From positions 1-64,000 of the forward strand of contig JARLIO010000052.1 in the NCBI GenBank assembly GCA_031291675.1: a DNA stretch of 64,000 nt, given 5' to 3'. Each line of letters begins with the position of its first letter. Within the stretch, counting starts at the first letter, position 1. The notes below the pieces were generated by a model. That model made no database searches. It was not told where the DNA came from and worked only from the letters and a program-made list of their open reading frames with translations. Position numbers and translations under genes: made by a program. The DNA comes from Azospirillaceae bacterium (GTDB lineage Bacteria; Pseudomonadota; Alphaproteobacteria; Azospirillales; Azospirillaceae). Below, one piece after another: positions 1 to 64,000 of the stretch.

Positions 1-59
1 CTTGAATACCGAAGCTTATCTCGCCGATACTTCGCCCGGGTGGTTTCAGTCCAAACCAT
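1..59 (-). CDS. IS5-family transposase, N-terminal fragment at window edge
   Basis: The minus strand starts with an ATG at 59 preceded by a good ribosome binding site (GAGGAG). It reads MVWTETTRAKYRRDKLRYS before the window ends. This opening is characteristic of IS5-family transposases, which usually begin MVWTETTR.KYRRDGLRY. Only 19 residues are visible, so it cannot be said whether the gene is intact. The protein would catalyse cut-and-paste transposition with a DDE domain lying outside the window. Its presence fits the mobile character of the left 6 kb. Confidence 0.75.
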   Translation of the reverse strand, partial: MVWTETTRAKYRRDKLRYS

Positions 60-122
60 CTTGTGATCTCCTCGTTGCTCGCAACCACGATTGAATCACA
101 AGGGACTGGAATCACTCAACTC
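1..122 (-). mobile_element. End of an IS5-type insertion sequence (partial)
   Basis: The transposase start lies at 59, and the 60-122 stretch upstream of it is the expected place for the terminal inverted repeat. The outer limit near 122 (GAGTTGAGTGATTCC on the minus strand) is an estimate. The partner repeat is outside the window, so neither the repeat nor a target duplication can be confirmed. Confidence 0.4.
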
Positions 123-160
123 TTTTTCGGTCAGCCTCTAATGAAACCTGGAGAGAACCG

Positions 161-751
161 TTGAAGGACGCGGATAGCATCAGAAGGTTCCAAGTCGACT
201 TCGACAAATTGCCCGTGCAATTTCCAACGCATCTTCATCCGGCCGAGTTTTGGGAGGCGCTGGGGCGCGTGGTGGCGACCTTCGGCTTTCTGGAGGAAAC
301 GCTAGGAAAAGCGATCTTCTCCTTTACCGCAACGCGGCAGTATCCCGAGATGGAAATCCAAGCCGCCTACAAGAGATGGCTGCCGACCTTGCAGCGCGCG
401 CTTTCCGATCCACTGGGCGGCCTCATCGACAGCTATGGAAAAGCAGTACGCAAAAATCCGAAAGCCACAATCAGCAACCTCGATGACCTCACTGACCACC
501 TGCGGAAAGCGTCTACTATCCGCAATGTCCTGTGCCACGGATCATGGAACCGCCGCCCAGACAACCAGGGCCGATCGCTGCCGTTTTTCGTCAACAGAAA
601 TAGCGAAGTTTTTGAGACGCCAGTTGATTTGGCGTATCTGAATCAGGTGCAGCGGCACGCAACCGAGCTTGCTTGTGCTGTGATTAGCACGGTTACACAA
701 ATGGGGTACCAATTTCCTGGATCAACAGGGCCCGGAGAACCAATCTGGTAA
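161..751 (+). CDS. Hypothetical protein with a HEPN-like RNxxxH motif
   Basis: A 196-residue soluble protein of unknown family. The TTG start at 161 is chosen because GGAGAG lies 5 bases upstream; an ATG at 141 in another frame stops after seven codons. The central part is alpha-helical in composition. Residues 121-126 read RNVLCH, followed by GSW, which matches the R-polar-x3-H signature of HEPN domains, the ribonuclease or nucleotide-binding modules common in toxin-antitoxin and defence loci. The motif is short, so a chance match is possible. No antitoxin-like partner is adjacent: upstream is an IS end, and downstream is a gene on the other strand. The surrounding DNA looks less GC-rich than the core, which fits a transferred segment. 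Confidence 0.6.
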   Translation: MKDADSIRRFQVDFDKLPVQFPTHLHPAEFWEALGRVVATFGFLEETLGKAIFSFTATRQYPEMEIQAAYKRWLPTLQRALSDPLGGLIDSYGKAVRKNPKATISNLDDLTDHLRKASTIRNVLCHGSWNRRPDNQGRSLPFFVNRNSEVFETPVDLAYLNQVQRHATELACAVISTVTQMGYQFPGSTGPGEPIW

Positions 752-893
752 TTGCAACCCGGAAGACGGTGCCCTTGGTTGTTCGCGCTCGGCGCGAAAT
801 TTTTGTTTGAGCGTGCAACCGGCGGCTTTTGGCGGGCCGCGACCGACGATAAGGGGGGCTATGTCCACGCCATAGCCTTCTGACCAAGTTTCT

Positions 894-1979
894 TCACAGG
901 CAGCCGTGCAATACCCCCGGCATTTTCTTCGCACCATCACCGACACGCATTCCCCGAAAGCCCCAATAGGCCGGCGCATCCCGAGCAAATTGAAACGTGA
1001 CCCCTACTTCATGGGCGGCTTCGACGCCGTACAGAATGTCGCGTGGCAGGACGAATGTCACAAAGACACTCCCATTGTGAAGGACTGGCGTCCCATCCAG
1101 ATAGTTCTCGATAGGATATTCTTTATCATCCGCAACAAGAGAAACGGCGCCTATCGGAGGGAGCGGGCCGTTAGCGACTGGGTTCAACACAACTGTGAGG
1201 AGCGCCCCCCCCTTGGTTGAGCAAGCCAGGATAAATTTGTTTACGCCAAACGCAGTGTCTCGCTGCCCCTTGAGGTAGATCACTCCGTTTACGCTTTCCA
1301 CGTTCCAAACTGTAGGCGACTGACCATTGTTGACGACGTTGAGGCGTATCAGTTCCTTCTCCGGTATCAAGGTGATGTCGTCTCTTCCCGCAACCGTCAT
1401 CTCGGAGAACAGCTCTGGATCAACGCCCATGTCGCGGATGTACTGAATAATCGCGGCTGAGATCATCTGCGCGACATCGCTGTCCTGCCCGGTTGACTTT
1501 GCGAAGTAGAACCGATGGACCCCGTAGATCGATCCGCTTCTTAGAAATCTCCACCTGCCCCCGAGAAAAGCCAAGGTGCACGCGCTGAAACACTGCCCAG
1601 AACTCGAGGTGGTCTTGTCGGTGGGGTCAGATTGTCCGACTTCTGTATCGAATCCCGAGGCGCGAAAAACTTGGCCCAATTTCATACCCGCCATTAAACT
1701 GCCGCCCGGCGAGCTTATTTCCACCGTAGATCCGGCCGGTATGTTGTACTTCTTGATTAAACCTTGCACGCGTTCCGGCGCACCATTGTCGATCGTACCG
1801 GTTGCGTAAATTGTCCAAGCAGAGTCGCCGGTAACTGCCGCCACTAGTCGATCTGGCGACCGCAAATCGAACTTCATTGCCTCGGAACTCGGTGCTGCTG
1901 CAAACGCGGGGACAGTAGCGCTGCTGAAAAGCGCGCAAAACAGACCAACGATTGCGACAGAGCGTATGTTCGGACGCAT
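894..1979 (-). CDS. Secreted ClpP-fold (COG3904-like) protein
   Basis: A 361-residue protein beginning at ATG 1979 with GGGAGA just upstream; a GTG at 1994 is the alternative. It opens with a signal peptide (basic MRPNIR, then a hydrophobic stretch ending AFA). Residues about 87-97 read SSPGGSLMAGM, residues 130-134 CFSAC, and about residue 155 GVH. This is the pattern of the COG3904 group, periplasmic proteins with a ClpP/crotonase fold in which the serine of CxSAC is the likely nucleophile and a downstream GVH histidine the base. Four cysteines point to an oxidising compartment. The C-terminal 150 residues look like a separate beta-rich domain that I do not recognise. It follows the gene at 2005-2619 by 25 bases and is probably cotranscribed with it. 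Substrate unknown. Confidence 0.7.
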   Translation of the reverse strand: MRPNIRSVAIVGLFCALFSSATVPAFAAAPSSEAMKFDLRSPDRLVAAVTGDSAWTIYATGTIDNGAPERVQGLIKKYNIPAGSTVEISSPGGSLMAGMKLGQVFRASGFDTEVGQSDPTDKTTSSSGQCFSACTLAFLGGRWRFLRSGSIYGVHRFYFAKSTGQDSDVAQMISAAIIQYIRDMGVDPELFSEMTVAGRDDITLIPEKELIRLNVVNNGQSPTVWNVESVNGVIYLKGQRDTAFGVNKFILACSTKGGALLTVVLNPVANGPLPPIGAVSLVADDKEYPIENYLDGTPVLHNGSVFVTFVLPRDILYGVEAAHEVGVTFQFARDAPAYWGFRGMRVGDGAKKMPGVLHGCL

Positions 1980-2004
1980 CCGATTATCTCCCACGTGCGA
2001 GCCC

Positions 2005-2619
2005 TTACTTATGCGAAATCGCTGCGGTAGCCTCTTCGATTCTTCTCAGCAATTCTACATCTCGATCGTCATGTGAAGCGACGCCAGTTCGGTACCTCGG
2101 GAGCACGCTTCGCGCATATTTGCACGCCTCTAGGAATGCGGCGGCCGTCCCCAGCACGACATTGGGGTTGATGTCGTCTGGCGTCCTGTAACTCGTTATG
2201 AGTCGAGCCACGCCATCGCGCGCGACGCCGAGCAATCCATAAACTATGACCACATCCATGGCGTCTTTTTCGAGGAGCCCGATCTTGTGCGCGTTCGCCG
2301 GATAGACGATCGGGACGTGCATTTGCGACAGGCTTTCCAGCATCCTGGCGGTAATTGGCCCGTCCGTCTTGCTGCCCAGTTTTGTGAGGGAACCATACAC
2401 GCCGAGCGCTCCGGGAACGAGTTGACGAAGCTCTATGGCGAGTGATTTGCGCAGCGCGTCCAGCTCGCGATCGACCTTCCGTCTCTCGACCTTCAGCGTG
2501 ACGGCGACCGTGATGACCGCAGCGATCAACGCGATCAGCCCAGCGATCAGAGTTTGCCAGTGATCGACGAAATCAACGAGAGTTGTGTAGTGCCACGGCA
2601 CAGCGGTAGTCGCCCCCAA
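2005..2619 (-). CDS. Small membrane-anchored hypothetical protein
   Basis: Up to 204 residues. The start is uncertain: TTG at 2619 gives the full length, and GTG at 2601 is possible. One transmembrane segment lies at about residues 23-43 (TLIAGLIALIAAVITVAVTL). It is followed by a charged, probably coiled-coil stretch (KVERRKVDRELDALRKSL) and a soluble domain of about 140 residues. I do not recognise the family. Proteins of this shape often accompany secreted or membrane effectors in accessory regions. It lies directly upstream of the ClpP-fold gene on the same strand, so the two may form one transcription unit. No function is assigned. Confidence 0.6.
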   Translation of the reverse strand: MGATTAVPWHYTTLVDFVDHWQTLIAGLIALIAAVITVAVTLKVERRKVDRELDALRKSLAIELRQLVPGALGVYGSLTKLGSKTDGPITARMLESLSQMHVPIVYPANAHKIGLLEKDAMDVVIVYGLLGVARDGVARLITSYRTPDDINPNVVLGTAAAFLEACKYARSVLPRYRTGVASHDDRDVELLRRIEEATAAISHK

Positions 2620-3037
2620 GCTCGGTTCACCCCCACGAATATGGCCCGTGAAGCGCCATGTGGCGGTTACTCCGGTTTCGGCGCTTCGCCCTCTTTCGAC
2701 AAGGAGTTTTTTTTGCAGGACGCGGGCGGGAGAGGGCTTGGATTAAGAGGGCAAGATAAAAAGCCACAATGTTCGGCTCTGGGCGGTCGTTCGTTTTCAA
2801 TGCGTTGGGAGGCGATTTCGCAATGTGCGGAGTCTCAGCGCAATGTGCATGAAGGCCCAGAAGGACGATTTCCGACCAAGGATTCAATGGGATGAACGCA
2901 AGGTGCGGTTCGCCCCCGACCCTCCCGGACCCGCTGCGGTTCTCTTTATGCCACGCCCCGGCAACCGGATGGGAAAGGGTGGACTAACGGCGGATTTTGC
3001 GCCAGAGTAATCGGGTGCAAATGGATGGAATAACGAG
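2620..3037. other. Intergenic 418 bp, no gene supported
   Basis: This stretch separates the minus-strand pair from the plus-strand fic gene and must hold both promoters. Open frames here are short and lack ribosome binding sites. A minus-strand frame at 2627-2887 contains a hydrophobic stretch (NIVAFYLALLIQAL) faintly like the tail of some DDE transposases, but the resemblance is too weak to call a remnant. Confidence 0.5.
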
Positions 3038-4090
3038 ATGGCGCTCAACACTGCGACGCTTCGCGTCACGCCCGAAGTCCTGTCGCTGATCGCCGAGATC
3101 GACGAGTTCAAGGGCGCCTGGCGGGCGATTGGTCGGATCGCGCCGGAACGCCTGTCCGGGCTGCGCCGCGTCGCCACCATTGAAAGCATCGGCTCCTCGA
3201 CCCGCATCGAGGGCGCGCGCCTCAGCGACCGGGACGTCGAGAAGCTGCTAGCCAATATCCGCATCGGCTCGTTCACCACGCGGGATGAGCAGGAAGTCGC
3301 CGGCTATGCCGAGGTGATGGAGACGGTCTTCAACGCCTATGACGCGATCCCGCTGACGGAGAATCATATCCGTCAGCTCCACCGCGACCTGCTGGTCCAT
3401 TCGACCAAGGACGAGCGGCATCGCGGCTCCTACAAGACGCTACCCAACCACGTCGAAGCCTTCGATGAACAGGGCCAGAGCCTCGGCGTGGTGTTCGAGA
3501 CCGCCACGCCTTTCGACACGCCGCGCCGCATGGCTGAGCTGGTCGAATGGGCGGCCGGGAAGGAGAAGGACAGGAGCCTTCACCCGCTCCTGGTCATTGC
3601 GGTCTTCGTGGTGGTGTTTCTGGAGGTTCACCCCTTTCAGGACGGCAACGGGCGGCTGTCGCGCATCCTGACCACGCTCCTGCTGCTGCGGGCCGGTTAT
3701 GCCTATGTGCCCTACAGCTCGCTGGAGAGCGTGATCGAGCAGAGCAAGGAGGGTTATTACCTGTCGCTCAGGCGGACGCAGGGGACGATCCGCGCGGACG
3801 CGCCAGACTGGAACCCCTGGCTGGAGTTCTTCCTGCGGGCGTTGCAGAACCAGAAGCAGCGCCTCGAAAGGAAGATGGAGCGCGAGCGGATCATGCTCGC
3901 CGCATTGCCGGAGCTGTCGGTCCTGATCCTTGAGCTGGCGCGCGAGCACGGCCGGGTCACGGTGGCCGAGGCCGTGAGGGTCAGCGGCGCCAGCCGCAAC
4001 ACCATCAAGGACCACCTGAAGGCGCTGGCCGAGCAAGGTCATCTGATCCTGCACGGCGCTGGCCGGGGAGCGTGGTATGGCCTTGCCTGA
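3038..4090 (+). CDS. Fic-family protein (AMP-transferase fold) with C-terminal winged helix
   Basis: A 350-residue Fic protein. The core motif HPFQDGNGRLSR at residues 198-209 carries all the residues needed to bind ATP and transfer AMP to a target hydroxyl. The N-terminal region has SSTRIEG at 53-59, matching the inhibitory (S/T)xxxE(G/N) helix of class II Fic proteins, whose glutamate (E58 here) blocks ATP binding until released. Residues 290-350 form a helix-turn-helix-like tail (VAEAVRVSGASRNTIKDHLKAL). This arrangement suits a self-inhibited, stand-alone modifier that may also bind DNA, and no separate antitoxin gene is needed or seen. The upstream ribosome site is weak. It lies in the accessory segment, upstream of the recombinase. 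The target cannot be inferred. Confidence 0.9.
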   Translation: MALNTATLRVTPEVLSLIAEIDEFKGAWRAIGRIAPERLSGLRRVATIESIGSSTRIEGARLSDRDVEKLLANIRIGSFTTRDEQEVAGYAEVMETVFNAYDAIPLTENHIRQLHRDLLVHSTKDERHRGSYKTLPNHVEAFDEQGQSLGVVFETATPFDTPRRMAELVEWAAGKEKDRSLHPLLVIAVFVVVFLEVHPFQDGNGRLSRILTTLLLLRAGYAYVPYSSLESVIEQSKEGYYLSLRRTQGTIRADAPDWNPWLEFFLRALQNQKQRLERKMERERIMLAALPELSVLILELAREHGRVTVAEAVRVSGASRNTIKDHLKALAEQGHLILHGAGRGAWYGLA

Positions 4091-4237
4091 TACACTCGCG
4101 CCCTCGGGACGCATACCACCTCGCCGCCAACTGGCCTCGCCGCGCTCTGGCAAGTATTTTTGCGCCCCGGTGCGCGGAGAAGCCTGGCGCAAATGCGGGC
4201 TATTCTCGCTGGGGGCGGCTTCGGCGATTCTCGCGCC

Positions 4238-4462
4238 ATGGCCAGACTTCGCAAGGAACGCCCGCCGACCGCATCCACCCAGCTTGAGACCTTGCTCGGC
4301 TATCCTTGGCCCTTTGCGGGCCGGCCGCCGAAGCATGACGTTGCGGCCTGGACCGTCACCGACGATTGGCCGGAGCGCGTGCCCGTCACCGAGACCGAGG
4401 TGGAGGTGTTCGAGCGATGGTTCGGCGACCTGTTCGATGAGATATTCGGGTCGGCCTCATGA
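4238..4462 (+). CDS. Small hypothetical protein upstream of the recombinase
   Basis: A 74-residue protein from ATG 4238 (MARLRKERPPTASTQLETLL). The same frame is open upstream to 4160, but that extension is low-complexity and has no obvious ribosome site. The C-terminal half is acidic with a predicted helix (TETEVEVFERWFGDLFDEIFG). It ends 21 bases before the recombinase start, so the two are probably cotranslated. Small acidic proteins beside large serine recombinases sometimes act as recombination directionality factors, but nothing in the sequence proves this role. Confidence 0.5.
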   Translation: MARLRKERPPTASTQLETLLGYPWPFAGRPPKHDVAAWTVTDDWPERVPVTETEVEVFERWFGDLFDEIFGSAS

Positions 4463-4483
4463 TCTGATTGGGAGACGTGCGCC

Positions 4484-6124
4484 ATGACTGTGCCGCTGCG
4501 CGCTGCACTTTATCTGCGCGTTTCGACGCCTAGGCAGGCCGAACACGCCGTCTCGATCCCCGATCAACAACGGCAAGGCGAAGCGTATTGCAAGTCACGC
4601 GGCTACCAGCTCGTCGAGACCTTCGTGGAACCCGGTGCCACCGCCACCAACGACCGCCGGCCCGAATTCCAGCGCATGATCGAGGCGGGGACAACCAAAC
4701 CTGCACCGTTCGACGTGGTGATCGTTCACAGCTTCTCGCGTTTCTTCCGCGACCATTTCGAACTAGAATTCTACGTTCGCAAGCTCGCCAAGAACGGCGT
4801 CCGGCTGGTCTCGATCACCCAAGAGATGGGCGATGACCCCATGCACGTCATGATGCGCCAGATCATGGCGCTGTTCGACGAATACCAGTCCAAGGAAAAC
4901 GCCAAGCACGTTCTCCGCGCCTTGAAGGAGAACGCCCGGCAAGGCTTCTGGAATGGCTCCCTGCCGCCGATCGGCTATCGCGTGGTGGCCGCCGAGACGC
5001 GCGGCGCCAAGGTCAAGAAGAAGCTGGAAATCGATCCGCTGCACGCCGACACGATCCGGCTGATCTACCGGCTCGCTCTGGAAGGCGACGGCAGAACCGG
5101 CCCCTTGGGCGTGAAGTCGATCACGACCCACCTGAACGCCCGCCGCATCTTCACCCGCGACGGCGGGCGCTGGGGCATAGGACAGGTCCATCGCGTCCTG
5201 ACCCGCCGGACCTATATCGGCGAGCACGAGTTCAACAAGCGGTCCAAATCCAAGGAATTGAAGCCCGTCAGTGAGGTCGTGACGGTCCAGGTTCCGCCGA
5301 TCATCGACCAGGCCACCTTCGACGCCGTGCAGGCGCATCTGCGCTCACGCAACCCGAAGGTCACGCCCGCCCGCGTCGTCAGCGGCCCAACCCTCCTTAC
5401 CGGCATCTGCTTTTGCGCCGACTGCGGCGGAGCCATGACGCTCCGCACCGGCAAGGGCGGCCTATACCGCTACTACACCTGCTCGATCAAAGCCCGGCAG
5501 GGTGGGACCGGCTGCAAGGGTCGCTCGGTCCCGATGGAGAAGCTGGACAACCTGGTCGCCGGACATATCGCAGACCGCCTGCTCGCACCCGAGCGGCTGG
5601 AGGAGGTTCTGGCCTCCGTGCTCGACCGCCGCCAGGAGCGGACCGAGCGCCGCCGCGAACACATCGCCGAGCTGAACAAGCGGGCCACCGAGACGGACTT
5701 GCGGCTCAAGCGGCTCTATGACGCCATCGAGGCTGGCGTGGCCGATCTGGACGACCCGGCGCTCAAGGATCGCATCGCCGGCCTCAAGGCGACTCGCGAT
5801 CAGGCGCAGGCCGACGCGGAGCGGGCGCAAGCCATGCTGGAAAGCTCAGGCCAACAGGCCATCACGCCCGCAATGGTTCGCAAGTTCGCCGGGGCGGCGC
5901 GGCAACGCATGCGGATTGAAGGAGGCGGCTATCGCCGCGACCACCTTCGCGCGCTCGCCCAACGCGTCGAGGTCGCGGACAAGGAGGTCCGCATCATGGG
6001 ATCGAAGGGCGACCTGCTCAGGACGCTGGCCGCCGCCTCCGGCGTAGCGCCGGCTACGCCCGGCGTTCGCAGTTCTGTTCTGAAGTGGCGGAGGGGGTGG
6101 GATTCGAACCCACGGTACCCGTGA
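4484..6124 (+). CDS. Large serine recombinase (site-specific integrase)
   Basis: A 546-residue protein. The resolvase-type catalytic domain begins LRAALYLRVSTPRQ, with the nucleophilic serine at about residue 14 and downstream arginines in SRFFRD. A recombinase domain follows (residues about 165-290), then a zinc ribbon (CFCADCGG ... YYTC ... GCKG, about 308-345), a coiled coil (about 375-420) and a basic tail. It would integrate or excise a DNA element by double-strand cleavage at att sites. The last residues (GWDSNPRYP) are the antisense reading of the tRNA-Ser T-arm, and the stop codon lies inside the tRNA gene. The element has therefore most likely recombined at the tRNA 3' end and extends leftward from there. 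Confidence 0.92.
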   Translation: MTVPLRAALYLRVSTPRQAEHAVSIPDQQRQGEAYCKSRGYQLVETFVEPGATATNDRRPEFQRMIEAGTTKPAPFDVVIVHSFSRFFRDHFELEFYVRKLAKNGVRLVSITQEMGDDPMHVMMRQIMALFDEYQSKENAKHVLRALKENARQGFWNGSLPPIGYRVVAAETRGAKVKKKLEIDPLHADTIRLIYRLALEGDGRTGPLGVKSITTHLNARRIFTRDGGRWGIGQVHRVLTRRTYIGEHEFNKRSKSKELKPVSEVVTVQVPPIIDQATFDAVQAHLRSRNPKVTPARVVSGPTLLTGICFCADCGGAMTLRTGKGGLYRYYTCSIKARQGGTGCKGRSVPMEKLDNLVAGHIADRLLAPERLEEVLASVLDRRQERTERRREHIAELNKRATETDLRLKRLYDAIEAGVADLDDPALKDRIAGLKATRDQAQADAERAQAMLESSGQQAITPAMVRKFAGAARQRMRIEGGGYRRDHLRALAQRVEVADKEVRIMGSKGDLLRTLAAASGVAPATPGVRSSVLKWRRGWDSNPRYP

Positions 6125-6130
6125 AGGCAC
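6080..6130. other. Probable attachment-site region at tRNA 3' end
   Basis: The integrase reading frame crosses the 3' end of the tRNA gene and stops at 6124, so the att core should lie in about 6086-6124, where the tRNA sequence is restored. No second copy of the tRNA 3' end is visible in 1-6085, so the other att site must lie beyond the window. The exact crossover cannot be placed by eye. Confidence 0.5.
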
Positions 6131-6175
6131 AACGGTTTTCGAGACCGTCCCGATCGACCACTCTGGCACCCCTCC
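6086..6175 (-). tRNA. tRNA-Ser (anticodon CGA)
   Basis: Read on the minus strand, the 90-base gene has an acceptor stem GGAGGGG paired with CCCCTCC, an encoded CCA at 6086-6088, a T-loop GTTCGAATC, a long variable arm typical of serine tRNAs, and an anticodon loop CTCGAAA between ACGGT and ACCGT. The anticodon CGA (plus-strand 6139-6141) reads UCG. The serine recombinase gene on the other strand runs into its 3' half. Confidence 0.95.
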
Positions 6176-6217
6176 ACCGCGCGAACCAACCCGAACGGCC
6201 GGTCGCGAAGAGCGCGG

Positions 6218-6246
6218 AACATATCTCAGCCCCGATAGCCCGGCAA
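6218..6246 (-). promoter_or_regulatory. Candidate sigma-70 promoter for tRNA-Ser
   Basis: On the minus strand, TTGCCG (6241-6246) and TATGTT (6218-6223) are 17 bases apart and lie about 43 bases upstream of the tRNA 5' end. Both boxes match four of six consensus bases. Confidence 0.4.
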
Positions 6247-6290
6247 GGCCCAAATCGGCTTTTTTTTGACCCTGCCGCCGCTCACCAGCC

Positions 6291-6318
6291 TTGACACGAC
6301 CCTGCGCATCAGTATAGT
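6291..6318 (+). promoter_or_regulatory. Strong sigma-70 promoter for rplU-rpmA
   Basis: TTGACA at 6291-6296 is a perfect -35 box. A 16-base spacer leads to TATAGT (6313-6318), five of six bases of the -10 consensus. The position, about 75 bases before the rplU start, suits a highly expressed ribosomal-protein operon. Confidence 0.75.
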
Positions 6319-6392
6319 TCGGCCCTCCTGTGACGGACCCTAGGGCCCGTCCTTTGGTATATCCTCGTCAAGCGGTGAATTGGGTGGTGGGC

Positions 6393-6710
6393 ATGTTCGC
6401 AGTCATTCGGACAGGCGGCAAGCAGTACAAAGTCGCACAGGGCGATGTGATTCGCGTCGAACGGCTTGCCGCCGAAGCCGGCGCGGTGATTCAGTTGGAC
6501 GAGGTCTTGTTGCTCAGTCATGAGGGCATCACGACGGTCGGTACGCCGCTCGTCGCGGCGGTTCAGGTGAACGCGGAAGTCGTCGCGCAGGATCGTGGTC
6601 CGAAGATCATTGTCTTCAAGAAGAAGCGTCGGCAGAATTATCGCCGCAAGAATGGCCATCGTCAGGACCTCACGGTGCTGAGGATTACCGATATCGCCGT
6701 CGGCGCCTGA
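6393..6710 (+). CDS. rplU: 50S ribosomal protein L21 (bL21)
   Basis: A 105-residue protein starting [18 protein letters not shown] at ATG 6393, the conserved L21 beginning. Longer readings from 6330 add residues not found in the family. The central stretch binding 23S rRNA ([20 protein letters not shown], split across basic clusters) is present, as is the C-terminal LTVLRITDI. Length is normal for the family. It is followed 52 bases later by rpmA, the universal partner, and is driven by the strong promoter at 6291-6318. Confidence 0.97.
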
Positions 6711-6762
6711 AGTTTCAAGCGGGACGGGACCGTCCGCGCCCGATTGTTAGGAGTAATCAATC

Positions 6763-7050
6763 ATGGCTCATAAAAAAGCTGGCGGCAGTTCCCGTAACGG
6801 GCGCGATACCGCCGGGCGCCGCCTCGGCGTCAAGAAGTTTGGTGGCGAGTTCGTCATCCCGGGGAACATCATCGTCCGTCAGCGCGGCACCACCTACCAC
6901 CCGGGTGCCAATGTCGGAATCGGCAAGGATCACACCTTGTTCGCGATGTCACCGGGTCGGATCGCCTTCCGTACCACGCATTTCGGCCGCACCTTCATCT
7001 CCGTCGTGCCGGTGGCCGACGTCGAAGTGACGGCTGTCGCGGCCGAATAA
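6763..7050 (+). CDS. rpmA: 50S ribosomal protein L27 (bL27)
   Basis: A 95-residue protein opening [20 protein letters not shown], the conserved flexible N-terminal tail that reaches the peptidyl-transferase centre, followed by [23 protein letters not shown]. There is no extra N-terminal cleavage extension as in Firmicutes. AGGAG (about 6750) gives a good ribosome site. It is slightly longer than the usual 85-90 residues, owing to a C-terminal VEVTAVAAE tail. It is cotranscribed with rplU. Confidence 0.97.
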
Positions 7051-7071
7051 GTCACGGTGCTGCTCGTTGCG

Positions 7072-7129
7072 TGGGCTTCGCCCACTCGCGCCGGGGTGGA
7101 TAGCCCCCGCAGCGGGTGGGCGAAGCCCA
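7072..7129. repeat. REP-like double hairpin between rpmA and obgE
   Basis: Arms 7072-7089 and 7112-7129 pair over 18 positions with one T-G wobble. Each arm is itself a small palindrome (GTGGGC-TTC-GCCCAC and TGGGC-GAA-GCCCA), and the spacer holds a further CGGGG/CCCCG stem. There is no following T-tract, so it is more like a repetitive extragenic palindrome than an intrinsic terminator. It may buffer transcription or mRNA decay between the ribosomal genes and obgE. Confidence 0.7.
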
Positions 7130-7183
7130 TTGTCTTTGGGTCCCCTTTTCCTTTGGATCCCCGAACGTCGCCCGCCTCCCTGA

Positions 7184-9492
<2,309 letters not shown>

Positions 9493-9604
9493 CCCGCGGC
9501 GCGTCCTCCGGACCGAAAGCCGACAACAAGTCGCGTGACCCGCGGTGTTCCTTTGCCTTATGTTTCCGGAATGGCGGTATCGGATCTATTCAAGGGATGT
9601 TTCC

Positions 9605-10867
9605 GTGAGCAGCGACAGCCTGAAGCAGGAGATCACGCAACTGGGCCGCCAGGCCCGTGATGCGGCGGCGATTCTGGCCCAAGCCGACACAGCGACCAAG
9701 AACGCCGCCCTGTCGGCGGCAGCCGTCGCGTTGCGCGATCACCGCGCCGCGATCCTGGACGCCAACGCGATCGACCTGGCCGAAGCCCACGACAAGGGCC
9801 TGGCGGCGCCGTTGCTCGGCCGACTGCGGCTCGACGACAAGGGCATCGCCGGCATCGCCCAGGGACTGGAACAGGTTGCGGCGTTGCCGGATCCGATCGG
9901 AACCGTCCTGGCCGAATGGGACCGGCCCAACGGGCTGCACATCGCGAGGGTCCGCGTCCCCTTGGGGGTCATCGGTATCATTTATGAAAGCCGGCCCAAC
10001 GTCACCGCCGATGCCGGCAGCCTGTGCCTGAAGAGCGGCAACGCCGCCATCCTGCGCGGCGGCTCCGAGAGCTTCCATTCCTCCATGGCGATCGCCGACT
10101 GTCTGAGCCAGGGCCTCGCCGCGGCGGGTCTGCCGGCCACCGCGATCCAACTGGTCGCGACCACCGATCGCGACGCGGTCGGCTATCTGCTGACCCTGAC
10201 CGATTATATCGACGTGATCGTGCCGCGCGGCGGCAAGAGCCTGATCGCCCGGGTTGCGGCCGAAAGCCGGATTCCGGTGATCAAGCATCTCGACGGGATC
10301 TGTCATGTCTATGTCGACGGGGCCGCGGATCCGGCCATGGCCCGGAGCGTCGTGCTGAATGCCAAGATGCGCCGTGTCGAGGTCTGTGGTGCCGCGGAGA
10401 CCCTGCTGATCGACCGGCGTGCGATCGACCAGGCACCGGGATTGCTCGATGTCCTGATCGCCGCCGGTTGTGCGGTGCGCGGCGACGCGACGATCCAGGC
10501 CCTCGATCCCCGGGTCACGGCCGCCGCAGAGCAGGACTGGTCGACCGAATATCTCGATGCCATCATTTCGGCGCGGGTGGTCGATGGCGTCGACGCGGCG
10601 ATTGACCACATCAATCGATTCGGATCCCACCACACCGACAGCGTCGTGACCACGGATCTGGCGGTTGCCGAGCGGTTCCTGAACCGGGTCGACAGCGCAA
10701 TCGTGCTGTGGAACGCTTCGACCCAGTTTGCGGATGGCGGCGAATTCGGCATGGGGGCGGAAATCGGAATTTCGACGGGCAAGATTCACGCCCGTGGACC
10801 GGTGGGCACGGAGCAGTTGACCAGCTATAAATACCTGGTTCGCGGGTCCGGACAGGTTCGTCCCTGA
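9605..10867 (+). CDS. proA: Gamma-glutamyl phosphate reductase
   Basis: Starting at GTG 9605 gives 420 residues, the normal family length. The frame is open back to an ATG at 9545, but the extra 20 residues are not family-like, and AAGGGA precedes the GTG. Motifs of the aldehyde-dehydrogenase superfamily are present: [17 protein letters not shown], the cofactor site [11 protein letters not shown], and the catalytic cysteine in [15 protein letters not shown]. It reduces gamma-glutamyl phosphate with NADPH to glutamate semialdehyde. It is separated from proB by 112 bases. Confidence 0.97.
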
Positions 10868-10869
10868 CC

Positions 10870-11544
10870 TTGTTTCCCGTACCAAGGCCGCTGCGCGGCC
10901 GCCCCTGGGTCGGCCTCACCGTCGGATTGCTGGGCGGCTCGTTCAACCCGGCGCATGATGGTCATCGCCATATCAGCCTCTATGCCCTGCGTGCCCTGCA
11001 CCTCGATGCGGTATGGTGGCTGGTCAGCCCGCAAAACCCGTTGAAGCCAAGCCGCGGCATGGCGGCGCTGGACTGGCGTCTTGCCGCGGCGCACAAGGTG
11101 GCCCGGCATCCGCGACTGGTGATTACCGCAATCGAGCAAGAACTCGGAACCCGCTACACCGCCGATACGCTCGCGGCGCTGCATCGCCGGTTTCCCCGCA
11201 CCCGGTTTGTTTGGCTGATGGGCGCCGACAATTTGGCGCAAATCGCGCGATGGCAGCGGTGGCAGCGCCTGTTTGACTCCACAGCGATTGCAGTGTTCGC
11301 CAGACCTACGTATTCTTTGAAAGCGCTGGGCAGCCGTGCCGCCCAGCGCTATCGGCGACGGCGGATCGTGGCAGCACGGGCCGCCACGCTGGCGGCGCAA
11401 TCGCCACCCGCCTGGTCGTTCCTGAGAAACCGGCTGCATCCGGCATCGGCCACCGAAATCCGGCGCCGAACCGGCGCCGGCAGTCTGCCGACAGACGACA
11501 GGCAGGCACAGCACGCAGATCCCGGGCCGAACCCGCCCCAATGA
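10870..11544 (+). CDS. nadD: Nicotinate-nucleotide adenylyltransferase
   Basis: About 224 residues from a TTG at 10870, two bases after proA. The first confident residues are VGLLGGSFNPAHDGHRHIS, containing the nucleotidyl-transferase HxGH motif. Further marks are WWLVSPQNPLKP, the MGADNL loop and the C-terminal SATEIRRR (ISSTxIR-type motif) that binds ATP. It joins nicotinate mononucleotide and ATP to make deamido-NAD. The exact start is uncertain, since the first 17 residues are proline/arginine-rich. It belongs to the proBA-nadD-rsfS-rlmH run usual in alphaproteobacteria. Confidence 0.93.
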   Translation: MFPVPRPLRGRPWVGLTVGLLGGSFNPAHDGHRHISLYALRALHLDAVWWLVSPQNPLKPSRGMAALDWRLAAAHKVARHPRLVITAIEQELGTRYTADTLAALHRRFPRTRFVWLMGADNLAQIARWQRWQRLFDSTAIAVFARPTYSLKALGSRAAQRYRRRRIVAARAATLAAQSPPAWSFLRNRLHPASATEIRRRTGAGSLPTDDRQAQHADPGPNPPQ

Positions 11545-11569
11545 GACCAACAGACCAACCAAACAGAAG

Positions 11570-11974
11570 GTGACGACCATCACTATCATGACCACCGCGG
11601 CAGCCGACGCTGCCATCGCACCCGAGCAGCTGTGCACGCTCGCAGTTCAATCGCTCGATGATGACAAGGCCGAAGACGTGATCGTGATCGATCTCGCCGG
11701 CAAGGCCGATTTCGCCGATTTCATGATCGTCGCCTCGGGACGTTCAACGCGGCAGGTCAGTGCCATGGCCGACAAGCTGTGCCAACGCCTCAAAGGTGCC
11801 GGCATCGGCGGCGTCCAGGTTGAGGGCGCACCACAATGCGATTGGGTGCTGCTCGACGCCGGTGATGTCATCGTCCATATCTTCCGGCCCGAAGTCCGCA
11901 CCTTCTATAACCTCGAAAAGATGTGGAGCGGCGAGTCGCCGCGACTTGAGACCGCGGCGCCCCAGCTGGCATGA
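11570..11974 (+). CDS. rsfS: Ribosomal silencing factor RsfS
   Basis: 134 residues from GTG 11570, or 128 from ATG 11588, which may be the true start. The domain reads SLDDDKAEDVIVIDLAGKADFADFMIVASGRSTRQVSAMAD and later GDVIVHIFRPEVRTFYNLEKMW, the RsfS/DUF143 signature. The protein binds L14 on the 50S subunit and blocks joining with 30S during slow growth. Its neighbours nadD and rlmH are the standard ones. The C-terminus is a short variable tail. Confidence 0.95.
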   Translation: MTTITIMTTAAADAAIAPEQLCTLAVQSLDDDKAEDVIVIDLAGKADFADFMIVASGRSTRQVSAMADKLCQRLKGAGIGGVQVEGAPQCDWVLLDAGDVIVHIFRPEVRTFYNLEKMWSGESPRLETAAPQLA

Positions 11975-12038
11975 GGCAGCACTCCGGTGGCAACCGCAGG
12001 CGTCGAACGACACCGGCACGGTTTGCGATTCCCCGACA

Positions 12039-12497
12039 ATGAAACTGTGGCTGGCCGCGATCGGACGTTCGCGGGCCGGACCGGCCCGGGCGCTGTTTGA
12101 CGAATATGCCGGGCGCCTGATTTGGCCGCTGACGGTCAGGGAGCTCGAGAGCAAGAAGCGTCTCGACCCCGACAGCCAGAAGCGTCAGGAAGCGGACCTG
12201 CTGTTGGCCGCGATTCCGCCTGGCGCCACGGTGGTGGCTCTCGACGAACGGGGCACGCTGCTGAGCAGCGAGGGTTTCGCGCTGCGGCTCGGCAAATGGC
12301 GCGATAGCGGCGTTTCCGACCTGGCCTTCCTGATCGGTGGTGCGGACGGCCATGGCGACAGCGTCCGCCAACACGCCGACCTGCTGTTGGCGTTAGGCCC
12401 GATGACCTGGCCGCACCTCCTGGTGCGCGGCATGCTGGCGGAGCAACTTTATCGCGCTCAGCAAATTCTGGCGGGACATCCTTACCATCGCGCGTGA
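12039..12497 (+). CDS. rlmH: 23S rRNA (pseudouridine1915-N3)-methyltransferase
   Basis: 152 residues from ATG 12039 (MKLWLAAIGRSRAGPARALFDEYAGRL). The frame is open far upstream because it overlaps rsfS in another phase, but only this start gives the family length. SPOUT-fold features include VVALDERGTLLSSEGFA, FLIGGADGH and the C-terminal RGMLAEQLYRAQQILAGHPYHR knot. It methylates pseudouridine 1915 in helix 69 of assembled ribosomes. It closes the rplU-to-rlmH block. Confidence 0.95.
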   Translation: MKLWLAAIGRSRAGPARALFDEYAGRLIWPLTVRELESKKRLDPDSQKRQEADLLLAAIPPGATVVALDERGTLLSSEGFALRLGKWRDSGVSDLAFLIGGADGHGDSVRQHADLLLALGPMTWPHLLVRGMLAEQLYRAQQILAGHPYHRA

Positions 12498-12808
12498 CGG
12501 AAACAACCGTAGCTGTGCCTGTGAAGGAACACGGAGGCCACAAGCGATGGCAACTCGATTTCTGCCCCAACATACAATATAAGATTTTATTTCCGGAATA
12601 ACATTCATCACATGAGGGCTTTTGTTGATGAAATTTTATTTTTTTCCGAAAAGTGTATTACAATAAACACGAACGATTTGCCCGAACGCGGCTGAAATCG
12701 TTTAGGATTTCCGCAGGAGGAAGGCATAATCAACCTTCGCAGCGGCACCACGGCCGACCGACGTGGCTTCACCACTCAGAATCTCTCATAACACAATCAG
12801 AGATTTCA
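12498..12808. other. Intergenic 311 bp, AT-rich, before the PAS kinase
   Basis: The stretch 12570-12670 is markedly AT-rich for this genome (runs of T and A around 12640-12652) and is the likely promoter zone of the kinase gene. A textbook ribosome site, GGAGGA (about 12716), has no start codon at the right distance in the kinase frame. No terminator hairpin is evident after rlmH. Confidence 0.4.
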
Positions 12809-15154
12809 ATGCTGGCAGTTTGCTCGAAGCAGGACCTGAGCATTGTTCTCGAAACCATCGCTATCATTGCCTATGCGTTCGATTTGTCGGATGACGGTCA
12901 TTGGCAGTTCGCGGCGGTGAATGAGCGATTTGAGACCGCGATCGGGGTCAACCGCACGATGCTGGTTGGTCGGCCGGTGCACGAAGCCCTGGCATCGGAC
13001 CTTGCCGTCCCCCTGCTGCTCCATCTCGACCGATGTGCCTCCTGCCGGATCAAGACCGAATTTGATGAACACCTGCCGCTGTCGGCGGGCTCAACCTGGT
13101 GGCATTCAGTCCTGACCCCCCTGTTTGTCGCCGATCGCGCCTGTCGGATCATCGGCACCTCGTTCGCCGTCGCCGAGATGGTCTCGATTGAGCGCTGGCA
13201 AAGATCCACCCAGCAGCAGTTCGTGGACATGCTGGCCAGCCTGCAGAATGCGGTTTTGCTGATCGACCCCCGGGACATGGCCATCGTGATGGCCAATCGC
13301 ACCGCGGAACGCCTGTTCGATAGCGCCCCGGGTGGCTTGGCGGGGCTGAGTTACCTCGCACTTGTGACCCCGGAACAGCGCGGCATCGCCGACCAGATCA
13401 CGACCGAGATCACCGCCGGCTTCCGCGAAAGCATCAAAATGCAGCGCCACTTCATGCGACGGAGCGGTGATCCGTTCTGGGGTGACGTCATGGCGGTCAA
13501 GATCTCCCCGCCCCTGACCCGCCGCACCCTGTGGGCGGCGCTGATCGAAGATACCGACGCGCTCAAGACGACCCGCCAGCGCCTGCGCGACGCGGTGGAG
13601 GCCAGCCCCAGCGGCTTTGCCGTCTTTGACGCCGACGACCGGTTGTCGCTGTGCAACACGCGCTACGCGCACGATCTGGGCTACCCCAATGCCGAGGTCA
13701 TGCAAGGTCTCAGCTTCATGGCGCTGATCCGCCACAGCCTGGCCGGTCCACAAGGGGTCGACCCGGAAGGATCGGACGAGATCTGGCTGGAGCGGCGCAC
13801 CCAATGGCATCGCCAGGCCGATGGGACACCGCACGAGGTCAAGACACGCGACGGACGCTGGTGGCTGATCAGCGAGAATTTGACCTCCGAGGGCGGACGG
13901 GTTCTGACCCGTGCTGACGTCACCACGCTCAAGACCCGTGAGATCGAGCTGCGCCAGCACGATGCCCTGTTGCGGCATGGTGCGACCATGGCCAGGCTCG
14001 GTTACTGGATCTGGGACGAACGTACCGGACAGTGCCTGTTCTGTTCCGATCAGTTGGCCACGATTCTGGGCATGACCGTCGCGCGGTTCCACGACACGCT
14101 GGCAACCAGGGACCGGCTGATCGCCCGGATCCATGCCGAGGACCGACAACGCTGCCGCATGGTCATCGCCGAAAGCCGCGCCGAAGCCAGTTCCTATCAC
14201 ATCGAATTTCGCATCCGCACCGAATCCGGCGATTATCGCCATATCCGTGAAACGGCGACATATCTGGCCGACCGGGGCGACGGCGCGCCACACTCGGTCG
14301 GCGTGTTCCAGGACATCACCGAGCAGAAATCCCGTGAACTGGAACTGGAACTGAGCAGGGCCCGGCTGGAGCGGCAAACCACGGAATTGACCCGGCTCAC
14401 CGAACATCTGGACCAGACGGCCCGGGCGGCGCAGGCCGCCAATCGAGCGAAAAGCGACTTCCTGGCCCAGATGAGCCATGAATTGCGCACACCGCTCAAT
14501 GCCATTGTCGGTTTTTCGGAGATGCTGCTTCTTCAACTGGCCGGCCCCATCGATTCGAAAGCCCATGAATATGCCGGCGATATCCAGACGGCCGCCCACC
14601 ATCTGCTGGAATTGATCAATAATCTGCTCGACCTGGCCAAGATCGAAGCGGGGCGATTCGAACTCGATGAACAGCCGGTGGATTTGCCGCACCTGCTTCG
14701 CCGATCAATCCGGATGATCGAAAAAATGGCCGCGGCGCGAAACATCGACCTGACCACCGAGGTGGCGCCGCTGCCGCCGCTCATCGCCGATGAACGCGGC
14801 CTGCAGCGGATCCTGATCAATCTGCTCAGCAACGCCATCAAATTCTCCGAACCCGGCGGCCAGGTCTCGACACGGATTGACCTGAATGACCAGGGCGAAC
14901 CGACATTGAGCGTCCAGGACCGCGGGATCGGCATCCCCTCCAACGAGGTCGAGCGCATCTTCGAACCGTTTTTCCAGACCAGCTACACACGCACCCATCG
15001 CTACAGCGGCACCGGGCTGGGCCTGCCGATCGTGCTGTCGCTGGTCAATCTCCATGGCGGCCGGCTCAAGATCGCCAGCACGGTCGGCGTCGGGACCACC
15101 GTCACGGTTCATCTGCCCCGGTCGCGACTGCTATCGCCGCCGCCGGCGTCGTGA
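12809..15154 (+). CDS. PAS-domain sensor histidine kinase
   Basis: 781 residues from ATG 12809 (MLAVCSKQDLS); the open frame reaches 12653 with no better start. There are no transmembrane segments, so it is a cytosolic sensor. Four PAS-like regions occupy the first 510 residues, the last with a PAC segment (YHIEFRIRTESGDYRHIRE). A coiled coil leads to the dimerisation domain FLAQMSHELRTPLNAIVGFS (phospho-acceptor histidine) and an ATPase domain with the N box LLSNAIKFSEPGG, DRGIGIP, and the G2 box GTGLGLPIV. It lacks a receiver domain, and no response regulator is adjacent. It splits the otherwise conserved rlmH-gpmI neighbourhood. The signal and partner are unknown. Confidence 0.92.
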   Translation: MLAVCSKQDLSIVLETIAIIAYAFDLSDDGHWQFAAVNERFETAIGVNRTMLVGRPVHEALASDLAVPLLLHLDRCASCRIKTEFDEHLPLSAGSTWWHSVLTPLFVADRACRIIGTSFAVAEMVSIERWQRSTQQQFVDMLASLQNAVLLIDPRDMAIVMANRTAERLFDSAPGGLAGLSYLALVTPEQRGIADQITTEITAGFRESIKMQRHFMRRSGDPFWGDVMAVKISPPLTRRTLWAALIEDTDALKTTRQRLRDAVEASPSGFAVFDADDRLSLCNTRYAHDLGYPNAEVMQGLSFMALIRHSLAGPQGVDPEGSDEIWLERRTQWHRQADGTPHEVKTRDGRWWLISENLTSEGGRVLTRADVTTLKTREIELRQHDALLRHGATMARLGYWIWDERTGQCLFCSDQLATILGMTVARFHDTLATRDRLIARIHAEDRQRCRMVIAESRAEASSYHIEFRIRTESGDYRHIRETATYLADRGDGAPHSVGVFQDITEQKSRELELELSRARLERQTTELTRLTEHLDQTARAAQAANRAKSDFLAQMSHELRTPLNAIVGFSEMLLLQLAGPIDSKAHEYAGDIQTAAHHLLELINNLLDLAKIEAGRFELDEQPVDLPHLLRRSIRMIEKMAAARNIDLTTEVAPLPPLIADERGLQRILINLLSNAIKFSEPGGQVSTRIDLNDQGEPTLSVQDRGIGIPSNEVERIFEPFFQTSYTRTHRYSGTGLGLPIVLSLVNLHGGRLKIASTVGVGTTVTVHLPRSRLLSPPPAS

Positions 15155-15599
15155 CCGCCTCCGGAGCTCTCGGCACGCAGGTCTGATCTGCGCGCCGTCA
15201 CGCCGCGCAGCCCTCGTTGCGATCGTCCCGACACCGGTCGCTGGCGATACCAAACAGGCGCCGCGTCTCATCGAGGAAACACAAAACCGCGACCTGTCAG
15301 TAAAACGACGACAGATTCAAAATATGCCGTCGCGTCCGCAATAAGAGAAACGTGTCTGCCAAGTTTCATCATCAACGCGACTTGGCATATCACGGCGCTG
15401 GCGGTCATCGCTTATGAAGGTGGATCTCCCCTGAACCACAGCAAGCCATCACATTCCGGTGTTATAAAGCACGGCGACGCCAGGAGACGCGCGGAATGCC
15501 ACCGCCAACACCCTGTTTTCGGCGAAAACACCGTGCTATGGTGCCGCATCATTCCTGGGCCATAGACCCGTCCCCCCGGTTACTGAGGAGTTCGCCTCG
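15155..15599. other. Intergenic 445 bp with two hairpins, promoter zone of gpmI
   Basis: No gene is supported. TGCCAAGT (15357-15364) pairs perfectly with ACTTGGCA (15380-15387), and TGTTTTC (15514-15520) with GAAAACA (15524-15530). Neither is followed by a T-tract, so they are not clear terminators. A -10-like TTATAAAG at about 15461 may belong to the gpmI promoter, but no convincing -35 box was found. Confidence 0.4.
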
Positions 15600-17162
15600 A
15601 TGCCAAGCCCGCAGCGTCGCCCCGTTGTTCTTTGCATTCTCGATGGTTGGGGTTTTCGCGAGGAAACGGTGGATAACGCCATCGCCCTCGCCAACACCCC
15701 GGTATGGGACGCCTTGTGGCAGGATTGCCCGCATGCCTTCCTCCAGGCCAGCGAATTGAATGTCGGTCTCCCCGTCGGACAGATGGGCAATTCCGAAGTC
15801 GGGCACATGAATATCGGCGCCGGTCGGGTCGTGATGCAGGACCTGCCGATGATCGACACCGCGGTGGCACGCGGCGAGTTGGCCAGCAACGCCGCGGTCG
15901 TCGAGCTGATCGCCAAACTGCGTCAAAGCGGCGGACGCTGCCATCTGCTGGGTCTGTTGAGCCCCGGCGGGGTCCATTCCCATCAGGACCATATCGTCGC
16001 CCTGGCCCGGATCATCACCGGCGCCGGCATTCCGGTCGTCGTCCACGCTTTCCTCGACGGCCGTGACGTGCCGCCGCAAAGCGCCCGTGACCAGGTCACG
16101 AAATTCGTCGCTGATACCGCTGATCTGACCGGATTCAGCATCGGCACCGTGTCCGGACGTTTCTATGCCATGGATCGCGACAAGCGATGGGACCGGGTCG
16201 CGACGGCCTATCGCGCTTTGGTCCAGGCCGACGGCGTCGCGGTCAGCGACCCGGTGTCCGGGATCACGCAAAGCTATGCCGCCAACGTCAACGATGAATT
16301 CGTCCTGCCACAGATCGTCGCCGGATATGCCGGCATGACCGATGGCGACGGCGTTCTGATGGCCAATTTCCGCTCGGACCGGGCCCGGGAACTCCTGACG
16401 GCGCTGCTCGATCCCGATTTCACCGGCTTCACCCCGGAGCGTCGCGTCAAATTCGCGGCGGCTTTCGGCATGGTGGAGTACTCGACCGATCTGAACCGGT
16501 TCCTGACGCCGCTGTTCCCTCCCAAGCAGTTGACCCATGTCCTGGGCGAGGTCATCGCCGACGCCGGCCTGAAGCAGCTGCGCATCGCCGAGACCGAGAA
16601 ATATCCGCACGTCACCTTCTTCTTCAACGGTGGCGAGGAGCGGCAATATGCCGGTGAGGACAGGATCCTGGTGCCGTCCCCCAAGGTCGCCACCTATGAC
16701 CTGCAGCCGGAGATGTCGGCGGCCGAGGTGACGGATCGGCTGGTCGAAGCCATCGATTCCGCCAAATATGACCTGGTCGTGGTGAATTTCGCAAATCCCG
16801 ACATGGTCGGCCACACCGGAATCCTGTCCGCCGCGATCAAGGCGATCGAAACCGTCGATCATGCCCTGGGGCGCCTGGTCGCGTCGGTGCGACGCCAGGG
16901 TGGCGCGATGTTCGTGACCGCCGACCACGGCAATGCCGAGCTGATGCGTGACCCGGTGACCGGGGAGCCCCATACGGCCCATACCCTTGACGTCGTCCCG
17001 GCGATCCTGGTCGATGGTCCGGCGGGCGAGGCGCTGCGCGACGGCGTCCTGGCCGATATCGCCCCGACATTGCTGCGCCTGATCGGCCTGCCACAGCCCG
17101 CCGAAATGACGGGTCACAGCCTGATCGGCGCCGCCGCGGCGACGCGACACGCCGCGGAATAG
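15600..17162 (+). CDS. gpmI: 2,3-bisphosphoglycerate-independent phosphoglycerate mutase
   Basis: A 520-residue protein starting at ATG 15600, with GAGGAG nearby upstream. Alkaline-phosphatase-fold features are clear: VVLCILDGWGFREE (first metal ligand), GNSEVGHMNIGAGR with the phosphorylated serine, HAFLDGRDVPP, MDRDKRWDR, NFANPDMVGHTG and TADHGNAE. It interconverts 3- and 2-phosphoglycerate in glycolysis and gluconeogenesis using two manganese ions. Length matches the family. The next gene (envC-like) starts six bases after its stop, so they are cotranscribed. Confidence 0.97.
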   Translation: MPSPQRRPVVLCILDGWGFREETVDNAIALANTPVWDALWQDCPHAFLQASELNVGLPVGQMGNSEVGHMNIGAGRVVMQDLPMIDTAVARGELASNAAVVELIAKLRQSGGRCHLLGLLSPGGVHSHQDHIVALARIITGAGIPVVVHAFLDGRDVPPQSARDQVTKFVADTADLTGFSIGTVSGRFYAMDRDKRWDRVATAYRALVQADGVAVSDPVSGITQSYAANVNDEFVLPQIVAGYAGMTDGDGVLMANFRSDRARELLTALLDPDFTGFTPERRVKFAAAFGMVEYSTDLNRFLTPLFPPKQLTHVLGEVIADAGLKQLRIAETEKYPHVTFFFNGGEERQYAGEDRILVPSPKVATYDLQPEMSAAEVTDRLVEAIDSAKYDLVVVNFANPDMVGHTGILSAAIKAIETVDHALGRLVASVRRQGGAMFVTADHGNAELMRDPVTGEPHTAHTLDVVPAILVDGPAGEALRDGVLADIAPTLLRLIGLPQPAEMTGHSLIGAAAATRHAAE

Positions 17163-17168
17163 TCCCCC

Positions 17169-18440
17169 ATGGTCCGGCCGCCCTGCCGAACCCTGGCCAT
17201 GGTGGTTTCGCGGCGGGTCCTCCGCTTCGTCATCGCCGCGACCGTGGCAGGCGCGACGGGTCACAACGCCGGCGCGCGGGACAGCGGTCCGCCGCCGGCA
17301 ACCGAACTGGCCCGCACGGCGGAAGCCCACAGGACCGAGCTGATCAACCTGCGCGGCCGCCTGATCCAGGCGGCCGACGAGGAGGCCGGCATTGAGACCG
17401 AGTTGCGGCGACGCGAGGCTGATGTCGCAGCATTGCGCACCGCGACCTCGGCGCAGGCCCAGGCGCTGGCCGCTGACCGGACCCAAATCGCCGAATTACT
17501 GGCCGCCCTGGTTCGCGTCAGCCTGGCCCCGCCCGAGGTCATGCTGCTGCGCCCGGATGCGCCTCTGGCGACGCTTCGCGGCGCCCTGCTGATGCGTGCT
17601 GCCGTCCCGGCATTGCGACGACGGGCCGAGGACCTGACGGCGACCCTCGACCGCATGACCGATTTGCAGCGATCCCTGGAGCAGCAGGACCGCGATCTCG
17701 ACGCAACCCGCGCCGCCCTGGTGCAGCAACGGCAATCCCTGGCGATCCTGATTGAACGCCGTGAAACATTGCTGCACGAGACGGAGAGCGCGCGCAGCCC
17801 CCTGAGCCACAACGCCGAACAACTCGCTGCCGGGGCGAAGGATGTCCACGATCTGACCGAACAACTGGCGGTCCAGCGCGGCGCGATCCTCGGCCGGCGC
17901 CCCCCTGGCGCATCCCCGGACCTGGCGCGGATTGAAACCGCGCGTGCCGACGCCGAACAGGAGGCCGCCCGTCGCCGTGTCGCCGCCGCCCCGCGTCCCG
18001 GAGCGGAACCGCCGGCAGCGATCCTCCATCCCGAACAGGAAGCAGCCATCGCGACGATACCGCGCCTTCCGGTGGTCGGCCGCATCACGGTCCGCTACGG
18101 CGCGCCGGATCGCAATGGCGATATCAGCCAGGGCATCACGATCCGAGCCTCGGCCACCGCCCCCGTCGTCGCGCCGCTGGCAGGAACCGTCCTGTTCGCC
18201 GGGCCGTTTCGCGACTATGGCCTGATCTTGATCGTGGAGCACAACGGCGGATATCATAGTTTAATCGCCGGGTTGGGGCGTATAGATGCAGCGGTCGGGC
18301 GGCAGTTGGCGCCGGGCGAACCCATCGGTTTGATGGGATCCCCCGGTGACGGCCAGCCCGAGCTTTATTTTGAACTTCGGCGGAATGGACAACCCGTCGA
18401 TCCACAACACAGTATCGCCGCCACCGGTGGCAGAGGATAA
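17169..18440 (+). CDS. envC: EnvC-like murein hydrolase activator with degenerate LytM domain
   Basis: A 423-residue exported protein: signal segment (residues about 10-35), long coiled coils (about 45-250), then an M23-type domain. In that domain, the zinc ligands of active LytM peptidases are missing. The usual HxGxD is SQGIT (about residue 322), and the usual HxH near the end is ELYFEL. Such degenerate domains define EnvC-type activators that bind and switch on periplasmic amidases at the division site, rather than cutting wall themselves. It sits between gpmI and ctpA, the common alphaproteobacterial order. Confidence 0.88.
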   Translation: MVRPPCRTLAMVVSRRVLRFVIAATVAGATGHNAGARDSGPPPATELARTAEAHRTELINLRGRLIQAADEEAGIETELRRREADVAALRTATSAQAQALAADRTQIAELLAALVRVSLAPPEVMLLRPDAPLATLRGALLMRAAVPALRRRAEDLTATLDRMTDLQRSLEQQDRDLDATRAALVQQRQSLAILIERRETLLHETESARSPLSHNAEQLAAGAKDVHDLTEQLAVQRGAILGRRPPGASPDLARIETARADAEQEAARRRVAAAPRPGAEPPAAILHPEQEAAIATIPRLPVVGRITVRYGAPDRNGDISQGITIRASATAPVVAPLAGTVLFAGPFRDYGLILIVEHNGGYHSLIAGLGRIDAAVGRQLAPGEPIGLMGSPGDGQPELYFELRRNGQPVDPQHSIAATGGRG

Positions 18441-18446
18441 GGCTGA

Positions 18447-19826
18447 ATGATCAGGACACTTCGTGCGTTCACGCCGGCACTCTACCTCTTGTTGGCCCTA
18501 CCGGTCCTGATGCCCACCTTTGCCGCTGCGCAAACCGCGCCGACGGCCGCCGGGCAAAAGTCCGACAACACGGCGACGTACGACCAGCTCAACCTGTTCG
18601 GCACCGTGTTCGAACAGATCCGCGATCACTATGTCGACCCGATCAATGATGAGCAAATCATCGAATCGGCGATCAACGGCATGCTGAGTGCGTTGGATCC
18701 CCATTCCAGCTATCTCAACAACAAGAACTTCCAGGATATGGAAGTTGAAACCCGCGGCGAATTTGGCGGCCTGGGTCTGGAAGTCAGCATGGAAGCCGGC
18801 CGGGTGAAGGTTGTGTCGCCGATCGACGGCACCCCCGCCGATCGCGCCGGCCTCAAGCCCGGCGACGTCATCGTCCAGCTCAACGGCGAGGCTTTGGCGA
18901 ATATGGGCCTCGACGCTGCGGTTGAAAAAATGCGCGGCCCCATCGGCTCGGCGATCACTCTGACGATCCGGCGCAATGGAATTGCCGATCCCTTTGATGT
19001 CACCCTGAATCGCGCGGTCATCAAGATCCAATCGGTGCGCTACCGCGTCGAACAATCCGTTGGCTACATCCGGATCACGACCTTCACCGAGCAGACGCAA
19101 AGCGGTCTCGACAAGGCGTTGGCGGAAATCAAGAAAGAGGCCGGTGCCAAGCTGCGCGGCTATATCCTCGACCTGCGCAACAATCCCGGTGGCCTGCTGG
19201 ACCAGGCGGTGTCGGTTGCCAATACTTTCATCGAACACGGCGAAATCGTCTCGACCCGCGCCCGCAACCCGGCCGATAGTCAGCGCTTTAACGCCACAAC
19301 GGTCCCGAAAGCCGAGAAACTGCCCCTCGTGGTGCTGATCAATGGCGGTTCAGCCTCCGCGTCCGAGATCGTCGCCGGTGCGCTGCAGGATCACCACCGC
19401 GCCGTCATCATGGGGACCCAGAGTTTCGGCAAAGGCTCGGTCCAGAGCATCATCCCGCTGACCGGCCATGGTGCGATGCGCTTGACCATCGCGCGTTATT
19501 ACACGCCGTCCGGCCGTTCGATCCAGCAACTCGGCATCACCCCGGACATTGAGGTGCGCCCGGCGCAGATCGAGGATCTGGCCCCGGCGGCCGACGAGCG
19601 TGAGGCGGACCTGAAAGGCGCCCTGCGCAACGACACGGTCACCCCGACCGCCCCCGCTCACCCGGCTGCCGGCCCGGTCGCGCCGGCGGCGGCGGGCAAA
19701 ACACCACCGCAGAGCGCCAATCCCCCGACACCGGCCGCGACCCCGTCCGTCACCGACGACCCGTTGGCCCGGGCGATTGATCTCATCCGTGGCGTCGCGC
19801 TGTTCAACGGCCAGACGCTCAACTGA
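18447..19826 (+). CDS. ctpA: Carboxy-terminal processing protease (S41)
   Basis: A 459-residue periplasmic protease. The signal peptide ends near FAAAQTA. A PDZ domain (about 100-180; GGLGLEVSMEAGRVKVVSPIDGTPADRAGLKPGD in part) precedes the S41 core with LDLRNNPGG, the catalytic serine in GSASASEIVAGALQD and the lysine in GTQSFGKGSVQ. The last 70 residues are a proline/alanine-rich linker and a short helix. In related bacteria CtpA degrades or trims envelope proteins, including cell-wall hydrolases, which fits its position next to envC. It starts seven bases after envC. Confidence 0.95.
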   Translation: MIRTLRAFTPALYLLLALPVLMPTFAAAQTAPTAAGQKSDNTATYDQLNLFGTVFEQIRDHYVDPINDEQIIESAINGMLSALDPHSSYLNNKNFQDMEVETRGEFGGLGLEVSMEAGRVKVVSPIDGTPADRAGLKPGDVIVQLNGEALANMGLDAAVEKMRGPIGSAITLTIRRNGIADPFDVTLNRAVIKIQSVRYRVEQSVGYIRITTFTEQTQSGLDKALAEIKKEAGAKLRGYILDLRNNPGGLLDQAVSVANTFIEHGEIVSTRARNPADSQRFNATTVPKAEKLPLVVLINGGSASASEIVAGALQDHHRAVIMGTQSFGKGSVQSIIPLTGHGAMRLTIARYYTPSGRSIQQLGITPDIEVRPAQIEDLAPAADEREADLKGALRNDTVTPTAPAHPAAGPVAPAAAGKTPPQSANPPTPAATPSVTDDPLARAIDLIRGVALFNGQTLN

Positions 19827-19868
19827 CGACGGCGAACGGCCAACCGGCGCTGAGCAGACAGGCAAGCC

Positions 19869-21014
19869 ATGGCGAGACTGAAGTTCCGTATCCCCTGGCC
19901 GCCGCTGCGGCTGCGCCTGCCCTGGCCGCGGCGCCGCGCGACCCGTGACGAATCCCGCTGGGGCCGTATCGCCGACGACACCCCCCCCACCCGGCGCCGT
20001 CGGCTGCTCCTCGTCGCTGCCGGTGCGACCGCGGTTCTGATCCTGGGCGCCACGGCGTGGGGGGTGTTGAAACACCATCCGAGCGCCTCGAAACAACCGC
20101 CCGCCTTTGACCCGAGCAACGGCATCATCATTCCCGTTCCGCCCCGCCCCGTCCCGGCCGAGAGTGATACCGGCAATACCGAGATCCCGCTCTACAACCA
20201 GCCCCTGGTTCTGGAGCCGGCGCCGGTCGACGGCCTGACCAGCAACTCGGCTCAGGGTCTTCTCCCCAAAATTGGCGACGACGGCCGCAAACCGTTGTCG
20301 GTCTATTCACGTCCCTTCGCGGTTACCGACAAGCATCCCCGAATTTCCATCATCGTCGGCGAAGTCGGTTTGTCCAACGCGGTCACCCAGGGCGCCATCG
20401 ATGTTCTGCCCGGCGAAATTACGCTGGCCTTCACGCCCTACACCGATCGTCTGCAAGGCTGGATCGATAACGCGCGCAGTCACGGCCATGAAGTGCTGCT
20501 GACCCTGCCGATGGAACCCACGACCTATCCCCACGACGATCCCGGCCCCAACACGTTGCTGACCTCGCTGCCGCCGGAGCGTAACCAGGAGCGGCTGGCC
20601 TGGACGCTGAGCCGCGCCACCGGTTATGTCGGGTTGCTGGGGTTGACCGGATCGCGTTTCGCCGCCGACGCGGAAAGCCTGCGGCCCATTCTCCAGAGTA
20701 TCAAGCAGTCGGGCCTGCTGTATGTCGAGGCGGCCACCGGCCCCGGCAGCGTCGCGGTCTCGCTGGCGACGACAATCAAGCTGCCCCGTGCGATCAGTGA
20801 CATGCTGATCGGTGAAAGCCCGGCCGCACCGGCGATCAACCGGCAACTGGCGGTTCTCGAAGAAATTGCCCGTTCCGAGGGAACCGCGGTCGCCGTGGCG
20901 ATCCCCTATCCGGTGACGTTTCAGTGTCTGGCCGAGTGGCTGCCCTCACTGCGCGCCAAAGGTATCGCGCTCGCCCCGGTCAGCGCGGTGACCGCCCGAC
21001 AGCCAGACCGTTGA
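19869..21014 (+). CDS. Divergent polysaccharide deacetylase-family protein (COG2861/YibQ-like)
   Basis: A 381-residue protein with a cytosolic basic N-terminus (residues 1-52), one membrane segment (about 53-70), a proline-rich linker, and a periplasmic domain. That domain shows the family landmarks ITLAFTPYTDRLQ, GHEVLLTLPMEP, DDPGPNTLL and GSRFAAD. The paired aspartates (IDDLG) of classical members are replaced by IIVGEVGLS, and NHMGS by GLTGS, so canonical metal binding is unlikely. As far as I recall, alphaproteobacterial members often share this change, so it may be a non-catalytic envelope factor. Location after envC-ctpA supports a cell-envelope role. Confidence 0.82.
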   Translation: MARLKFRIPWPPLRLRLPWPRRRATRDESRWGRIADDTPPTRRRRLLLVAAGATAVLILGATAWGVLKHHPSASKQPPAFDPSNGIIIPVPPRPVPAESDTGNTEIPLYNQPLVLEPAPVDGLTSNSAQGLLPKIGDDGRKPLSVYSRPFAVTDKHPRISIIVGEVGLSNAVTQGAIDVLPGEITLAFTPYTDRLQGWIDNARSHGHEVLLTLPMEPTTYPHDDPGPNTLLTSLPPERNQERLAWTLSRATGYVGLLGLTGSRFAADAESLRPILQSIKQSGLLYVEAATGPGSVAVSLATTIKLPRAISDMLIGESPAAPAINRQLAVLEEIARSEGTAVAVAIPYPVTFQCLAEWLPSLRAKGIALAPVSAVTARQPDR

Positions 21015-21144
21015 CCGCCCGCTCGATACCTTTGTTGTGCATCTCTGTTTTGTCACGTTCCCTTGGCCCAACCGAAACCCGCCTGGTCGGGCAACGCGCT
21101 GGCGCCAGCCGCCTCATCCCCTCCGCGTCCTCAAGGCCCGCATC

Positions 21145-21636
21145 ATGCTCGACCCCAACGACCTGCCCTACCGCCGCAATGTCGGCGTCATGCTCTACAA
21201 TCCCGATGGCTTGGTGCTGGTCGCCCGCCGCATCGATACGCCGACAGCCTGGCAGATGCCTCAGGGCGGCATCGATGGCGACGAGGACCCGGTGGCCGCC
21301 GGGCTGCGCGAACTCGGCGAGGAAATCGGCACCCAAGCCGCCGAGATCGTCGCCGAGACCACCGACTGGCTGCACTATGACCTGCCGCCCGCGTTGCGCG
21401 GCCAGGTCTGGGGCGGCAAATATCGCGGCCAGACTCAGAAATGGTTGTTGGCGCGATTTACCGGCAGCGACACCGACATCGACCTGGCCGGTCCCCACCC
21501 CGAATTCGACGCTTGGCGCTGGGTGCCGCCCGAAGACACCGTGGCCTTGATCGTCGATTTCAAACAACCGATCTATCGCCGGGTCATCACCCAATTTGCC
21601 CCGTTGATTCCGCGACGCCGCCCCGCGGCCCCCTGA
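21145..21636 (+). CDS. rppH: RNA 5'-pyrophosphohydrolase (Nudix)
   Basis: 163 residues from ATG 21145 (MLDPNDLPYRRNVGVMLYN); the frame is open to 21037, but the extra residues are not family-like. The Nudix box is complete: GGIDGDEDPVAAGLRELGEE, then IGT. WQMPQGGID and QKWLLARFTG are typical of RppH. The enzyme removes pyrophosphate from the 5' end of transcripts to start RNA decay, and can also cleave dinucleoside polyphosphates. It closes the gpmI-envC-ctpA-YibQ-rppH group. Confidence 0.95.
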   Translation: MLDPNDLPYRRNVGVMLYNPDGLVLVARRIDTPTAWQMPQGGIDGDEDPVAAGLRELGEEIGTQAAEIVAETTDWLHYDLPPALRGQVWGGKYRGQTQKWLLARFTGSDTDIDLAGPHPEFDAWRWVPPEDTVALIVDFKQPIYRRVITQFAPLIPRRRPAAP

Positions 21637-21658
21637 AGCGGCCGTCGCACCGGCGCCG

Positions 21659-22480
21659 TCAGGCGGCGGCTTGCGCCAGCCGCTTGACCCGCCGGTCCAG
21701 CATCCACCAAGCGATGCGGCTGGCGCCCTTGAAGATCCAGCTCTGCCCGTTGAACCCGCAAGCCTTGAAGATCATCGCGACGCCACGCTCGACATGGCGG
21801 CGCTGATAGAAGCTATAGGCACGACGACTGTAGGCGCGAATCGCCGTGCCCTGATCGTAAGGCTGGTGGGCGCTGTTGGCCGCCCAGAACGCATAGGCCA
21901 ACTCGTCGTCCTCGGTCTCGGCGATTCGGCCCAACGCGATCCGCAAACGCGAGAATCGCCCCAGCCGATCCTGGGCCAAATAGCGTTTGAGATGATCATA
22001 GAACAGCTTGTAGTGCCGATGCTCATCGGCGGCGATATGCTGACAGATCCGCTTCAACACCGGGCAAGCCGCGCGATCGGCGATCGCCGTGTAGTAGGAG
22101 CTGGTTCCGGTTTCGACCATGCACCGCGCCACCAGCTCGCCGCACCGCGACCCGCGAAGCGATTGCGTCGCGTTGATATTGACCCGGTAATGCTGGCGAA
22201 ACAGCGCAAAGGCCTCTTCGAGACGGAAGGCCGGATCGACGATACCGGCCCACTTGCCCAGCGCCGCACCGTGCTGCACCTCTTCCTTGACCCAGGTCTG
22301 AACCGCGTCAATGAAGATGGCATCGCCGGCAAACACATTCTCCAGATAGGCACCGTAGTCGCCCGCGTTATATTCCACCAACGCAGCGGCCTTGATGATT
22401 TGCAACGTGTCAAGATCGACGAGATGGGGATCGATCTGGTCCCAGGGGAGATCGTCAAGTGACCAATGTTTGTAAGCCAT
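21659..22480 (-). CDS. Ferritin-like di-iron protein
   Basis: A 273-residue soluble protein. The motifs VKEEVQHG (about residues 64-71), VETGTSSYY (about 121-129) and AADEHRHYKLF (about 149-159) give the paired ExxH ligands expected of a four-helix di-iron bundle, close to the acyl-ACP desaturase and ferritin-like groups. The basic C-terminal region (GFNGQSWIFKGASRIAWWMLDRRVKRL) may contact a membrane or partner. The substrate is not evident. It is convergent with rppH and lies downstream of the TMAO-reductase operon on the same strand, 240 bases after torA, so it may be a separate unit. AAAGG precedes the start. Confidence 0.7.
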   Translation of the reverse strand: MAYKHWSLDDLPWDQIDPHLVDLDTLQIIKAAALVEYNAGDYGAYLENVFAGDAIFIDAVQTWVKEEVQHGAALGKWAGIVDPAFRLEEAFALFRQHYRVNINATQSLRGSRCGELVARCMVETGTSSYYTAIADRAACPVLKRICQHIAADEHRHYKLFYDHLKRYLAQDRLGRFSRLRIALGRIAETEDDELAYAFWAANSAHQPYDQGTAIRAYSRRAYSFYQRRHVERGVAMIFKACGFNGQSWIFKGASRIAWWMLDRRVKRLAQAAA

Positions 22481-22636
22481 CGGGATACAAACCTTTTTTC
22501 ACGCGGTCCAAAGTGGTGAAGAATTGGTGCCGATCGGAGCCGCTTGCAACGGGGACCACCTGGATAATATTGACTTCTCCAGCGATCACCACCCCAAAAA
22601 AACATCCTTTGGTGACCTCCGGCGTCAGCGACGCGC

Positions 22637-22717
22637 CCGCCGCCCCCCGAAAGCGCCCCCACGCCCCCGAAATGGCGGCCGGGAACCTCGCCCCCCGATG
22701 CCCCCAGCCCCCCGAAT
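22637..22717 (-). other. G-run tract (possible G-quadruplex) just after torA
   Basis: On the minus (coding) strand, the first 80 bases after the torA stop contain at least six runs of five or six Gs, each preceded by C or T (pattern TCGGGGGGC, TGGGGGC), with short spacers. This could fold into a G-quadruplex in the mRNA, or pause polymerase, between torA and the ferritin-like gene. Confidence 0.5.
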
Positions 22718-22722
22718 GCTCC

Positions 22723-25236
22723 CTACCCCGCCTTTGCCGCCTGCGCGGGCTCCTTGAAGACTGCCACCGCGGGAACCGGCCCTTGATAAGGCTCGACCTC
22801 GACCATTGCGGTTTGCGCGCTGGTGGCCTGGGCCAGTTTGGATGTCGCCTCGCTCACGGTAAGCACGTTGACATCGCCATAACGGCAGAGCGTACCGGGT
22901 TGGCGCGGATCGACCGGGTCGTACCAACCGCCCTCGCTGATCCGGATCACGCCCGGGCGAACCTCGTCGGTGAGCTTGATCCCGACCAGGATCTGTCCAC
23001 GGTCGTTAAACGCCCGCGCCACGTCGCCGTCCTTCAGTCCTCGTGAGGCCGCATCCTTCGGGTTCATCCAGCACGGCTCGCGACCCGCGATCGCGTATTT
23101 CTCGCGCAGCGTGGTCCCGCAGAGCTGAGAGTGCAGACGATAGATCGGATGGTTCGACGTGATGTGCAGCGGATATTTCGTTGTCGGCCCGTCCAGGCGC
23201 TCCACCGGCTCCATCCAGGTCGGATGGGGCGGACAATCGTCATACTCCATTTTCGCGATGTTGTTCGAGAAGATCTCGATCTTCCCCGATGGCGTCCCCA
23301 GCGCGTTCAGCAGCGGATCGGCGCGAAAATCCGCGTACTGGACGTAGTCCTTCTGCGCGTCTTTCAGGGGAAAGGTCAGCGGTTCGTCGTGCTCCCAGAA
23401 CACGTCGAATACCGGCATCTCCATGCCCTTGGCCCGGGCCTCCAGCCGCGCGGACTCGTAGAAATTCCGGATCCAGTCCATCTCCGTCAGGCCTTCGGTG
23501 TATTCATAGCCCTTGCCCAGGCGCGCCGCGAGGTCGGCGAAGATATCGTAGTCGCTGCGTGCCTCGTACATCGGCTCGACCAGCTTTTTCATGGGAACAA
23601 TGGCGCGAAGCGCATAGTCCCCGACCTGCTCGATATCGTTGCGCTCGTAGGAGGTGGTGACCGGCAACACGATGTCCGCGAAACGCGCCGAGGGCGTCCA
23701 CTGGAAATCGTGGACGATGAACGTCTCGATCCGCTGCCAGGCTTCGACCATCTCGTTGCGGTTCTGGTGATGCACGAAGGGGTTACCCCCGGCCCAGTAG
23801 GCCAGCTTGATGTCCGGATAGGTGACTTTTGCGCCGTTGAACGCGATCGTCTTGCCCGGATTGAGCAACATGTCGACCACGCGGGAGACCGGGATCGCGG
23901 ATGCCGCGCCGCCGAGGCAGTAGGAGGTGGTGTTGCCGCGCGAACAACCCGGCGGCAGGTTCACCGGCGAACTCGCGGGGGTGTCGGTCATGCCCGGCAC
24001 GCTCGGTGAGGTGTGCGTCGGGGTGCCGGCATTGTAGTGATAGGCGAGACCGAAGCCGCCACCGGGCAGGCCGATCTGGCCCAGCATGGCCGAGAGCGTG
24101 ACGAACATCCACGGTGCCTGTTCGCCATGGTGCTGGCGCTGCGTCGACCAGCCCATCGCCATCATGGTGCGGTTTTGGGCGAAGCTGCGCGCCAGCTCCC
24201 GGAGCGTCGCCGCGTCGACGCCACAGATGGCCTGGGCCCATTCCGGCGTCTTGGGGATGCCATCGGTCTGGCCGAGCAGATAGGGCAGGAATTTCTCGAA
24301 GCCCGACGTGTATTTCGCCAGGAATTCCTTGTCGTGCAGATCTTCCACATAGAGCGTGTGGGCGATGCCGAGCATCATGGCAACATCGGTCTGCGGTCGC
24401 GGCGCAATCCATTCGCCGTTGAGATACTGGCAGGTCTCGGTCCGGACCGGGTCGACGCAGATGACGCGGACACCGGCCTTCTTGAGCTCCTCCAACCCTT
24501 CGAACACACCGTGATCGGGCACCATCCAGCCGATCTGGCAGGTGTTGATCGGGTTGCTGCCCCAGAACACCATGATCTTCGAATTTTTCGCGACATTCGA
24601 CCAGGTGGTGCATTGGTTGACGACACCAACCGAACCGACGACATAGGGCAGGATGACCGAGGCGGCGCCGTTCGAGTAGTTGCCGATGGAACTGGTGAAG
24701 CCGCCGCCCAGCTTGAGCAGGCGCCACAGCAGCACGCGGCAACTGTGAACCTTGCCCACGCTTTTCCATCCGTAGGAACCGCCATAAATCGCGCTGTGCC
24801 CGTGGATCTTGCGCACGCGCTCAAGTTCACCGGCGACGAGTTCGAGCGCCTTGTCCCAGCTCACCCGGACGAAATCACCGGTTCCGCGCCCGGCCGGATC
24901 GGCGCCCGGCCCCTGCTCGAGCCAGGCCCGCCGCACCATCGGGTATTTGATGCGCGTCGGTGAATAGATCGAGTTCATCATGCCTTGCAGCATGTCATTG
25001 GGATGCGGATCGCCTTCCCAGGGTGTCACCGTCTCGAGCCGCCCATCGGTGACCTGGCCGCGGAACACGCCCCAGTGACAGGCCGAGAGGATCGTCTGGC
25101 TCGTCGATGCGGCCCGCGCACCGCGGCTCAGCAGGGAGCCCCCCGAGGCCGCGAGAGCGGCCAGCAGCGCTGAATTCTTGAGAAAACCGCGGCGGCTGAC
25201 GCCGGCTGTTGCAGGACGGAAAAGAACATCAGACAT
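22723..25236 (-). CDS. torA: TMAO/DMSO-reductase family molybdoenzyme
   Basis: 837 residues from ATG 25236, which has AGGAG nine bases upstream; longer readings to 25308 are not needed. A twin-arginine signal (SRRGFLKNSALLAALAASGG) exports the folded enzyme to the periplasm. The catalytic subunit has no N-terminal iron-sulfur cysteines. GGSYGWKSVGKVHSC carries the serine that ligates molybdenum in the TorA/DorA/BisC group, and VFWGSNP, QCTTW and GGNPFVHHQNRNE are guanine-dinucleotide cofactor-binding segments. It would reduce N- or S-oxides as terminal acceptors. Upstream overlapping genes encode its chaperone and a c-type cytochrome. Whether TMAO, DMSO or biotin sulfoxide is preferred cannot be decided. 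Confidence 0.9.
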   Translation of the reverse strand: MSDVLFRPATAGVSRRGFLKNSALLAALAASGGSLLSRGARAASTSQTILSACHWGVFRGQVTDGRLETVTPWEGDPHPNDMLQGMMNSIYSPTRIKYPMVRRAWLEQGPGADPAGRGTGDFVRVSWDKALELVAGELERVRKIHGHSAIYGGSYGWKSVGKVHSCRVLLWRLLKLGGGFTSSIGNYSNGAASVILPYVVGSVGVVNQCTTWSNVAKNSKIMVFWGSNPINTCQIGWMVPDHGVFEGLEELKKAGVRVICVDPVRTETCQYLNGEWIAPRPQTDVAMMLGIAHTLYVEDLHDKEFLAKYTSGFEKFLPYLLGQTDGIPKTPEWAQAICGVDAATLRELARSFAQNRTMMAMGWSTQRQHHGEQAPWMFVTLSAMLGQIGLPGGGFGLAYHYNAGTPTHTSPSVPGMTDTPASSPVNLPPGCSRGNTTSYCLGGAASAIPVSRVVDMLLNPGKTIAFNGAKVTYPDIKLAYWAGGNPFVHHQNRNEMVEAWQRIETFIVHDFQWTPSARFADIVLPVTTSYERNDIEQVGDYALRAIVPMKKLVEPMYEARSDYDIFADLAARLGKGYEYTEGLTEMDWIRNFYESARLEARAKGMEMPVFDVFWEHDEPLTFPLKDAQKDYVQYADFRADPLLNALGTPSGKIEIFSNNIAKMEYDDCPPHPTWMEPVERLDGPTTKYPLHITSNHPIYRLHSQLCGTTLREKYAIAGREPCWMNPKDAASRGLKDGDVARAFNDRGQILVGIKLTDEVRPGVIRISEGGWYDPVDPRQPGTLCRYGDVNVLTVSEATSKLAQATSAQTAMVEVEPYQGPVPAVAVFKEPAQAAKAG

Positions 25237-25927
25237 CGGAGACTCCTGACAACAACTTCCGGTTTTCGTTCGGCCGATCTCCGCCCGATGAGGAGGCAAG
25301 GACGGCAACGAAAGCGTCGAGCAGCGTGAAGACGACAGCGTAGAAATCGGAAAGACCGGTGCGGCACACGGCCTGCGTCACCAGCGGAACCCAGCCCGAC
25401 AGGCGCCGGATCATCGGGGTGGTCAACGCGGCATGGCCCTGGCGGGTGGCCTCGGCCAGCGCGGCCAGCTCGATCGCCAGATGATCGGCGGGTTCGCGAC
25501 AGGTCCCACCCACCGAGACGTCAAGTGCCCGCAGCAGGGCGAGCATCTCTGTGAACGGCGCCTGGAACAGACGCCCGCCGGCTCCGGCATAGGCGCTCTC
25601 GCAGAGAGAAACGGCCTTTGGCCCGGACAGGCCGTCAAAGAGCAGGACGTAGCAATGGCCGAGCTGCCGTTCGATCTGCTCCGGCGCCTGGTCGCTCAGA
25701 AAGGGGATGATCGTCCGGGATGCCGCCGGCACCCCGAGCTCATCCGCCAGCCCGGCGACGAAAGCCAGCATCTCTTCGCTGCGATTGGCCCGCACCGCGG
25801 CGGCGTCCAGGGGACACAGCACGAGACGGCTGAACCAATCGGCGATCACCGCCTGGCCGAACGGATCGCCCGCGACCAGGATCCCCGCCGGGGGCCTCGG
25901 CCGCGGCGCCGACATCGTGACGGTCAT
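25229..25927 (-). CDS. torD: TorD-family molybdoenzyme chaperone
   Basis: 232 residues from ATG 25927, which overlaps the cytochrome stop as ATGA. Its end overlaps the torA start by eight bases. The C-terminal half shows the TorD/DmsD pattern, notably EPADHLAIELAALAEA and CYVLLFDGLSG followed by a helical bundle. TorD proteins bind the twin-arginine signal and help insert the molybdenum cofactor before export. Tight coupling with torA supports this. The first 90 residues are less typical, so the start could be internal. Confidence 0.8.
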   Translation of the reverse strand: MTVTMSAPRPRPPAGILVAGDPFGQAVIADWFSRLVLCPLDAAAVRANRSEEMLAFVAGLADELGVPAASRTIIPFLSDQAPEQIERQLGHCYVLLFDGLSGPKAVSLCESAYAGAGGRLFQAPFTEMLALLRALDVSVGGTCREPADHLAIELAALAEATRQGHAALTTPMIRRLSGWVPLVTQAVCRTGLSDFYAVVFTLLDAFVAVLASSSGGDRPNENRKLLSGVSDV

Positions 25928-27576
25928 GGCGCGGCCACGTCCTGAGCGTGGTTCTGCAGGTAGCCGAGCAGCAACCGGTACTGGTCGCCCGTCAGTGAGG
26001 TGTAGCGGCGCATCGCCCCCAGATTGCCAATCCACTGGTTGGCCAGAAAATGCTGCGGCTCCGGCAGGGAATGGCAGACGCTGCAGGTGCTGTTGAACAG
26101 GGTCGACGAGTAGCTCCACAGATTGGCAAGAGTAGTGTTGAGGCCGCTGTTATCGATCCAGAAGGTCAGGGTTACCGGCAACCAGGCGGGACCCGTGGCC
26201 GACGCCACTTTCTCACCCCGCTCGAGCCGGGCGATCGCGGCATCGTCGAGCACGGCGATCATCATCCGTTGGCCCTTCATGCCGAAGATCGCCGACGGGA
26301 CGCCATCAACCTGCCAACCCGCGAGCTGCACCTGCAGGAGATTGTCCTTGCGGCCGAGGATCTTCAACGAGGCCGTGGCCAGCACCTTGCCGGCCTCTCC
26401 GGTTTTCGCGCCGAGGCCCGTCGCGTCGAGATAGAACGGTTTGGTATTCACGACATAGGCCGTGTCCGCCTTGGCGATCGCCGCGGCATCCGCGGTCGGC
26501 AGGACAACGTCGTGGTGCTGCACCGGGACCATGACAATCTGCGGCGTGCGGTTCGGCTCGGGCTGACCCGGCGCCGGCCGGTCAACGCCGGGCACGGTTT
26601 TGAGATAGGCGGCCATGGCCCGCAGCTCGCTCGTCGGCAACTGGGACGTGTTCGCGACCACCTCGGCCATGTCACCGCCCGCCGCCTTGTTGAGCGGACC
26701 GATGCCGGTCTTGAGGTAATTCACGATGGAGTTCGCGGCCCAGAATTTAATGCCGGTGTCATCCTGGCTGATATTCGGGAAATTTCCGGTACCGTTGGGC
26801 GTGGGTCCGCCGCCAAAGCGCATCCCCACCTCGATCGCACCGGTAAAAGCCCGCGGCGAGTGGCACTCGGCGCAATGCCCTGCCGCTTCGACCAGATAGC
26901 GCCCGCGCGCCACAAGCTCGTCCGGCGTGCCCGGAGACGGGGCCGGCCGGGAGGCGACCGCCTGGTTTTCGATCGGCTGGCCGTCGAGGAAGGCCAGACG
27001 CCACAACCCGATGCCGCGACGCAGAGTGTAGGGAAACTTCAGGGCGTGAGGCGGCGCCTTGCCCGGAACCGGTTCCAGCGTTTTGATGAAAGCGAACAGG
27101 TCGCGCACATCGTTGGCGGTCAGGCGCTGATACGAGGTATAGGGAAAGGCCGGATAGAGGTTCTGCCCGTCCGGCATCACCCCGCCAGGGCCAACGCCTT
27201 CACGGACCGCCCGGGTGAATTCAGCCAGCGTCCAGGCGCCGATACCATCTTTCGGGTCGGGTGAGATGTTCGGCATCGAGAAGCGGCCAAATGCCGTGTC
27301 CAACGCCCGCCCCCCGCCCAGCTTCAGGCGATCCGTCTGATTGGGACTGGCATGGCAGGTGGCACAATCGGCGGCGGTGAAGATGAACTTGCCGTTCTCG
27401 AGATTTGCCGGGCCGGCATCGGCAACGTCGCGGGCCGGATGGGTCGCCGACCAGAGCCAGGGAGAGGTGAGAGCGAAGAAGCCAACGGCCCCGATCGCCG
27501 CCAGCGCGACGGCGCCGCTCAGCAGTTTTCTTCTCATCGACAAACGTATTTCGGTGTCTGGCATTTCACTCGTCAC
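25924..27576 (-). CDS. Triheme c-type cytochrome: diheme module fused to TorC C-terminal domain
   Basis: About 550 residues from GTG 27576, or 546 from ATG 27564. One N-terminal membrane anchor (about 15-40). Three haem sites: CATCH at 71-75, CAECH at 235-239 and CSVCH at 498-502. Residues about 55-330 resemble the class-I cytochrome domains of alcohol/gluconate dehydrogenase cytochrome subunits. Residues about 375-550 match the C-terminal domain of TorC/DorC (VQLAGWQVDGVP; CHSLPEPQHFLANQWIG; TSLTGDQYRLLLGYLQ). The NapC-like tetrahaem quinol-oxidising part of TorC is absent. The protein probably passes electrons to the periplasmic reductase encoded two genes downstream, but the donor must differ from canonical TorC. 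Confidence 0.85.
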   Translation of the reverse strand: MTSEMPDTEIRLSMRRKLLSGAVALAAIGAVGFFALTSPWLWSATHPARDVADAGPANLENGKFIFTAADCATCHASPNQTDRLKLGGGRALDTAFGRFSMPNISPDPKDGIGAWTLAEFTRAVREGVGPGGVMPDGQNLYPAFPYTSYQRLTANDVRDLFAFIKTLEPVPGKAPPHALKFPYTLRRGIGLWRLAFLDGQPIENQAVASRPAPSPGTPDELVARGRYLVEAAGHCAECHSPRAFTGAIEVGMRFGGGPTPNGTGNFPNISQDDTGIKFWAANSIVNYLKTGIGPLNKAAGGDMAEVVANTSQLPTSELRAMAAYLKTVPGVDRPAPGQPEPNRTPQIVMVPVQHHDVVLPTADAAAIAKADTAYVVNTKPFYLDATGLGAKTGEAGKVLATASLKILGRKDNLLQVQLAGWQVDGVPSAIFGMKGQRMMIAVLDDAAIARLERGEKVASATGPAWLPVTLTFWIDNSGLNTTLANLWSYSSTLFNSTCSVCHSLPEPQHFLANQWIGNLGAMRRYTSLTGDQYRLLLGYLQNHAQDVAAP

Positions 27577-28090
27577 CCGAAGGGGTCTGGCTCGGCTGTT
27601 GCCGTGATGGCGCGCAAATATGCTTACAGCCGTGAGGGCTTTTAGGCCCCGTTTCCGGCCCCGACAATTTCAATCTGTGCCCTGCGGCAAAAATGATAAG
27701 GGCTCTACCGACTTGGCGCTAAGCCTTGAAGACGCAGAGAAATCGTCTCATAAGCGGTCCCGGGCGACGTCGCGCCACACCAGAGTTGTGGCCCTTGCGT
27801 CCACCGCTACACCGCGGCGGCCCCGAGCAGGCGGGGTATCCTGACTGAGACTGGTCAGACCACGGCACAGGAGAATACGTCCACCCTCCTGACGTTTGGA
27901 GCGAGCCCCGGTCCCCCCTCGAACCTTTAAAAAAGGTTCCGGCCCGCCGCGGCTCGGCGCTCCCCGTGGCCCCGTTCAGCGTTACCGCGCCGGCGTGACC
28001 TAGCCGTCCGCGCCCCTGTCGAGGGTGAAGAACCGACTCGGGCGCCGAGCCCCGAACGTCGTCGTCGCCCGCCAACGCCCGCACATGAAA
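27577..28090 (-). other. 514 bp leader of the cytochrome-reductase operon, rich in hairpins
   Basis: No protein gene is supported. On either strand 27821-28075 folds into consecutive stems: GAACCTT/AAGGTTC (about 27920-27938) nested in GAGCC/GGCTC and GGAGC/GCTCC (27897-27964); CAGGAG/CTCCTG (about 27868-27891); CTCGG/CCGAG (about 28037-28049); CTGAC/GTCAG (about 27841-27858). As it lies upstream of the operon in the sense direction, it could be a structured leader or an independent small RNA. I could not match it to a known RNA family. Nearer the gene, TTGTCG and TAAAAG, 17 bases apart on the minus strand (about 27645-27675), may be a promoter. Confidence 0.4.
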
Positions 28091-28119
28091 CAGGCGCCGC
28101 ACAGCGATGGCGGCGCCTG
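28091..28119 (-). terminator. Intrinsic-type terminator after atpC
   Basis: CAGGCGCCGC (28091-28100) pairs perfectly over ten bases with GCGGCGCCTG (28110-28119), with a nine-base loop. On the minus strand it is followed by TTTC, a short U-run. It lies 45 bases after the atpC stop and most likely ends the atp operon. Confidence 0.7.
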
Positions 28120-28163
28120 CCAGGATCAACAGCGGGGTAACGGGACGTTGAAAAAGCTGCGGC

Positions 28164-28586
28164 TCAGTGCGACGTCGCGGCTGCGCTGTTGACGGCCTCC
28201 TGCTTGGCCTGCGCTACCGTCAACCGGACCTGGACCTCGGCGGACTCCTTGTCATCCTTGGCGTCGGCCAGATCTTCCTGCAAGGCCCGGATTTCCTCCT
28301 CGACCTTCGCCCCGTCGATCTCCGACACCGGCATCGCGTTCTCGGCCAGAACGGTTACGCCGGTTTCATTGACTTCGGCGAAACCGCCGGCGACGAACAG
28401 ACGGTCGGTGATCGCGCCATCCCGATAAACCGCGACGACACCCGGCCGGACCGTTGCGATGAACGGCGCGTGGCCGGGCAGAACACCGAAATCGCCTTCG
28501 CCGCCGGGGATGACCACCAGATCGACCGGCTGCGCGAACAGCAGCTTTTCCGGCGAGACCAGCTCGAATTCGACTTTGTCGGTCAT
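28164..28586 (-). CDS. atpC: ATP synthase F1 epsilon subunit
   Basis: A 140-residue protein. The beta-sandwich domain reads VEFELVSPEKLLFAQPVDLVVIPGGEGDFGVLPGHAPFIATVRPGVV, then a C-terminal two-helix tail (residues about 90-140). It forms part of the central rotor stalk and can inhibit ATP hydrolysis. Last gene of atpHAGDC, 53 bases after atpD. Length is normal for alphaproteobacteria. Confidence 0.96.
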   Translation of the reverse strand: MTDKVEFELVSPEKLLFAQPVDLVVIPGGEGDFGVLPGHAPFIATVRPGVVAVYRDGAITDRLFVAGGFAEVNETGVTVLAENAMPVSEIDGAKVEEEIRALQEDLADAKDDKESAEVQVRLTVAQAKQEAVNSAAATSH

Positions 28587-28639
28587 GCCCGGTTGCTCTT
28601 CTTCCGTGAGGGACTATGGGTAAAATCAGCAGCGGCGGT

Positions 28640-31026
<2,387 letters not shown>

Positions 31027-31147
31027 TGCACGCCTTCATGTCGCCGGGGTGTGTTTGATCGTCCGCCACGCCGGGCCCCCCGGCGGGCCGGGGTGCCGTC
31101 GCCGAACCCTGGGGCACGCCCGCTTGCGCCGGCGCGCCCCATGACGG

Positions 31148-32677
31148 TCAGACGAACACCTTGGCGAAGTTGTCGAGGTAGGTCTTGAGTTTCTCCTCGG
31201 TGTCCTTGGAGATCTGCTTCTCGGTCCGGATCAGGTCGAGAATGTTGGCGCCCTTGGTCCGGATGCCGTCGAGCAACTGCTGTTCGAAGCGGTTGATATC
31301 CTCAACCTTGATCTTGTCGAGATAGCCGCGGACGCCGGCGTAAATCGAAACCACCTCTTCTTCGACCGGCATCGGATGGAACTGCGCCTGCTTCAGCAAT
31401 TCCGTCAGACGGGCACCGCGGTTCAGCAGACGCTGCGTGGCGGCATCGAGATCCGAAGCGAACTGTGAGAACGCCGCCATCTCGCGATATTGGGCCAGAT
31501 CCAGCTTGATCGAGCCGGCGACCTGCTTCATCGCCTTGATCTGCGCCGCCGAGCCGACGCGGCTGACCGACAGGCCGACATTGATGGCCGGACGGATGCC
31601 ACGATAGAACAGTTCGGTTTCGAGAAAGATCTGGCCGTCGGTGATCGAGATCACGTTGGTCGGGATGTAAGCCGACACGTCGCCAGCCTGGGTTTCGATG
31701 ATCGGCAGGGCGGTCAGCGAGCCCGCGCCATGCGCGTCATTCATCTTGGCCGCGCGTTCCAGCAAACGGGAATGCAGATAGAACACGTCGCCCGGATAGG
31801 CCTCACGTCCCGGCGGCCGGCGCAGCAGCAGCGACATCTGCCGGTAGGCGACCGCCTGCTTGGACAGATCGTCATAAACGATCACGGCATGCTTGCCATT
31901 GTCGCGGAAAAATTCGCCCATGGTGCAGCCGGTATAAGCGGCCAGATATTGCAGCGGTGCCGGTTCCGAGGCCGTCGCGGCAACCACGATCGAATATTCC
32001 ATCGCGCCGGCATCTTCCAGCGACTTGACGATCTGGGCCACCGTCGAGCGCTTTTGACCGCAGGCGACATAGATGCAATAGAGCTTCTTGCTCTCGTCGG
32101 TTCCGGCGTTCGCCGCCTTCTGATTGAGGAAGGTGTCGATCACCAACGCCGTCTTGCCGGTCTGGCGATCACCGATGATCAGCTCGCGCTGACCACGGCC
32201 AATCGGCACCAGGGCGTCAATTGCCTTCAGGCCGGTCTGCATCGGTTCGTGAACCGATTTGCGCGGGATGATGCCGGGAGCCTTGACCTCGACGCGGGAC
32301 ATCTTGACGTCAACCAGCGGACCCTTGCCGTCGATCGGATTGCCGAGGCCATCGACAACACGCCCCAGCAGGCCCATGCCGACCGGAACCTCGACGATGG
32401 CGCCGGTGCGCTTGACCGTGTCGCCTTCCTTGATGTCCCGGTCATCACCGAAAATCACGACGCCGACGCTCTCGGACTCGAGATTAAGGGCCAGACCTTT
32501 GAGGCCGTTCGGGAATTCGACCATCTCACCGGCCTGGACGTTGTCCAGGCCATAGACGCGGGCGACGCCGTCGCCGACCGACAGAACCTGGCCGACCTCG
32601 GCGACATCCGCCTCGGTGCCGAAATTCGCGATCTGTTGCTTGAGGATCGCAGAGATTTCTGCAGCGCGGATTTCCAT
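31148..32677 (-). CDS. atpA: ATP synthase F1 alpha subunit
   Basis: A 509-residue protein beginning [19 protein letters not shown], the family start. The nucleotide-binding P-loop is [46 protein letters not shown] and the arginine finger region [10 protein letters not shown] are intact. It forms the alternating hexamer with beta. The ATG overlaps the atpH stop by one base. Confidence 0.98.
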
Positions 32678-33249
32678 CAGCCAACCCCTTTCATGGCCAG
32701 TTGCAGCTTATTGAGCTTGGTGCGCAGGGAACTATCAACCATGCGCGATCCGACTTTGACGACCAACCCGCCCAGGATGGCCGGGTTGACGGTGACGGAG
32801 AGCGAAACCTTGCCGCCCAGGGACTGCCGCAGCGCGTCGACCAGGGCATCATGCTGGCGATCCGACAGCGGGCGCACCGCCGTGATATAGGCGACTTTCT
32901 CGCCGCGACGGAAAGCCAGATCCGCCAGGAAAGCGTCGATCATCGCCGGTAGCATGAACAAACGACGATTGCGCGCCACCAGCGCGGCGAAACGCCGGAC
33001 CAGATCGGAGACCTGCGCCGCCTGCAGCACCGCATCAAGGCCGCGGCCCTGATCAGGGCGCGACAACAGCGGACTGCGAATCAGCCGGATCAGATCCGGG
33101 CTCTCCGCCAGCATCTGCTTGAGGCTGGTTAAATCCTGGGCGGTTTGGTCGAGCGCCCGCTGTTCGTCCGCCAGCTCGAACAAAGCCGCTGCGTAGCGAC
33201 TCGCAAGCCCGGAAGCGCGTATAGCTTCGGATGCCACCTGATACCTCAA
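32677..33249 (-). CDS. atpH: ATP synthase F1 delta subunit (OSCP)
   Basis: About 190 residues. The conserved domain starts [19 protein letters not shown] and ends with [24 protein letters not shown], the typical OSCP C-terminus. The start is taken as ATG 33249; GTG 33237 is an alternative. It connects F1 to the peripheral stalk. First gene of the operon. As in most alphaproteobacteria, Fo genes are elsewhere and priA lies immediately upstream. Confidence 0.96.
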
Positions 33250-33541
33250 ATATGTCCGGAGTGGACAGATGGATTGCAGAGCTTTCGAGAAGGCGAGACG
33301 TCCCGGACAAGCCCCAGATCCGAACGACGGCAGTTACCTAACACAGTCATGACAAGCGTGCAACTGCCTCGGATAATCGGCCCCGCCTTCGCCTCATCGC
33401 ACGATTTTTATGAAATATCAGCACCTTGGCGGAAAGGGGCCGCCGCCGCGACAGTTTGCGTCAAATCAAATCCTTGTTTGGCCTTGCATTCCGACGACTT
33501 CCCGCGAAGGGGCGGCATCGCGGTGTTTCACTTGATGCCAA
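33250..33541 (-). other. 292 bp between priA and atpH, probable atp promoter zone
   Basis: No gene is supported. The gap must hold the atp operon promoter unless it is cotranscribed with priA. I found no convincing -35/-10 pair; TTGCAC near 33370 with a weak -10 is the best and is not persuasive. Confidence 0.3.
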
Positions 33542-35803
33542 TCATAAGAAACCGTAGGGATCGATGTCGATCTGCAAGCGCACCGCGGGTGGCAGCGAAA
33601 CCACGCTCAGCCAGGCGGTGATCAGCCCCTGAACCGCGACGCCGCGCGGCGCCTTCAGCAACAGACGGCGCCGATGCCGGCCGCGGAGCACCGCCAGCGG
33701 CGCCGGCGCCGGGCCCAGGATCATGACATCGTCGCGGCGCGGGGCGACACGGGCCATCTGCTGCGCCGCCCGTTCGACCGCGGCCTCGTCCTCACCCGAC
33801 AAAATCAAGGCCACCAGGCGCCCGAAAGGCGGCATGCCGTGGTCGCGCCGCTGCTCCGCCTCGCTGGCCAGAAAACCGTCGCGATCGCCCGCGGCCAGCG
33901 CCACCATCACCGGATTCTCGGGCTGCCAGGTCTGCAACAACACCCGGCCCGGGCGCTCCGCCCGCCCGGCCCGGCCGGCAACCTGATGCAGCAGCTGATA
34001 GGTGCGCTCACCGGCCCGCAGATCGCCCCCGGCCAGGCCCAGATCGGCATCAACGACACCAACCAGGGTCAACAAGGGAAAATGGTGGCCCTTGGCCATG
34101 ACCTGGGTGCCGATCAGCAGGTCAACCTCGTGCCGGGCGATGCGCTGCACCAGATCCTCGATCGCATGGCGGCCGGCCAGCGTGTCACTGGTCATCAGCG
34201 CCAGACGCGCCTTGGGGAACAACGAAGCGGCCTCCTCGGCAATCCGTTCGACCCCCGGGCCGCACGCCGCCATCGCCGCCTCGGCCTCGCAGGCCGGACA
34301 GCGCTCCGGGACCGGCGCGCTGTAGCCGCAGTGGTGACATTGCAGCCGCCGCGCCTGGCGGTGTTCGACCAGCCAGGCGGTGCAATTGGGGCATTTCAGC
34401 CGAAACCCGCAGCGGCGGCACAGGGTCAGCGGGGCATAACCCCGACGATTCAGGAACAGCATCGCCTGTTCGCCGAGCGCCAGCGTTTGCGCCAGCGCGG
34501 CGCGCAGGCCGGGCGCCAGCCAGCGCCGTGCCTCCGGGGTATCGCGACGCAGATCGATCAGGTCGATCCGGGGCAGCGTGGCGCCGCCGTGGCGCGCCGG
34601 CAGTTCCAGGCGGCGATAGCGGCCGGACTCGACATTGGCCAGGGTTTCCAGCGACGGCGTCGCCGAGGCCAGGATGATCGGAATTCGCCCGAGAAAGGCC
34701 CGGGTCACCGCCATATCGCGCGCGTGATAAAGGACGCCATCGGCCTGTTTGTAGGCGGCCTCGTGCTCCTCATCGACGACGATCAGCCCCAGCCGCGCGA
34801 ACGGCAGAAACAAGGCGGAGCGGGCCCCGACGACGACCCGTGCCGTCCCCTCGGCGACCTGACGCCAGGCATCGCGGCGCTCGGCCGGCGTCAATTCGGA
34901 ATGCCAAACCACCGGCGGCGCCCCGAAGCGCTCCTGGAACCGCACGAACCATTGGCTCGACAGCGCGATTTCCGGCAACAGCACCAGCACCTGGGTCCCG
35001 GCGGCCAGCGCCGTCGCGATCGCTTCGAAATACACCTCGGTCTTTCCCGACCCGGTGACACCATCCAGCAGGACGACCTGGTAATCCGCGGCAGTGACCA
35101 TGGCACGCAGGGCGGTCGCCGACTCGGCCTGGGCCGGTGACAGAAGCGGGCCGGCACAATGCGGGTCCGGTTGCGGCGGGCGATGAACCGGATGCACCAC
35201 GACCGGCGCCAGAACGCCGGCATCGATCAGGCCACGGACCACGGACGGCGAGCAGCCCGCCGTCCGCGCCAGGTCCGGCAGGGTCCGGGCCGCCCCGTCC
35301 GCGGCCGCCCCCGGCTCAAACAGGCCGAGGATCCGGCGCCGCGCCGCGGTCAACGTCATGCCCGCGGGCAGATCAGCGGCGGCGCGACAAAACGCGGTCA
35401 CCGGCCGCGGCAGGTCGAGGGCGGGCAGCGATCCGAAGGCCATGCGCAGCACGGCGCCCACCGGGGCCATGGTGTAGTTCGCGACCCAATCGATGAAGCG
35501 GCGTTGCACCTCCGGCATCGGTGGGACCGGATAGCGGCGCGTCACCGGGCGCAGCCGGTGTTCCTCGACCTGGCCGGCGGCATCGCCCCAGACCACACCG
35601 GCGCAGCGGCGCGGTCCCAGCGGCACCTCGACATAGGCGCCCGGTTCCAGCACCAGCCCCTCGGGAACACGATAGTCATAGGGCTCGGCCAGGGGCAGCG
35701 GCAGCAGGACCCGAACCCGCGGTGATGGCGGCACTGTCGCCGGCGGCGGTGGTGCGATCGCCGACAGCAGATCGGGGGCGGAACTGGCAAGGGGCTGCGG
35801 CAT
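33542..35803 (-). CDS. priA: Primosomal replication protein N' (PriA helicase)
   Basis: A 753-residue superfamily-2 helicase. The N-terminal 3'-end-binding domain ([21 protein letters not shown]) is followed by the helicase core with [15 protein letters not shown] (Walker A), [12 protein letters not shown] (DEEH box) and SATPSLETL. The zinc-binding insert is complete ([13 protein letters not shown] ... [17 protein letters not shown]). The C-terminus ends IDIDPYGFL, as in the family. It restarts collapsed replication forks by loading DnaB. It is divergent from the DUF484 gene and upstream of atpH on the same strand. Confidence 0.96.
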
Positions 35804-35903
35804 CGGTTAGACTGGATCCAGGTTGATCGGGAAAGACCGTCCGGCACGACGCGCCGCACGATCGGCCTGACGACAGAGCGTAACCAGGGCTGACAAGGCC
35901 GGC

Positions 35904-36620
35904 ATGATGGCGCGAGAAAGCGGACATAGCCAACGATCAAACGACGCGCTTCGGGCGGAAGACGTCGCCGCGTTTTTGCGCCTCCATCCCGATTTCCTGA
36001 TCCAGCATGGCGACCTGATCGCCTGCCTCACGCCACCGACCCAATCGCGCGGGCCCGGCGTCGTCGATTTCCAGCATTTCATGGTCGAGCGTCTGCGCCG
36101 CGATCTGGAGGCCAGCCGCACGCAATATCACGACTTGGTGCTGACCAGCCGCGCCACCCTGAACGGCCAGAGCCGGATCCATGCCGCCGTGCTGCGCATG
36201 CTCGACGCCACCAGCTTCGAACAGTTGATCCAGACGATCACGACCGACCTGGCGCTGCTGCTGGACCTTGATGTGACCAGCCTGGTTGTCGAATCAAACG
36301 GTTCGGACCACGCGCCGGTCAACCGCTCCGGGGTGCGCGTCGTGATGCCGGGGACCGTCATGCGCTGGCTCGGGATCCACAACATTCTGGTGCAGTCGGA
36401 TATCGAAGGCGAGCCGACCCTGTTCGGCCCCGGCGCCGGGCTGGTCCGCTCGATGGCGCTGTTGCGCCTGCGGATCAGTCCGGAAACCCCCGAAGGCGTG
36501 CTGGCCCTGGGATCACGCGACCCGGTGATGTTTCCCCACAGCACGGGAACCGAATTGCTGAACTTTCTGGCCCGGGCGGTCGAACGTTCGATCCGCGGCT
36601 GGCTCGACCTGCCGGCATGA
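35904..36620 (+). CDS. DUF484 family protein
   Basis: A 238-residue protein. The start is marked by LRAEDVAAFLRLHPDFLIQHGDLIA (in part), the DUF484 signature, followed by a coiled coil and a GAF-like domain (residues about 85-230). The function is unproven. In proteobacteria it is found upstream of xerC, as here, where the genes overlap as ATGA. An ATG at 35907 is an equally plausible start. Confidence 0.9.
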   Translation: MMARESGHSQRSNDALRAEDVAAFLRLHPDFLIQHGDLIACLTPPTQSRGPGVVDFQHFMVERLRRDLEASRTQYHDLVLTSRATLNGQSRIHAAVLRMLDATSFEQLIQTITTDLALLLDLDVTSLVVESNGSDHAPVNRSGVRVVMPGTVMRWLGIHNILVQSDIEGEPTLFGPGAGLVRSMALLRLRISPETPEGVLALGSRDPVMFPHSTGTELLNFLARAVERSIRGWLDLPA

Positions 36621-37588
36621 CCGGCGCGAAAGGCACCCCGGTGGCGCCCGCGCTCGGTTTCTCGGCCGCCCCGGACGTCCTGGACGCCCTCGCGGCGTGG
36701 CGGCGCTGGCTGGAACATGAACGCCACGCCTCGCCGCATACGCTGACGGCCTACAGCGCCGATATCGGCATGTTCCTGGACTTCCTGACCGACCATTTGG
36801 GCAAATTACCCGCTCTCAACGATCTGGGCGACGCCGGGCTGGTGGACTTTCGCGCCTGGCTGTCGCGACGGGCCGCGGACGGACTGGCCCGCAGCAGCCG
36901 GGCGCGCGAGCTGTCGAGTGTGCGCAGCCTGTTCCGCTGGCTCGACCGCTCCGGCCGTCTGCACAACCCGGCGGTGACCCTGGTGCGCAGCCCCAAGCTG
37001 CCGCGGCCGATGCCCCGGCCGCTGACCGAGCAGGATGCCATCGGGCTGCTGGACACTGCCGCGGAACTGCAGGACAGCCCCTGGATTGCCAAACGCGATG
37101 GCGCGCTGTTCACCCTGCTCTATGGCTGCGGCCTGCGCATTGACGAGGCCCTGTCGCTCGACCGCGATCAGGTCCCGTTCGGCGAGACCCTGACGGTGCT
37201 GGGCAAAGGGCGCAAGCAGCGCGTGGTTCCGGTGCTGCCGGCGGTCGCCGCCGCGGTTGAGGCCTATCTGGCGGCGTGTCCCTTCGCGACACAAGCCAAC
37301 ATGCCGCTGTTCCTGGGCGCCCGCGGCGGCCGGCTGGCCGCGGGCGTCGCCCAGAAGCAGATCCGCCGCATCCGCGCGGTGATGGGCCTGCCCGACAGCG
37401 TGACCCCCCATGCCCTGCGTCACAGCTTCGCCACCCATCTGCTGGCGGCCGGCAGCGATCTGCGGGTGATCCAGGACCTGCTGGGCCACGCCTCGCTTTC
37501 GACGACCCAGCGTTATACCGATGTTGACGTTGAGTCCCTGCTGGAGATCTACCAGTCCGCGCATCCCAGAGCCCGCCGCGACCCCTGA
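36617..37588 (+). CDS. xerC: Tyrosine recombinase XerC
   Basis: A 323-residue protein with an N-terminal SAM-like core-binding domain (LAAWRRWLEHERHASPHTLTAY) and a C-terminal catalytic domain: GCGLRIDEALSL (first Arg), GKGRKQRVVP (Lys), PHALRHSFATHLLAAGSDLRVIQDLLGHASL (His-Arg and His, in part) and the nucleophile Tyr in TTQRYTDV. It resolves chromosome dimers at dif with XerD. Its position after DUF484 argues for the housekeeping enzyme rather than a phage integrase. Confidence 0.93.
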   Translation: MTGAKGTPVAPALGFSAAPDVLDALAAWRRWLEHERHASPHTLTAYSADIGMFLDFLTDHLGKLPALNDLGDAGLVDFRAWLSRRAADGLARSSRARELSSVRSLFRWLDRSGRLHNPAVTLVRSPKLPRPMPRPLTEQDAIGLLDTAAELQDSPWIAKRDGALFTLLYGCGLRIDEALSLDRDQVPFGETLTVLGKGRKQRVVPVLPAVAAAVEAYLAACPFATQANMPLFLGARGGRLAAGVAQKQIRRIRAVMGLPDSVTPHALRHSFATHLLAAGSDLRVIQDLLGHASLSTTQRYTDVDVESLLEIYQSAHPRARRDP

Positions 37589-37630
37589 GGGGCGTTGCGG
37601 GGCAAGGAAGAGCCGCTTTCCCCCGCCCGC

Positions 37631-39085
37631 CTACCAGCCCCAGAACAGCAGTGCCCAGCTCGCCACACCCAGCGCCGCGGCACCGGTCATCGCGGCCGTT
37701 GCGGCGATCCGGCGCAACCGCTGGCCATAGCGGCCGCTGACGCGCCAGGCCAGGCCCGCCGACCACAGCAAGGCCCCCGCCAGCAGCGCCAGACGCAGTG
37801 CGCCCAGCCCCGGGATGACCACGCCCTCGCCCCGCAGCAAACTCACGGTCTGCATCGACAATCCCAAAAAAATGCCGCAGCCGGCGACCGGGATCAGGGC
37901 CTGGACCAGATGGTGAAACCGCGGCCAGGACCAGGGCCCGAGCAGCCGGGTCGCCAGCCCGACCAGCGCGCCCAGGCCCAGCGTCATCACCGCCGCGGTC
38001 GCCGCGACATAGGCCAGCAGCACGGCGCCGTCGAGCACGGTCATGACATCGCTCTGCGCCGGATAGTCGGTCAGCAACCACCAGGGCAGCGTCCATTCCA
38101 CCGGCCCGACCACATCGTGATCGATCAACGCGGTCGCGACGACATCCTTGAGCGCCAGAAACCACGGGCTGGCCGACCAATGGAACGCGCCCACGGCAAT
38201 GCCGAGCATCCCGACCAGGATCAGCACCGATTCCCAGGGATTGGTCTGGCGTCCGGCCACGGCGACGATCTCCCGACCCGGGATCCGCGCCGACAGGGTC
38301 ACGGCATCGCGAAAGCCGGCGCAGCGGCCGCACATATGGCAGGGACCGGCGCTCTCCATGGTGCGGATCGGCACCAGCGGTGCACAGTTGATCCGCTCGG
38401 CCGGGTGGGGCTGATGTGCTTGCGATTCCGCCCAGCGCTCACCATCAACGCGGTAATGGAACGGTGCCAATTTCGACAACAGGGCAAACACGCCGTTGAC
38501 CGGGCACAGATAGCGGCACCACACCCGCTTGTTGCGGCCATACCACCAGCCGACCGCGATCGCCCCCAGAGTCGAGCCGCCCAGGATCAGCAGCACCGGT
38601 TTGGGATATTGATAAACGCTGACCAGTTGGCCATAGACCGTGGTGCAGGCGAAGGCGACGAAGGGCCAGCCGCGCCACATCAGCCAGCGCGGCACGGCAC
38701 GACCCCGCCCGTAGCCGCTGACAAATTCGGTCAGCGCCCCCTCGGGGCAGAAAAAACCGCACCAGGCCCGGCCGACCACGACCATGCTCAGCAGCACGAA
38801 CGGCCACCACACGCCCCAAAAGGCGAACTGGGCGAAAACCGTCAGATTGTTCCAGACATGCGCGGTCCGGGGTGGCAAGGGCAACAGGGCCGGTGCCGCG
38901 ACCAGGACCAGATAAACCGCGACAACCGCCCATTGCGCCGCACGGATCCGGCGCTGGTTGCGCCGCAGCGCTTCACCAAGACGCGCCAGCCAGCCCGGCC
39001 GGGTCGCCGGCGGGCCCCGGTCGCACAGCGTCGGCGCACTATCGGGCGACAATGAGAATCCCCGGTCCGCCCGGCTGAAAATCAT
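37631..39085 (-). CDS. ftrD: FtrD-like membrane iron-sulfur protein of the P19 iron-uptake system
   Basis: A 484-residue NapH/COG0348-type membrane protein. The N-terminal half has several transmembrane segments and the cysteine motifs GRAWCGFFCPEGAL and RVWCRYLCPVNGVF. GPCHMCGRCAGF adds a further cysteine group. The C-terminal half has about five more membrane segments. In FtrABCD systems this component is thought to pass electrons to the periplasmic P19/cupredoxin pair. Its start overlaps ftrB by 47 bases. A frame for the FTR1-type permease (FtrC), normally between ftrB and ftrD, is absent. Confidence 0.82.
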   Translation of the reverse strand: MIFSRADRGFSLSPDSAPTLCDRGPPATRPGWLARLGEALRRNQRRIRAAQWAVVAVYLVLVAAPALLPLPPRTAHVWNNLTVFAQFAFWGVWWPFVLLSMVVVGRAWCGFFCPEGALTEFVSGYGRGRAVPRWLMWRGWPFVAFACTTVYGQLVSVYQYPKPVLLILGGSTLGAIAVGWWYGRNKRVWCRYLCPVNGVFALLSKLAPFHYRVDGERWAESQAHQPHPAERINCAPLVPIRTMESAGPCHMCGRCAGFRDAVTLSARIPGREIVAVAGRQTNPWESVLILVGMLGIAVGAFHWSASPWFLALKDVVATALIDHDVVGPVEWTLPWWLLTDYPAQSDVMTVLDGAVLLAYVAATAAVMTLGLGALVGLATRLLGPWSWPRFHHLVQALIPVAGCGIFLGLSMQTVSLLRGEGVVIPGLGALRLALLAGALLWSAGLAWRVSGRYGQRLRRIAATAAMTGAAALGVASWALLFWGW

Positions 39086-39419
39086 CGAAGAAGAGATACG
39101 CGCCGGCCGACAAACGACGGATCACCAGGACGGCATGTCCACCCGGGGTCACCATTTTTTCCAGATGCATGTCGGAATTTTCCAATTCCGCAGGCGACGT
39201 TCCGGTGTTCGTGATCGCAATGCGAAAGGGCGTGTCGGCGGGAACTTCCAGCCGCGACGGTGAGATCGCCCCGTCCTTCATCTCGACCATGAACACCGGG
39301 AGATCATCGGCGTGACCTTTCACCACGGCGGCCATGACCAGGCCAAGGGCCAACAGCAGTGCGACAGTCCAGGTCCGCCGGATTGCGGCAACCGGCGCCC
39401 TCGACGATAATTTTACCAT
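39039..39419 (-). CDS. ftrB: Cupredoxin-domain protein FtrB-like
   Basis: A 126-residue exported protein: basic start, hydrophobic signal (TVALLLALGLVMAAVV), then a cupredoxin-like domain (FMVEMKDGAISPSRLEVPADTPFRIAITNTGTSPAELENSD in part; FDDFQPGGPG). It resembles the EfeO N-terminal/FtrB class, proposed to bind or oxidise iron or copper in the periplasm. It follows ftrA by 47 bases on the same strand. Confidence 0.82.
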   Translation of the reverse strand: MVKLSSRAPVAAIRRTWTVALLLALGLVMAAVVKGHADDLPVFMVEMKDGAISPSRLEVPADTPFRIAITNTGTSPAELENSDMHLEKMVTPGGHAVLVIRRLSAGAYLFFDDFQPGGPGILIVAR

Positions 39420-39466
39420 GACAGGCCTCCATCGCGCCGTGGTGGGGGTCAGAGTCCGCAGTCGGC

Positions 39467-40018
39467 CTAATAGCCGCCCTTCTTGCCAACGCCGGCATAG
39501 GTGAAGTCATAATCGACGGTGATCGGCGTGAACCACGGACCGACCCCGGTTTCCTTGTCGACATGGCGGCCGAAATGCGCGTGCGCATTGGCGGTGGGCG
39601 GCAGAATCGTCAATTCGAGCTCGTATTTGCCCGCGCCCATCATCTTGACATTGTCGCCGTAATGCGGACCGTCATTGGCAACCATCGGCATCAAATCGCC
39701 GGACAGGGTTTCGGTGGTCCCGACTTTCGACAGTTTGTACTTGACCACGAGATAGGGCAGCCACTCGCCTTCGGGGAATCCCGTGGCATTGTCCTTGACC
39801 GCGTGGATGTCGGCTTCAAGATGGACGTCCGAATCGGCGGCGGGGCGCATGACGTCGGGGGGATCCATTTCGATGGGCTGGAGATAGACCGCACCCAGCT
39901 CCATACCCTGGACCGTTTTGGCTTCGCCGATCGGATATTCCTTGGCCGACGCCGCGCTGACGCCGCCCGCCAGAATCAACCCGGCGGCGGCGATGGTCGG
40001 AAGATGAAAACGCATCAA
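39467..40018 (-). CDS. ftrA: Periplasmic P19-type iron-binding protein (FtrA/Tpd)
   Basis: A 183-residue protein with a cleaved signal (LILAGGVSAASAKEYPIG). Typical P19 features: ELGAVYLQPIEMDP, SDVHLEADIHAVKDN (conserved His and Glu ligands), GEWLPYLVVKY, MPMVANDGPHYGDNVKMMGAGKY and HAHFGRHVDKETGVGPWF. P19 dimers bind copper and iron and supply iron to the uptake complex. First gene of ftrA-ftrB-ftrD. A Fur-like operator lies 45 bases upstream. Confidence 0.93.
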   Translation of the reverse strand: MMRFHLPTIAAAGLILAGGVSAASAKEYPIGEAKTVQGMELGAVYLQPIEMDPPDVMRPAADSDVHLEADIHAVKDNATGFPEGEWLPYLVVKYKLSKVGTTETLSGDLMPMVANDGPHYGDNVKMMGAGKYELELTILPPTANAHAHFGRHVDKETGVGPWFTPITVDYDFTYAGVGKKGGY

Positions 40019-40062
40019 AACTCTCCTCGGCAGAATAAGGTGCCGGTTTCGGCGGCACGGTC

Positions 40063-40083
40063 TGCAAGTAAGAATTATTCGCA
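40063..40083 (-). promoter_or_regulatory. Candidate Fur operator upstream of the P19 operon
   Basis: A 21-base imperfect dyad with outer arms TGC and GCA and the core GAATTATTC, embedded in TAAGAATTATTCGCA. It matches ten of fourteen defined positions of the 7-1-7 Fur box (TGATAATNATTATCA). Position just ahead of ftrA supports repression by iron-loaded Fur. Confidence 0.5.
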
Positions 40084-40419
40084 GAATTCGTCAAGACAAA
40101 TTTGCACGCTGCCCTGCGGCATCCTGCACCCCATCTCCTACCGCCCCAGAAACGCGCCATCAATCCAAGACCGCTGGAAACGCTCGCCTGGCCGCTTGCG
40201 ACGGGTTCGGATGGGCGTGGCCCTTCGGGCGCCGGCTTCGCAAGCATCCGACCAGACTTTGGATTCGTTCGCAGAAATGCGCACGTTGATTGTTCAACCG
40301 ATTATCGACAAAATGTTGCCTCCTGACGGTTTACAGTCTGCTGAGCCTGCGTCCCATTGAACGAACGCAACCTGCCGGGTCCGACCGGTCCATCGCGTTG
40401 ACAAAAAGGAATAAAGAAA
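40084..40419. other. 336 bp divergent region between the ftr and opp operons
   Basis: Holds the promoters of oppA (plus) and ftrA (minus). No gene is supported and no clear -35/-10 pair was found. AAGGA directly before the oppA start is a good ribosome site. Confidence 0.35.
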
Positions 40420-42006
40420 ATGCGCTTGAAACACGGGCTTTTGCTATCGGCGGCGATCTTTGCGGCCTGGGCCGCGGGCGCCGCGAACGCGGAAACGATC
40501 CTCAACCGAGGCAATGCCGCAGAACCAAGTTCGCTTGACGTTCAACTCGTCAGCGGCATCCCTGAAGGCAACATCCAGCAAGACCTCTACGAAGGGCTGA
40601 TGGCCTATGGCCCCGATGGCAAGGCCATTCCCGGCGTCGCCGCCAGTTGGACCGTTTCGACCGACGGCCTCGACTATACATTCAAGCTGCGCGACGATGC
40701 CAAATGGTCGGACGGTTCGCCGGTGACCTCGGACGATTTCGCCTTCGCCTGGCGGCGCATCGTCACGCCAAAGACCGCCGCGGACTACGCCTATTTCCTC
40801 GATGCGGTGAAGAACGCCGAAGACATCCGCAACGGCAAGGCCGATCCCGCAACGCTGGGCGTCGAAACCCCGGATCCGAAGACCTTCGTGGTGCATCTGC
40901 GCGCGCCCGCGCCGTATTTCGTTGGCATGCTGGTCCACCAGTCGACCTTCCCGATCGACAAGGCGCTTTTTGAAAAGGCGGGCGACGGCTACTCCAAACC
41001 GAACCTGTTGATCTCCAACGGCGCCTATACGCTCGCCGAAGCAATCCCCCAGGATCACATTACCCTGAAGAAGAACCCCTATTTCCACGATGCCGCCAAT
41101 GTCAAGATCGACACGGTCCGCTATTTCCCGACCGAGGATCTCGATTCAGAGTTGAAACGCTATCTGGCGGGCGAGTTGGACCTCACCTACGATATCGCCT
41201 CCCAGCAAATTCCGACGATGTTGAAGGATCACCCCAAAGAAACCCACATCGCCCCTTATTTCGGCACCTATTTCTACGCCATCAACCTGACGCACGAACC
41301 CTGGAAGTCGAATGTCGATCTGCGCCATGCCCTGTCGCTCGCCATCGATCGCGATGTGATCGTCAAGGACATCACCAAGGGCCAGCAGATCCCGACCTTC
41401 ACCTTCGTGCCGCCCGGCACCAGCAATTTCCCCGCCTGGCAGCCTGATGAAGCCCGGATGACGCAGGCCGAGCGCGAAGCCAAGGCCAGGGAACTGATCG
41501 CCAAGGCCGGCTACGGGCCGGACAAGCCGCTCTCCGTTGAGTTCATTTACAACACCAACGAAGCGCACAAGAAGGTCGCCATCGCCGTTGCCGCAATGTG
41601 GAAACAAAAGCTCGGCATCAACACCACGCTCAAAAACGAGGAATGGGGCACCTTCCAGGCCGATCGCAACAACAAGACCTTCAAAGACGTCGCGCGGCAC
41701 GGCTGGATCGGCGACTTTGATGACGCTGCCAACTTCCTGGATCTGGAACGCGGCAATGTCGGCGCCAACTCGACGTCGGGTTACGACAATCCCGCCTTCG
41801 ACAAGCTGATGGCCGAGGCGACCACGGAGACCGACCTGGCAAAGCGCGGCGTGATCCAGCAGAATGCGGAGAAGATCATGATCGCCGATCAGCCGATCAT
41901 TCCGCTCTACACCTACACCAACAAGCACATGATCAGCCCCGCTGTGCATGGTTGGATCGACAATCTTCCCGGGTTCAACCTCACACGCTGGCTGACCAAG
42001 GACTGA
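40420..42006 (+). CDS. oppA: Peptide ABC transporter substrate-binding protein
   Basis: A 528-residue lipid-free periplasmic protein: signal peptide ending AGAANA, then the SBP family-5 fold (ETILNRGNAAEPSSLDVQLVSG; DLYEGLMAYGPDGKAIPGVAASWTVSTDG in part; FTFVPPGTSNFPAWQPDEARM; the C-terminal DQPIIPLYTYTNKHMI). Close to OppA/MppA binders of oligopeptides. It precedes both permeases and both ATPases of the same importer. Two tight hairpins after it may raise its expression above that of the permeases. Confidence 0.93.
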   Translation: MRLKHGLLLSAAIFAAWAAGAANAETILNRGNAAEPSSLDVQLVSGIPEGNIQQDLYEGLMAYGPDGKAIPGVAASWTVSTDGLDYTFKLRDDAKWSDGSPVTSDDFAFAWRRIVTPKTAADYAYFLDAVKNAEDIRNGKADPATLGVETPDPKTFVVHLRAPAPYFVGMLVHQSTFPIDKALFEKAGDGYSKPNLLISNGAYTLAEAIPQDHITLKKNPYFHDAANVKIDTVRYFPTEDLDSELKRYLAGELDLTYDIASQQIPTMLKDHPKETHIAPYFGTYFYAINLTHEPWKSNVDLRHALSLAIDRDVIVKDITKGQQIPTFTFVPPGTSNFPAWQPDEARMTQAEREAKARELIAKAGYGPDKPLSVEFIYNTNEAHKKVAIAVAAMWKQKLGINTTLKNEEWGTFQADRNNKTFKDVARHGWIGDFDDAANFLDLERGNVGANSTSGYDNPAFDKLMAEATTETDLAKRGVIQQNAEKIMIADQPIIPLYTYTNKHMISPAVHGWIDNLPGFNLTRWLTKD

Positions 42007-42083
42007 TAACGGGCTTCCTCCCGAAAGCGGCGCCGCCGGGCTTGACAGCGGAGCGGCGCCGTCTTGGAGCCTGCGATTCTATG

Positions 42084-42140
42084 GATTAATTAATCGGGTC
42101 CAGGGACCGCGTCCCTGGCGGGTGCAGGGCGGCGCCCTGC
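42084..42140. repeat. Palindrome and two tandem hairpins between oppA and oppB
   Basis: GATTAATTAATC (42084-42095) is a perfect palindrome. CCAGGGAC/GTCCCTGG (42100-42118, three-base loop) and GCAGGGC/GCCCTGC (42124-42140, three-base loop) follow. There is no T-tract directly after. Such compact double hairpins resemble repetitive extragenic elements and can protect the 3' end of the oppA message from nucleases. Confidence 0.65.
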
Positions 42141-42256
42141 GACACTTGTTCTTCGTTTTCTCAAACCGATAAAGTACACTATCATTTATTGAAAATTAAT
42201 GTTTTTTCTCATCCTGACCCGTTTGTCGAAGCGGCGGGCGCTCGAGAGGCAGGCTC

Positions 42257-43177
42257 ATGTTCAGCTACACCTTGCGTCGTCTGTTCGGCGCAATCCCTAC
42301 GCTGTTTGTCATTCTGACGATCGCATTTTTCATGATCCGACTGGCGCCGGGCGGCCCGTTCGACCGTGACCATCCGCTGCCGGCGGAGGTCAAAGCCAAT
42401 ATCGAGAAGACCTATCACCTCGACGAACCGCTGGTTATGCAATATGGCCGCTATCTTGGCGGCATTCTGCAGGGAGACTTCGGCCCGTCGTTCAAATATC
42501 GCGACTACAGCGTGAATGACCTGATTTACCAGGGCTTTCCCTATTCGCTTTCGCTGGGGCTGGCGGGTATCCTCATTGCCGGTGTCGTCGGCATCTCCAG
42601 CGGCGTTTTCGCGGCGCTGCGACAGAACAGCTCGACGGACTTCATGGTCATGGGATTGGCCATGACGGGCATCACCATACCCAATTTCGTCGTCGCGCCC
42701 GTCCTCATTCTGTTTTTCGCCGTCACGCTGCGTTGGCTGCCGGCGGGTGGCACCGTCGGCGGCTGGACCTCCTATATCCTGCCGGTGATCTCGCTGGCGT
42801 TGCCGCCGACCGCCTATATCGCACGCCTGACGCGCGGTTCGATGATCGAGGTGCTGCGATCCAACTTCGTGCGCACCGCGCGGGCCAAGGGCATGCCCGA
42901 ACGGGTGGTGTTGCTGCGTCATGCCCTCAAGGCCGGTCTGATGCCGGTCGTCTCCTATCTCGGCCCTGCCATCGCCGGCATCATCACTGGTTCGGTGGTG
43001 ATCGAGCAGATTTTCGGCATTCCCGGCATCGGGCGATATTTCGTCCAGGGCGCCCTCAATCGCGACTACCTTCTTGTCATGGGCATCGTGGTTTTCTACG
43101 GTTCCCTGATTATTGTTCTCAATTTGTTGGTCGATCTCGTTTACGGTTTTCTCGACCCACGCGTGCGCTACGACTGA
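42257..43177 (+). CDS. oppB: Peptide ABC transporter permease
   Basis: A 306-residue inner-membrane protein with six predicted transmembrane helices. FSYTLRRLFGAIPTLFVI is the standard DppB/OppB start. The ATPase-contact EAA loop is ARLTRGSMIEVLRSNFVRTARAKGMPERVVLL (in part), and the last helices end DLVYGFLDPRVRYD, typical of the family. It starts 250 bases after oppA and is followed nine bases later by oppC. Confidence 0.95.
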   Translation: MFSYTLRRLFGAIPTLFVILTIAFFMIRLAPGGPFDRDHPLPAEVKANIEKTYHLDEPLVMQYGRYLGGILQGDFGPSFKYRDYSVNDLIYQGFPYSLSLGLAGILIAGVVGISSGVFAALRQNSSTDFMVMGLAMTGITIPNFVVAPVLILFFAVTLRWLPAGGTVGGWTSYILPVISLALPPTAYIARLTRGSMIEVLRSNFVRTARAKGMPERVVLLRHALKAGLMPVVSYLGPAIAGIITGSVVIEQIFGIPGIGRYFVQGALNRDYLLVMGIVVFYGSLIIVLNLLVDLVYGFLDPRVRYD

Positions 43178-43186
43178 GACGAACAC

Positions 43187-44077
43187 ATGACGGATAGCGC
43201 TTCTCTTGCCACCCCGGACAATCGGATTGCCGGCCGCAGCCTGCGGGCAGATGCCATGCGCCGCCTGCTGCGCAACAGGGCTGCGGTGACCAGCGCGATC
43301 GTGCTTGTCCTCGTCACCATGGCCTGCGTGGCGGGGCCGATGTTTCTGCCCTGGGCTCTCGACGACGTGGACTACACCTCCTTTACCACGGCGCCTGACT
43401 TCGCCGCCGGGCACTATTTCGGTACCGAGGCGAACGGGCGCGACCTGTTGGTGCGGACGCTTTATGGCGGGCGGATTTCGCTGCTGGTCGGCCTCGTCGC
43501 GAGTCTCGTCAGCCTGATCATCGGCGTCTCCTACGGCGCGACGGCGGGCTATTTCGGCGGCGGGGTCGACAACATCATGATGCGCGTGGTCGACATTCTC
43601 TATTCGCTGCCGTTCATGTTCTTCGTGATCCTTCTGATGGTGTTTTTCGGGCGCAGCATCACACTGATGTTCGTCGGCATCGGCGCCGTGGAATGGCTCG
43701 ATATGGCGCGGATTGTCCGGGGCCAGACCTTGTCACTGAAACGCAAGGAATTTATCGAAGCCGCCGAGGCCTGCGGCGTTTCTTCCGCCGCCATCATTTT
43801 TCGCCACATCGTGCCCAACACGCTGTCGCCCGTCATTGTCTATGCGACGCTGACGGTGCCGCGCGTCATTATTCTGGAGAGCTTCCTGTCGTTCATCGGT
43901 CTGGGCGTGCAGGAACCGATGACAAGCTGGGGCGTGTTGGTGTCGGAGGGTGCGGCCAACATGCAAAACGCCCCCTGGATGCTGTGGTTCCCTGCCTCCT
44001 TTCTCGCCATCACGCTGTTCTGCCTGAATTTTCTCGGTGATGGCCTGCGCGACGCATTTGACCCGAAGGATCGCTGA
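43187..44077 (+). CDS. oppC: Peptide ABC transporter permease
   Basis: A 296-residue DppC/OppC-type permease. It has an N-terminal cytosolic segment and membrane helix (AVTSAIVLVLVTMACVAGP), the periplasmic HYFGTEANGRDLLVRTLYGGRISL motif (in part), the EAA loop ARIVRGQTLSLKRKEFIEAAEACG and the terminal NFLGDGLRDAFDPK. Its stop overlaps the oppD ATG by one base. With OppB it forms the channel. Confidence 0.95.
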   Translation: MTDSASLATPDNRIAGRSLRADAMRRLLRNRAAVTSAIVLVLVTMACVAGPMFLPWALDDVDYTSFTTAPDFAAGHYFGTEANGRDLLVRTLYGGRISLLVGLVASLVSLIIGVSYGATAGYFGGGVDNIMMRVVDILYSLPFMFFVILLMVFFGRSITLMFVGIGAVEWLDMARIVRGQTLSLKRKEFIEAAEACGVSSAAIIFRHIVPNTLSPVIVYATLTVPRVIILESFLSFIGLGVQEPMTSWGVLVSEGAANMQNAPWMLWFPASFLAITLFCLNFLGDGLRDAFDPKDR

Positions 44078-45132
44078 TGACAGGCACGGACGGAGCCGCC
44101 GACAGGGCTGAAAAAGTGGAGCCGATTCTTTCCATTCGCGATCTGGTGACCCGCTTCGAAACCGGCGACGGAACCGTCAGCGCCGTCAATAACGTCTCGC
44201 TCGACATCCGGCCCGGAGAAACGCTCGGCGTGGTCGGCGAGAGCGGCTCGGGCAAAAGCCAACTGATGCTCTCCGTCATGGGGCTGCTGGCCTCCAACGG
44301 CCGCGTCAGCGGCAGCGTGCGCTATCGCGGGCAGGAACTCGTCGGCTTGAAGCCCACCGCGTTGGCGGCGATTCGCGGATCGCGAATCGCCATGATTTTT
44401 CAAGACCCGATGACGTCGCTCAATCCCTATCTCACCATCGAACGGCAGATGACCGAGGTGCTGATACAGCACAAGGGAATGGACCGGACCGCCGCCGCCA
44501 GGCGATCGCTCGACATGCTGGATATGGTGCGCATTCCCGACGCCAGGCGCCGTTTCAAACTCTATCCGCACGAATTCTCGGGCGGCATGCGCCAACGTGT
44601 GATGATCGCCATCGCGCTTTTGTGCCAACCCGATCTGCTGATCGCCGATGAGCCGACGACCGCACTCGACGTGACAATTCAGGCGCAGATCCTTGATCTG
44701 ATGGCCGATCTCAAGCGCGAATTCAACACGGCGATCGCGCTCATTACCCACGATCTCGGCGTGATCGCCGGCATTGCCGACCAGGTCGCGGTGATGTATG
44801 CCGGCCGCATTGTTGAAAACGGCAGCATCGAGGATATTTTCTATCGGCCTGGTCACCCCTATACCGAAGGTCTGCTGAAAAGCATGCCCCGCCTCAACGG
44901 CGACACCGATGCGGATCTGCCCTCGATCGGCGGCACCCCGCCCAATCTCAACAATCTGCCCAAGGGGTGCAGCTTCCGCCCCCGTTGCGGCTATGCCGAG
45001 CCGGTCTGCGAGCGGGAAGCACCGGCACTGCGGCTGGTGAATGATAGCCGCTCAGCCGGACCGCACACGCGGGCATGCCACCTTCAGAGTCATTCCCCCG
45101 CGGCGGCGGTCCGCCTGGGATCGGCATCATGA
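44077..45132 (+). CDS. oppD: Peptide ABC transporter ATP-binding protein
   Basis: A 351-residue ATPase: Walker [13 protein letters not shown]-loop [10 protein letters not shown], signature [15 protein letters not shown], Walker [13 protein letters not shown] and the switch histidine [11 protein letters not shown]. The C-terminal extension [13 protein letters not shown] holds cysteines of the OppD/DppD iron-sulfur-type motif, seen also in oppF. It overlaps oppF as ATGA. Confidence 0.95.
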
Positions 45133-46136
45133 ACGGCGTCGCGCCCCTCCTTTCCGTGCGGGACTTTTCGGTCGATTTCCGCTTGCCGAAGAAGTTCCTG
45201 AAGCCGCGGCTCATCCTCAAGGCGGTCAGCGGCGTCAGCTTCGATCTCATGCCCGGAGAAACGCTGGGCGTGGTCGGCGAAAGCGGCTGTGGCAAGTCAA
45301 CCCTCGGACGCGGCATCCTTCGGCTGATACCCGCCGCCGGCGGCGAGGTGATCTGGCTCGGCCAGCCGCTGACGAAGATATCCGCCCGGGACATGCGCCC
45401 GCTGCGCGCGCAGATGCAGATCATTTTCCAGGACCCTCTGGCCTCTCTTGATCCGCGCATGACCATCGGCGACATCATCGCCGAGCCGTTGTCGGTGCAT
45501 CGCAAAGACTTGCCGCCACGGGAACGCCGGGCCAAGGTCGAGGCGATCATGGATCGCGTCGGGCTGCACCCTGAAATGATCAACCGCTACCCGCACGAGT
45601 TCTCCGGCGGGCAGGCACAGCGCATTGGCATCGCCCGCGCGATGATCCTGGAACCCAGGCTCATCATCTGCGACGAACCCGTCTCCGCTCTCGACGTGTC
45701 GATCCAGAGCCAGATCATCAATCTGCTGAAGCGATTGCAGCGGGAATTCGGGCTGTCGCTGATCTTCATCAGCCATGACCTGTCGGTTGTCCGCCACATC
45801 AGCCAAAGGGTCATGGTGCTCTATCTCGGCAAGGTCGTGGAGCTGGCCGACCGTGATACGATCTACGGCTCGGCCCGCCACCCCTACACGAAAGCGCTGA
45901 TTTCCGCTTCGCCGCTGCCAGATCCCCGAGCCGAGCGCGCCAAGCAACGGCTTGTCCTCACCGGGGATCTGCCGAGTCCGCTCAACCCGCCATCCGGCTG
46001 CCATTTCCGGACCCGCTGTCCAATCGCCGTCGAACAGTGTGCCGTTGAGGCGCCAACGCTGGCCAGCGTATCCCCCGACCATCTCGTCAGTTGCCACCGC
46101 AAGTCGGAAATTCAACCCGACGAAAAATCAACCTGA
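45129..46136 (+). CDS. oppF: Peptide ABC transporter ATP-binding protein
   Basis: 335 residues from ATG 45129; a longer frame from 45075 overlaps oppD. Walker A is GESGCGKSTLGRGI, followed by FQDPLASLDPRM, signature FSGGQAQRIGIARAM, Walker B LIICDEPVSALDVS, and LIFISHDLSVVRHIS. The C-terminal FRTRCPIAVEQC motif matches OppF/DppF. Completes the importer. Downstream it is convergent with lpd. Confidence 0.95.
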   Translation: MNGVAPLLSVRDFSVDFRLPKKFLKPRLILKAVSGVSFDLMPGETLGVVGESGCGKSTLGRGILRLIPAAGGEVIWLGQPLTKISARDMRPLRAQMQIIFQDPLASLDPRMTIGDIIAEPLSVHRKDLPPRERRAKVEAIMDRVGLHPEMINRYPHEFSGGQAQRIGIARAMILEPRLIICDEPVSALDVSIQSQIINLLKRLQREFGLSLIFISHDLSVVRHISQRVMVLYLGKVVELADRDTIYGSARHPYTKALISASPLPDPRAERAKQRLVLTGDLPSPLNPPSGCHFRTRCPIAVEQCAVEAPTLASVSPDHLVSCHRKSEIQPDEKST

Positions 46137-46230
46137 CGAGCCGGCAGAGACCCGCAGGCCGGACCGCCAGGTCCACCCTGCCAAGTCCGCCCTGCGGCGT
46201 TTCATCCATCGCGGGCCGGCAGCCGCCGGA

Positions 46231-47667
46231 TCAAATGTGGATCGTTCGTCCGCCAACCGCCAGGGCGGCTTCCTTGACCGCTTCCGACAGGGTCGGATGG
46301 GCATGGCAGGTCCGGGCGATATCCTCGGCCGAAGCGCCAAACTCCATCGCCAGCACCAGCTCGGCGATCAGTTCGCCGGCATTGGCGCCCACGATATGCA
46401 CGCCGAGAACCCGATCCGTCGTCGCATCAGCCAAAATCTTGACGAAGCCCTCGGTGACACCGAGCGCGCGGGCCCGGCCATTGGCGGTGAATGGAAACCG
46501 GCCCGCTTTATAGGCGATGCCCGAGGCCTTGAGCTGCTCCTCGGTTTGCCCGACTTGCGCGACCTCGGGCCAGGTATAGACGACACCGGGGATCGCCTCA
46601 TAATTGACGTGCCCCGACTGCCCGGCAATCAACTCGGCCACCGCGACGCCCTCGTCCTCGGCCTTGTGCGCCAGCATCGGCCCGATGACCACGTCGCCGA
46701 TCGCCCAGATCCCGGGCACGCTGGTCATGAAATGGCCGTTGATCTCGACCCGGCCCCGGTTGTCGATGACGACACCGACCGATTCCAGCCCCAATCCCTG
46801 GGTATAAGGCCGGCGCCCCACGGCGACCAGAACGATATCCGTTTCCAGCGTCTCGGGGTTGCCGCCCTTGGCGGGCTCGATGGTCAGGGTGACCTGGTCC
46901 GCGTCCGTGACCGCCGCGGTCACTTTGCTGCCGAGCTTGAAGGTGAAACCCTGGCGGCCCAGGATCCGCTGCATCTGCTTTGAGACTTCGCCATCCATCA
47001 GGGGCAGGATGCGGTCGAGATATTCGACCACGGTGACCTGGGCGCCGAGGCGGGCCCAGACCGATCCCAGTTCGAGCCCGATGACACCACCGCCGATCAC
47101 CACCAGGCGCCGCGGCACCGCGGGCAGCGACAGGGCGCCGGTCGAAGACACAATCCGCTGCTCGTCGATCGTGATGCCCGGGACCGGCGTCACCTCGGAC
47201 CCGGTCGCGATCACGATATGACGCGTCGTCACGGTCCGGCTGCCCTCGGCACCGTCGACCACGACGGTGCCCGGCGCACTGATGCGCCCCGCCCCGCGCA
47301 GCCAGTCGATCTTGTTCTTCTTGAACAGATATTCGACCCCGGCGGTGTTGTCCTTCACCACCTTGGCCTTGTTGGCCATCATCGCGGCGAGATCGAGTTC
47401 AAGATTGCCCACCCGGATGCCATGGCTCGCGAAACTGTGGCGGGCTTCGTCGAATTTCTCGGAGCTGGTCAGCAACGCCTTGGACGGGATGCACCCGATA
47501 TTGAGGCACGTGCCCCCCAGCGTCGGGCCCTTTTCGACGCAAGCCGTCTTCAGGCCCAGTTGAGCGGCGCGGATCGCGGCAACATAGCCGCCGGGACCGG
47601 CACCGATCACGACAACGTCATATTGGGTTTCAGAATTTTGCGTTTCAGAATTCTGCGTTTCAACCAT
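46231..47667 (-). CDS. lpdA: Dihydrolipoyl dehydrogenase (E3)
   Basis: A 478-residue flavoprotein: FAD site VVVIGAGPGGYVAAIRAAQLG, redox disulfide GGTCLNIGCIPSKALL, NAD site VIGGGVIGLELGSVW, second FAD segment GIWAIGDV and the catalytic base in CHAHPTLSEA. It reoxidises the lipoyl arm of SucB. Before YDVVVIGAG the N-terminus carries a tandem repeat (ETQNS ETQNS ETQ) from a duplicated 15-base unit. It is last in the mdh-suc operon. Confidence 0.96.
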   Translation of the reverse strand: MVETQNSETQNSETQYDVVVIGAGPGGYVAAIRAAQLGLKTACVEKGPTLGGTCLNIGCIPSKALLTSSEKFDEARHSFASHGIRVGNLELDLAAMMANKAKVVKDNTAGVEYLFKKNKIDWLRGAGRISAPGTVVVDGAEGSRTVTTRHIVIATGSEVTPVPGITIDEQRIVSSTGALSLPAVPRRLVVIGGGVIGLELGSVWARLGAQVTVVEYLDRILPLMDGEVSKQMQRILGRQGFTFKLGSKVTAAVTDADQVTLTIEPAKGGNPETLETDIVLVAVGRRPYTQGLGLESVGVVIDNRGRVEINGHFMTSVPGIWAIGDVVIGPMLAHKAEDEGVAVAELIAGQSGHVNYEAIPGVVYTWPEVAQVGQTEEQLKASGIAYKAGRFPFTANGRARALGVTEGFVKILADATTDRVLGVHIVGANAGELIAELVLAMEFGASAEDIARTCHAHPTLSEAVKEAALAVGGRTIHI

Positions 47668-47717
47668 GGGTCATAAATCCGTCATATCGCGTTCGGGAGG
47701 CGGCGAGGAACAACCCC

Positions 47718-47747
47718 GATGATCACCGGCCCGGGCCGGTGATCATC
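47718..47747. repeat. Perfect 30-base palindrome between sucB and lpdA
   Basis: The left half GATGATCACCGGCCC is followed directly by its exact reverse complement. As RNA it would form a stem of about 13 pairs with a minimal loop in the operon message. No U-run follows on the minus strand, so it is more likely an mRNA-stability or attenuation element, or an undetected protein-binding site, than a full terminator. Confidence 0.75.
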
Positions 47748-47771
47748 AAGACGCCGATCTCGAAACGCGGA

Positions 47772-49043
47772 TCAAAGATCAAGCAGGAGGCGTTGCGGAT
47801 CTTCCAGGCCTTCCTTGACCCGAACCAGGAAGGTCACCGCCTCCCGACCGTCGATGACGCGGTGGTCGTAGCTCAGCGCCAGATACATCATCGGTCGGAT
47901 CTCGATCTTGCCGTTGACGACGACCGGACGCTCCTGCGTCTTGTGCATGCCGAGAATCGCGGATTGCGGCGGGTTGAGGATCGGCGTCGACATCAGCGAG
48001 CCATAGACGCCACCATTGGAAATGGTGAAGGTCCCGCCCGAAAGCTCCTCGATCGACAGCTTGCCGTCGCGTGCCTTCTTGCCCAGCGCGCCGATGGCCT
48101 TCTCGATCCCGGCAAAGCTCAGCACATCGGCGTCGCGCACAACCGGGACCACGAGGCCGCTGGGGGTCCCGACTGCGACCCCGATATCGTAATAATTCTT
48201 GTAGATCAGGTCACTGCCTTCGATCTCGGCATTGACCGCGGGCAGTTCCTTCAACGCCGCGATACAGGCCTTGACGAAGAACGACATGAAGCCAAGACGC
48301 ACGCCGTGCTTTTTCTCGAAGCTGTCCTTGTAGGCCGCGCGTGCCGCCAGCAGATTGGTCATGTCCACCTCGTTGAAGGTGGTCAGCATGGCCGCGGTGT
48401 TCTGGGCCTCCTTGAGGCGTTCGGCGATGCGCTGGCGCAGGCGGGTCATCCGGACCCGTTCCTCGCGCGCGGCGCGCGGCCGCGGACCGGCGGGCTGCGC
48501 CGGCTTGGCAACGGGGGACGCCACCGGAGACGCCACGGGGGCAGCGACCGGTGCGGGTGCCGGCGGCGCCACCGGGGCCGCCGCAGCCTGGCGGCGCTCC
48601 AGGTGATTCAACACATCTTCCTTGGTCAGCCGGCCATCCCTGCCGCTGGCGCTGATGTCCGCCGCGTCGAGATGGTTATCATCGACCAGCTTGCGCACCG
48701 CCGGGGACAGCACATCATGGACCGGCGCCGGCGCAACGGGTGCCGGTGCCACTTGCGGTACGGGCACGGCAAGCGCCGGGGCAGCGGCCGGAGCGGAGGC
48801 CGCCGCGCCGTTGGCGATCAGACCCAGAACGGCACCCACCGCGACATTGCCCCCGGTGGGCACGAGGATTTCCGAAAGGATGCCCGCGGTCCGCGACGGA
48901 ACCTCCAGAGTGACCTTGTCGGTCTCCAATTCCACCAGCGGCTCGTCAACCTGCACCGCGTCGCCGATTTTTTTCAGCCATTGCGCGACCGTCGCCTCGG
49001 TCACCGATTCACCCAGCGCGGGCACCACGATTTCAGTCGCCAT
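47772..49043 (-). CDS. sucB: 2-oxoglutarate dehydrogenase E2, dihydrolipoyl succinyltransferase
   Basis: About 423 residues from ATG 49043. An N-terminal lipoyl domain has the modified lysine in [14 protein letters not shown] proline/alanine-rich hinge, the E1/E3-binding domain ([33 protein letters not shown] in part), a second hinge ([13 protein letters not shown]) and the catalytic domain with the active histidine in [13 protein letters not shown] follow. It builds the core of the complex that makes succinyl-CoA. Confidence 0.96.
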
Positions 49044-49099
49044 CACCGTTTCCTTCGTCTTTTCCCGAGCGGGAAGATCGTTGTCCGGCGGAGCGCGGA

Positions 49100-49119
49100 G
49101 CAGACCCGCCTGGGTCTGC
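49100..49119. repeat. Hairpin between sucA and sucB
   Basis: GCAGACCC (49100-49107) pairs perfectly with GGGTCTGC (49112-49119) around a four-base loop, in the 129-base gap. No T-tract. Possible RNA-stability element. Confidence 0.5.
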
Positions 49120-49172
49120 CGGCGTCCGGCCGGTCGGCTTGTTCCGGAAAGCCTTCAGAGAGGAGTGTCAGG

Positions 49173-52118
49173 TCAGGCCTTCACGGTGAGCGCGACATCG
49201 ATCAGCGCCGCTTGTTCGCGAAGATGCCGTTTCAGAATGCCGGTCGCGGGCGCCGCGGCCTCGATCCGTCCGGCGTAACTCGGCCGCTCGGCCCGATGCT
49301 TGATATCGCCCAGCAGGCGCTCGATCCGCCGGTCGATATAGCTCCAGGCGCCCATATTGTCGGGCTCCTCCTGGCACCATACGACATCAGCGTTGGGATA
49401 ACGCCGCAGCTCCGCGGCCAGGGGTGCCCGTGGGAACGGATAGAGCTGTTCGACCCGCACCAGCGCAACATCGCTGATGCCGCGATTCTCCCGCTCCTGC
49501 AGCAGGTCATAATAGACCTTGCCACAGCACAGCACGACCCGCTTGACCGCGGCGTCCTCGACCAGCGTACCGGCTTCGGGCAACACCCGATGGAACGAGC
49601 TGCCGGGCCCGAAATCCGCCAGTTTCGACACCACCAGCTTGTGGCGCAGCAGTGATTTCGGGGTGAAGACGATCAGCGGCTTGCGGAACTGGCGCCGCAT
49701 CTGGCGCCGCAGCACATGGAAGAAATTCGCCGGCGTCGTGCAATTGACGACCTGCCAGTTGTCCCCGCCACTTTGCTGCAGGAACCGCTCCGGCCGTGCC
49801 GAGGAATGCTCCGGCCCCTGGCCCTCATAGCCATGCGGCAGCAACAGCGTCAGCCCGGACATCCGCAGCCATTTGCTTTCGCCCGAGCTGATGAACTGGT
49901 CGATGATTTCCTGAGCGGTATTGGCGAAATCGCCGAATTGGGCTTCCCACAACACCAGGCTGTGCGGATCGGCCAGCGTGTAACCATATTCGAAACCGAG
50001 CACCGCCATCTCCGACAACGGGCTGTCATGGACCTCGAACGAGGCCTGGTCCGGCCGGATATTGTTGAGCGGGACATAGCGCTTTTCGTTGGTCTGATCG
50101 ATCAACACCGAATGGCGGTGTGAGAAGGTGCCACGGCCGCTGTCCTGACCCGACAGGCGCACATGGGTTCCCTCAACGCACAAGGTGCCGAACGCCAGCG
50201 CCTCCGCAGTGGCCCAGTCGATATCGTCGCCGCTTTCAATCGCCTGCTGACGCAGCTTCAATTGCCGCGCGATCTTGGGATTGACATCGTGCTCCGGCGG
50301 AACCCGGGACAGGGCCAGCCCGACCTCTTTCAGGACATCGACCGCAACCGACGTGTTGCCCCGGCGGTCCTCGCCACTGGCCGACTCGTTGGCGGCCTCC
50401 AGCCCCGACCATTTGCCTTCCAGCCAATCGGCGCGGTTGGGCTTGTACTGCGTCGCCGCCTGGAACTCGATTTCCAGCCTGGCCTGGAAATCGGCGACCA
50501 GTTGATTGCCTTCCGCCTCGGTGACAACCTTCTCGGTCTGCAACTGGCGGGCATAGAGCTCGCGCGTCGTCGGATGATTCTTGATCGCCTTGTACATCAA
50601 GGGCTGCGTGAAGGCCGGCTCGTCGCCTTCGTTATGGCCATGCCGGCGATAGCAGAAGATGTCAACGACGACATCCTTGAGGAAACGCTGGCGGAACTCG
50701 ATTGCGATCCGGCTGATATGAACCACGGCCTCGGGATCGTCGCCATTGGCGTGGAAGATCGGCGCCTGGATCATCTTGGCGACATCGGTCGGGTAGGGGC
50801 CCGAACGCGAGAACCGCGGATTGGTCGTGAAACCGATTTGATTGTTGATCACAAAATGGATCGTGCCACCGGTCTTGTAGCCCTTGAGCTCCGACAGGGC
50901 CAAAGTTTCGGCCACGACGCCCTGGCCGGCGAAGGCGGCATCGCCATGCAGCAGCACGCCGGCGACCCGGTAGCGGTCCTCGTCGGTCAAGGCCAGCGAG
51001 TCCGGCTTGTTGGACAGCTGATGCTGCTTGGCGCGAACCTTGCCCATCACCACCGGATTGACCCCTTCCAGGTGGGACGGGTTGGCGGTCAGGGACAGAT
51101 GGACCGGGTTGTTGTCGAATTCCCGGTCGGCCGAGGTCCCGAGATGGTATTTGACGTCGCCCGAGCCCTGAACATCCTCGGGATTGGCCGAGTTGCCCTG
51201 GAATTCCGAGAAAATCGCCTGAAACGGCTTCTGCATCACGTTGGCCAGCACATTGAGCCGGCCACGATGCGCCATGCCCAGCACGACCTCCTTGAGGCCA
51301 AGCTGACCACCGCGCTTCAGCACCTGCTCGATCGCCGGGATCAGCACTTCGCCGCCTTCGATGCCGAACCGCTTGGTCCCGGTGTATTTCATCTGCAGGA
51401 AGCGCTCGAAGGTTTCCGCGGCGGTCAGCCGTTCCAGGATCGCCCGCTTGCCATTGACGGTGAACTCCGTGTGATTTCGCTCGCCCTCGATCCGCGCCTG
51501 AATCCAGGCCTTCTGGTCGGGATCCTGGATATGCATGAATTCAACCGCGATGGTCCCGCAATAGGTCTTGTGCAGGACCTCGAGGATCTCGCGCAGCGTC
51601 GCGGTCTCGAGCCCCAGAACCCGGTTGATGAAGATCGGCCGTTCATAGTCGGCTTCGGTGAAGCCGTAGCTCGCCGGGTCGAGTTCGGGGTGATAGTGCC
51701 GCTGCTCCAGGCCCAGGGGATCGAGATTGGCCAACAGGTGGCCGCGGACCCGATAGACCCGGATCATCATCAGGGCGCGCAAACTGTCGAGCGTCGCCGT
51801 CCGCACCTGGTCGCTGGTCAGGGCCGCCGCCACCCCGCCATTCAGCTTGACGGCCAGGCCGTCAGCGGCGGCGCTCCGGCGCTCCGGCGGACGCTCCGGC
51901 TCCCCACCAGCGCCGATCACCGCGTGGTCGTTCGGAGCCCAGCTCGCCCCTTCCAACTCCTGAATGATCGAGCGCGCGTCATCGTCGAGATCGTTGAAAA
52001 ATGCCGCCCAGCTGCCATCGACCGAGGCCGGGTCGGCGAGATAGCGCGTATAGAGTTCCGAGATGAACGTCGCGTTCGCGCCGAGTAAGAACGATGTTTG
52101 GTCGGTCATTCCTGTCAT
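49173..52118 (-). CDS. sucA: 2-oxoglutarate dehydrogenase E1
   Basis: About 981 residues (ATG 52118; ATG 52109 is also possible). The N-terminal segment FLLGANATFISELYTRYLADPASVD is the conserved E2-binding start. The thiamine-diphosphate core has HRGRLNVLANVMQKP, GDVKYHLG, LHGDAAFAGQGVVAETL and NNQIGFTT. It decarboxylates 2-oxoglutarate and transfers the succinyl group to SucB. 67 bases after sucD. Confidence 0.97.
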   Translation of the reverse strand: MTGMTDQTSFLLGANATFISELYTRYLADPASVDGSWAAFFNDLDDDARSIIQELEGASWAPNDHAVIGAGGEPERPPERRSAAADGLAVKLNGGVAAALTSDQVRTATLDSLRALMMIRVYRVRGHLLANLDPLGLEQRHYHPELDPASYGFTEADYERPIFINRVLGLETATLREILEVLHKTYCGTIAVEFMHIQDPDQKAWIQARIEGERNHTEFTVNGKRAILERLTAAETFERFLQMKYTGTKRFGIEGGEVLIPAIEQVLKRGGQLGLKEVVLGMAHRGRLNVLANVMQKPFQAIFSEFQGNSANPEDVQGSGDVKYHLGTSADREFDNNPVHLSLTANPSHLEGVNPVVMGKVRAKQHQLSNKPDSLALTDEDRYRVAGVLLHGDAAFAGQGVVAETLALSELKGYKTGGTIHFVINNQIGFTTNPRFSRSGPYPTDVAKMIQAPIFHANGDDPEAVVHISRIAIEFRQRFLKDVVVDIFCYRRHGHNEGDEPAFTQPLMYKAIKNHPTTRELYARQLQTEKVVTEAEGNQLVADFQARLEIEFQAATQYKPNRADWLEGKWSGLEAANESASGEDRRGNTSVAVDVLKEVGLALSRVPPEHDVNPKIARQLKLRQQAIESGDDIDWATAEALAFGTLCVEGTHVRLSGQDSGRGTFSHRHSVLIDQTNEKRYVPLNNIRPDQASFEVHDSPLSEMAVLGFEYGYTLADPHSLVLWEAQFGDFANTAQEIIDQFISSGESKWLRMSGLTLLLPHGYEGQGPEHSSARPERFLQQSGGDNWQVVNCTTPANFFHVLRRQMRRQFRKPLIVFTPKSLLRHKLVVSKLADFGPGSSFHRVLPEAGTLVEDAAVKRVVLCCGKVYYDLLQERENRGISDVALVRVEQLYPFPRAPLAAELRRYPNADVVWCQEEPDNMGAWSYIDRRIERLLGDIKHRAERPSYAGRIEAAAPATGILKRHLREQAALIDVALTVKA

Positions 52119-52185
52119 GGGTCCGACGCGGACTTTTGATCGTCCGCGGCCTCTTTCGTTGCTGGTGGACGTTAGCGGCGCGCGC

Positions 52186-53060
52186 TCAACCCTTCAAGAC
52201 TTTCACCATCGCACTGCCAAGGCTGGCCGGACTATCGGCCACGGTGATGCCGGCGGCGCGCAGGGCCTCGACCTTGAAGTCGGCGGTGTCATTGCCCCCG
52301 GAGATCACGGCGCCGGCGTGGCCCATGCGACGCCCCGGCGGTGCCGTCCGGCCGGCGATGAAGCCCACGGTCGGCTTGCGGTTCTTCGCCCGCTTCAACA
52401 GCTCGGCGCCCTGGACCTCGGCGTCGCCGCCGATTTCCCCGATCATGATGATCCCCACGGTCTCGTCATCGGCCAGGAACAGCTCCAGGCAATCGACAAA
52501 GCTGGTGCCATTGACCGGGTCGCCGCCGATGCCGATGCAGGTGGTTTGACCAAGACCCGCCGCCGTCGTCTGCGCCACCGCCTCGTAGGTCAGGGTTCCC
52601 GACCGCGACACGATGCCGATCTTGCCGCGCCGATGGATATGGCCGGGCATGATCCCGATCTTGCATTCGTCGGGGGTGATGACACCGGGGCAGTTCGGCC
52701 CGATCAGCCGGGTCCGCGACCCGCTCAGCGCCCGCTTGACCGTGACCATGTCCAGCACCGGGATCCCCTCGGTGATGCACACCACCAGTTCGAGCCTGGC
52801 ATCGATCGCTTCCAGGATCGCGTCGGCCGCGAAGGGCGGCGGCACATAGATCACCGAGGCATTGGCGCCGGTCCGGGCCACGGCCTCGCCGACCGTATCG
52901 AATACCGGCAGGTCGAGATGCATCGTTCCGCCCTTGCCGGGCGTGACGCCGCCGACCATCCTGGTGCCGTAGGCGATGGCCTGTTCGGAATGGAAGGTGC
53001 CCTGCGCGCCGGTGAAGCCCTGGCAGATGACCTTGGTTTGGGAGTTGACCAACACGGCCA

Positions 53061-53061
<1 letters not shown>
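52186..53061 (-). CDS. sucD: Succinyl-CoA synthetase alpha subunit
   Basis: A 291-residue protein: CoA-binding Rossmann start [28 protein letters not shown] (in part), [26 protein letters not shown] and the phosphorylated histidine in [11 protein letters not shown]. It joins with SucC to convert succinyl-CoA to succinate with ATP or GTP formation. Start and sucC stop overlap by one base. Confidence 0.97.
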
Positions 53062-54257
<1,196 letters not shown>

Positions 54258-54464
54258 GGGAAATCTGTCCGTCTGGCAGCGAGAAAGGGTGGAACGGATC
54301 GCAGCGGCAAAGCGGGGCGCACCATCCCGCAACCGCCTTCGGGCTTCCGGATCGGGCTTCGGGACGAGCGCCTCAATTCCAGCTTATCACCTCCCGAGGG
54401 GACCCCGAAGCGGCTTCCGACCGAAACCCGGCCGAAACCCGCTCCCGGTGTCCGGAACCAGCGG

Positions 54465-55445
<981 letters not shown>

Positions 55446-55610
55446 TCAGATTTATTGACTGTGGAAACCGGGATCAAGGCGGGATCCGGCCGGGCCACAG
55501 TATGCCCGCAATTAATCCGACCGGGTAGGTACTCCGAATCAACAGCAAGGGCAAGGGTCGACGCCTGTTGCGGTGCAAAATTTGACCAATTCCAGCCAAC
55601 GGCCTCCCTC

Positions 55611-55639
55611 TTGACAGAAAGAGGCACCCACCATATATT
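55611..55639 (+). promoter_or_regulatory. Near-consensus sigma-70 promoter pointing away from mdh
   Basis: TTGACA (55611-55616), a spacer of exactly 17 bases and TATATT (55634-55639, five of six). It fires on the plus strand into the gene-poor stretch 55646-56157, so it may drive an unannotated small RNA. Confidence 0.6.
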
Positions 55640-55657
55640 AGAGAGTTTTTCTTTCAA
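55630..55657 (-). promoter_or_regulatory. Candidate mdh operon promoter
   Basis: On the minus strand, TTGAAA (55652-55657, five of six) and TATGGT (55630-55635, four of six) are 16 bases apart. This would give an untranslated leader of about 190 bases for mdh. The -10 elements of this and the plus-strand promoter overlap. Confidence 0.4.
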
Positions 55658-56157
55658 TCTGTGACGAAAGCTGTGCATTCACGGGGAGAGATTCGCCAGC
55701 TCGCCATCGCGGTCTACGCGATTTAATTGTTATTCTATCATGTTATATCGACGAATTTGCCGCGCGTTCCAAAATACACGCGCCATAGCCGCCCTTGGCG
55801 CAACCTTTGACCTACTGCGGCCGGTGACCGCGGCGGTCCCCAGGCCGCAGAATGACATCCGGCGGATCCCAGCCCGTGTCGCGACGATGCGCCGCACCGA
55901 CTCGGACCGCACACAACGCCGTTGCTTTGCCAAATCAAGCGGCAGCCCAGTACAGCCCCGATGTTAGCCATCATCCGGTTTCTCAGCCCGGTACCTTCAC
56001 CAAGACTTGGTAATACCACTTCTCCAACCCACTCTCTTGTTTGGCTACTATCGACGCGCGGGACCGGTGAGCGACCGGAGCGCGCGTCAATAAGCCCGGA
56101 CCGACTCGTCGGCGCCAATCGCGGCTCGGAACCGACAATGTGGGCCGACGACCGGAT

Positions 56158-57897
56158 CTAGGAATGCGATTTGATCAGCGCGGGATAGTGATGGGGCAGG
56201 CGCATGACCATCAGATCCTTGTGCCGGACGATATTGGTCGGATAGGCCGTATTCAAATTGGTCGTATCAATGGCGGCCGTGACAAAGCCGTCATCGTCGA
56301 GTACCGCCGATTCCTCGCGTGGAAAAACGAAGGAGTCCGGCCCGAAGACCGCGCTTTTGCCGTCAAACCCATGCTTGGCGTCGAGCACGTTGGCAAAGGC
56401 GAAATAGACGTTGTTTTCGCCGCCACGGACGCGCATGGCATGCCAGTGGCAAGGATCGGCACCGGTCGGAATCGGATAATTGTGTCGGACGCGCGTGCCG
56501 GCATGGGCGCCGGTGAATTTTCCGGCAATCGCCGCCGGGCAGGCGATCAGATCACAGCCCCGCAGCGACAGCACACGTGCCGCTTCCGGGTACAGGGCAT
56601 CGTGGCCGATCAGCATGCCAACCCGGCCGATCGGCAGGTCGAATATCTTCCAGTCCGCGCCCGCCATCGCCCAGGATTTATCGGCGGCGCCCAGGTGGAT
56701 CTTGCGATAGCTTCCGACCAGCCCCTCGGGTCCGACCAGGATCGAGGCATTGAAACAGACATCGCCATCGCGCTCGGCCAGGCCGACCACGATATAGACC
56801 CTGAGCCTCATCGCGAGTGCAACAAGACGGGCAACCGCCGGCCCGGTCAACGTCTCGGCACGGGCGGCGGGATCGCCAAGACCGGTAAGCGCCAATTCAG
56901 GGAACACGATCAGGTCGGGCTTTTCCGCGGACATCATCGCGCGCGCCCGGGTCTCGATTGCCCCCAGATTGGCGAGAACGTCATCGGTGGGGGTGAATTG
57001 GACGACGCCGGCCCGCGACAGCCGGCCCGGCGGAATAGGCTGATAGCCGTAAAGCTTGAAATAGGCGCCGGGATTCCAGGTATAGCTGTTGGTCATCAGA
57101 TCCATATACAGCGCCGGCCGCCGCCCGGCGAAGATCGGCTCGCCCAGAACCTCCCGGCGCCGCGCCCGCTCAAGGTCGATCGTGGCATAGGCAATGCCGT
57201 CGCCGTTATCGATGGCGGCCGCAACCGTGCCATCCGGTTCGATGATGCAACTGCCACCGCTGAACTGAACCGTCCGCTCCAACCCCCAGCGATTGCTTTC
57301 AATCACGTAGCAAGCGTTTTCGAACGCCCGGTTGATCCAATAGGGCGCCGGCGCGCGTTCCTGCAGCCAATTGCTAATGTGGCAGATGACATCGGCCCCG
57401 GCCAGCGCCTCCAGACGCGCCGTCTCGAAGAAATGCAGGTCCATGCAGACCAGCATCGCAATGCGGCCGATGCCCGTGTCAAAGACCGCGTGCGCGATAT
57501 CGCCGGACGCCGCCCATTTCGGCTCGGAGATATAAGGGTGGGACTTGCGGTGCGTGCCGATGACACCATCGGGTCCGATCAATACAGCGGTGTTATAGTA
57601 AAGGCCGCTGGCCGCATCGACCTCCGGCATACCGATTACGATATAGGTGTCGAATTCATGAGCGACAGCCTGAAAACGATCGGTGGTGGGACCCGGGATC
57701 GTTTCAACAAAAGGCGTCACCTCCTGTCGATCATACCAGCAATATCCGGTCGTCCCCATTTCCGGTGTCACGATCAGACGAGCCCCGGCAACCGCGGCTT
57801 CACGCACCCGTTCAAGCAGGCCCGTGATATTACTTTCCTTTTGGTACAGTGTCGGCTCGAACTGTATGGTCGCCGCCTTGTAGGATGTCATCGGCAT
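56158..57897 (-). CDS. Tandem nitrilase-fold amidase with an inactive second domain
   Basis: 579 residues (ATG 57897; ATG 57891 is also possible) holding two carbon-nitrogen hydrolase domains. Domain 1 (about 6-250) has the full Glu-Lys-Cys triad: E46 in VTPEMGTTGY, K118 in THRKSHP, and C151 in MLVCMDLHFFE. Domain 2 (about 295-575) keeps E334 (VFPELALTGL) and K399 (SYRKIH), but the cysteine site reads MLIGHDALYPE, glycine 431, so it cannot form the thioester. Its place after an amide/urea-type ABC importer under AmiC/AmiR-like genes suggests hydrolysis of an imported short amide or nitrile. It starts about 160 bases after the last transporter gene. Confidence 0.88.
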   Translation of the reverse strand: MPMTSYKAATIQFEPTLYQKESNITGLLERVREAAVAGARLIVTPEMGTTGYCWYDRQEVTPFVETIPGPTTDRFQAVAHEFDTYIVIGMPEVDAASGLYYNTAVLIGPDGVIGTHRKSHPYISEPKWAASGDIAHAVFDTGIGRIAMLVCMDLHFFETARLEALAGADVICHISNWLQERAPAPYWINRAFENACYVIESNRWGLERTVQFSGGSCIIEPDGTVAAAIDNGDGIAYATIDLERARRREVLGEPIFAGRRPALYMDLMTNSYTWNPGAYFKLYGYQPIPPGRLSRAGVVQFTPTDDVLANLGAIETRARAMMSAEKPDLIVFPELALTGLGDPAARAETLTGPAVARLVALAMRLRVYIVVGLAERDGDVCFNASILVGPEGLVGSYRKIHLGAADKSWAMAGADWKIFDLPIGRVGMLIGHDALYPEAARVLSLRGCDLIACPAAIAGKFTGAHAGTRVRHNYPIPTGADPCHWHAMRVRGGENNVYFAFANVLDAKHGFDGKSAVFGPDSFVFPREESAVLDDDGFVTAAIDTTNLNTAYPTNIVRHKDLMVMRLPHHYPALIKSHS

Positions 57898-58056
57898 TCT
57901 CTATCTCCAAGCAGAGTTGTGGTTATCCCGCGCGATGCGCAGGGGGAGCGAGATCGGTGGCATGCCTGCCCGGTCACCAGGGGACGGACCGGTCGCAATG
58001 CCCACTCTTGGAACGGGAGCGTCCCCGCGACGCCGCGGCGTTTCGGGTCTGGCGCG

Positions 58057-58755
58057 CTAAATCGCCATATGGCGGTGAACGAGATCGTCGCTGAGCGCGT
58101 CAATCGGCCCCGAGACCGCGATGCGGCCCTTTTCCATCATGGCGAAGCGATGCGCGACGGCGCGGGCAAAGCTGATATTCTGTTCGACGAGCACAATCGT
58201 CAGGCCGAATTCGCGATTGAGGCGCGTGATGACCTTCTCGATCTCCTCGACGATCGAGGGCTGGATGCCCTCGTTGGGTTCGTCCAGCAGCATCACTTTC
58301 GGATTGGCGGCAAGTGCCCGGGCGATCGCCAGTTGCTGCTGCTGTCCACCCGAGAGCACGCCGCCGGGACGGTCGAGATTTTCCATCAGATAGGGGAAGA
58401 GCACACCGACGAGCGGCGGGATCGCCCGGCTTGAGCCGGGACTGGCGAAACCGCCGAGAAGGATATTCTCACGAATGGTGAAGTCGGCGATGATCTCCCG
58501 TCCCTGCGGCACATAGGCCATGCCGGCGCGGGCGCGGCGGAAGGTCGGCTGATCGGCGATCTCCCGACCTTCGAAGGCGATCTGACCGGTAAGCTTGTCG
58601 GTCAAGCCCATCAGAGACTTCAGCAGGGTCGTCTTGCCGGTACCATTGCGGCCAACAATGACCGTGACCTCGCGTGCGGGCACGTCAAGAGACACATCGT
58701 GCAGGACATGACTGCGGCCGTAGAAACTATCGACATGGGCAAGCCGGAGCATCAC
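58057..58755 (-). CDS. ABC transporter ATPase, UrtE/LivF type
   Basis: A 232-residue ATPase. Walker A is VGRNGTGKTTLLKSLMG, the GRNGxGKT form frequent in UrtE. Signature LSGGQQQQLAIARAL, Walker B VMLLDEPNEGIQPS and LVEQNISFA follow. It overlaps the UrtD-like gene by four bases. With the other four genes it forms a complete high-affinity importer for urea, amides or branched amino acids. Confidence 0.93.
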   Translation of the reverse strand: MMLRLAHVDSFYGRSHVLHDVSLDVPAREVTVIVGRNGTGKTTLLKSLMGLTDKLTGQIAFEGREIADQPTFRRARAGMAYVPQGREIIADFTIRENILLGGFASPGSSRAIPPLVGVLFPYLMENLDRPGGVLSGGQQQQLAIARALAANPKVMLLDEPNEGIQPSIVEEIEKVITRLNREFGLTIVLVEQNISFARAVAHRFAMMEKGRIAVSGPIDALSDDLVHRHMAI

Positions 58756-59501
58756 GCGATCCCTTTCGAACCGAGATAGGCCGCACGAACTTTCGGATTG
58801 GCCTCGATCGCCGCGATACTGCCCTCGGCGAGCACCTGACCGAGATGCATCACGGTGATCTTTTCAGCGATCTCGCGGACAAAGGCCATGTCATGTTCGA
58901 CCACCAGAATCGTGTGCTGGCCGCGCATCTTACGAATGAGTTCTGCGGTCTTGCGGGTCTCCGCGACGGTCATACCGGCAGTCGGCTCGTCGAGAAGGAT
59001 GAGCTTGGCGTTCTGGATCATCAGCAGCCCCATCTCCAACCACTGGGTCTGGCCATGACTGAGATAGGCCGCCGTCGTCTCGGCCGCGTCTTCAAGGCCA
59101 ATCACCGCCAGCATCTGATCGATCCGTTGCCGGGCCTCGGCGGAAAAGCCGAGGCGGAGATTGGCGAAAACCGATGGGTTGCGGCAGCTTGCCACCTGCA
59201 GGTTGCGGCGCACCGTCAGGTCGCGAAACACGCTGGGGATCTGGAATTTGCGCCCGATCCCGGCACGGGCGATGGCATGTTCCGGCCAGTTGGTGATCTC
59301 GGTGTCGTAGAGGAAAACCCGACCCCGCATACTCCGGGTCTTGCCGGAAATAAGATCCATCAGCGTCGTCTTGCCGGCGCCATTGGCACCGAGCAGCACG
59401 CGCAGCTCGCCCTCATTGATGGCGATCGAGACATTGTCAACCGCCTTGAGGCCAGCAAAATCGACACCGATGCCGTCGATCAACAGTGCGGTTACGGCCA
59501 T
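58752..59501 (-). CDS. ABC transporter ATPase, UrtD/LivG type
   Basis: 249 residues from ATG 59501 (MAVTALLIDGIGVDFAGLKAVDNVS); the longer frame to 59600 overlaps the upstream gene and is discarded. Walker A is LLGANGAGKTTLMDLISG. The usual LSGGQ signature is replaced by LSHGQTQWLEMGLLM, the variant seen in UrtD proteins. Walker B is LILLDEPTAGM, and LVVEHDMAFVREIA holds the switch histidine. Confidence 0.93.
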   Translation of the reverse strand: MAVTALLIDGIGVDFAGLKAVDNVSIAINEGELRVLLGANGAGKTTLMDLISGKTRSMRGRVFLYDTEITNWPEHAIARAGIGRKFQIPSVFRDLTVRRNLQVASCRNPSVFANLRLGFSAEARQRIDQMLAVIGLEDAAETTAAYLSHGQTQWLEMGLLMIQNAKLILLDEPTAGMTVAETRKTAELIRKMRGQHTILVVEHDMAFVREIAEKITVMHLGQVLAEGSIAAIEANPKVRAAYLGSKGIA

Positions 59502-59511
59502 TACGCCCTCC

Positions 59512-60657
59512 TCATGCCGCCGGGTGAGAAATGGTGCCGGTCTTGCCCACGGGGCTTGTCCCGCTGACACGGCGCCGCCACAGACCGCGGCACAGATCAT
59601 GGGCGAGACCGCCCAGGCCGCGCGGCAGGAACAGCACCACCAGGACGAAGATCAAGCCGATGATGGCCTTCCAAACCTCCACCAGGGCCTTGGTTTCGCT
59701 GATTTTGGCCTCGATCATATTGATGAGGATGGCGCCGATGCAGGCGCCGAGGATCGAGGCGCGACCGCCAACCGCCGCCCAGACCACCATGGTGATCGAG
59801 AAAGAGAGATCCATGAAAGTCGGCGAGGCGAATTCCGAGACCAGCACATAAAGCATACCGGCGACGCCGCAGATGGCCGCGGAGATGACGAAGAAGAACG
59901 TTTTATAGTGGGGAACATTGAAACCGAGATACCGGGCGCGGACCTCGTCGTCGCGGGTCGCCTGCAGAATCAGGCCGGCGCGGGTACTGATCAGCAGGCG
60001 GGTGCCGACCAGCACCAGCGAAAGCAGGCCGGCAATCAGATAATAGCTTTCCAGGCCATAGGGGTCGAAGGTGAAATCCCCGATATGGAAGGATCCAAGA
60101 TCGGTCAACCCGTTGAAACCATTCGTCAGCGGCTGCGCATCGATAATCAGCAGGCGTACCAGCAGGACCAGGGCCAGGGTGATGATCGAGACGAAGGTGC
60201 CGGAAATTCGCTTGGCGAAGACCACGGAACCGAGGACCGTCGCCAACACCACCGGCACCGCCAGCCCCATGGCCACACCGAACCATTGGCTCTGAAATGG
60301 CAGCCACAGGGCGGAACCCTTGACGATGCAACACAGTTGCGTCGGCGCCCCCGGTTCGGCATTCCACAGCATGAAATCAGGGACCGGCGTCGATGATCCC
60401 TGCTGCAGGCTGGTCGGGCTGGCCAATTTCAGCGACATCGCGAGCATATAGGCACCGGCGCCGAAGAAGAGACCCTGACCGAGATTGAGGATGCCGGCAT
60501 AGCCCCAGGATAACGCAACCGCGCTGCCCAGCATGCCAAAGACCAGGTATTTGCTGAAGCGGTTGAGCCAGAATTCGTCCAGCACCAGGGGCGCGGCAAG
60601 GATGGCGGCAATAAAGATCGCGTAGGCCAACGGTTCGTAGTGATTTTTGAAGAGCAT
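59512..60657 (-). CDS. ABC transporter permease, UrtC/LivM type
   Basis: A 381-residue membrane protein with about ten helices. WGYAGILNLGQGLFFGAGAY is the classic UrtC/LivM segment. FVSIITLALVLLVRLL and ATRDDEVRARYLGFNVPHYKTFFFVISA (in part) form the ATPase-contact region. It follows the UrtB-like gene with a three-base gap. Confidence 0.93.
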   Translation of the reverse strand: MLFKNHYEPLAYAIFIAAILAAPLVLDEFWLNRFSKYLVFGMLGSAVALSWGYAGILNLGQGLFFGAGAYMLAMSLKLASPTSLQQGSSTPVPDFMLWNAEPGAPTQLCCIVKGSALWLPFQSQWFGVAMGLAVPVVLATVLGSVVFAKRISGTFVSIITLALVLLVRLLIIDAQPLTNGFNGLTDLGSFHIGDFTFDPYGLESYYLIAGLLSLVLVGTRLLISTRAGLILQATRDDEVRARYLGFNVPHYKTFFFVISAAICGVAGMLYVLVSEFASPTFMDLSFSITMVVWAAVGGRASILGACIGAILINMIEAKISETKALVEVWKAIIGLIFVLVVLFLPRGLGGLAHDLCRGLWRRRVSGTSPVGKTGTISHPAA

Positions 60658-60660
60658 GGC

Positions 60661-61554
60661 TCAGCGCCCCTTGAAGGAAAACAGGCCCTTCGGCTTCAGC
60701 AGAATGATCAGGATGACGACGCCGAACACCACGGCGCGGGCAATCGTGTCATTCGTCGCCGTTGCGATGAGCCCGTTGATTTCACCGAGCATTCCCGCCG
60801 ACATCACCGTGCCGGACAGACTGCCCAATCCACCGGCCACCACAACCAGAAAGCCATCGACAGCAATCGGCGTGCCCATGTCGGGGAAAATGCTCTTGAA
60901 TCCCGACATCATGACCCCGGCAATACCCGCCAATCCGGAGCCAAAGGCGAAGGTCAACGAATTGATCCGTTTGACATCAATGCCACAGGCGGCCGCCATG
61001 TGCGGATTGCGGATGATCGCGCGCACCTGCATGCCGACAGGCGAACGGTTAAGAATGATCCAGGTCGCCAGCGTCGTCACCAGCGTGACCAGGATGACGA
61101 AGCTTCGGTAGCTGTTCAGGGCGACCGCCCCGACGGCGACGGTGCCCTGGAGCAGCGTCGGCACCGCGACATTCTGCAAGCCCGGCCCGAGCCCGTCGAC
61201 ATGGATGCCGAAGAACGACAGGCCGAACTCAAGCCGAACCGCCTGTTGCAACAGGATGGCGATACCCCAGGTGGCGAGCAGCGTATCAAGCAACCGGCCG
61301 TAGAGGCGGCGCACCACCACGCGTTCGATCGCAAAGCCGATCGCGGCCGTGACCAGAAATGCAATCGGGATGGCGACAAAGAGATTGGCACCCAGCCATT
61401 TGCCGCAGAGCACCGTCGTGTAGGCCCCCAGCATGACCATCTCGCCGTGTGCCATGTTGATGACACCCATCGAACCATACGTGATCGCAAGACCAAGCGA
61501 TACTAGCAGAAGAATAGATCCGAGGCTCAGTCCAATGAATAGAATATCAATCAT
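60661..61554 (-). CDS. ABC transporter permease, UrtB/LivH type
   Basis: 297 residues from ATG 61554 (MIDILFIGLSLGSILLLVSLGLAITYGSMGVINMAHGE in part). The frame is open to 61614, but those residues are not family-like. GMQVRAIIRNPHMAAACGIDVKRINSL (in part) is the cytosolic contact loop, and FLVVVAGGLGSLSGTVMSA is typical. It lies 125 bases after the binding-protein gene. Confidence 0.93.
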   Translation of the reverse strand: MIDILFIGLSLGSILLLVSLGLAITYGSMGVINMAHGEMVMLGAYTTVLCGKWLGANLFVAIPIAFLVTAAIGFAIERVVVRRLYGRLLDTLLATWGIAILLQQAVRLEFGLSFFGIHVDGLGPGLQNVAVPTLLQGTVAVGAVALNSYRSFVILVTLVTTLATWIILNRSPVGMQVRAIIRNPHMAAACGIDVKRINSLTFAFGSGLAGIAGVMMSGFKSIFPDMGTPIAVDGFLVVVAGGLGSLSGTVMSAGMLGEINGLIATATNDTIARAVVFGVVILIILLKPKGLFSFKGR

Positions 61555-61679
61555 GCGCACCTGCCCCTTTTTTTCGGCGAAACAGCACAGACAAGCGGCT
61601 TCGGTCAGCCTCACGTCTTATGCGTTCTGGGACAAAACAGGGAGCGCAACCGCATAATGCGCCGCACCCCCGGTTCAGT

Positions 61680-62927
61680 TTAATTTAGTTTCGTCGCATC
61701 CAAACCCTTGGCGGTGCAATAGAGGTTCTCCGCGGTTTCGCCATAGGCCGAATAGGGCAAGGGCTTGATGGGCTCAGGATAGGCGTCGACGACTTTGCTC
61801 TGGCCATCGGCCTGCCACTGACCGATGCGCGGTTTCAACCAGGCATGAAGATTGTCGGCATCGATCAACACCTTGCCGCCCGGGGCATCGTAGGTTTGAC
61901 CGCGCACCGCTGCGCGAATGGCATCGGCGCTGATGTTGCCGGCCTTTTCGACAGCCTGCTTCCACAAGAACACCTGGAAATAGGCCGCCTCCAGCGAATG
62001 GTAGGTAACCGCTTTGGGATCGTTTGTGAATTTGCGGAAGTTCTCAATGAATTTTTTGTTGGCCGGCGTGTCGATGGACATGAAATAGGGGAAGGATGTA
62101 TAGCTGCCCGCGGCGTATTCGGCACCCATTGCCGCGATTTCGACCTCGGACGTCACCGTGGCACAGATCGGTAGCGTCTGTTGCGACAGGCCCTGGTTCT
62201 TAAATTCACGATAGAAAGAAATGATGGAATCGCCGACGACGTTCGACAACACGACATCGGCACCGGATTCCTTGATTTTTCGGACCATGGCAGCCCATTC
62301 GGAATGGCCAAGTTCCAAATATTCGTCGCCGGTCCACTGCGCTCCATTCGCCTCGATCAGCTTCTTGCTGACCTTTGCCATCTCCCGCGGATAGACATAG
62401 TCGGAGCCAACGATGAAGAATTTCTTCTTGCCCAGCGTCTTGACGATCCAAGGGATGTAATTGCCAAGCTGCTGGTTGGGGACGGCACCCGAATAAACGA
62501 CGTTGCGCGAGCATTCAAACCCTTCATAGTGGGTTTGATAGAAAAGCATCGCGTTACGCCTTTCGAAAATTGGCAGTACGGCCTTGCGGCTGGCCGAGGT
62601 ATGACAGCCAAACACGGTCGAAATGCGATCCTCGATAATCAGCTTCGACGCCTTTTCAGCGAAGGTCTTGGGGTCGGAAGCACCATCCTCAATAATGACC
62701 TCGACCTGCCGCCCCAGCACGCCGCCGGTCGCATTGATTTCAGAAACCGCCATCATCACGGCATTGGCCAGCAGTTTTTCGACAATCGACAGCCCGCCGG
62801 TCTGTGAATAAAGCGCACCGACCTTGATGGTGTCAGCCGCGCTGGCGGAACGCCAGAGCGACGGGGCGGTGCAGGCGGCAACGGTGGCTGCGGTCGTCTT
62901 AAGAAGGGAGCGACGATTGACGATCAT
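61680..62927 (-). CDS. Urea/amide-type ABC substrate-binding protein
   Basis: 415 residues from ATG 62927, with GGAG nine bases upstream; ATG 62942 is an alternative. A twin-arginine-like signal (NRRSLLKTTAATVAACTAPS) leads to a periplasmic type-1 binding fold: IKVGALYSQTGGLSIVEKLLANAV, GGVLGRQVEVIIEDGASDPKTFAEKA, YGFECSRNV-like YEGFECSRNVVYSGAVPNQQ, and ATVTSEVEIAAMG. It belongs to the UrtA/FmdD/AmiC-like group, which binds urea or short amides. First transporter gene after the leader hairpin. Confidence 0.9.
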   Translation of the reverse strand: MIVNRRSLLKTTAATVAACTAPSLWRSASAADTIKVGALYSQTGGLSIVEKLLANAVMMAVSEINATGGVLGRQVEVIIEDGASDPKTFAEKASKLIIEDRISTVFGCHTSASRKAVLPIFERRNAMLFYQTHYEGFECSRNVVYSGAVPNQQLGNYIPWIVKTLGKKKFFIVGSDYVYPREMAKVSKKLIEANGAQWTGDEYLELGHSEWAAMVRKIKESGADVVLSNVVGDSIISFYREFKNQGLSQQTLPICATVTSEVEIAAMGAEYAAGSYTSFPYFMSIDTPANKKFIENFRKFTNDPKAVTYHSLEAAYFQVFLWKQAVEKAGNISADAIRAAVRGQTYDAPGGKVLIDADNLHAWLKPRIGQWQADGQSKVVDAYPEPIKPLPYSAYGETAENLYCTAKGLDATKLN

Positions 62928-63011
62928 TTCCTGTTTCTCCATGTGGAAGCGGCAGCATGAAGCGCACGGGCGTGCAGACGCACGACAGTCGAACCGCTGG
63001 CTGGGATTCAA

Positions 63012-63203
63012 TTCGAAGGATTAGGAAGAATTCGCCGACCACGATGGCGGCAATGCGAACAACACCCTTCGTCAAATCCGTTTATGGATTCGCAAAGCGC
63101 CATTGCCGCAAGCTGGGAAACATCGACGTCTCCGCAGCCGATCAAAGCGTGGCCTGAGACAGGGGACGCTTTGATGTGTTCAAGAATGAAGCACGGCTGA
63201 AAT
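63012..63203 (-). promoter_or_regulatory. Leader between the ANTAR gene and the transporter
   Basis: ATCAAAGCGT (63141-63150 as read on plus) pairs perfectly with ACGCTTTGAT (63166-63175). Inside the loop CCTG/CAGG forms a second stem around TCT. A weaker AATCC/GGATT stem with a six-base loop lies near 63076-63091. The position, just downstream of an AmiR-like antiterminator gene, suggests an RNA switch. No U-run follows the strong hairpin, and the hexaloop bases expected for ANTAR targets (A1, G4) were not confirmed. Confidence 0.45.
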
Positions 63204-63812
63204 TTAAGCACCTTTCCGGGGAAGGTGCAAGAGGTCTTCTGCGTTTATGATGGCGCTGGCGATTTCCTCCATCGGCAGCCGCTTGGACATTGCCAATTGG
63301 CGGATGTACTGATGGGCCTCATCCTCACTAAATCGTTTTGCCGCCATCAGTATCGCCTTCGCCTTGGCTAATTTCTGGTCGCCCTGGACCTTGCGCCGGA
63401 GCTTGCGCAATTCCTTCGCCATCACCTGTCGCTCGAGCCAAACGCTGCGGGCGATGGCAAGGCTGGTCAGCAGGCCGAAAGGCTTGATGGGTCGTTCAAC
63501 AACCGCCAGCGCCCCACTTTCCAGCACGATCTGCAACGTTGCCGGATTTTCATAACTGACAATCGTCAGAATCGTCGGCCGCGGTTGCGGCATGGATTTC
63601 AGCAGCCGCTCGATTTCGGGGCGGGACTCATCCTCGATGGTCAAAAAGACCACCTCGACCATCGGCGGCAGCGCTGCAGGAACCGGCCACAGCGACGCGA
63701 CCATGCAACCAATGCGTTTTAGGTGTTCAACAAGAAATTGTCCTTCCTCATCCGGCGGATGGATGACGATGACCTTCAGATCGCGGAGATCGCGCAGTAG
63801 AGCAACCGACAC
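63204..63812 (-). CDS. amiR: ANTAR-domain antiterminator (AmiR-like)
   Basis: A 202-residue protein. The N-terminal pseudo-receiver domain (LRDLKVIVIHPPDEEGQFLVEHLKRIGC in part) lacks a clear phosphorylation site, as in AmiR. A coiled coil follows, then the ANTAR RNA-binding domain LAKAKAILMAAKRFSEDEAHQYIRQLAMSKRLPMEEIASAII (in part). AmiR binds leader RNA to prevent termination of amide genes, and is held inactive by AmiC without inducer. It starts 15 bases after the AmiC-like stop. Confidence 0.9.
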   Translation of the reverse strand: MSVALLRDLRDLKVIVIHPPDEEGQFLVEHLKRIGCMVASLWPVPAALPPMVEVVFLTIEDESRPEIERLLKSMPQPRPTILTIVSYENPATLQIVLESGALAVVERPIKPFGLLTSLAIARSVWLERQVMAKELRKLRRKVQGDQKLAKAKAILMAAKRFSEDEAHQYIRQLAMSKRLPMEEIASAIINAEDLLHLPRKGA

Positions 63813-63827
63813 CGATGCCTCCCGACC

Positions 63828-64000
63828 CTAGCGCTGATGCCTGGCGGCATCCGGTTGGACCGGATCGAGGCGATATTCGAGCATATAGGGATCCGGCGCA
63901 ACGCGAACCCCCGGATCAGCGACGATCTCGAACTGACCCGCGCCGGTCGCCATGCCGACCCGCGGCCAGAGATGCGTGTGGTTGTTGGCCCGCTCGATCT
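63828..64000 (-). CDS. amiC: AmiC-like amide sensor, C-terminal fragment
   Basis: Only the last 57 codons are in the window. They read ERANNHTHLWPRVGMATG, then GQFEIV and APDPYMLEYRLDP before the TAG at 63828. The NNHT...P.(I/V)G...GQFE(I/V)...PDPY pattern is the C-terminus of AmiC/UrtA-type binding proteins. Immediately upstream of an AmiR-like gene, it is most likely the ligand-responsive negative regulator rather than a transport protein. The start lies outside the window. Confidence 0.75.
   Translation of the reverse strand, partial: IERANNHTHLWPRVGMATGAGQFEIVADPGVRVAPDPYMLEYRLDPVQPDAARHQR

Follow-up and report, generated by a model that had tools for sequence, protein, structure and literature searches.

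A dihaem cytochrome module fused to the C-terminal domain of TorC as a probable electron donor for a clade of DorA-like reductases

What passes electrons to a TMAO/DMSO-type reductase when the cytochrome gene beside it does not encode a pentahaem TorC? In all characterised Tor/Dor donor cytochromes known to us, it is a NapC-like tetrahaem module that takes the quinol electrons. In the window analysed here (64,000 nucleotides of contig JARLIO010000052.1, from an Azospirillaceae bacterium), the cytochrome encoded next to torD and torA carries three CxxCH sites, at residues 71, 235 and 498, instead of five; this had been claimed from the bare sequence and was confirmed by reading of the ORF and its motifs. 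The three genes lie on the same strand, and the stop of the cytochrome gene and the start of torD share four bases, ATGA:

22723..25236, minus strand: torA/dorA-like bis-MGD S/N-oxide reductase, 837 aa (TIGR00509); its start overlaps the end of torD
25229..25927, minus strand: torD-like chaperone, 232 aa (PF02613; PRK04976 TorD, 9e-14); 4-nt overlap with the fusion gene
25924..27576, minus strand: fusion cytochrome, 550 aa from GTG, made of an N-terminal anchor, a CycG-like dihaem module and a TorC C-terminal (hinge and haem) domain
25930..26490, minus strand: TorC C-terminal region (hinge and haem domain), residues 363-549, with CxxCH at 498-502; assigned by TIGR02162 match and TorC-domain tree
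26578..27423, minus strand: dihaem class-I module, residues 52-333, with CxxCH at 71-75 and 235-239; M303 conserved, M101 invariant in fusions only
27436..27531, minus strand: uncleaved membrane anchor, residues ~16-37, then the interface segment TSPWLWSATHP (37-47)

The true start of the fusion gene is likely to be the ATG at 27537 (M14), giving 537 aa, because homologues begin there. A separate domain search placed residues 363-549 on positions 199-384 of the 387-position TIGR02162 profile (TorC, NCBIfam; E 9e-39), which bears out the TorC-like C-terminus of the original prediction. The corresponding stretch of E. coli TorC consists of the linker and the C-terminal monohaem domain, the proposed donor to TorA (PMC11727998). 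Over the whole protein the fusion scored 134 bits on TIGR02162, far below the cut-off of 478, because the tetrahaem half is absent. A Pfam search found two stretches of class-I cytochrome c but no NapC/NirT domain (PF03264) at E<=1, so the tetrahaem part has been replaced, as predicted, and a dihaem class-I module occupies residues 52-333. Since the NapC-like module that defines the pentahaem TorC family was searched for and is absent, the protein stands outside that family; it is a new architecture for a known function and very likely works as a pentahaem TorC does. An assembly or frameshift artefact was ruled out, as the fusion is found intact again in more than 30 independent records, always before torA.

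Where does the dihaem module come from? Over residues 52-333 the sequence aligns with haem domains 1 and 2 of the cytochrome subunits in fructose, alcohol and glucose dehydrogenases (E 4e-46 to 2e-42); the match stops at residue 333-339, and the third class-I haem domain is absent. An AlphaFold model of the fusion, of moderate confidence (pLDDT 74.5, weak at 134-145) and with the anchor helix at residues 7-36, has a fold matching 8gy2, 8gy3, 8jej and 7w2j, all of the dehydrogenase cytochrome subunit kind, and Foldseek aligned the dihaem module with trihaem dehydrogenase subunits at E 1e-17 to 4e-16. The suggested dehydrogenase-type N-terminus thus stands as a resemblance of sequence and fold. 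It does not stand as an origin: the nearest relatives are stand-alone proteins of the CycG type (41-43% identical), and the dihaem tree splits fusions and CycG-like proteins from the dehydrogenase trihaem subunits with support of 99/97. A dehydrogenase-subunit origin was, therefore, dropped in favour of CycG.

A gene for a class II-like small cytochrome, with its haem site at the very C-terminus, adjoins 24 of 25 CycG-like genes; its class II cytochrome c' identity was Pfam-confirmed in the one case checked. We take this pair to be the cycFG arrangement of Rhodobacter sphaeroides, and the Rhodovulum fusion is annotated cycG in its record. Throughout the window's family and its relatives, the CycG-type dihaem cytochromes (L005-L009, L011-L027, L029, L030) nearly always have a class II cytochrome c as partner, and some genomes hold more than one.

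The reductase encoded with the fusion is a full bisC-family member, scoring 1130 bits on TIGR00509 against a curated cut-off of 1017.55; it has a twin-arginine (Tat) signal, SRRGFLK, and the DorA-type Tyr114/Trp116 pair. It is the sole bisC-family reductase over the cut-off in the host genome, where no TorC-type domain other than that of the fusion was found, leaving the fusion as the only candidate donor of the TorC kind in this host. Tyr114, Trp116 and the Ser Mo ligand are kept in 30 of 30 fusion-linked reductases, and the Tyr is missing from the E. coli TorA-like group. S-oxide reductases have Tyr114 and E. coli TorA does not (PMC5122715), and because the fusion-linked enzymes keep it, their substrates probably include S-oxides as well as N-oxides. 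The 'N-oxide' respiration of the original prediction was in this respect too narrow.

Upstream of the fusion gene we found no FNR-type boxes or sigma-70 promoters, and no regulator gene at its start in the window. About 0.6 kb separates the cassette from an F-type ATP synthase operon upstream of it (epsilon subunit ORF 28164-28586; interval 27577-28586). A divergent hybrid histidine kinase (PAS, HisKA, receiver, Hpt) and an OmpR-type response regulator adjoin most fusion operons of one sub-clade (L044-L046, L048, L051, L052, L054-L057, L059, L060, L063, L064, L066, L068, L081, L082); both are absent beside the window operon and the Halomonas fusion operons. The fusion gene of Commensalibacter intestini A911 has an in-frame TGA in the hinge (L040:7144-7146), which marks either a pseudogene or a draft error.

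The window fusion is not unique: about 34 complete relatives, some of them plasmid-borne, were found in Alpha-, Beta- and Gammaproteobacteria, and each immediately precedes torD-torA or torA. Scanning 84,980 species genomes with two short patterns from conserved segments, a search that samples a subset and is biased towards those segments, gave 30 full-length or near-full-length fusions. The hosts include Bradyrhizobium (79% identical), Commensalibacter, Bartonella MAGs, Azospirillum, Rhodovulum, Halomonas/Vreelandella, Tropicimonas, Oricola, Rhodopseudomonas, Lautropia, Salipiger, Marinobacter and Paraburkholderia, among others. One more, in G667, was added by a search with the C-terminal part, and four plasmid records (Neorhizobium, Cereibacter, Rhodovulum, Azospirillum) also carry the fusion. 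The gene order fusion-(torD)-torA is found in all 30 scan hits, G667 and the four plasmid records, with torD lying between fusion and torA everywhere except in the Cereibacter record.

The fusion is nonetheless a minority form overall beside pentahaem TorC/DorC, and the case named as refuting the original prediction, a fusion that is the usual form in the group, does not hold. Among TorC-domain genes, an evenly drawn class sample (385 genomes) held one fusion genome versus about six others, and an evenly drawn phylum sample (398 genomes) two fusions versus roughly 25 others. The few TorA-bearing genomes read in the window's own family divide roughly in half, a bisC-family reductase occurring with the fusion in three (G000, G046, G052) and with pentahaem TorC in three (G017, G042, G058).

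Other arrangements of the TorC domain were seen as well. Directly before torA, G760 encodes a TorC C-domain protein that has one haem and a signal peptide of its own (L174:3959-4606); this is a third donor architecture, presumably with the quinol-oxidising part encoded elsewhere. Pentahaem TorC-like cytochromes with a TorC C-domain and no TorA within about 4 kb occur in the window's family (L142 and L145, in G053 and G055), and no bisC-family reductase over or near the cut-off was found in either genome; similar loci, again with no TorA within about 4 kb, are L141, L143, L144, L146-L150 and L152. At L178 and L180, TorC-like pentahaem genes adjoin 12-haem cytochromes instead of torA.

The phylogenies of the three parts agree. 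The dihaem tree unites the fusions in one clade (support 100/100), with two anchored CycG-like proteins, L005/L006, as its sister group (94/95), and the 30 fusion-linked enzymes form one clade in the reductase (TorA) tree (support 99). The TorC-domain tree, too, groups the fusions in one clade (99/95) close to DorC-like proteins of Alphaproteobacteria, and a single orphan, L160, is nested inside; the orphan accounts for the AU test result for strict fusion monophyly (p = 0.054). L160:3954-4715 is a stand-alone TorC C-domain protein of 254 aa with one haem, encoded in G032, where no bisC-family reductase over the cut-off was found, and is best read as a derivative of the fusion after later loss of the dihaem part. 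Apart from L160, then, the distinct branch that had been suspected is recovered in every tree. Since the dihaem, TorC-domain and reductase trees agree, a single origin of the fusion is most likely, with fusion and reductase passed on together as a co-inherited cassette. In all three trees the window groups with Bradyrhizobium Leo170, Commensalibacter and Bartonella, and not with Azospirillum members of its own family, a placement that points to horizontal transfer of the whole cassette.

The N-terminus differs between the fusions and their CycG relatives. The fusions have an anchor followed by T[SA]PxxW, mostly TSPWxWSATHP, whereas most CycG relatives have a cleavable-looking signal peptide. 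Mean majority conservation among fusions is 0.89 for the interface segment, 0.58 for the helix before it and 0.50 for the segment after it, although part of the TSPWLWSATHP motif served as a search pattern, so that its conservation is partly selected. Fusions found without the interface pattern read TAPSTWRLLHP (G667), TSPWTWSLIHP (Neorhizobium) and, in Rhodovulum sulfidophilum, only TSPWTWSA. As to haem ligands, M303 is likely to serve haem 2. M101 is invariant in fusions and absent from relatives, and where AdhB has Met, at position 144, both fusions and CycG have Phe, which hints at a changed haem-1 environment. Candidate sixth ligands of haem 1 are M101, found only in fusions, and H177, found in fusions and most CycG proteins.

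From what would this module draw its electrons? MenB passed the cut-off in 0 of 17 fusion hosts versus 9 of 19 canonical-TorC hosts (p = 0.001, a suggestive difference, though confounded by phylogeny), and MqnC in 0 of 16 fusion hosts; in one fusion host, G809, a MenB-like protein fell just below the cut-off (315 vs 343 bits). Because no fusion host tested passes either cut-off, the relevant quinol is ubiquinol, and the 'rather than menaquinol' of the original prediction is not supported as it stands. The potential of cytochrome c is +230 mV or more, those of TMAO and DMSO are +130 mV and +160 mV, and that of ubiquinol is about +100 mV. Transfer from cytochrome c to TMAO or DMSO is uphill, which makes cytochrome c a poor donor; from ubiquinol it is downhill.

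These potentials bear on the first donor that had been proposed, the bc1 complex, which would feed the dihaem module directly or via soluble cytochrome c and so place the reductase downstream of bc1. Soluble cytochromes are common electron-exchange partners of class-I dihaem modules, class II cytochromes adjoin the CycG relatives, and bc1 cytochrome b was present in 17 of 17 fusion hosts tested. However, bc1 is expected in these lineages anyway (15 of 19 canonical-TorC hosts, p = 0.11), the conserved membrane-interface segment would be needless, and the final transfer would run uphill on textbook potentials. We consider this route unlikely, and another donor is possible. The other early suggestion, a soluble dehydrogenase, found no support either, as no dehydrogenase lies beside the operon in the annotated records read.

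A separate quinol dehydrogenase or small cytochrome (CycF-like class II, or NapC-type encoded elsewhere) might instead reduce the fusion, which would then be an anchored relay only. The usual neighbour of CycG is a class II cytochrome c, and the stand-alone TorC C-domain beside TorA in G760 suggests that this domain can use a separately encoded donor. Against this, no such gene was seen beside fusion operons in the annotated records read, and the fusion, like DorC, has its own anchor; we judge a separate donor improbable.

We lean, with modest confidence, towards the fusion module itself oxidizing ubiquinol at the membrane interface and passing the electrons through the dihaem part and the TorC haem to the Mo centre. 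In acetic acid bacteria, the module's homologues of the ADH subunit II type hand their electrons straight to ubiquinone (PMC9171043), and it is for this reason, together with the failure of the hosts at the menaquinone-gene cut-offs, that direct ubiquinol oxidation is favoured. The uncleaved anchor and the conserved interface segment, set against the cleavable-looking signal in most soluble-looking CycG relatives, would also count for it. On the other side, CycG relatives adjoin class II cytochrome c, and the ancestral partner of the module may have been a soluble cytochrome; we also count against it the moderate confidence of the structural model, the missing tetrahaem TorCN, the presence of bc1 in every host tested and a haem-1 ligand that is so far candidate-level. 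Somewhat more tentatively, the CycG-like module may by itself be a ubiquinol dehydrogenase, a class-I dihaem cytochrome with one helix that convergently replaced the NapC/NrfH-type module.

The same dehydrogenase homology could be turned around: in dehydrogenases the dihaem homologues give their electrons to ubiquinone (PMC9171043), and DorA-type enzymes may act on protein methionine sulfoxide (PMC7402097), so that the complex might run mainly oxidatively or in sulfoxide repair and not in respiration. This seems very improbable. Both the reductase and the C-terminal domain come from the TorC/DorA lineage, in which the known members are reductases; the Ser Mo ligand and the Tyr114/Trp116 pair are kept in every fusion-linked reductase; and the TorC C-domain is the proposed donor to TorA (PMC11727998).

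With direct oxidation of ubiquinol as the preferred reading, the fusion protein would be the membrane-bound cytochrome that supplies electrons to a DorA-like S/N-oxide reductase in the periplasm, taking the role of DorC/TorC with another front end. A single N-terminal helix would anchor it, the CycG-like dihaem module would oxidize ubiquinol at the membrane interface, and electrons would pass from haem 1 to haem 2 and on to the TorC-type C-terminal haem, in that presumed order. This last haem would dock on the reductase and reduce its Mo centre, the substrate being DMSO, TMAO, methionine sulfoxide or similar. Support at the sequence level covers the domain make-up, the operon, the single origin, the co-inheritance with a reductase clade, the lack of a NapC module and the lack of standard menaquinone genes in the hosts.

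We found no described dihaem-TorC fusion in the open-access literature searched. The results suggest a second way of wiring S/N-oxide respiration to the quinone pool. A clean swap of single origin, spread through three proteobacterial classes as a mobile cassette of three genes, would show the C-terminal domain of TorC to be an exchangeable reductase plug. If the CycG-like module does oxidize ubiquinol, at least two unrelated quinol-oxidizing front ends are used on the same TorC docking domain, and the fusion would offer a simple three-haem system for testing quinol oxidation by a class-I cytochrome. For annotation, TorC-domain fusions labelled 'cytochrome c' or 'cycG' mark the DorA-like reductase clade.

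Among known systems, CycG of the cycFG pair shares the homologous dihaem module, and L005/L006 are also anchored. CycG, however, a dihaem membrane cytochrome with class II cytochrome c554 as its neighbour, ends after haem 2 without a TorC domain; it lacks M101 and the TSPWxWSATHP segment, and its class II partner gene is replaced, beside the fusion, by torD/torA. The AdhB and FdhC trihaem subunits of PQQ/FAD/Mo dehydrogenases (8gy2, 7w2j) share the fold of the first two haem domains and are more distant from the fusion than CycG. Their third domain is not TorC-like, the Met of their YPAMPY motif is Phe in the fusion, a dehydrogenase gene adjoins them in place of torD/torA, and electrons run through them from substrate to quinone, exchange with ubiquinone being known.

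Pentahaem TorC, DorC and TorY (TIGR02162) are, like the fusion, membrane-anchored c-type cytochromes in an operon with torD and torA/dorA, and have a homologous hinge and C-terminal haem domain (E 9e-39); they differ in having a NapC-like tetrahaem module and five haem sites where the fusion has its dihaem class-I module and three. In E. coli it was the tetrahaem TorCN, not the C-terminal half, that bound TorA strongly (PMC11727998), and, since the fusion has no tetrahaem half, docking in its system must differ from that between E. coli TorC and TorA; the reductase clade may have co-adapted. Compared with other DorA, TorA and TorZ enzymes of the bisC family, the window reductase is a full member, with its Tat signal and the Tyr114, Trp116 and Ser residues kept, and the fusion-linked reductases form a clade of their own (99) that is tied to the fusion cytochrome.
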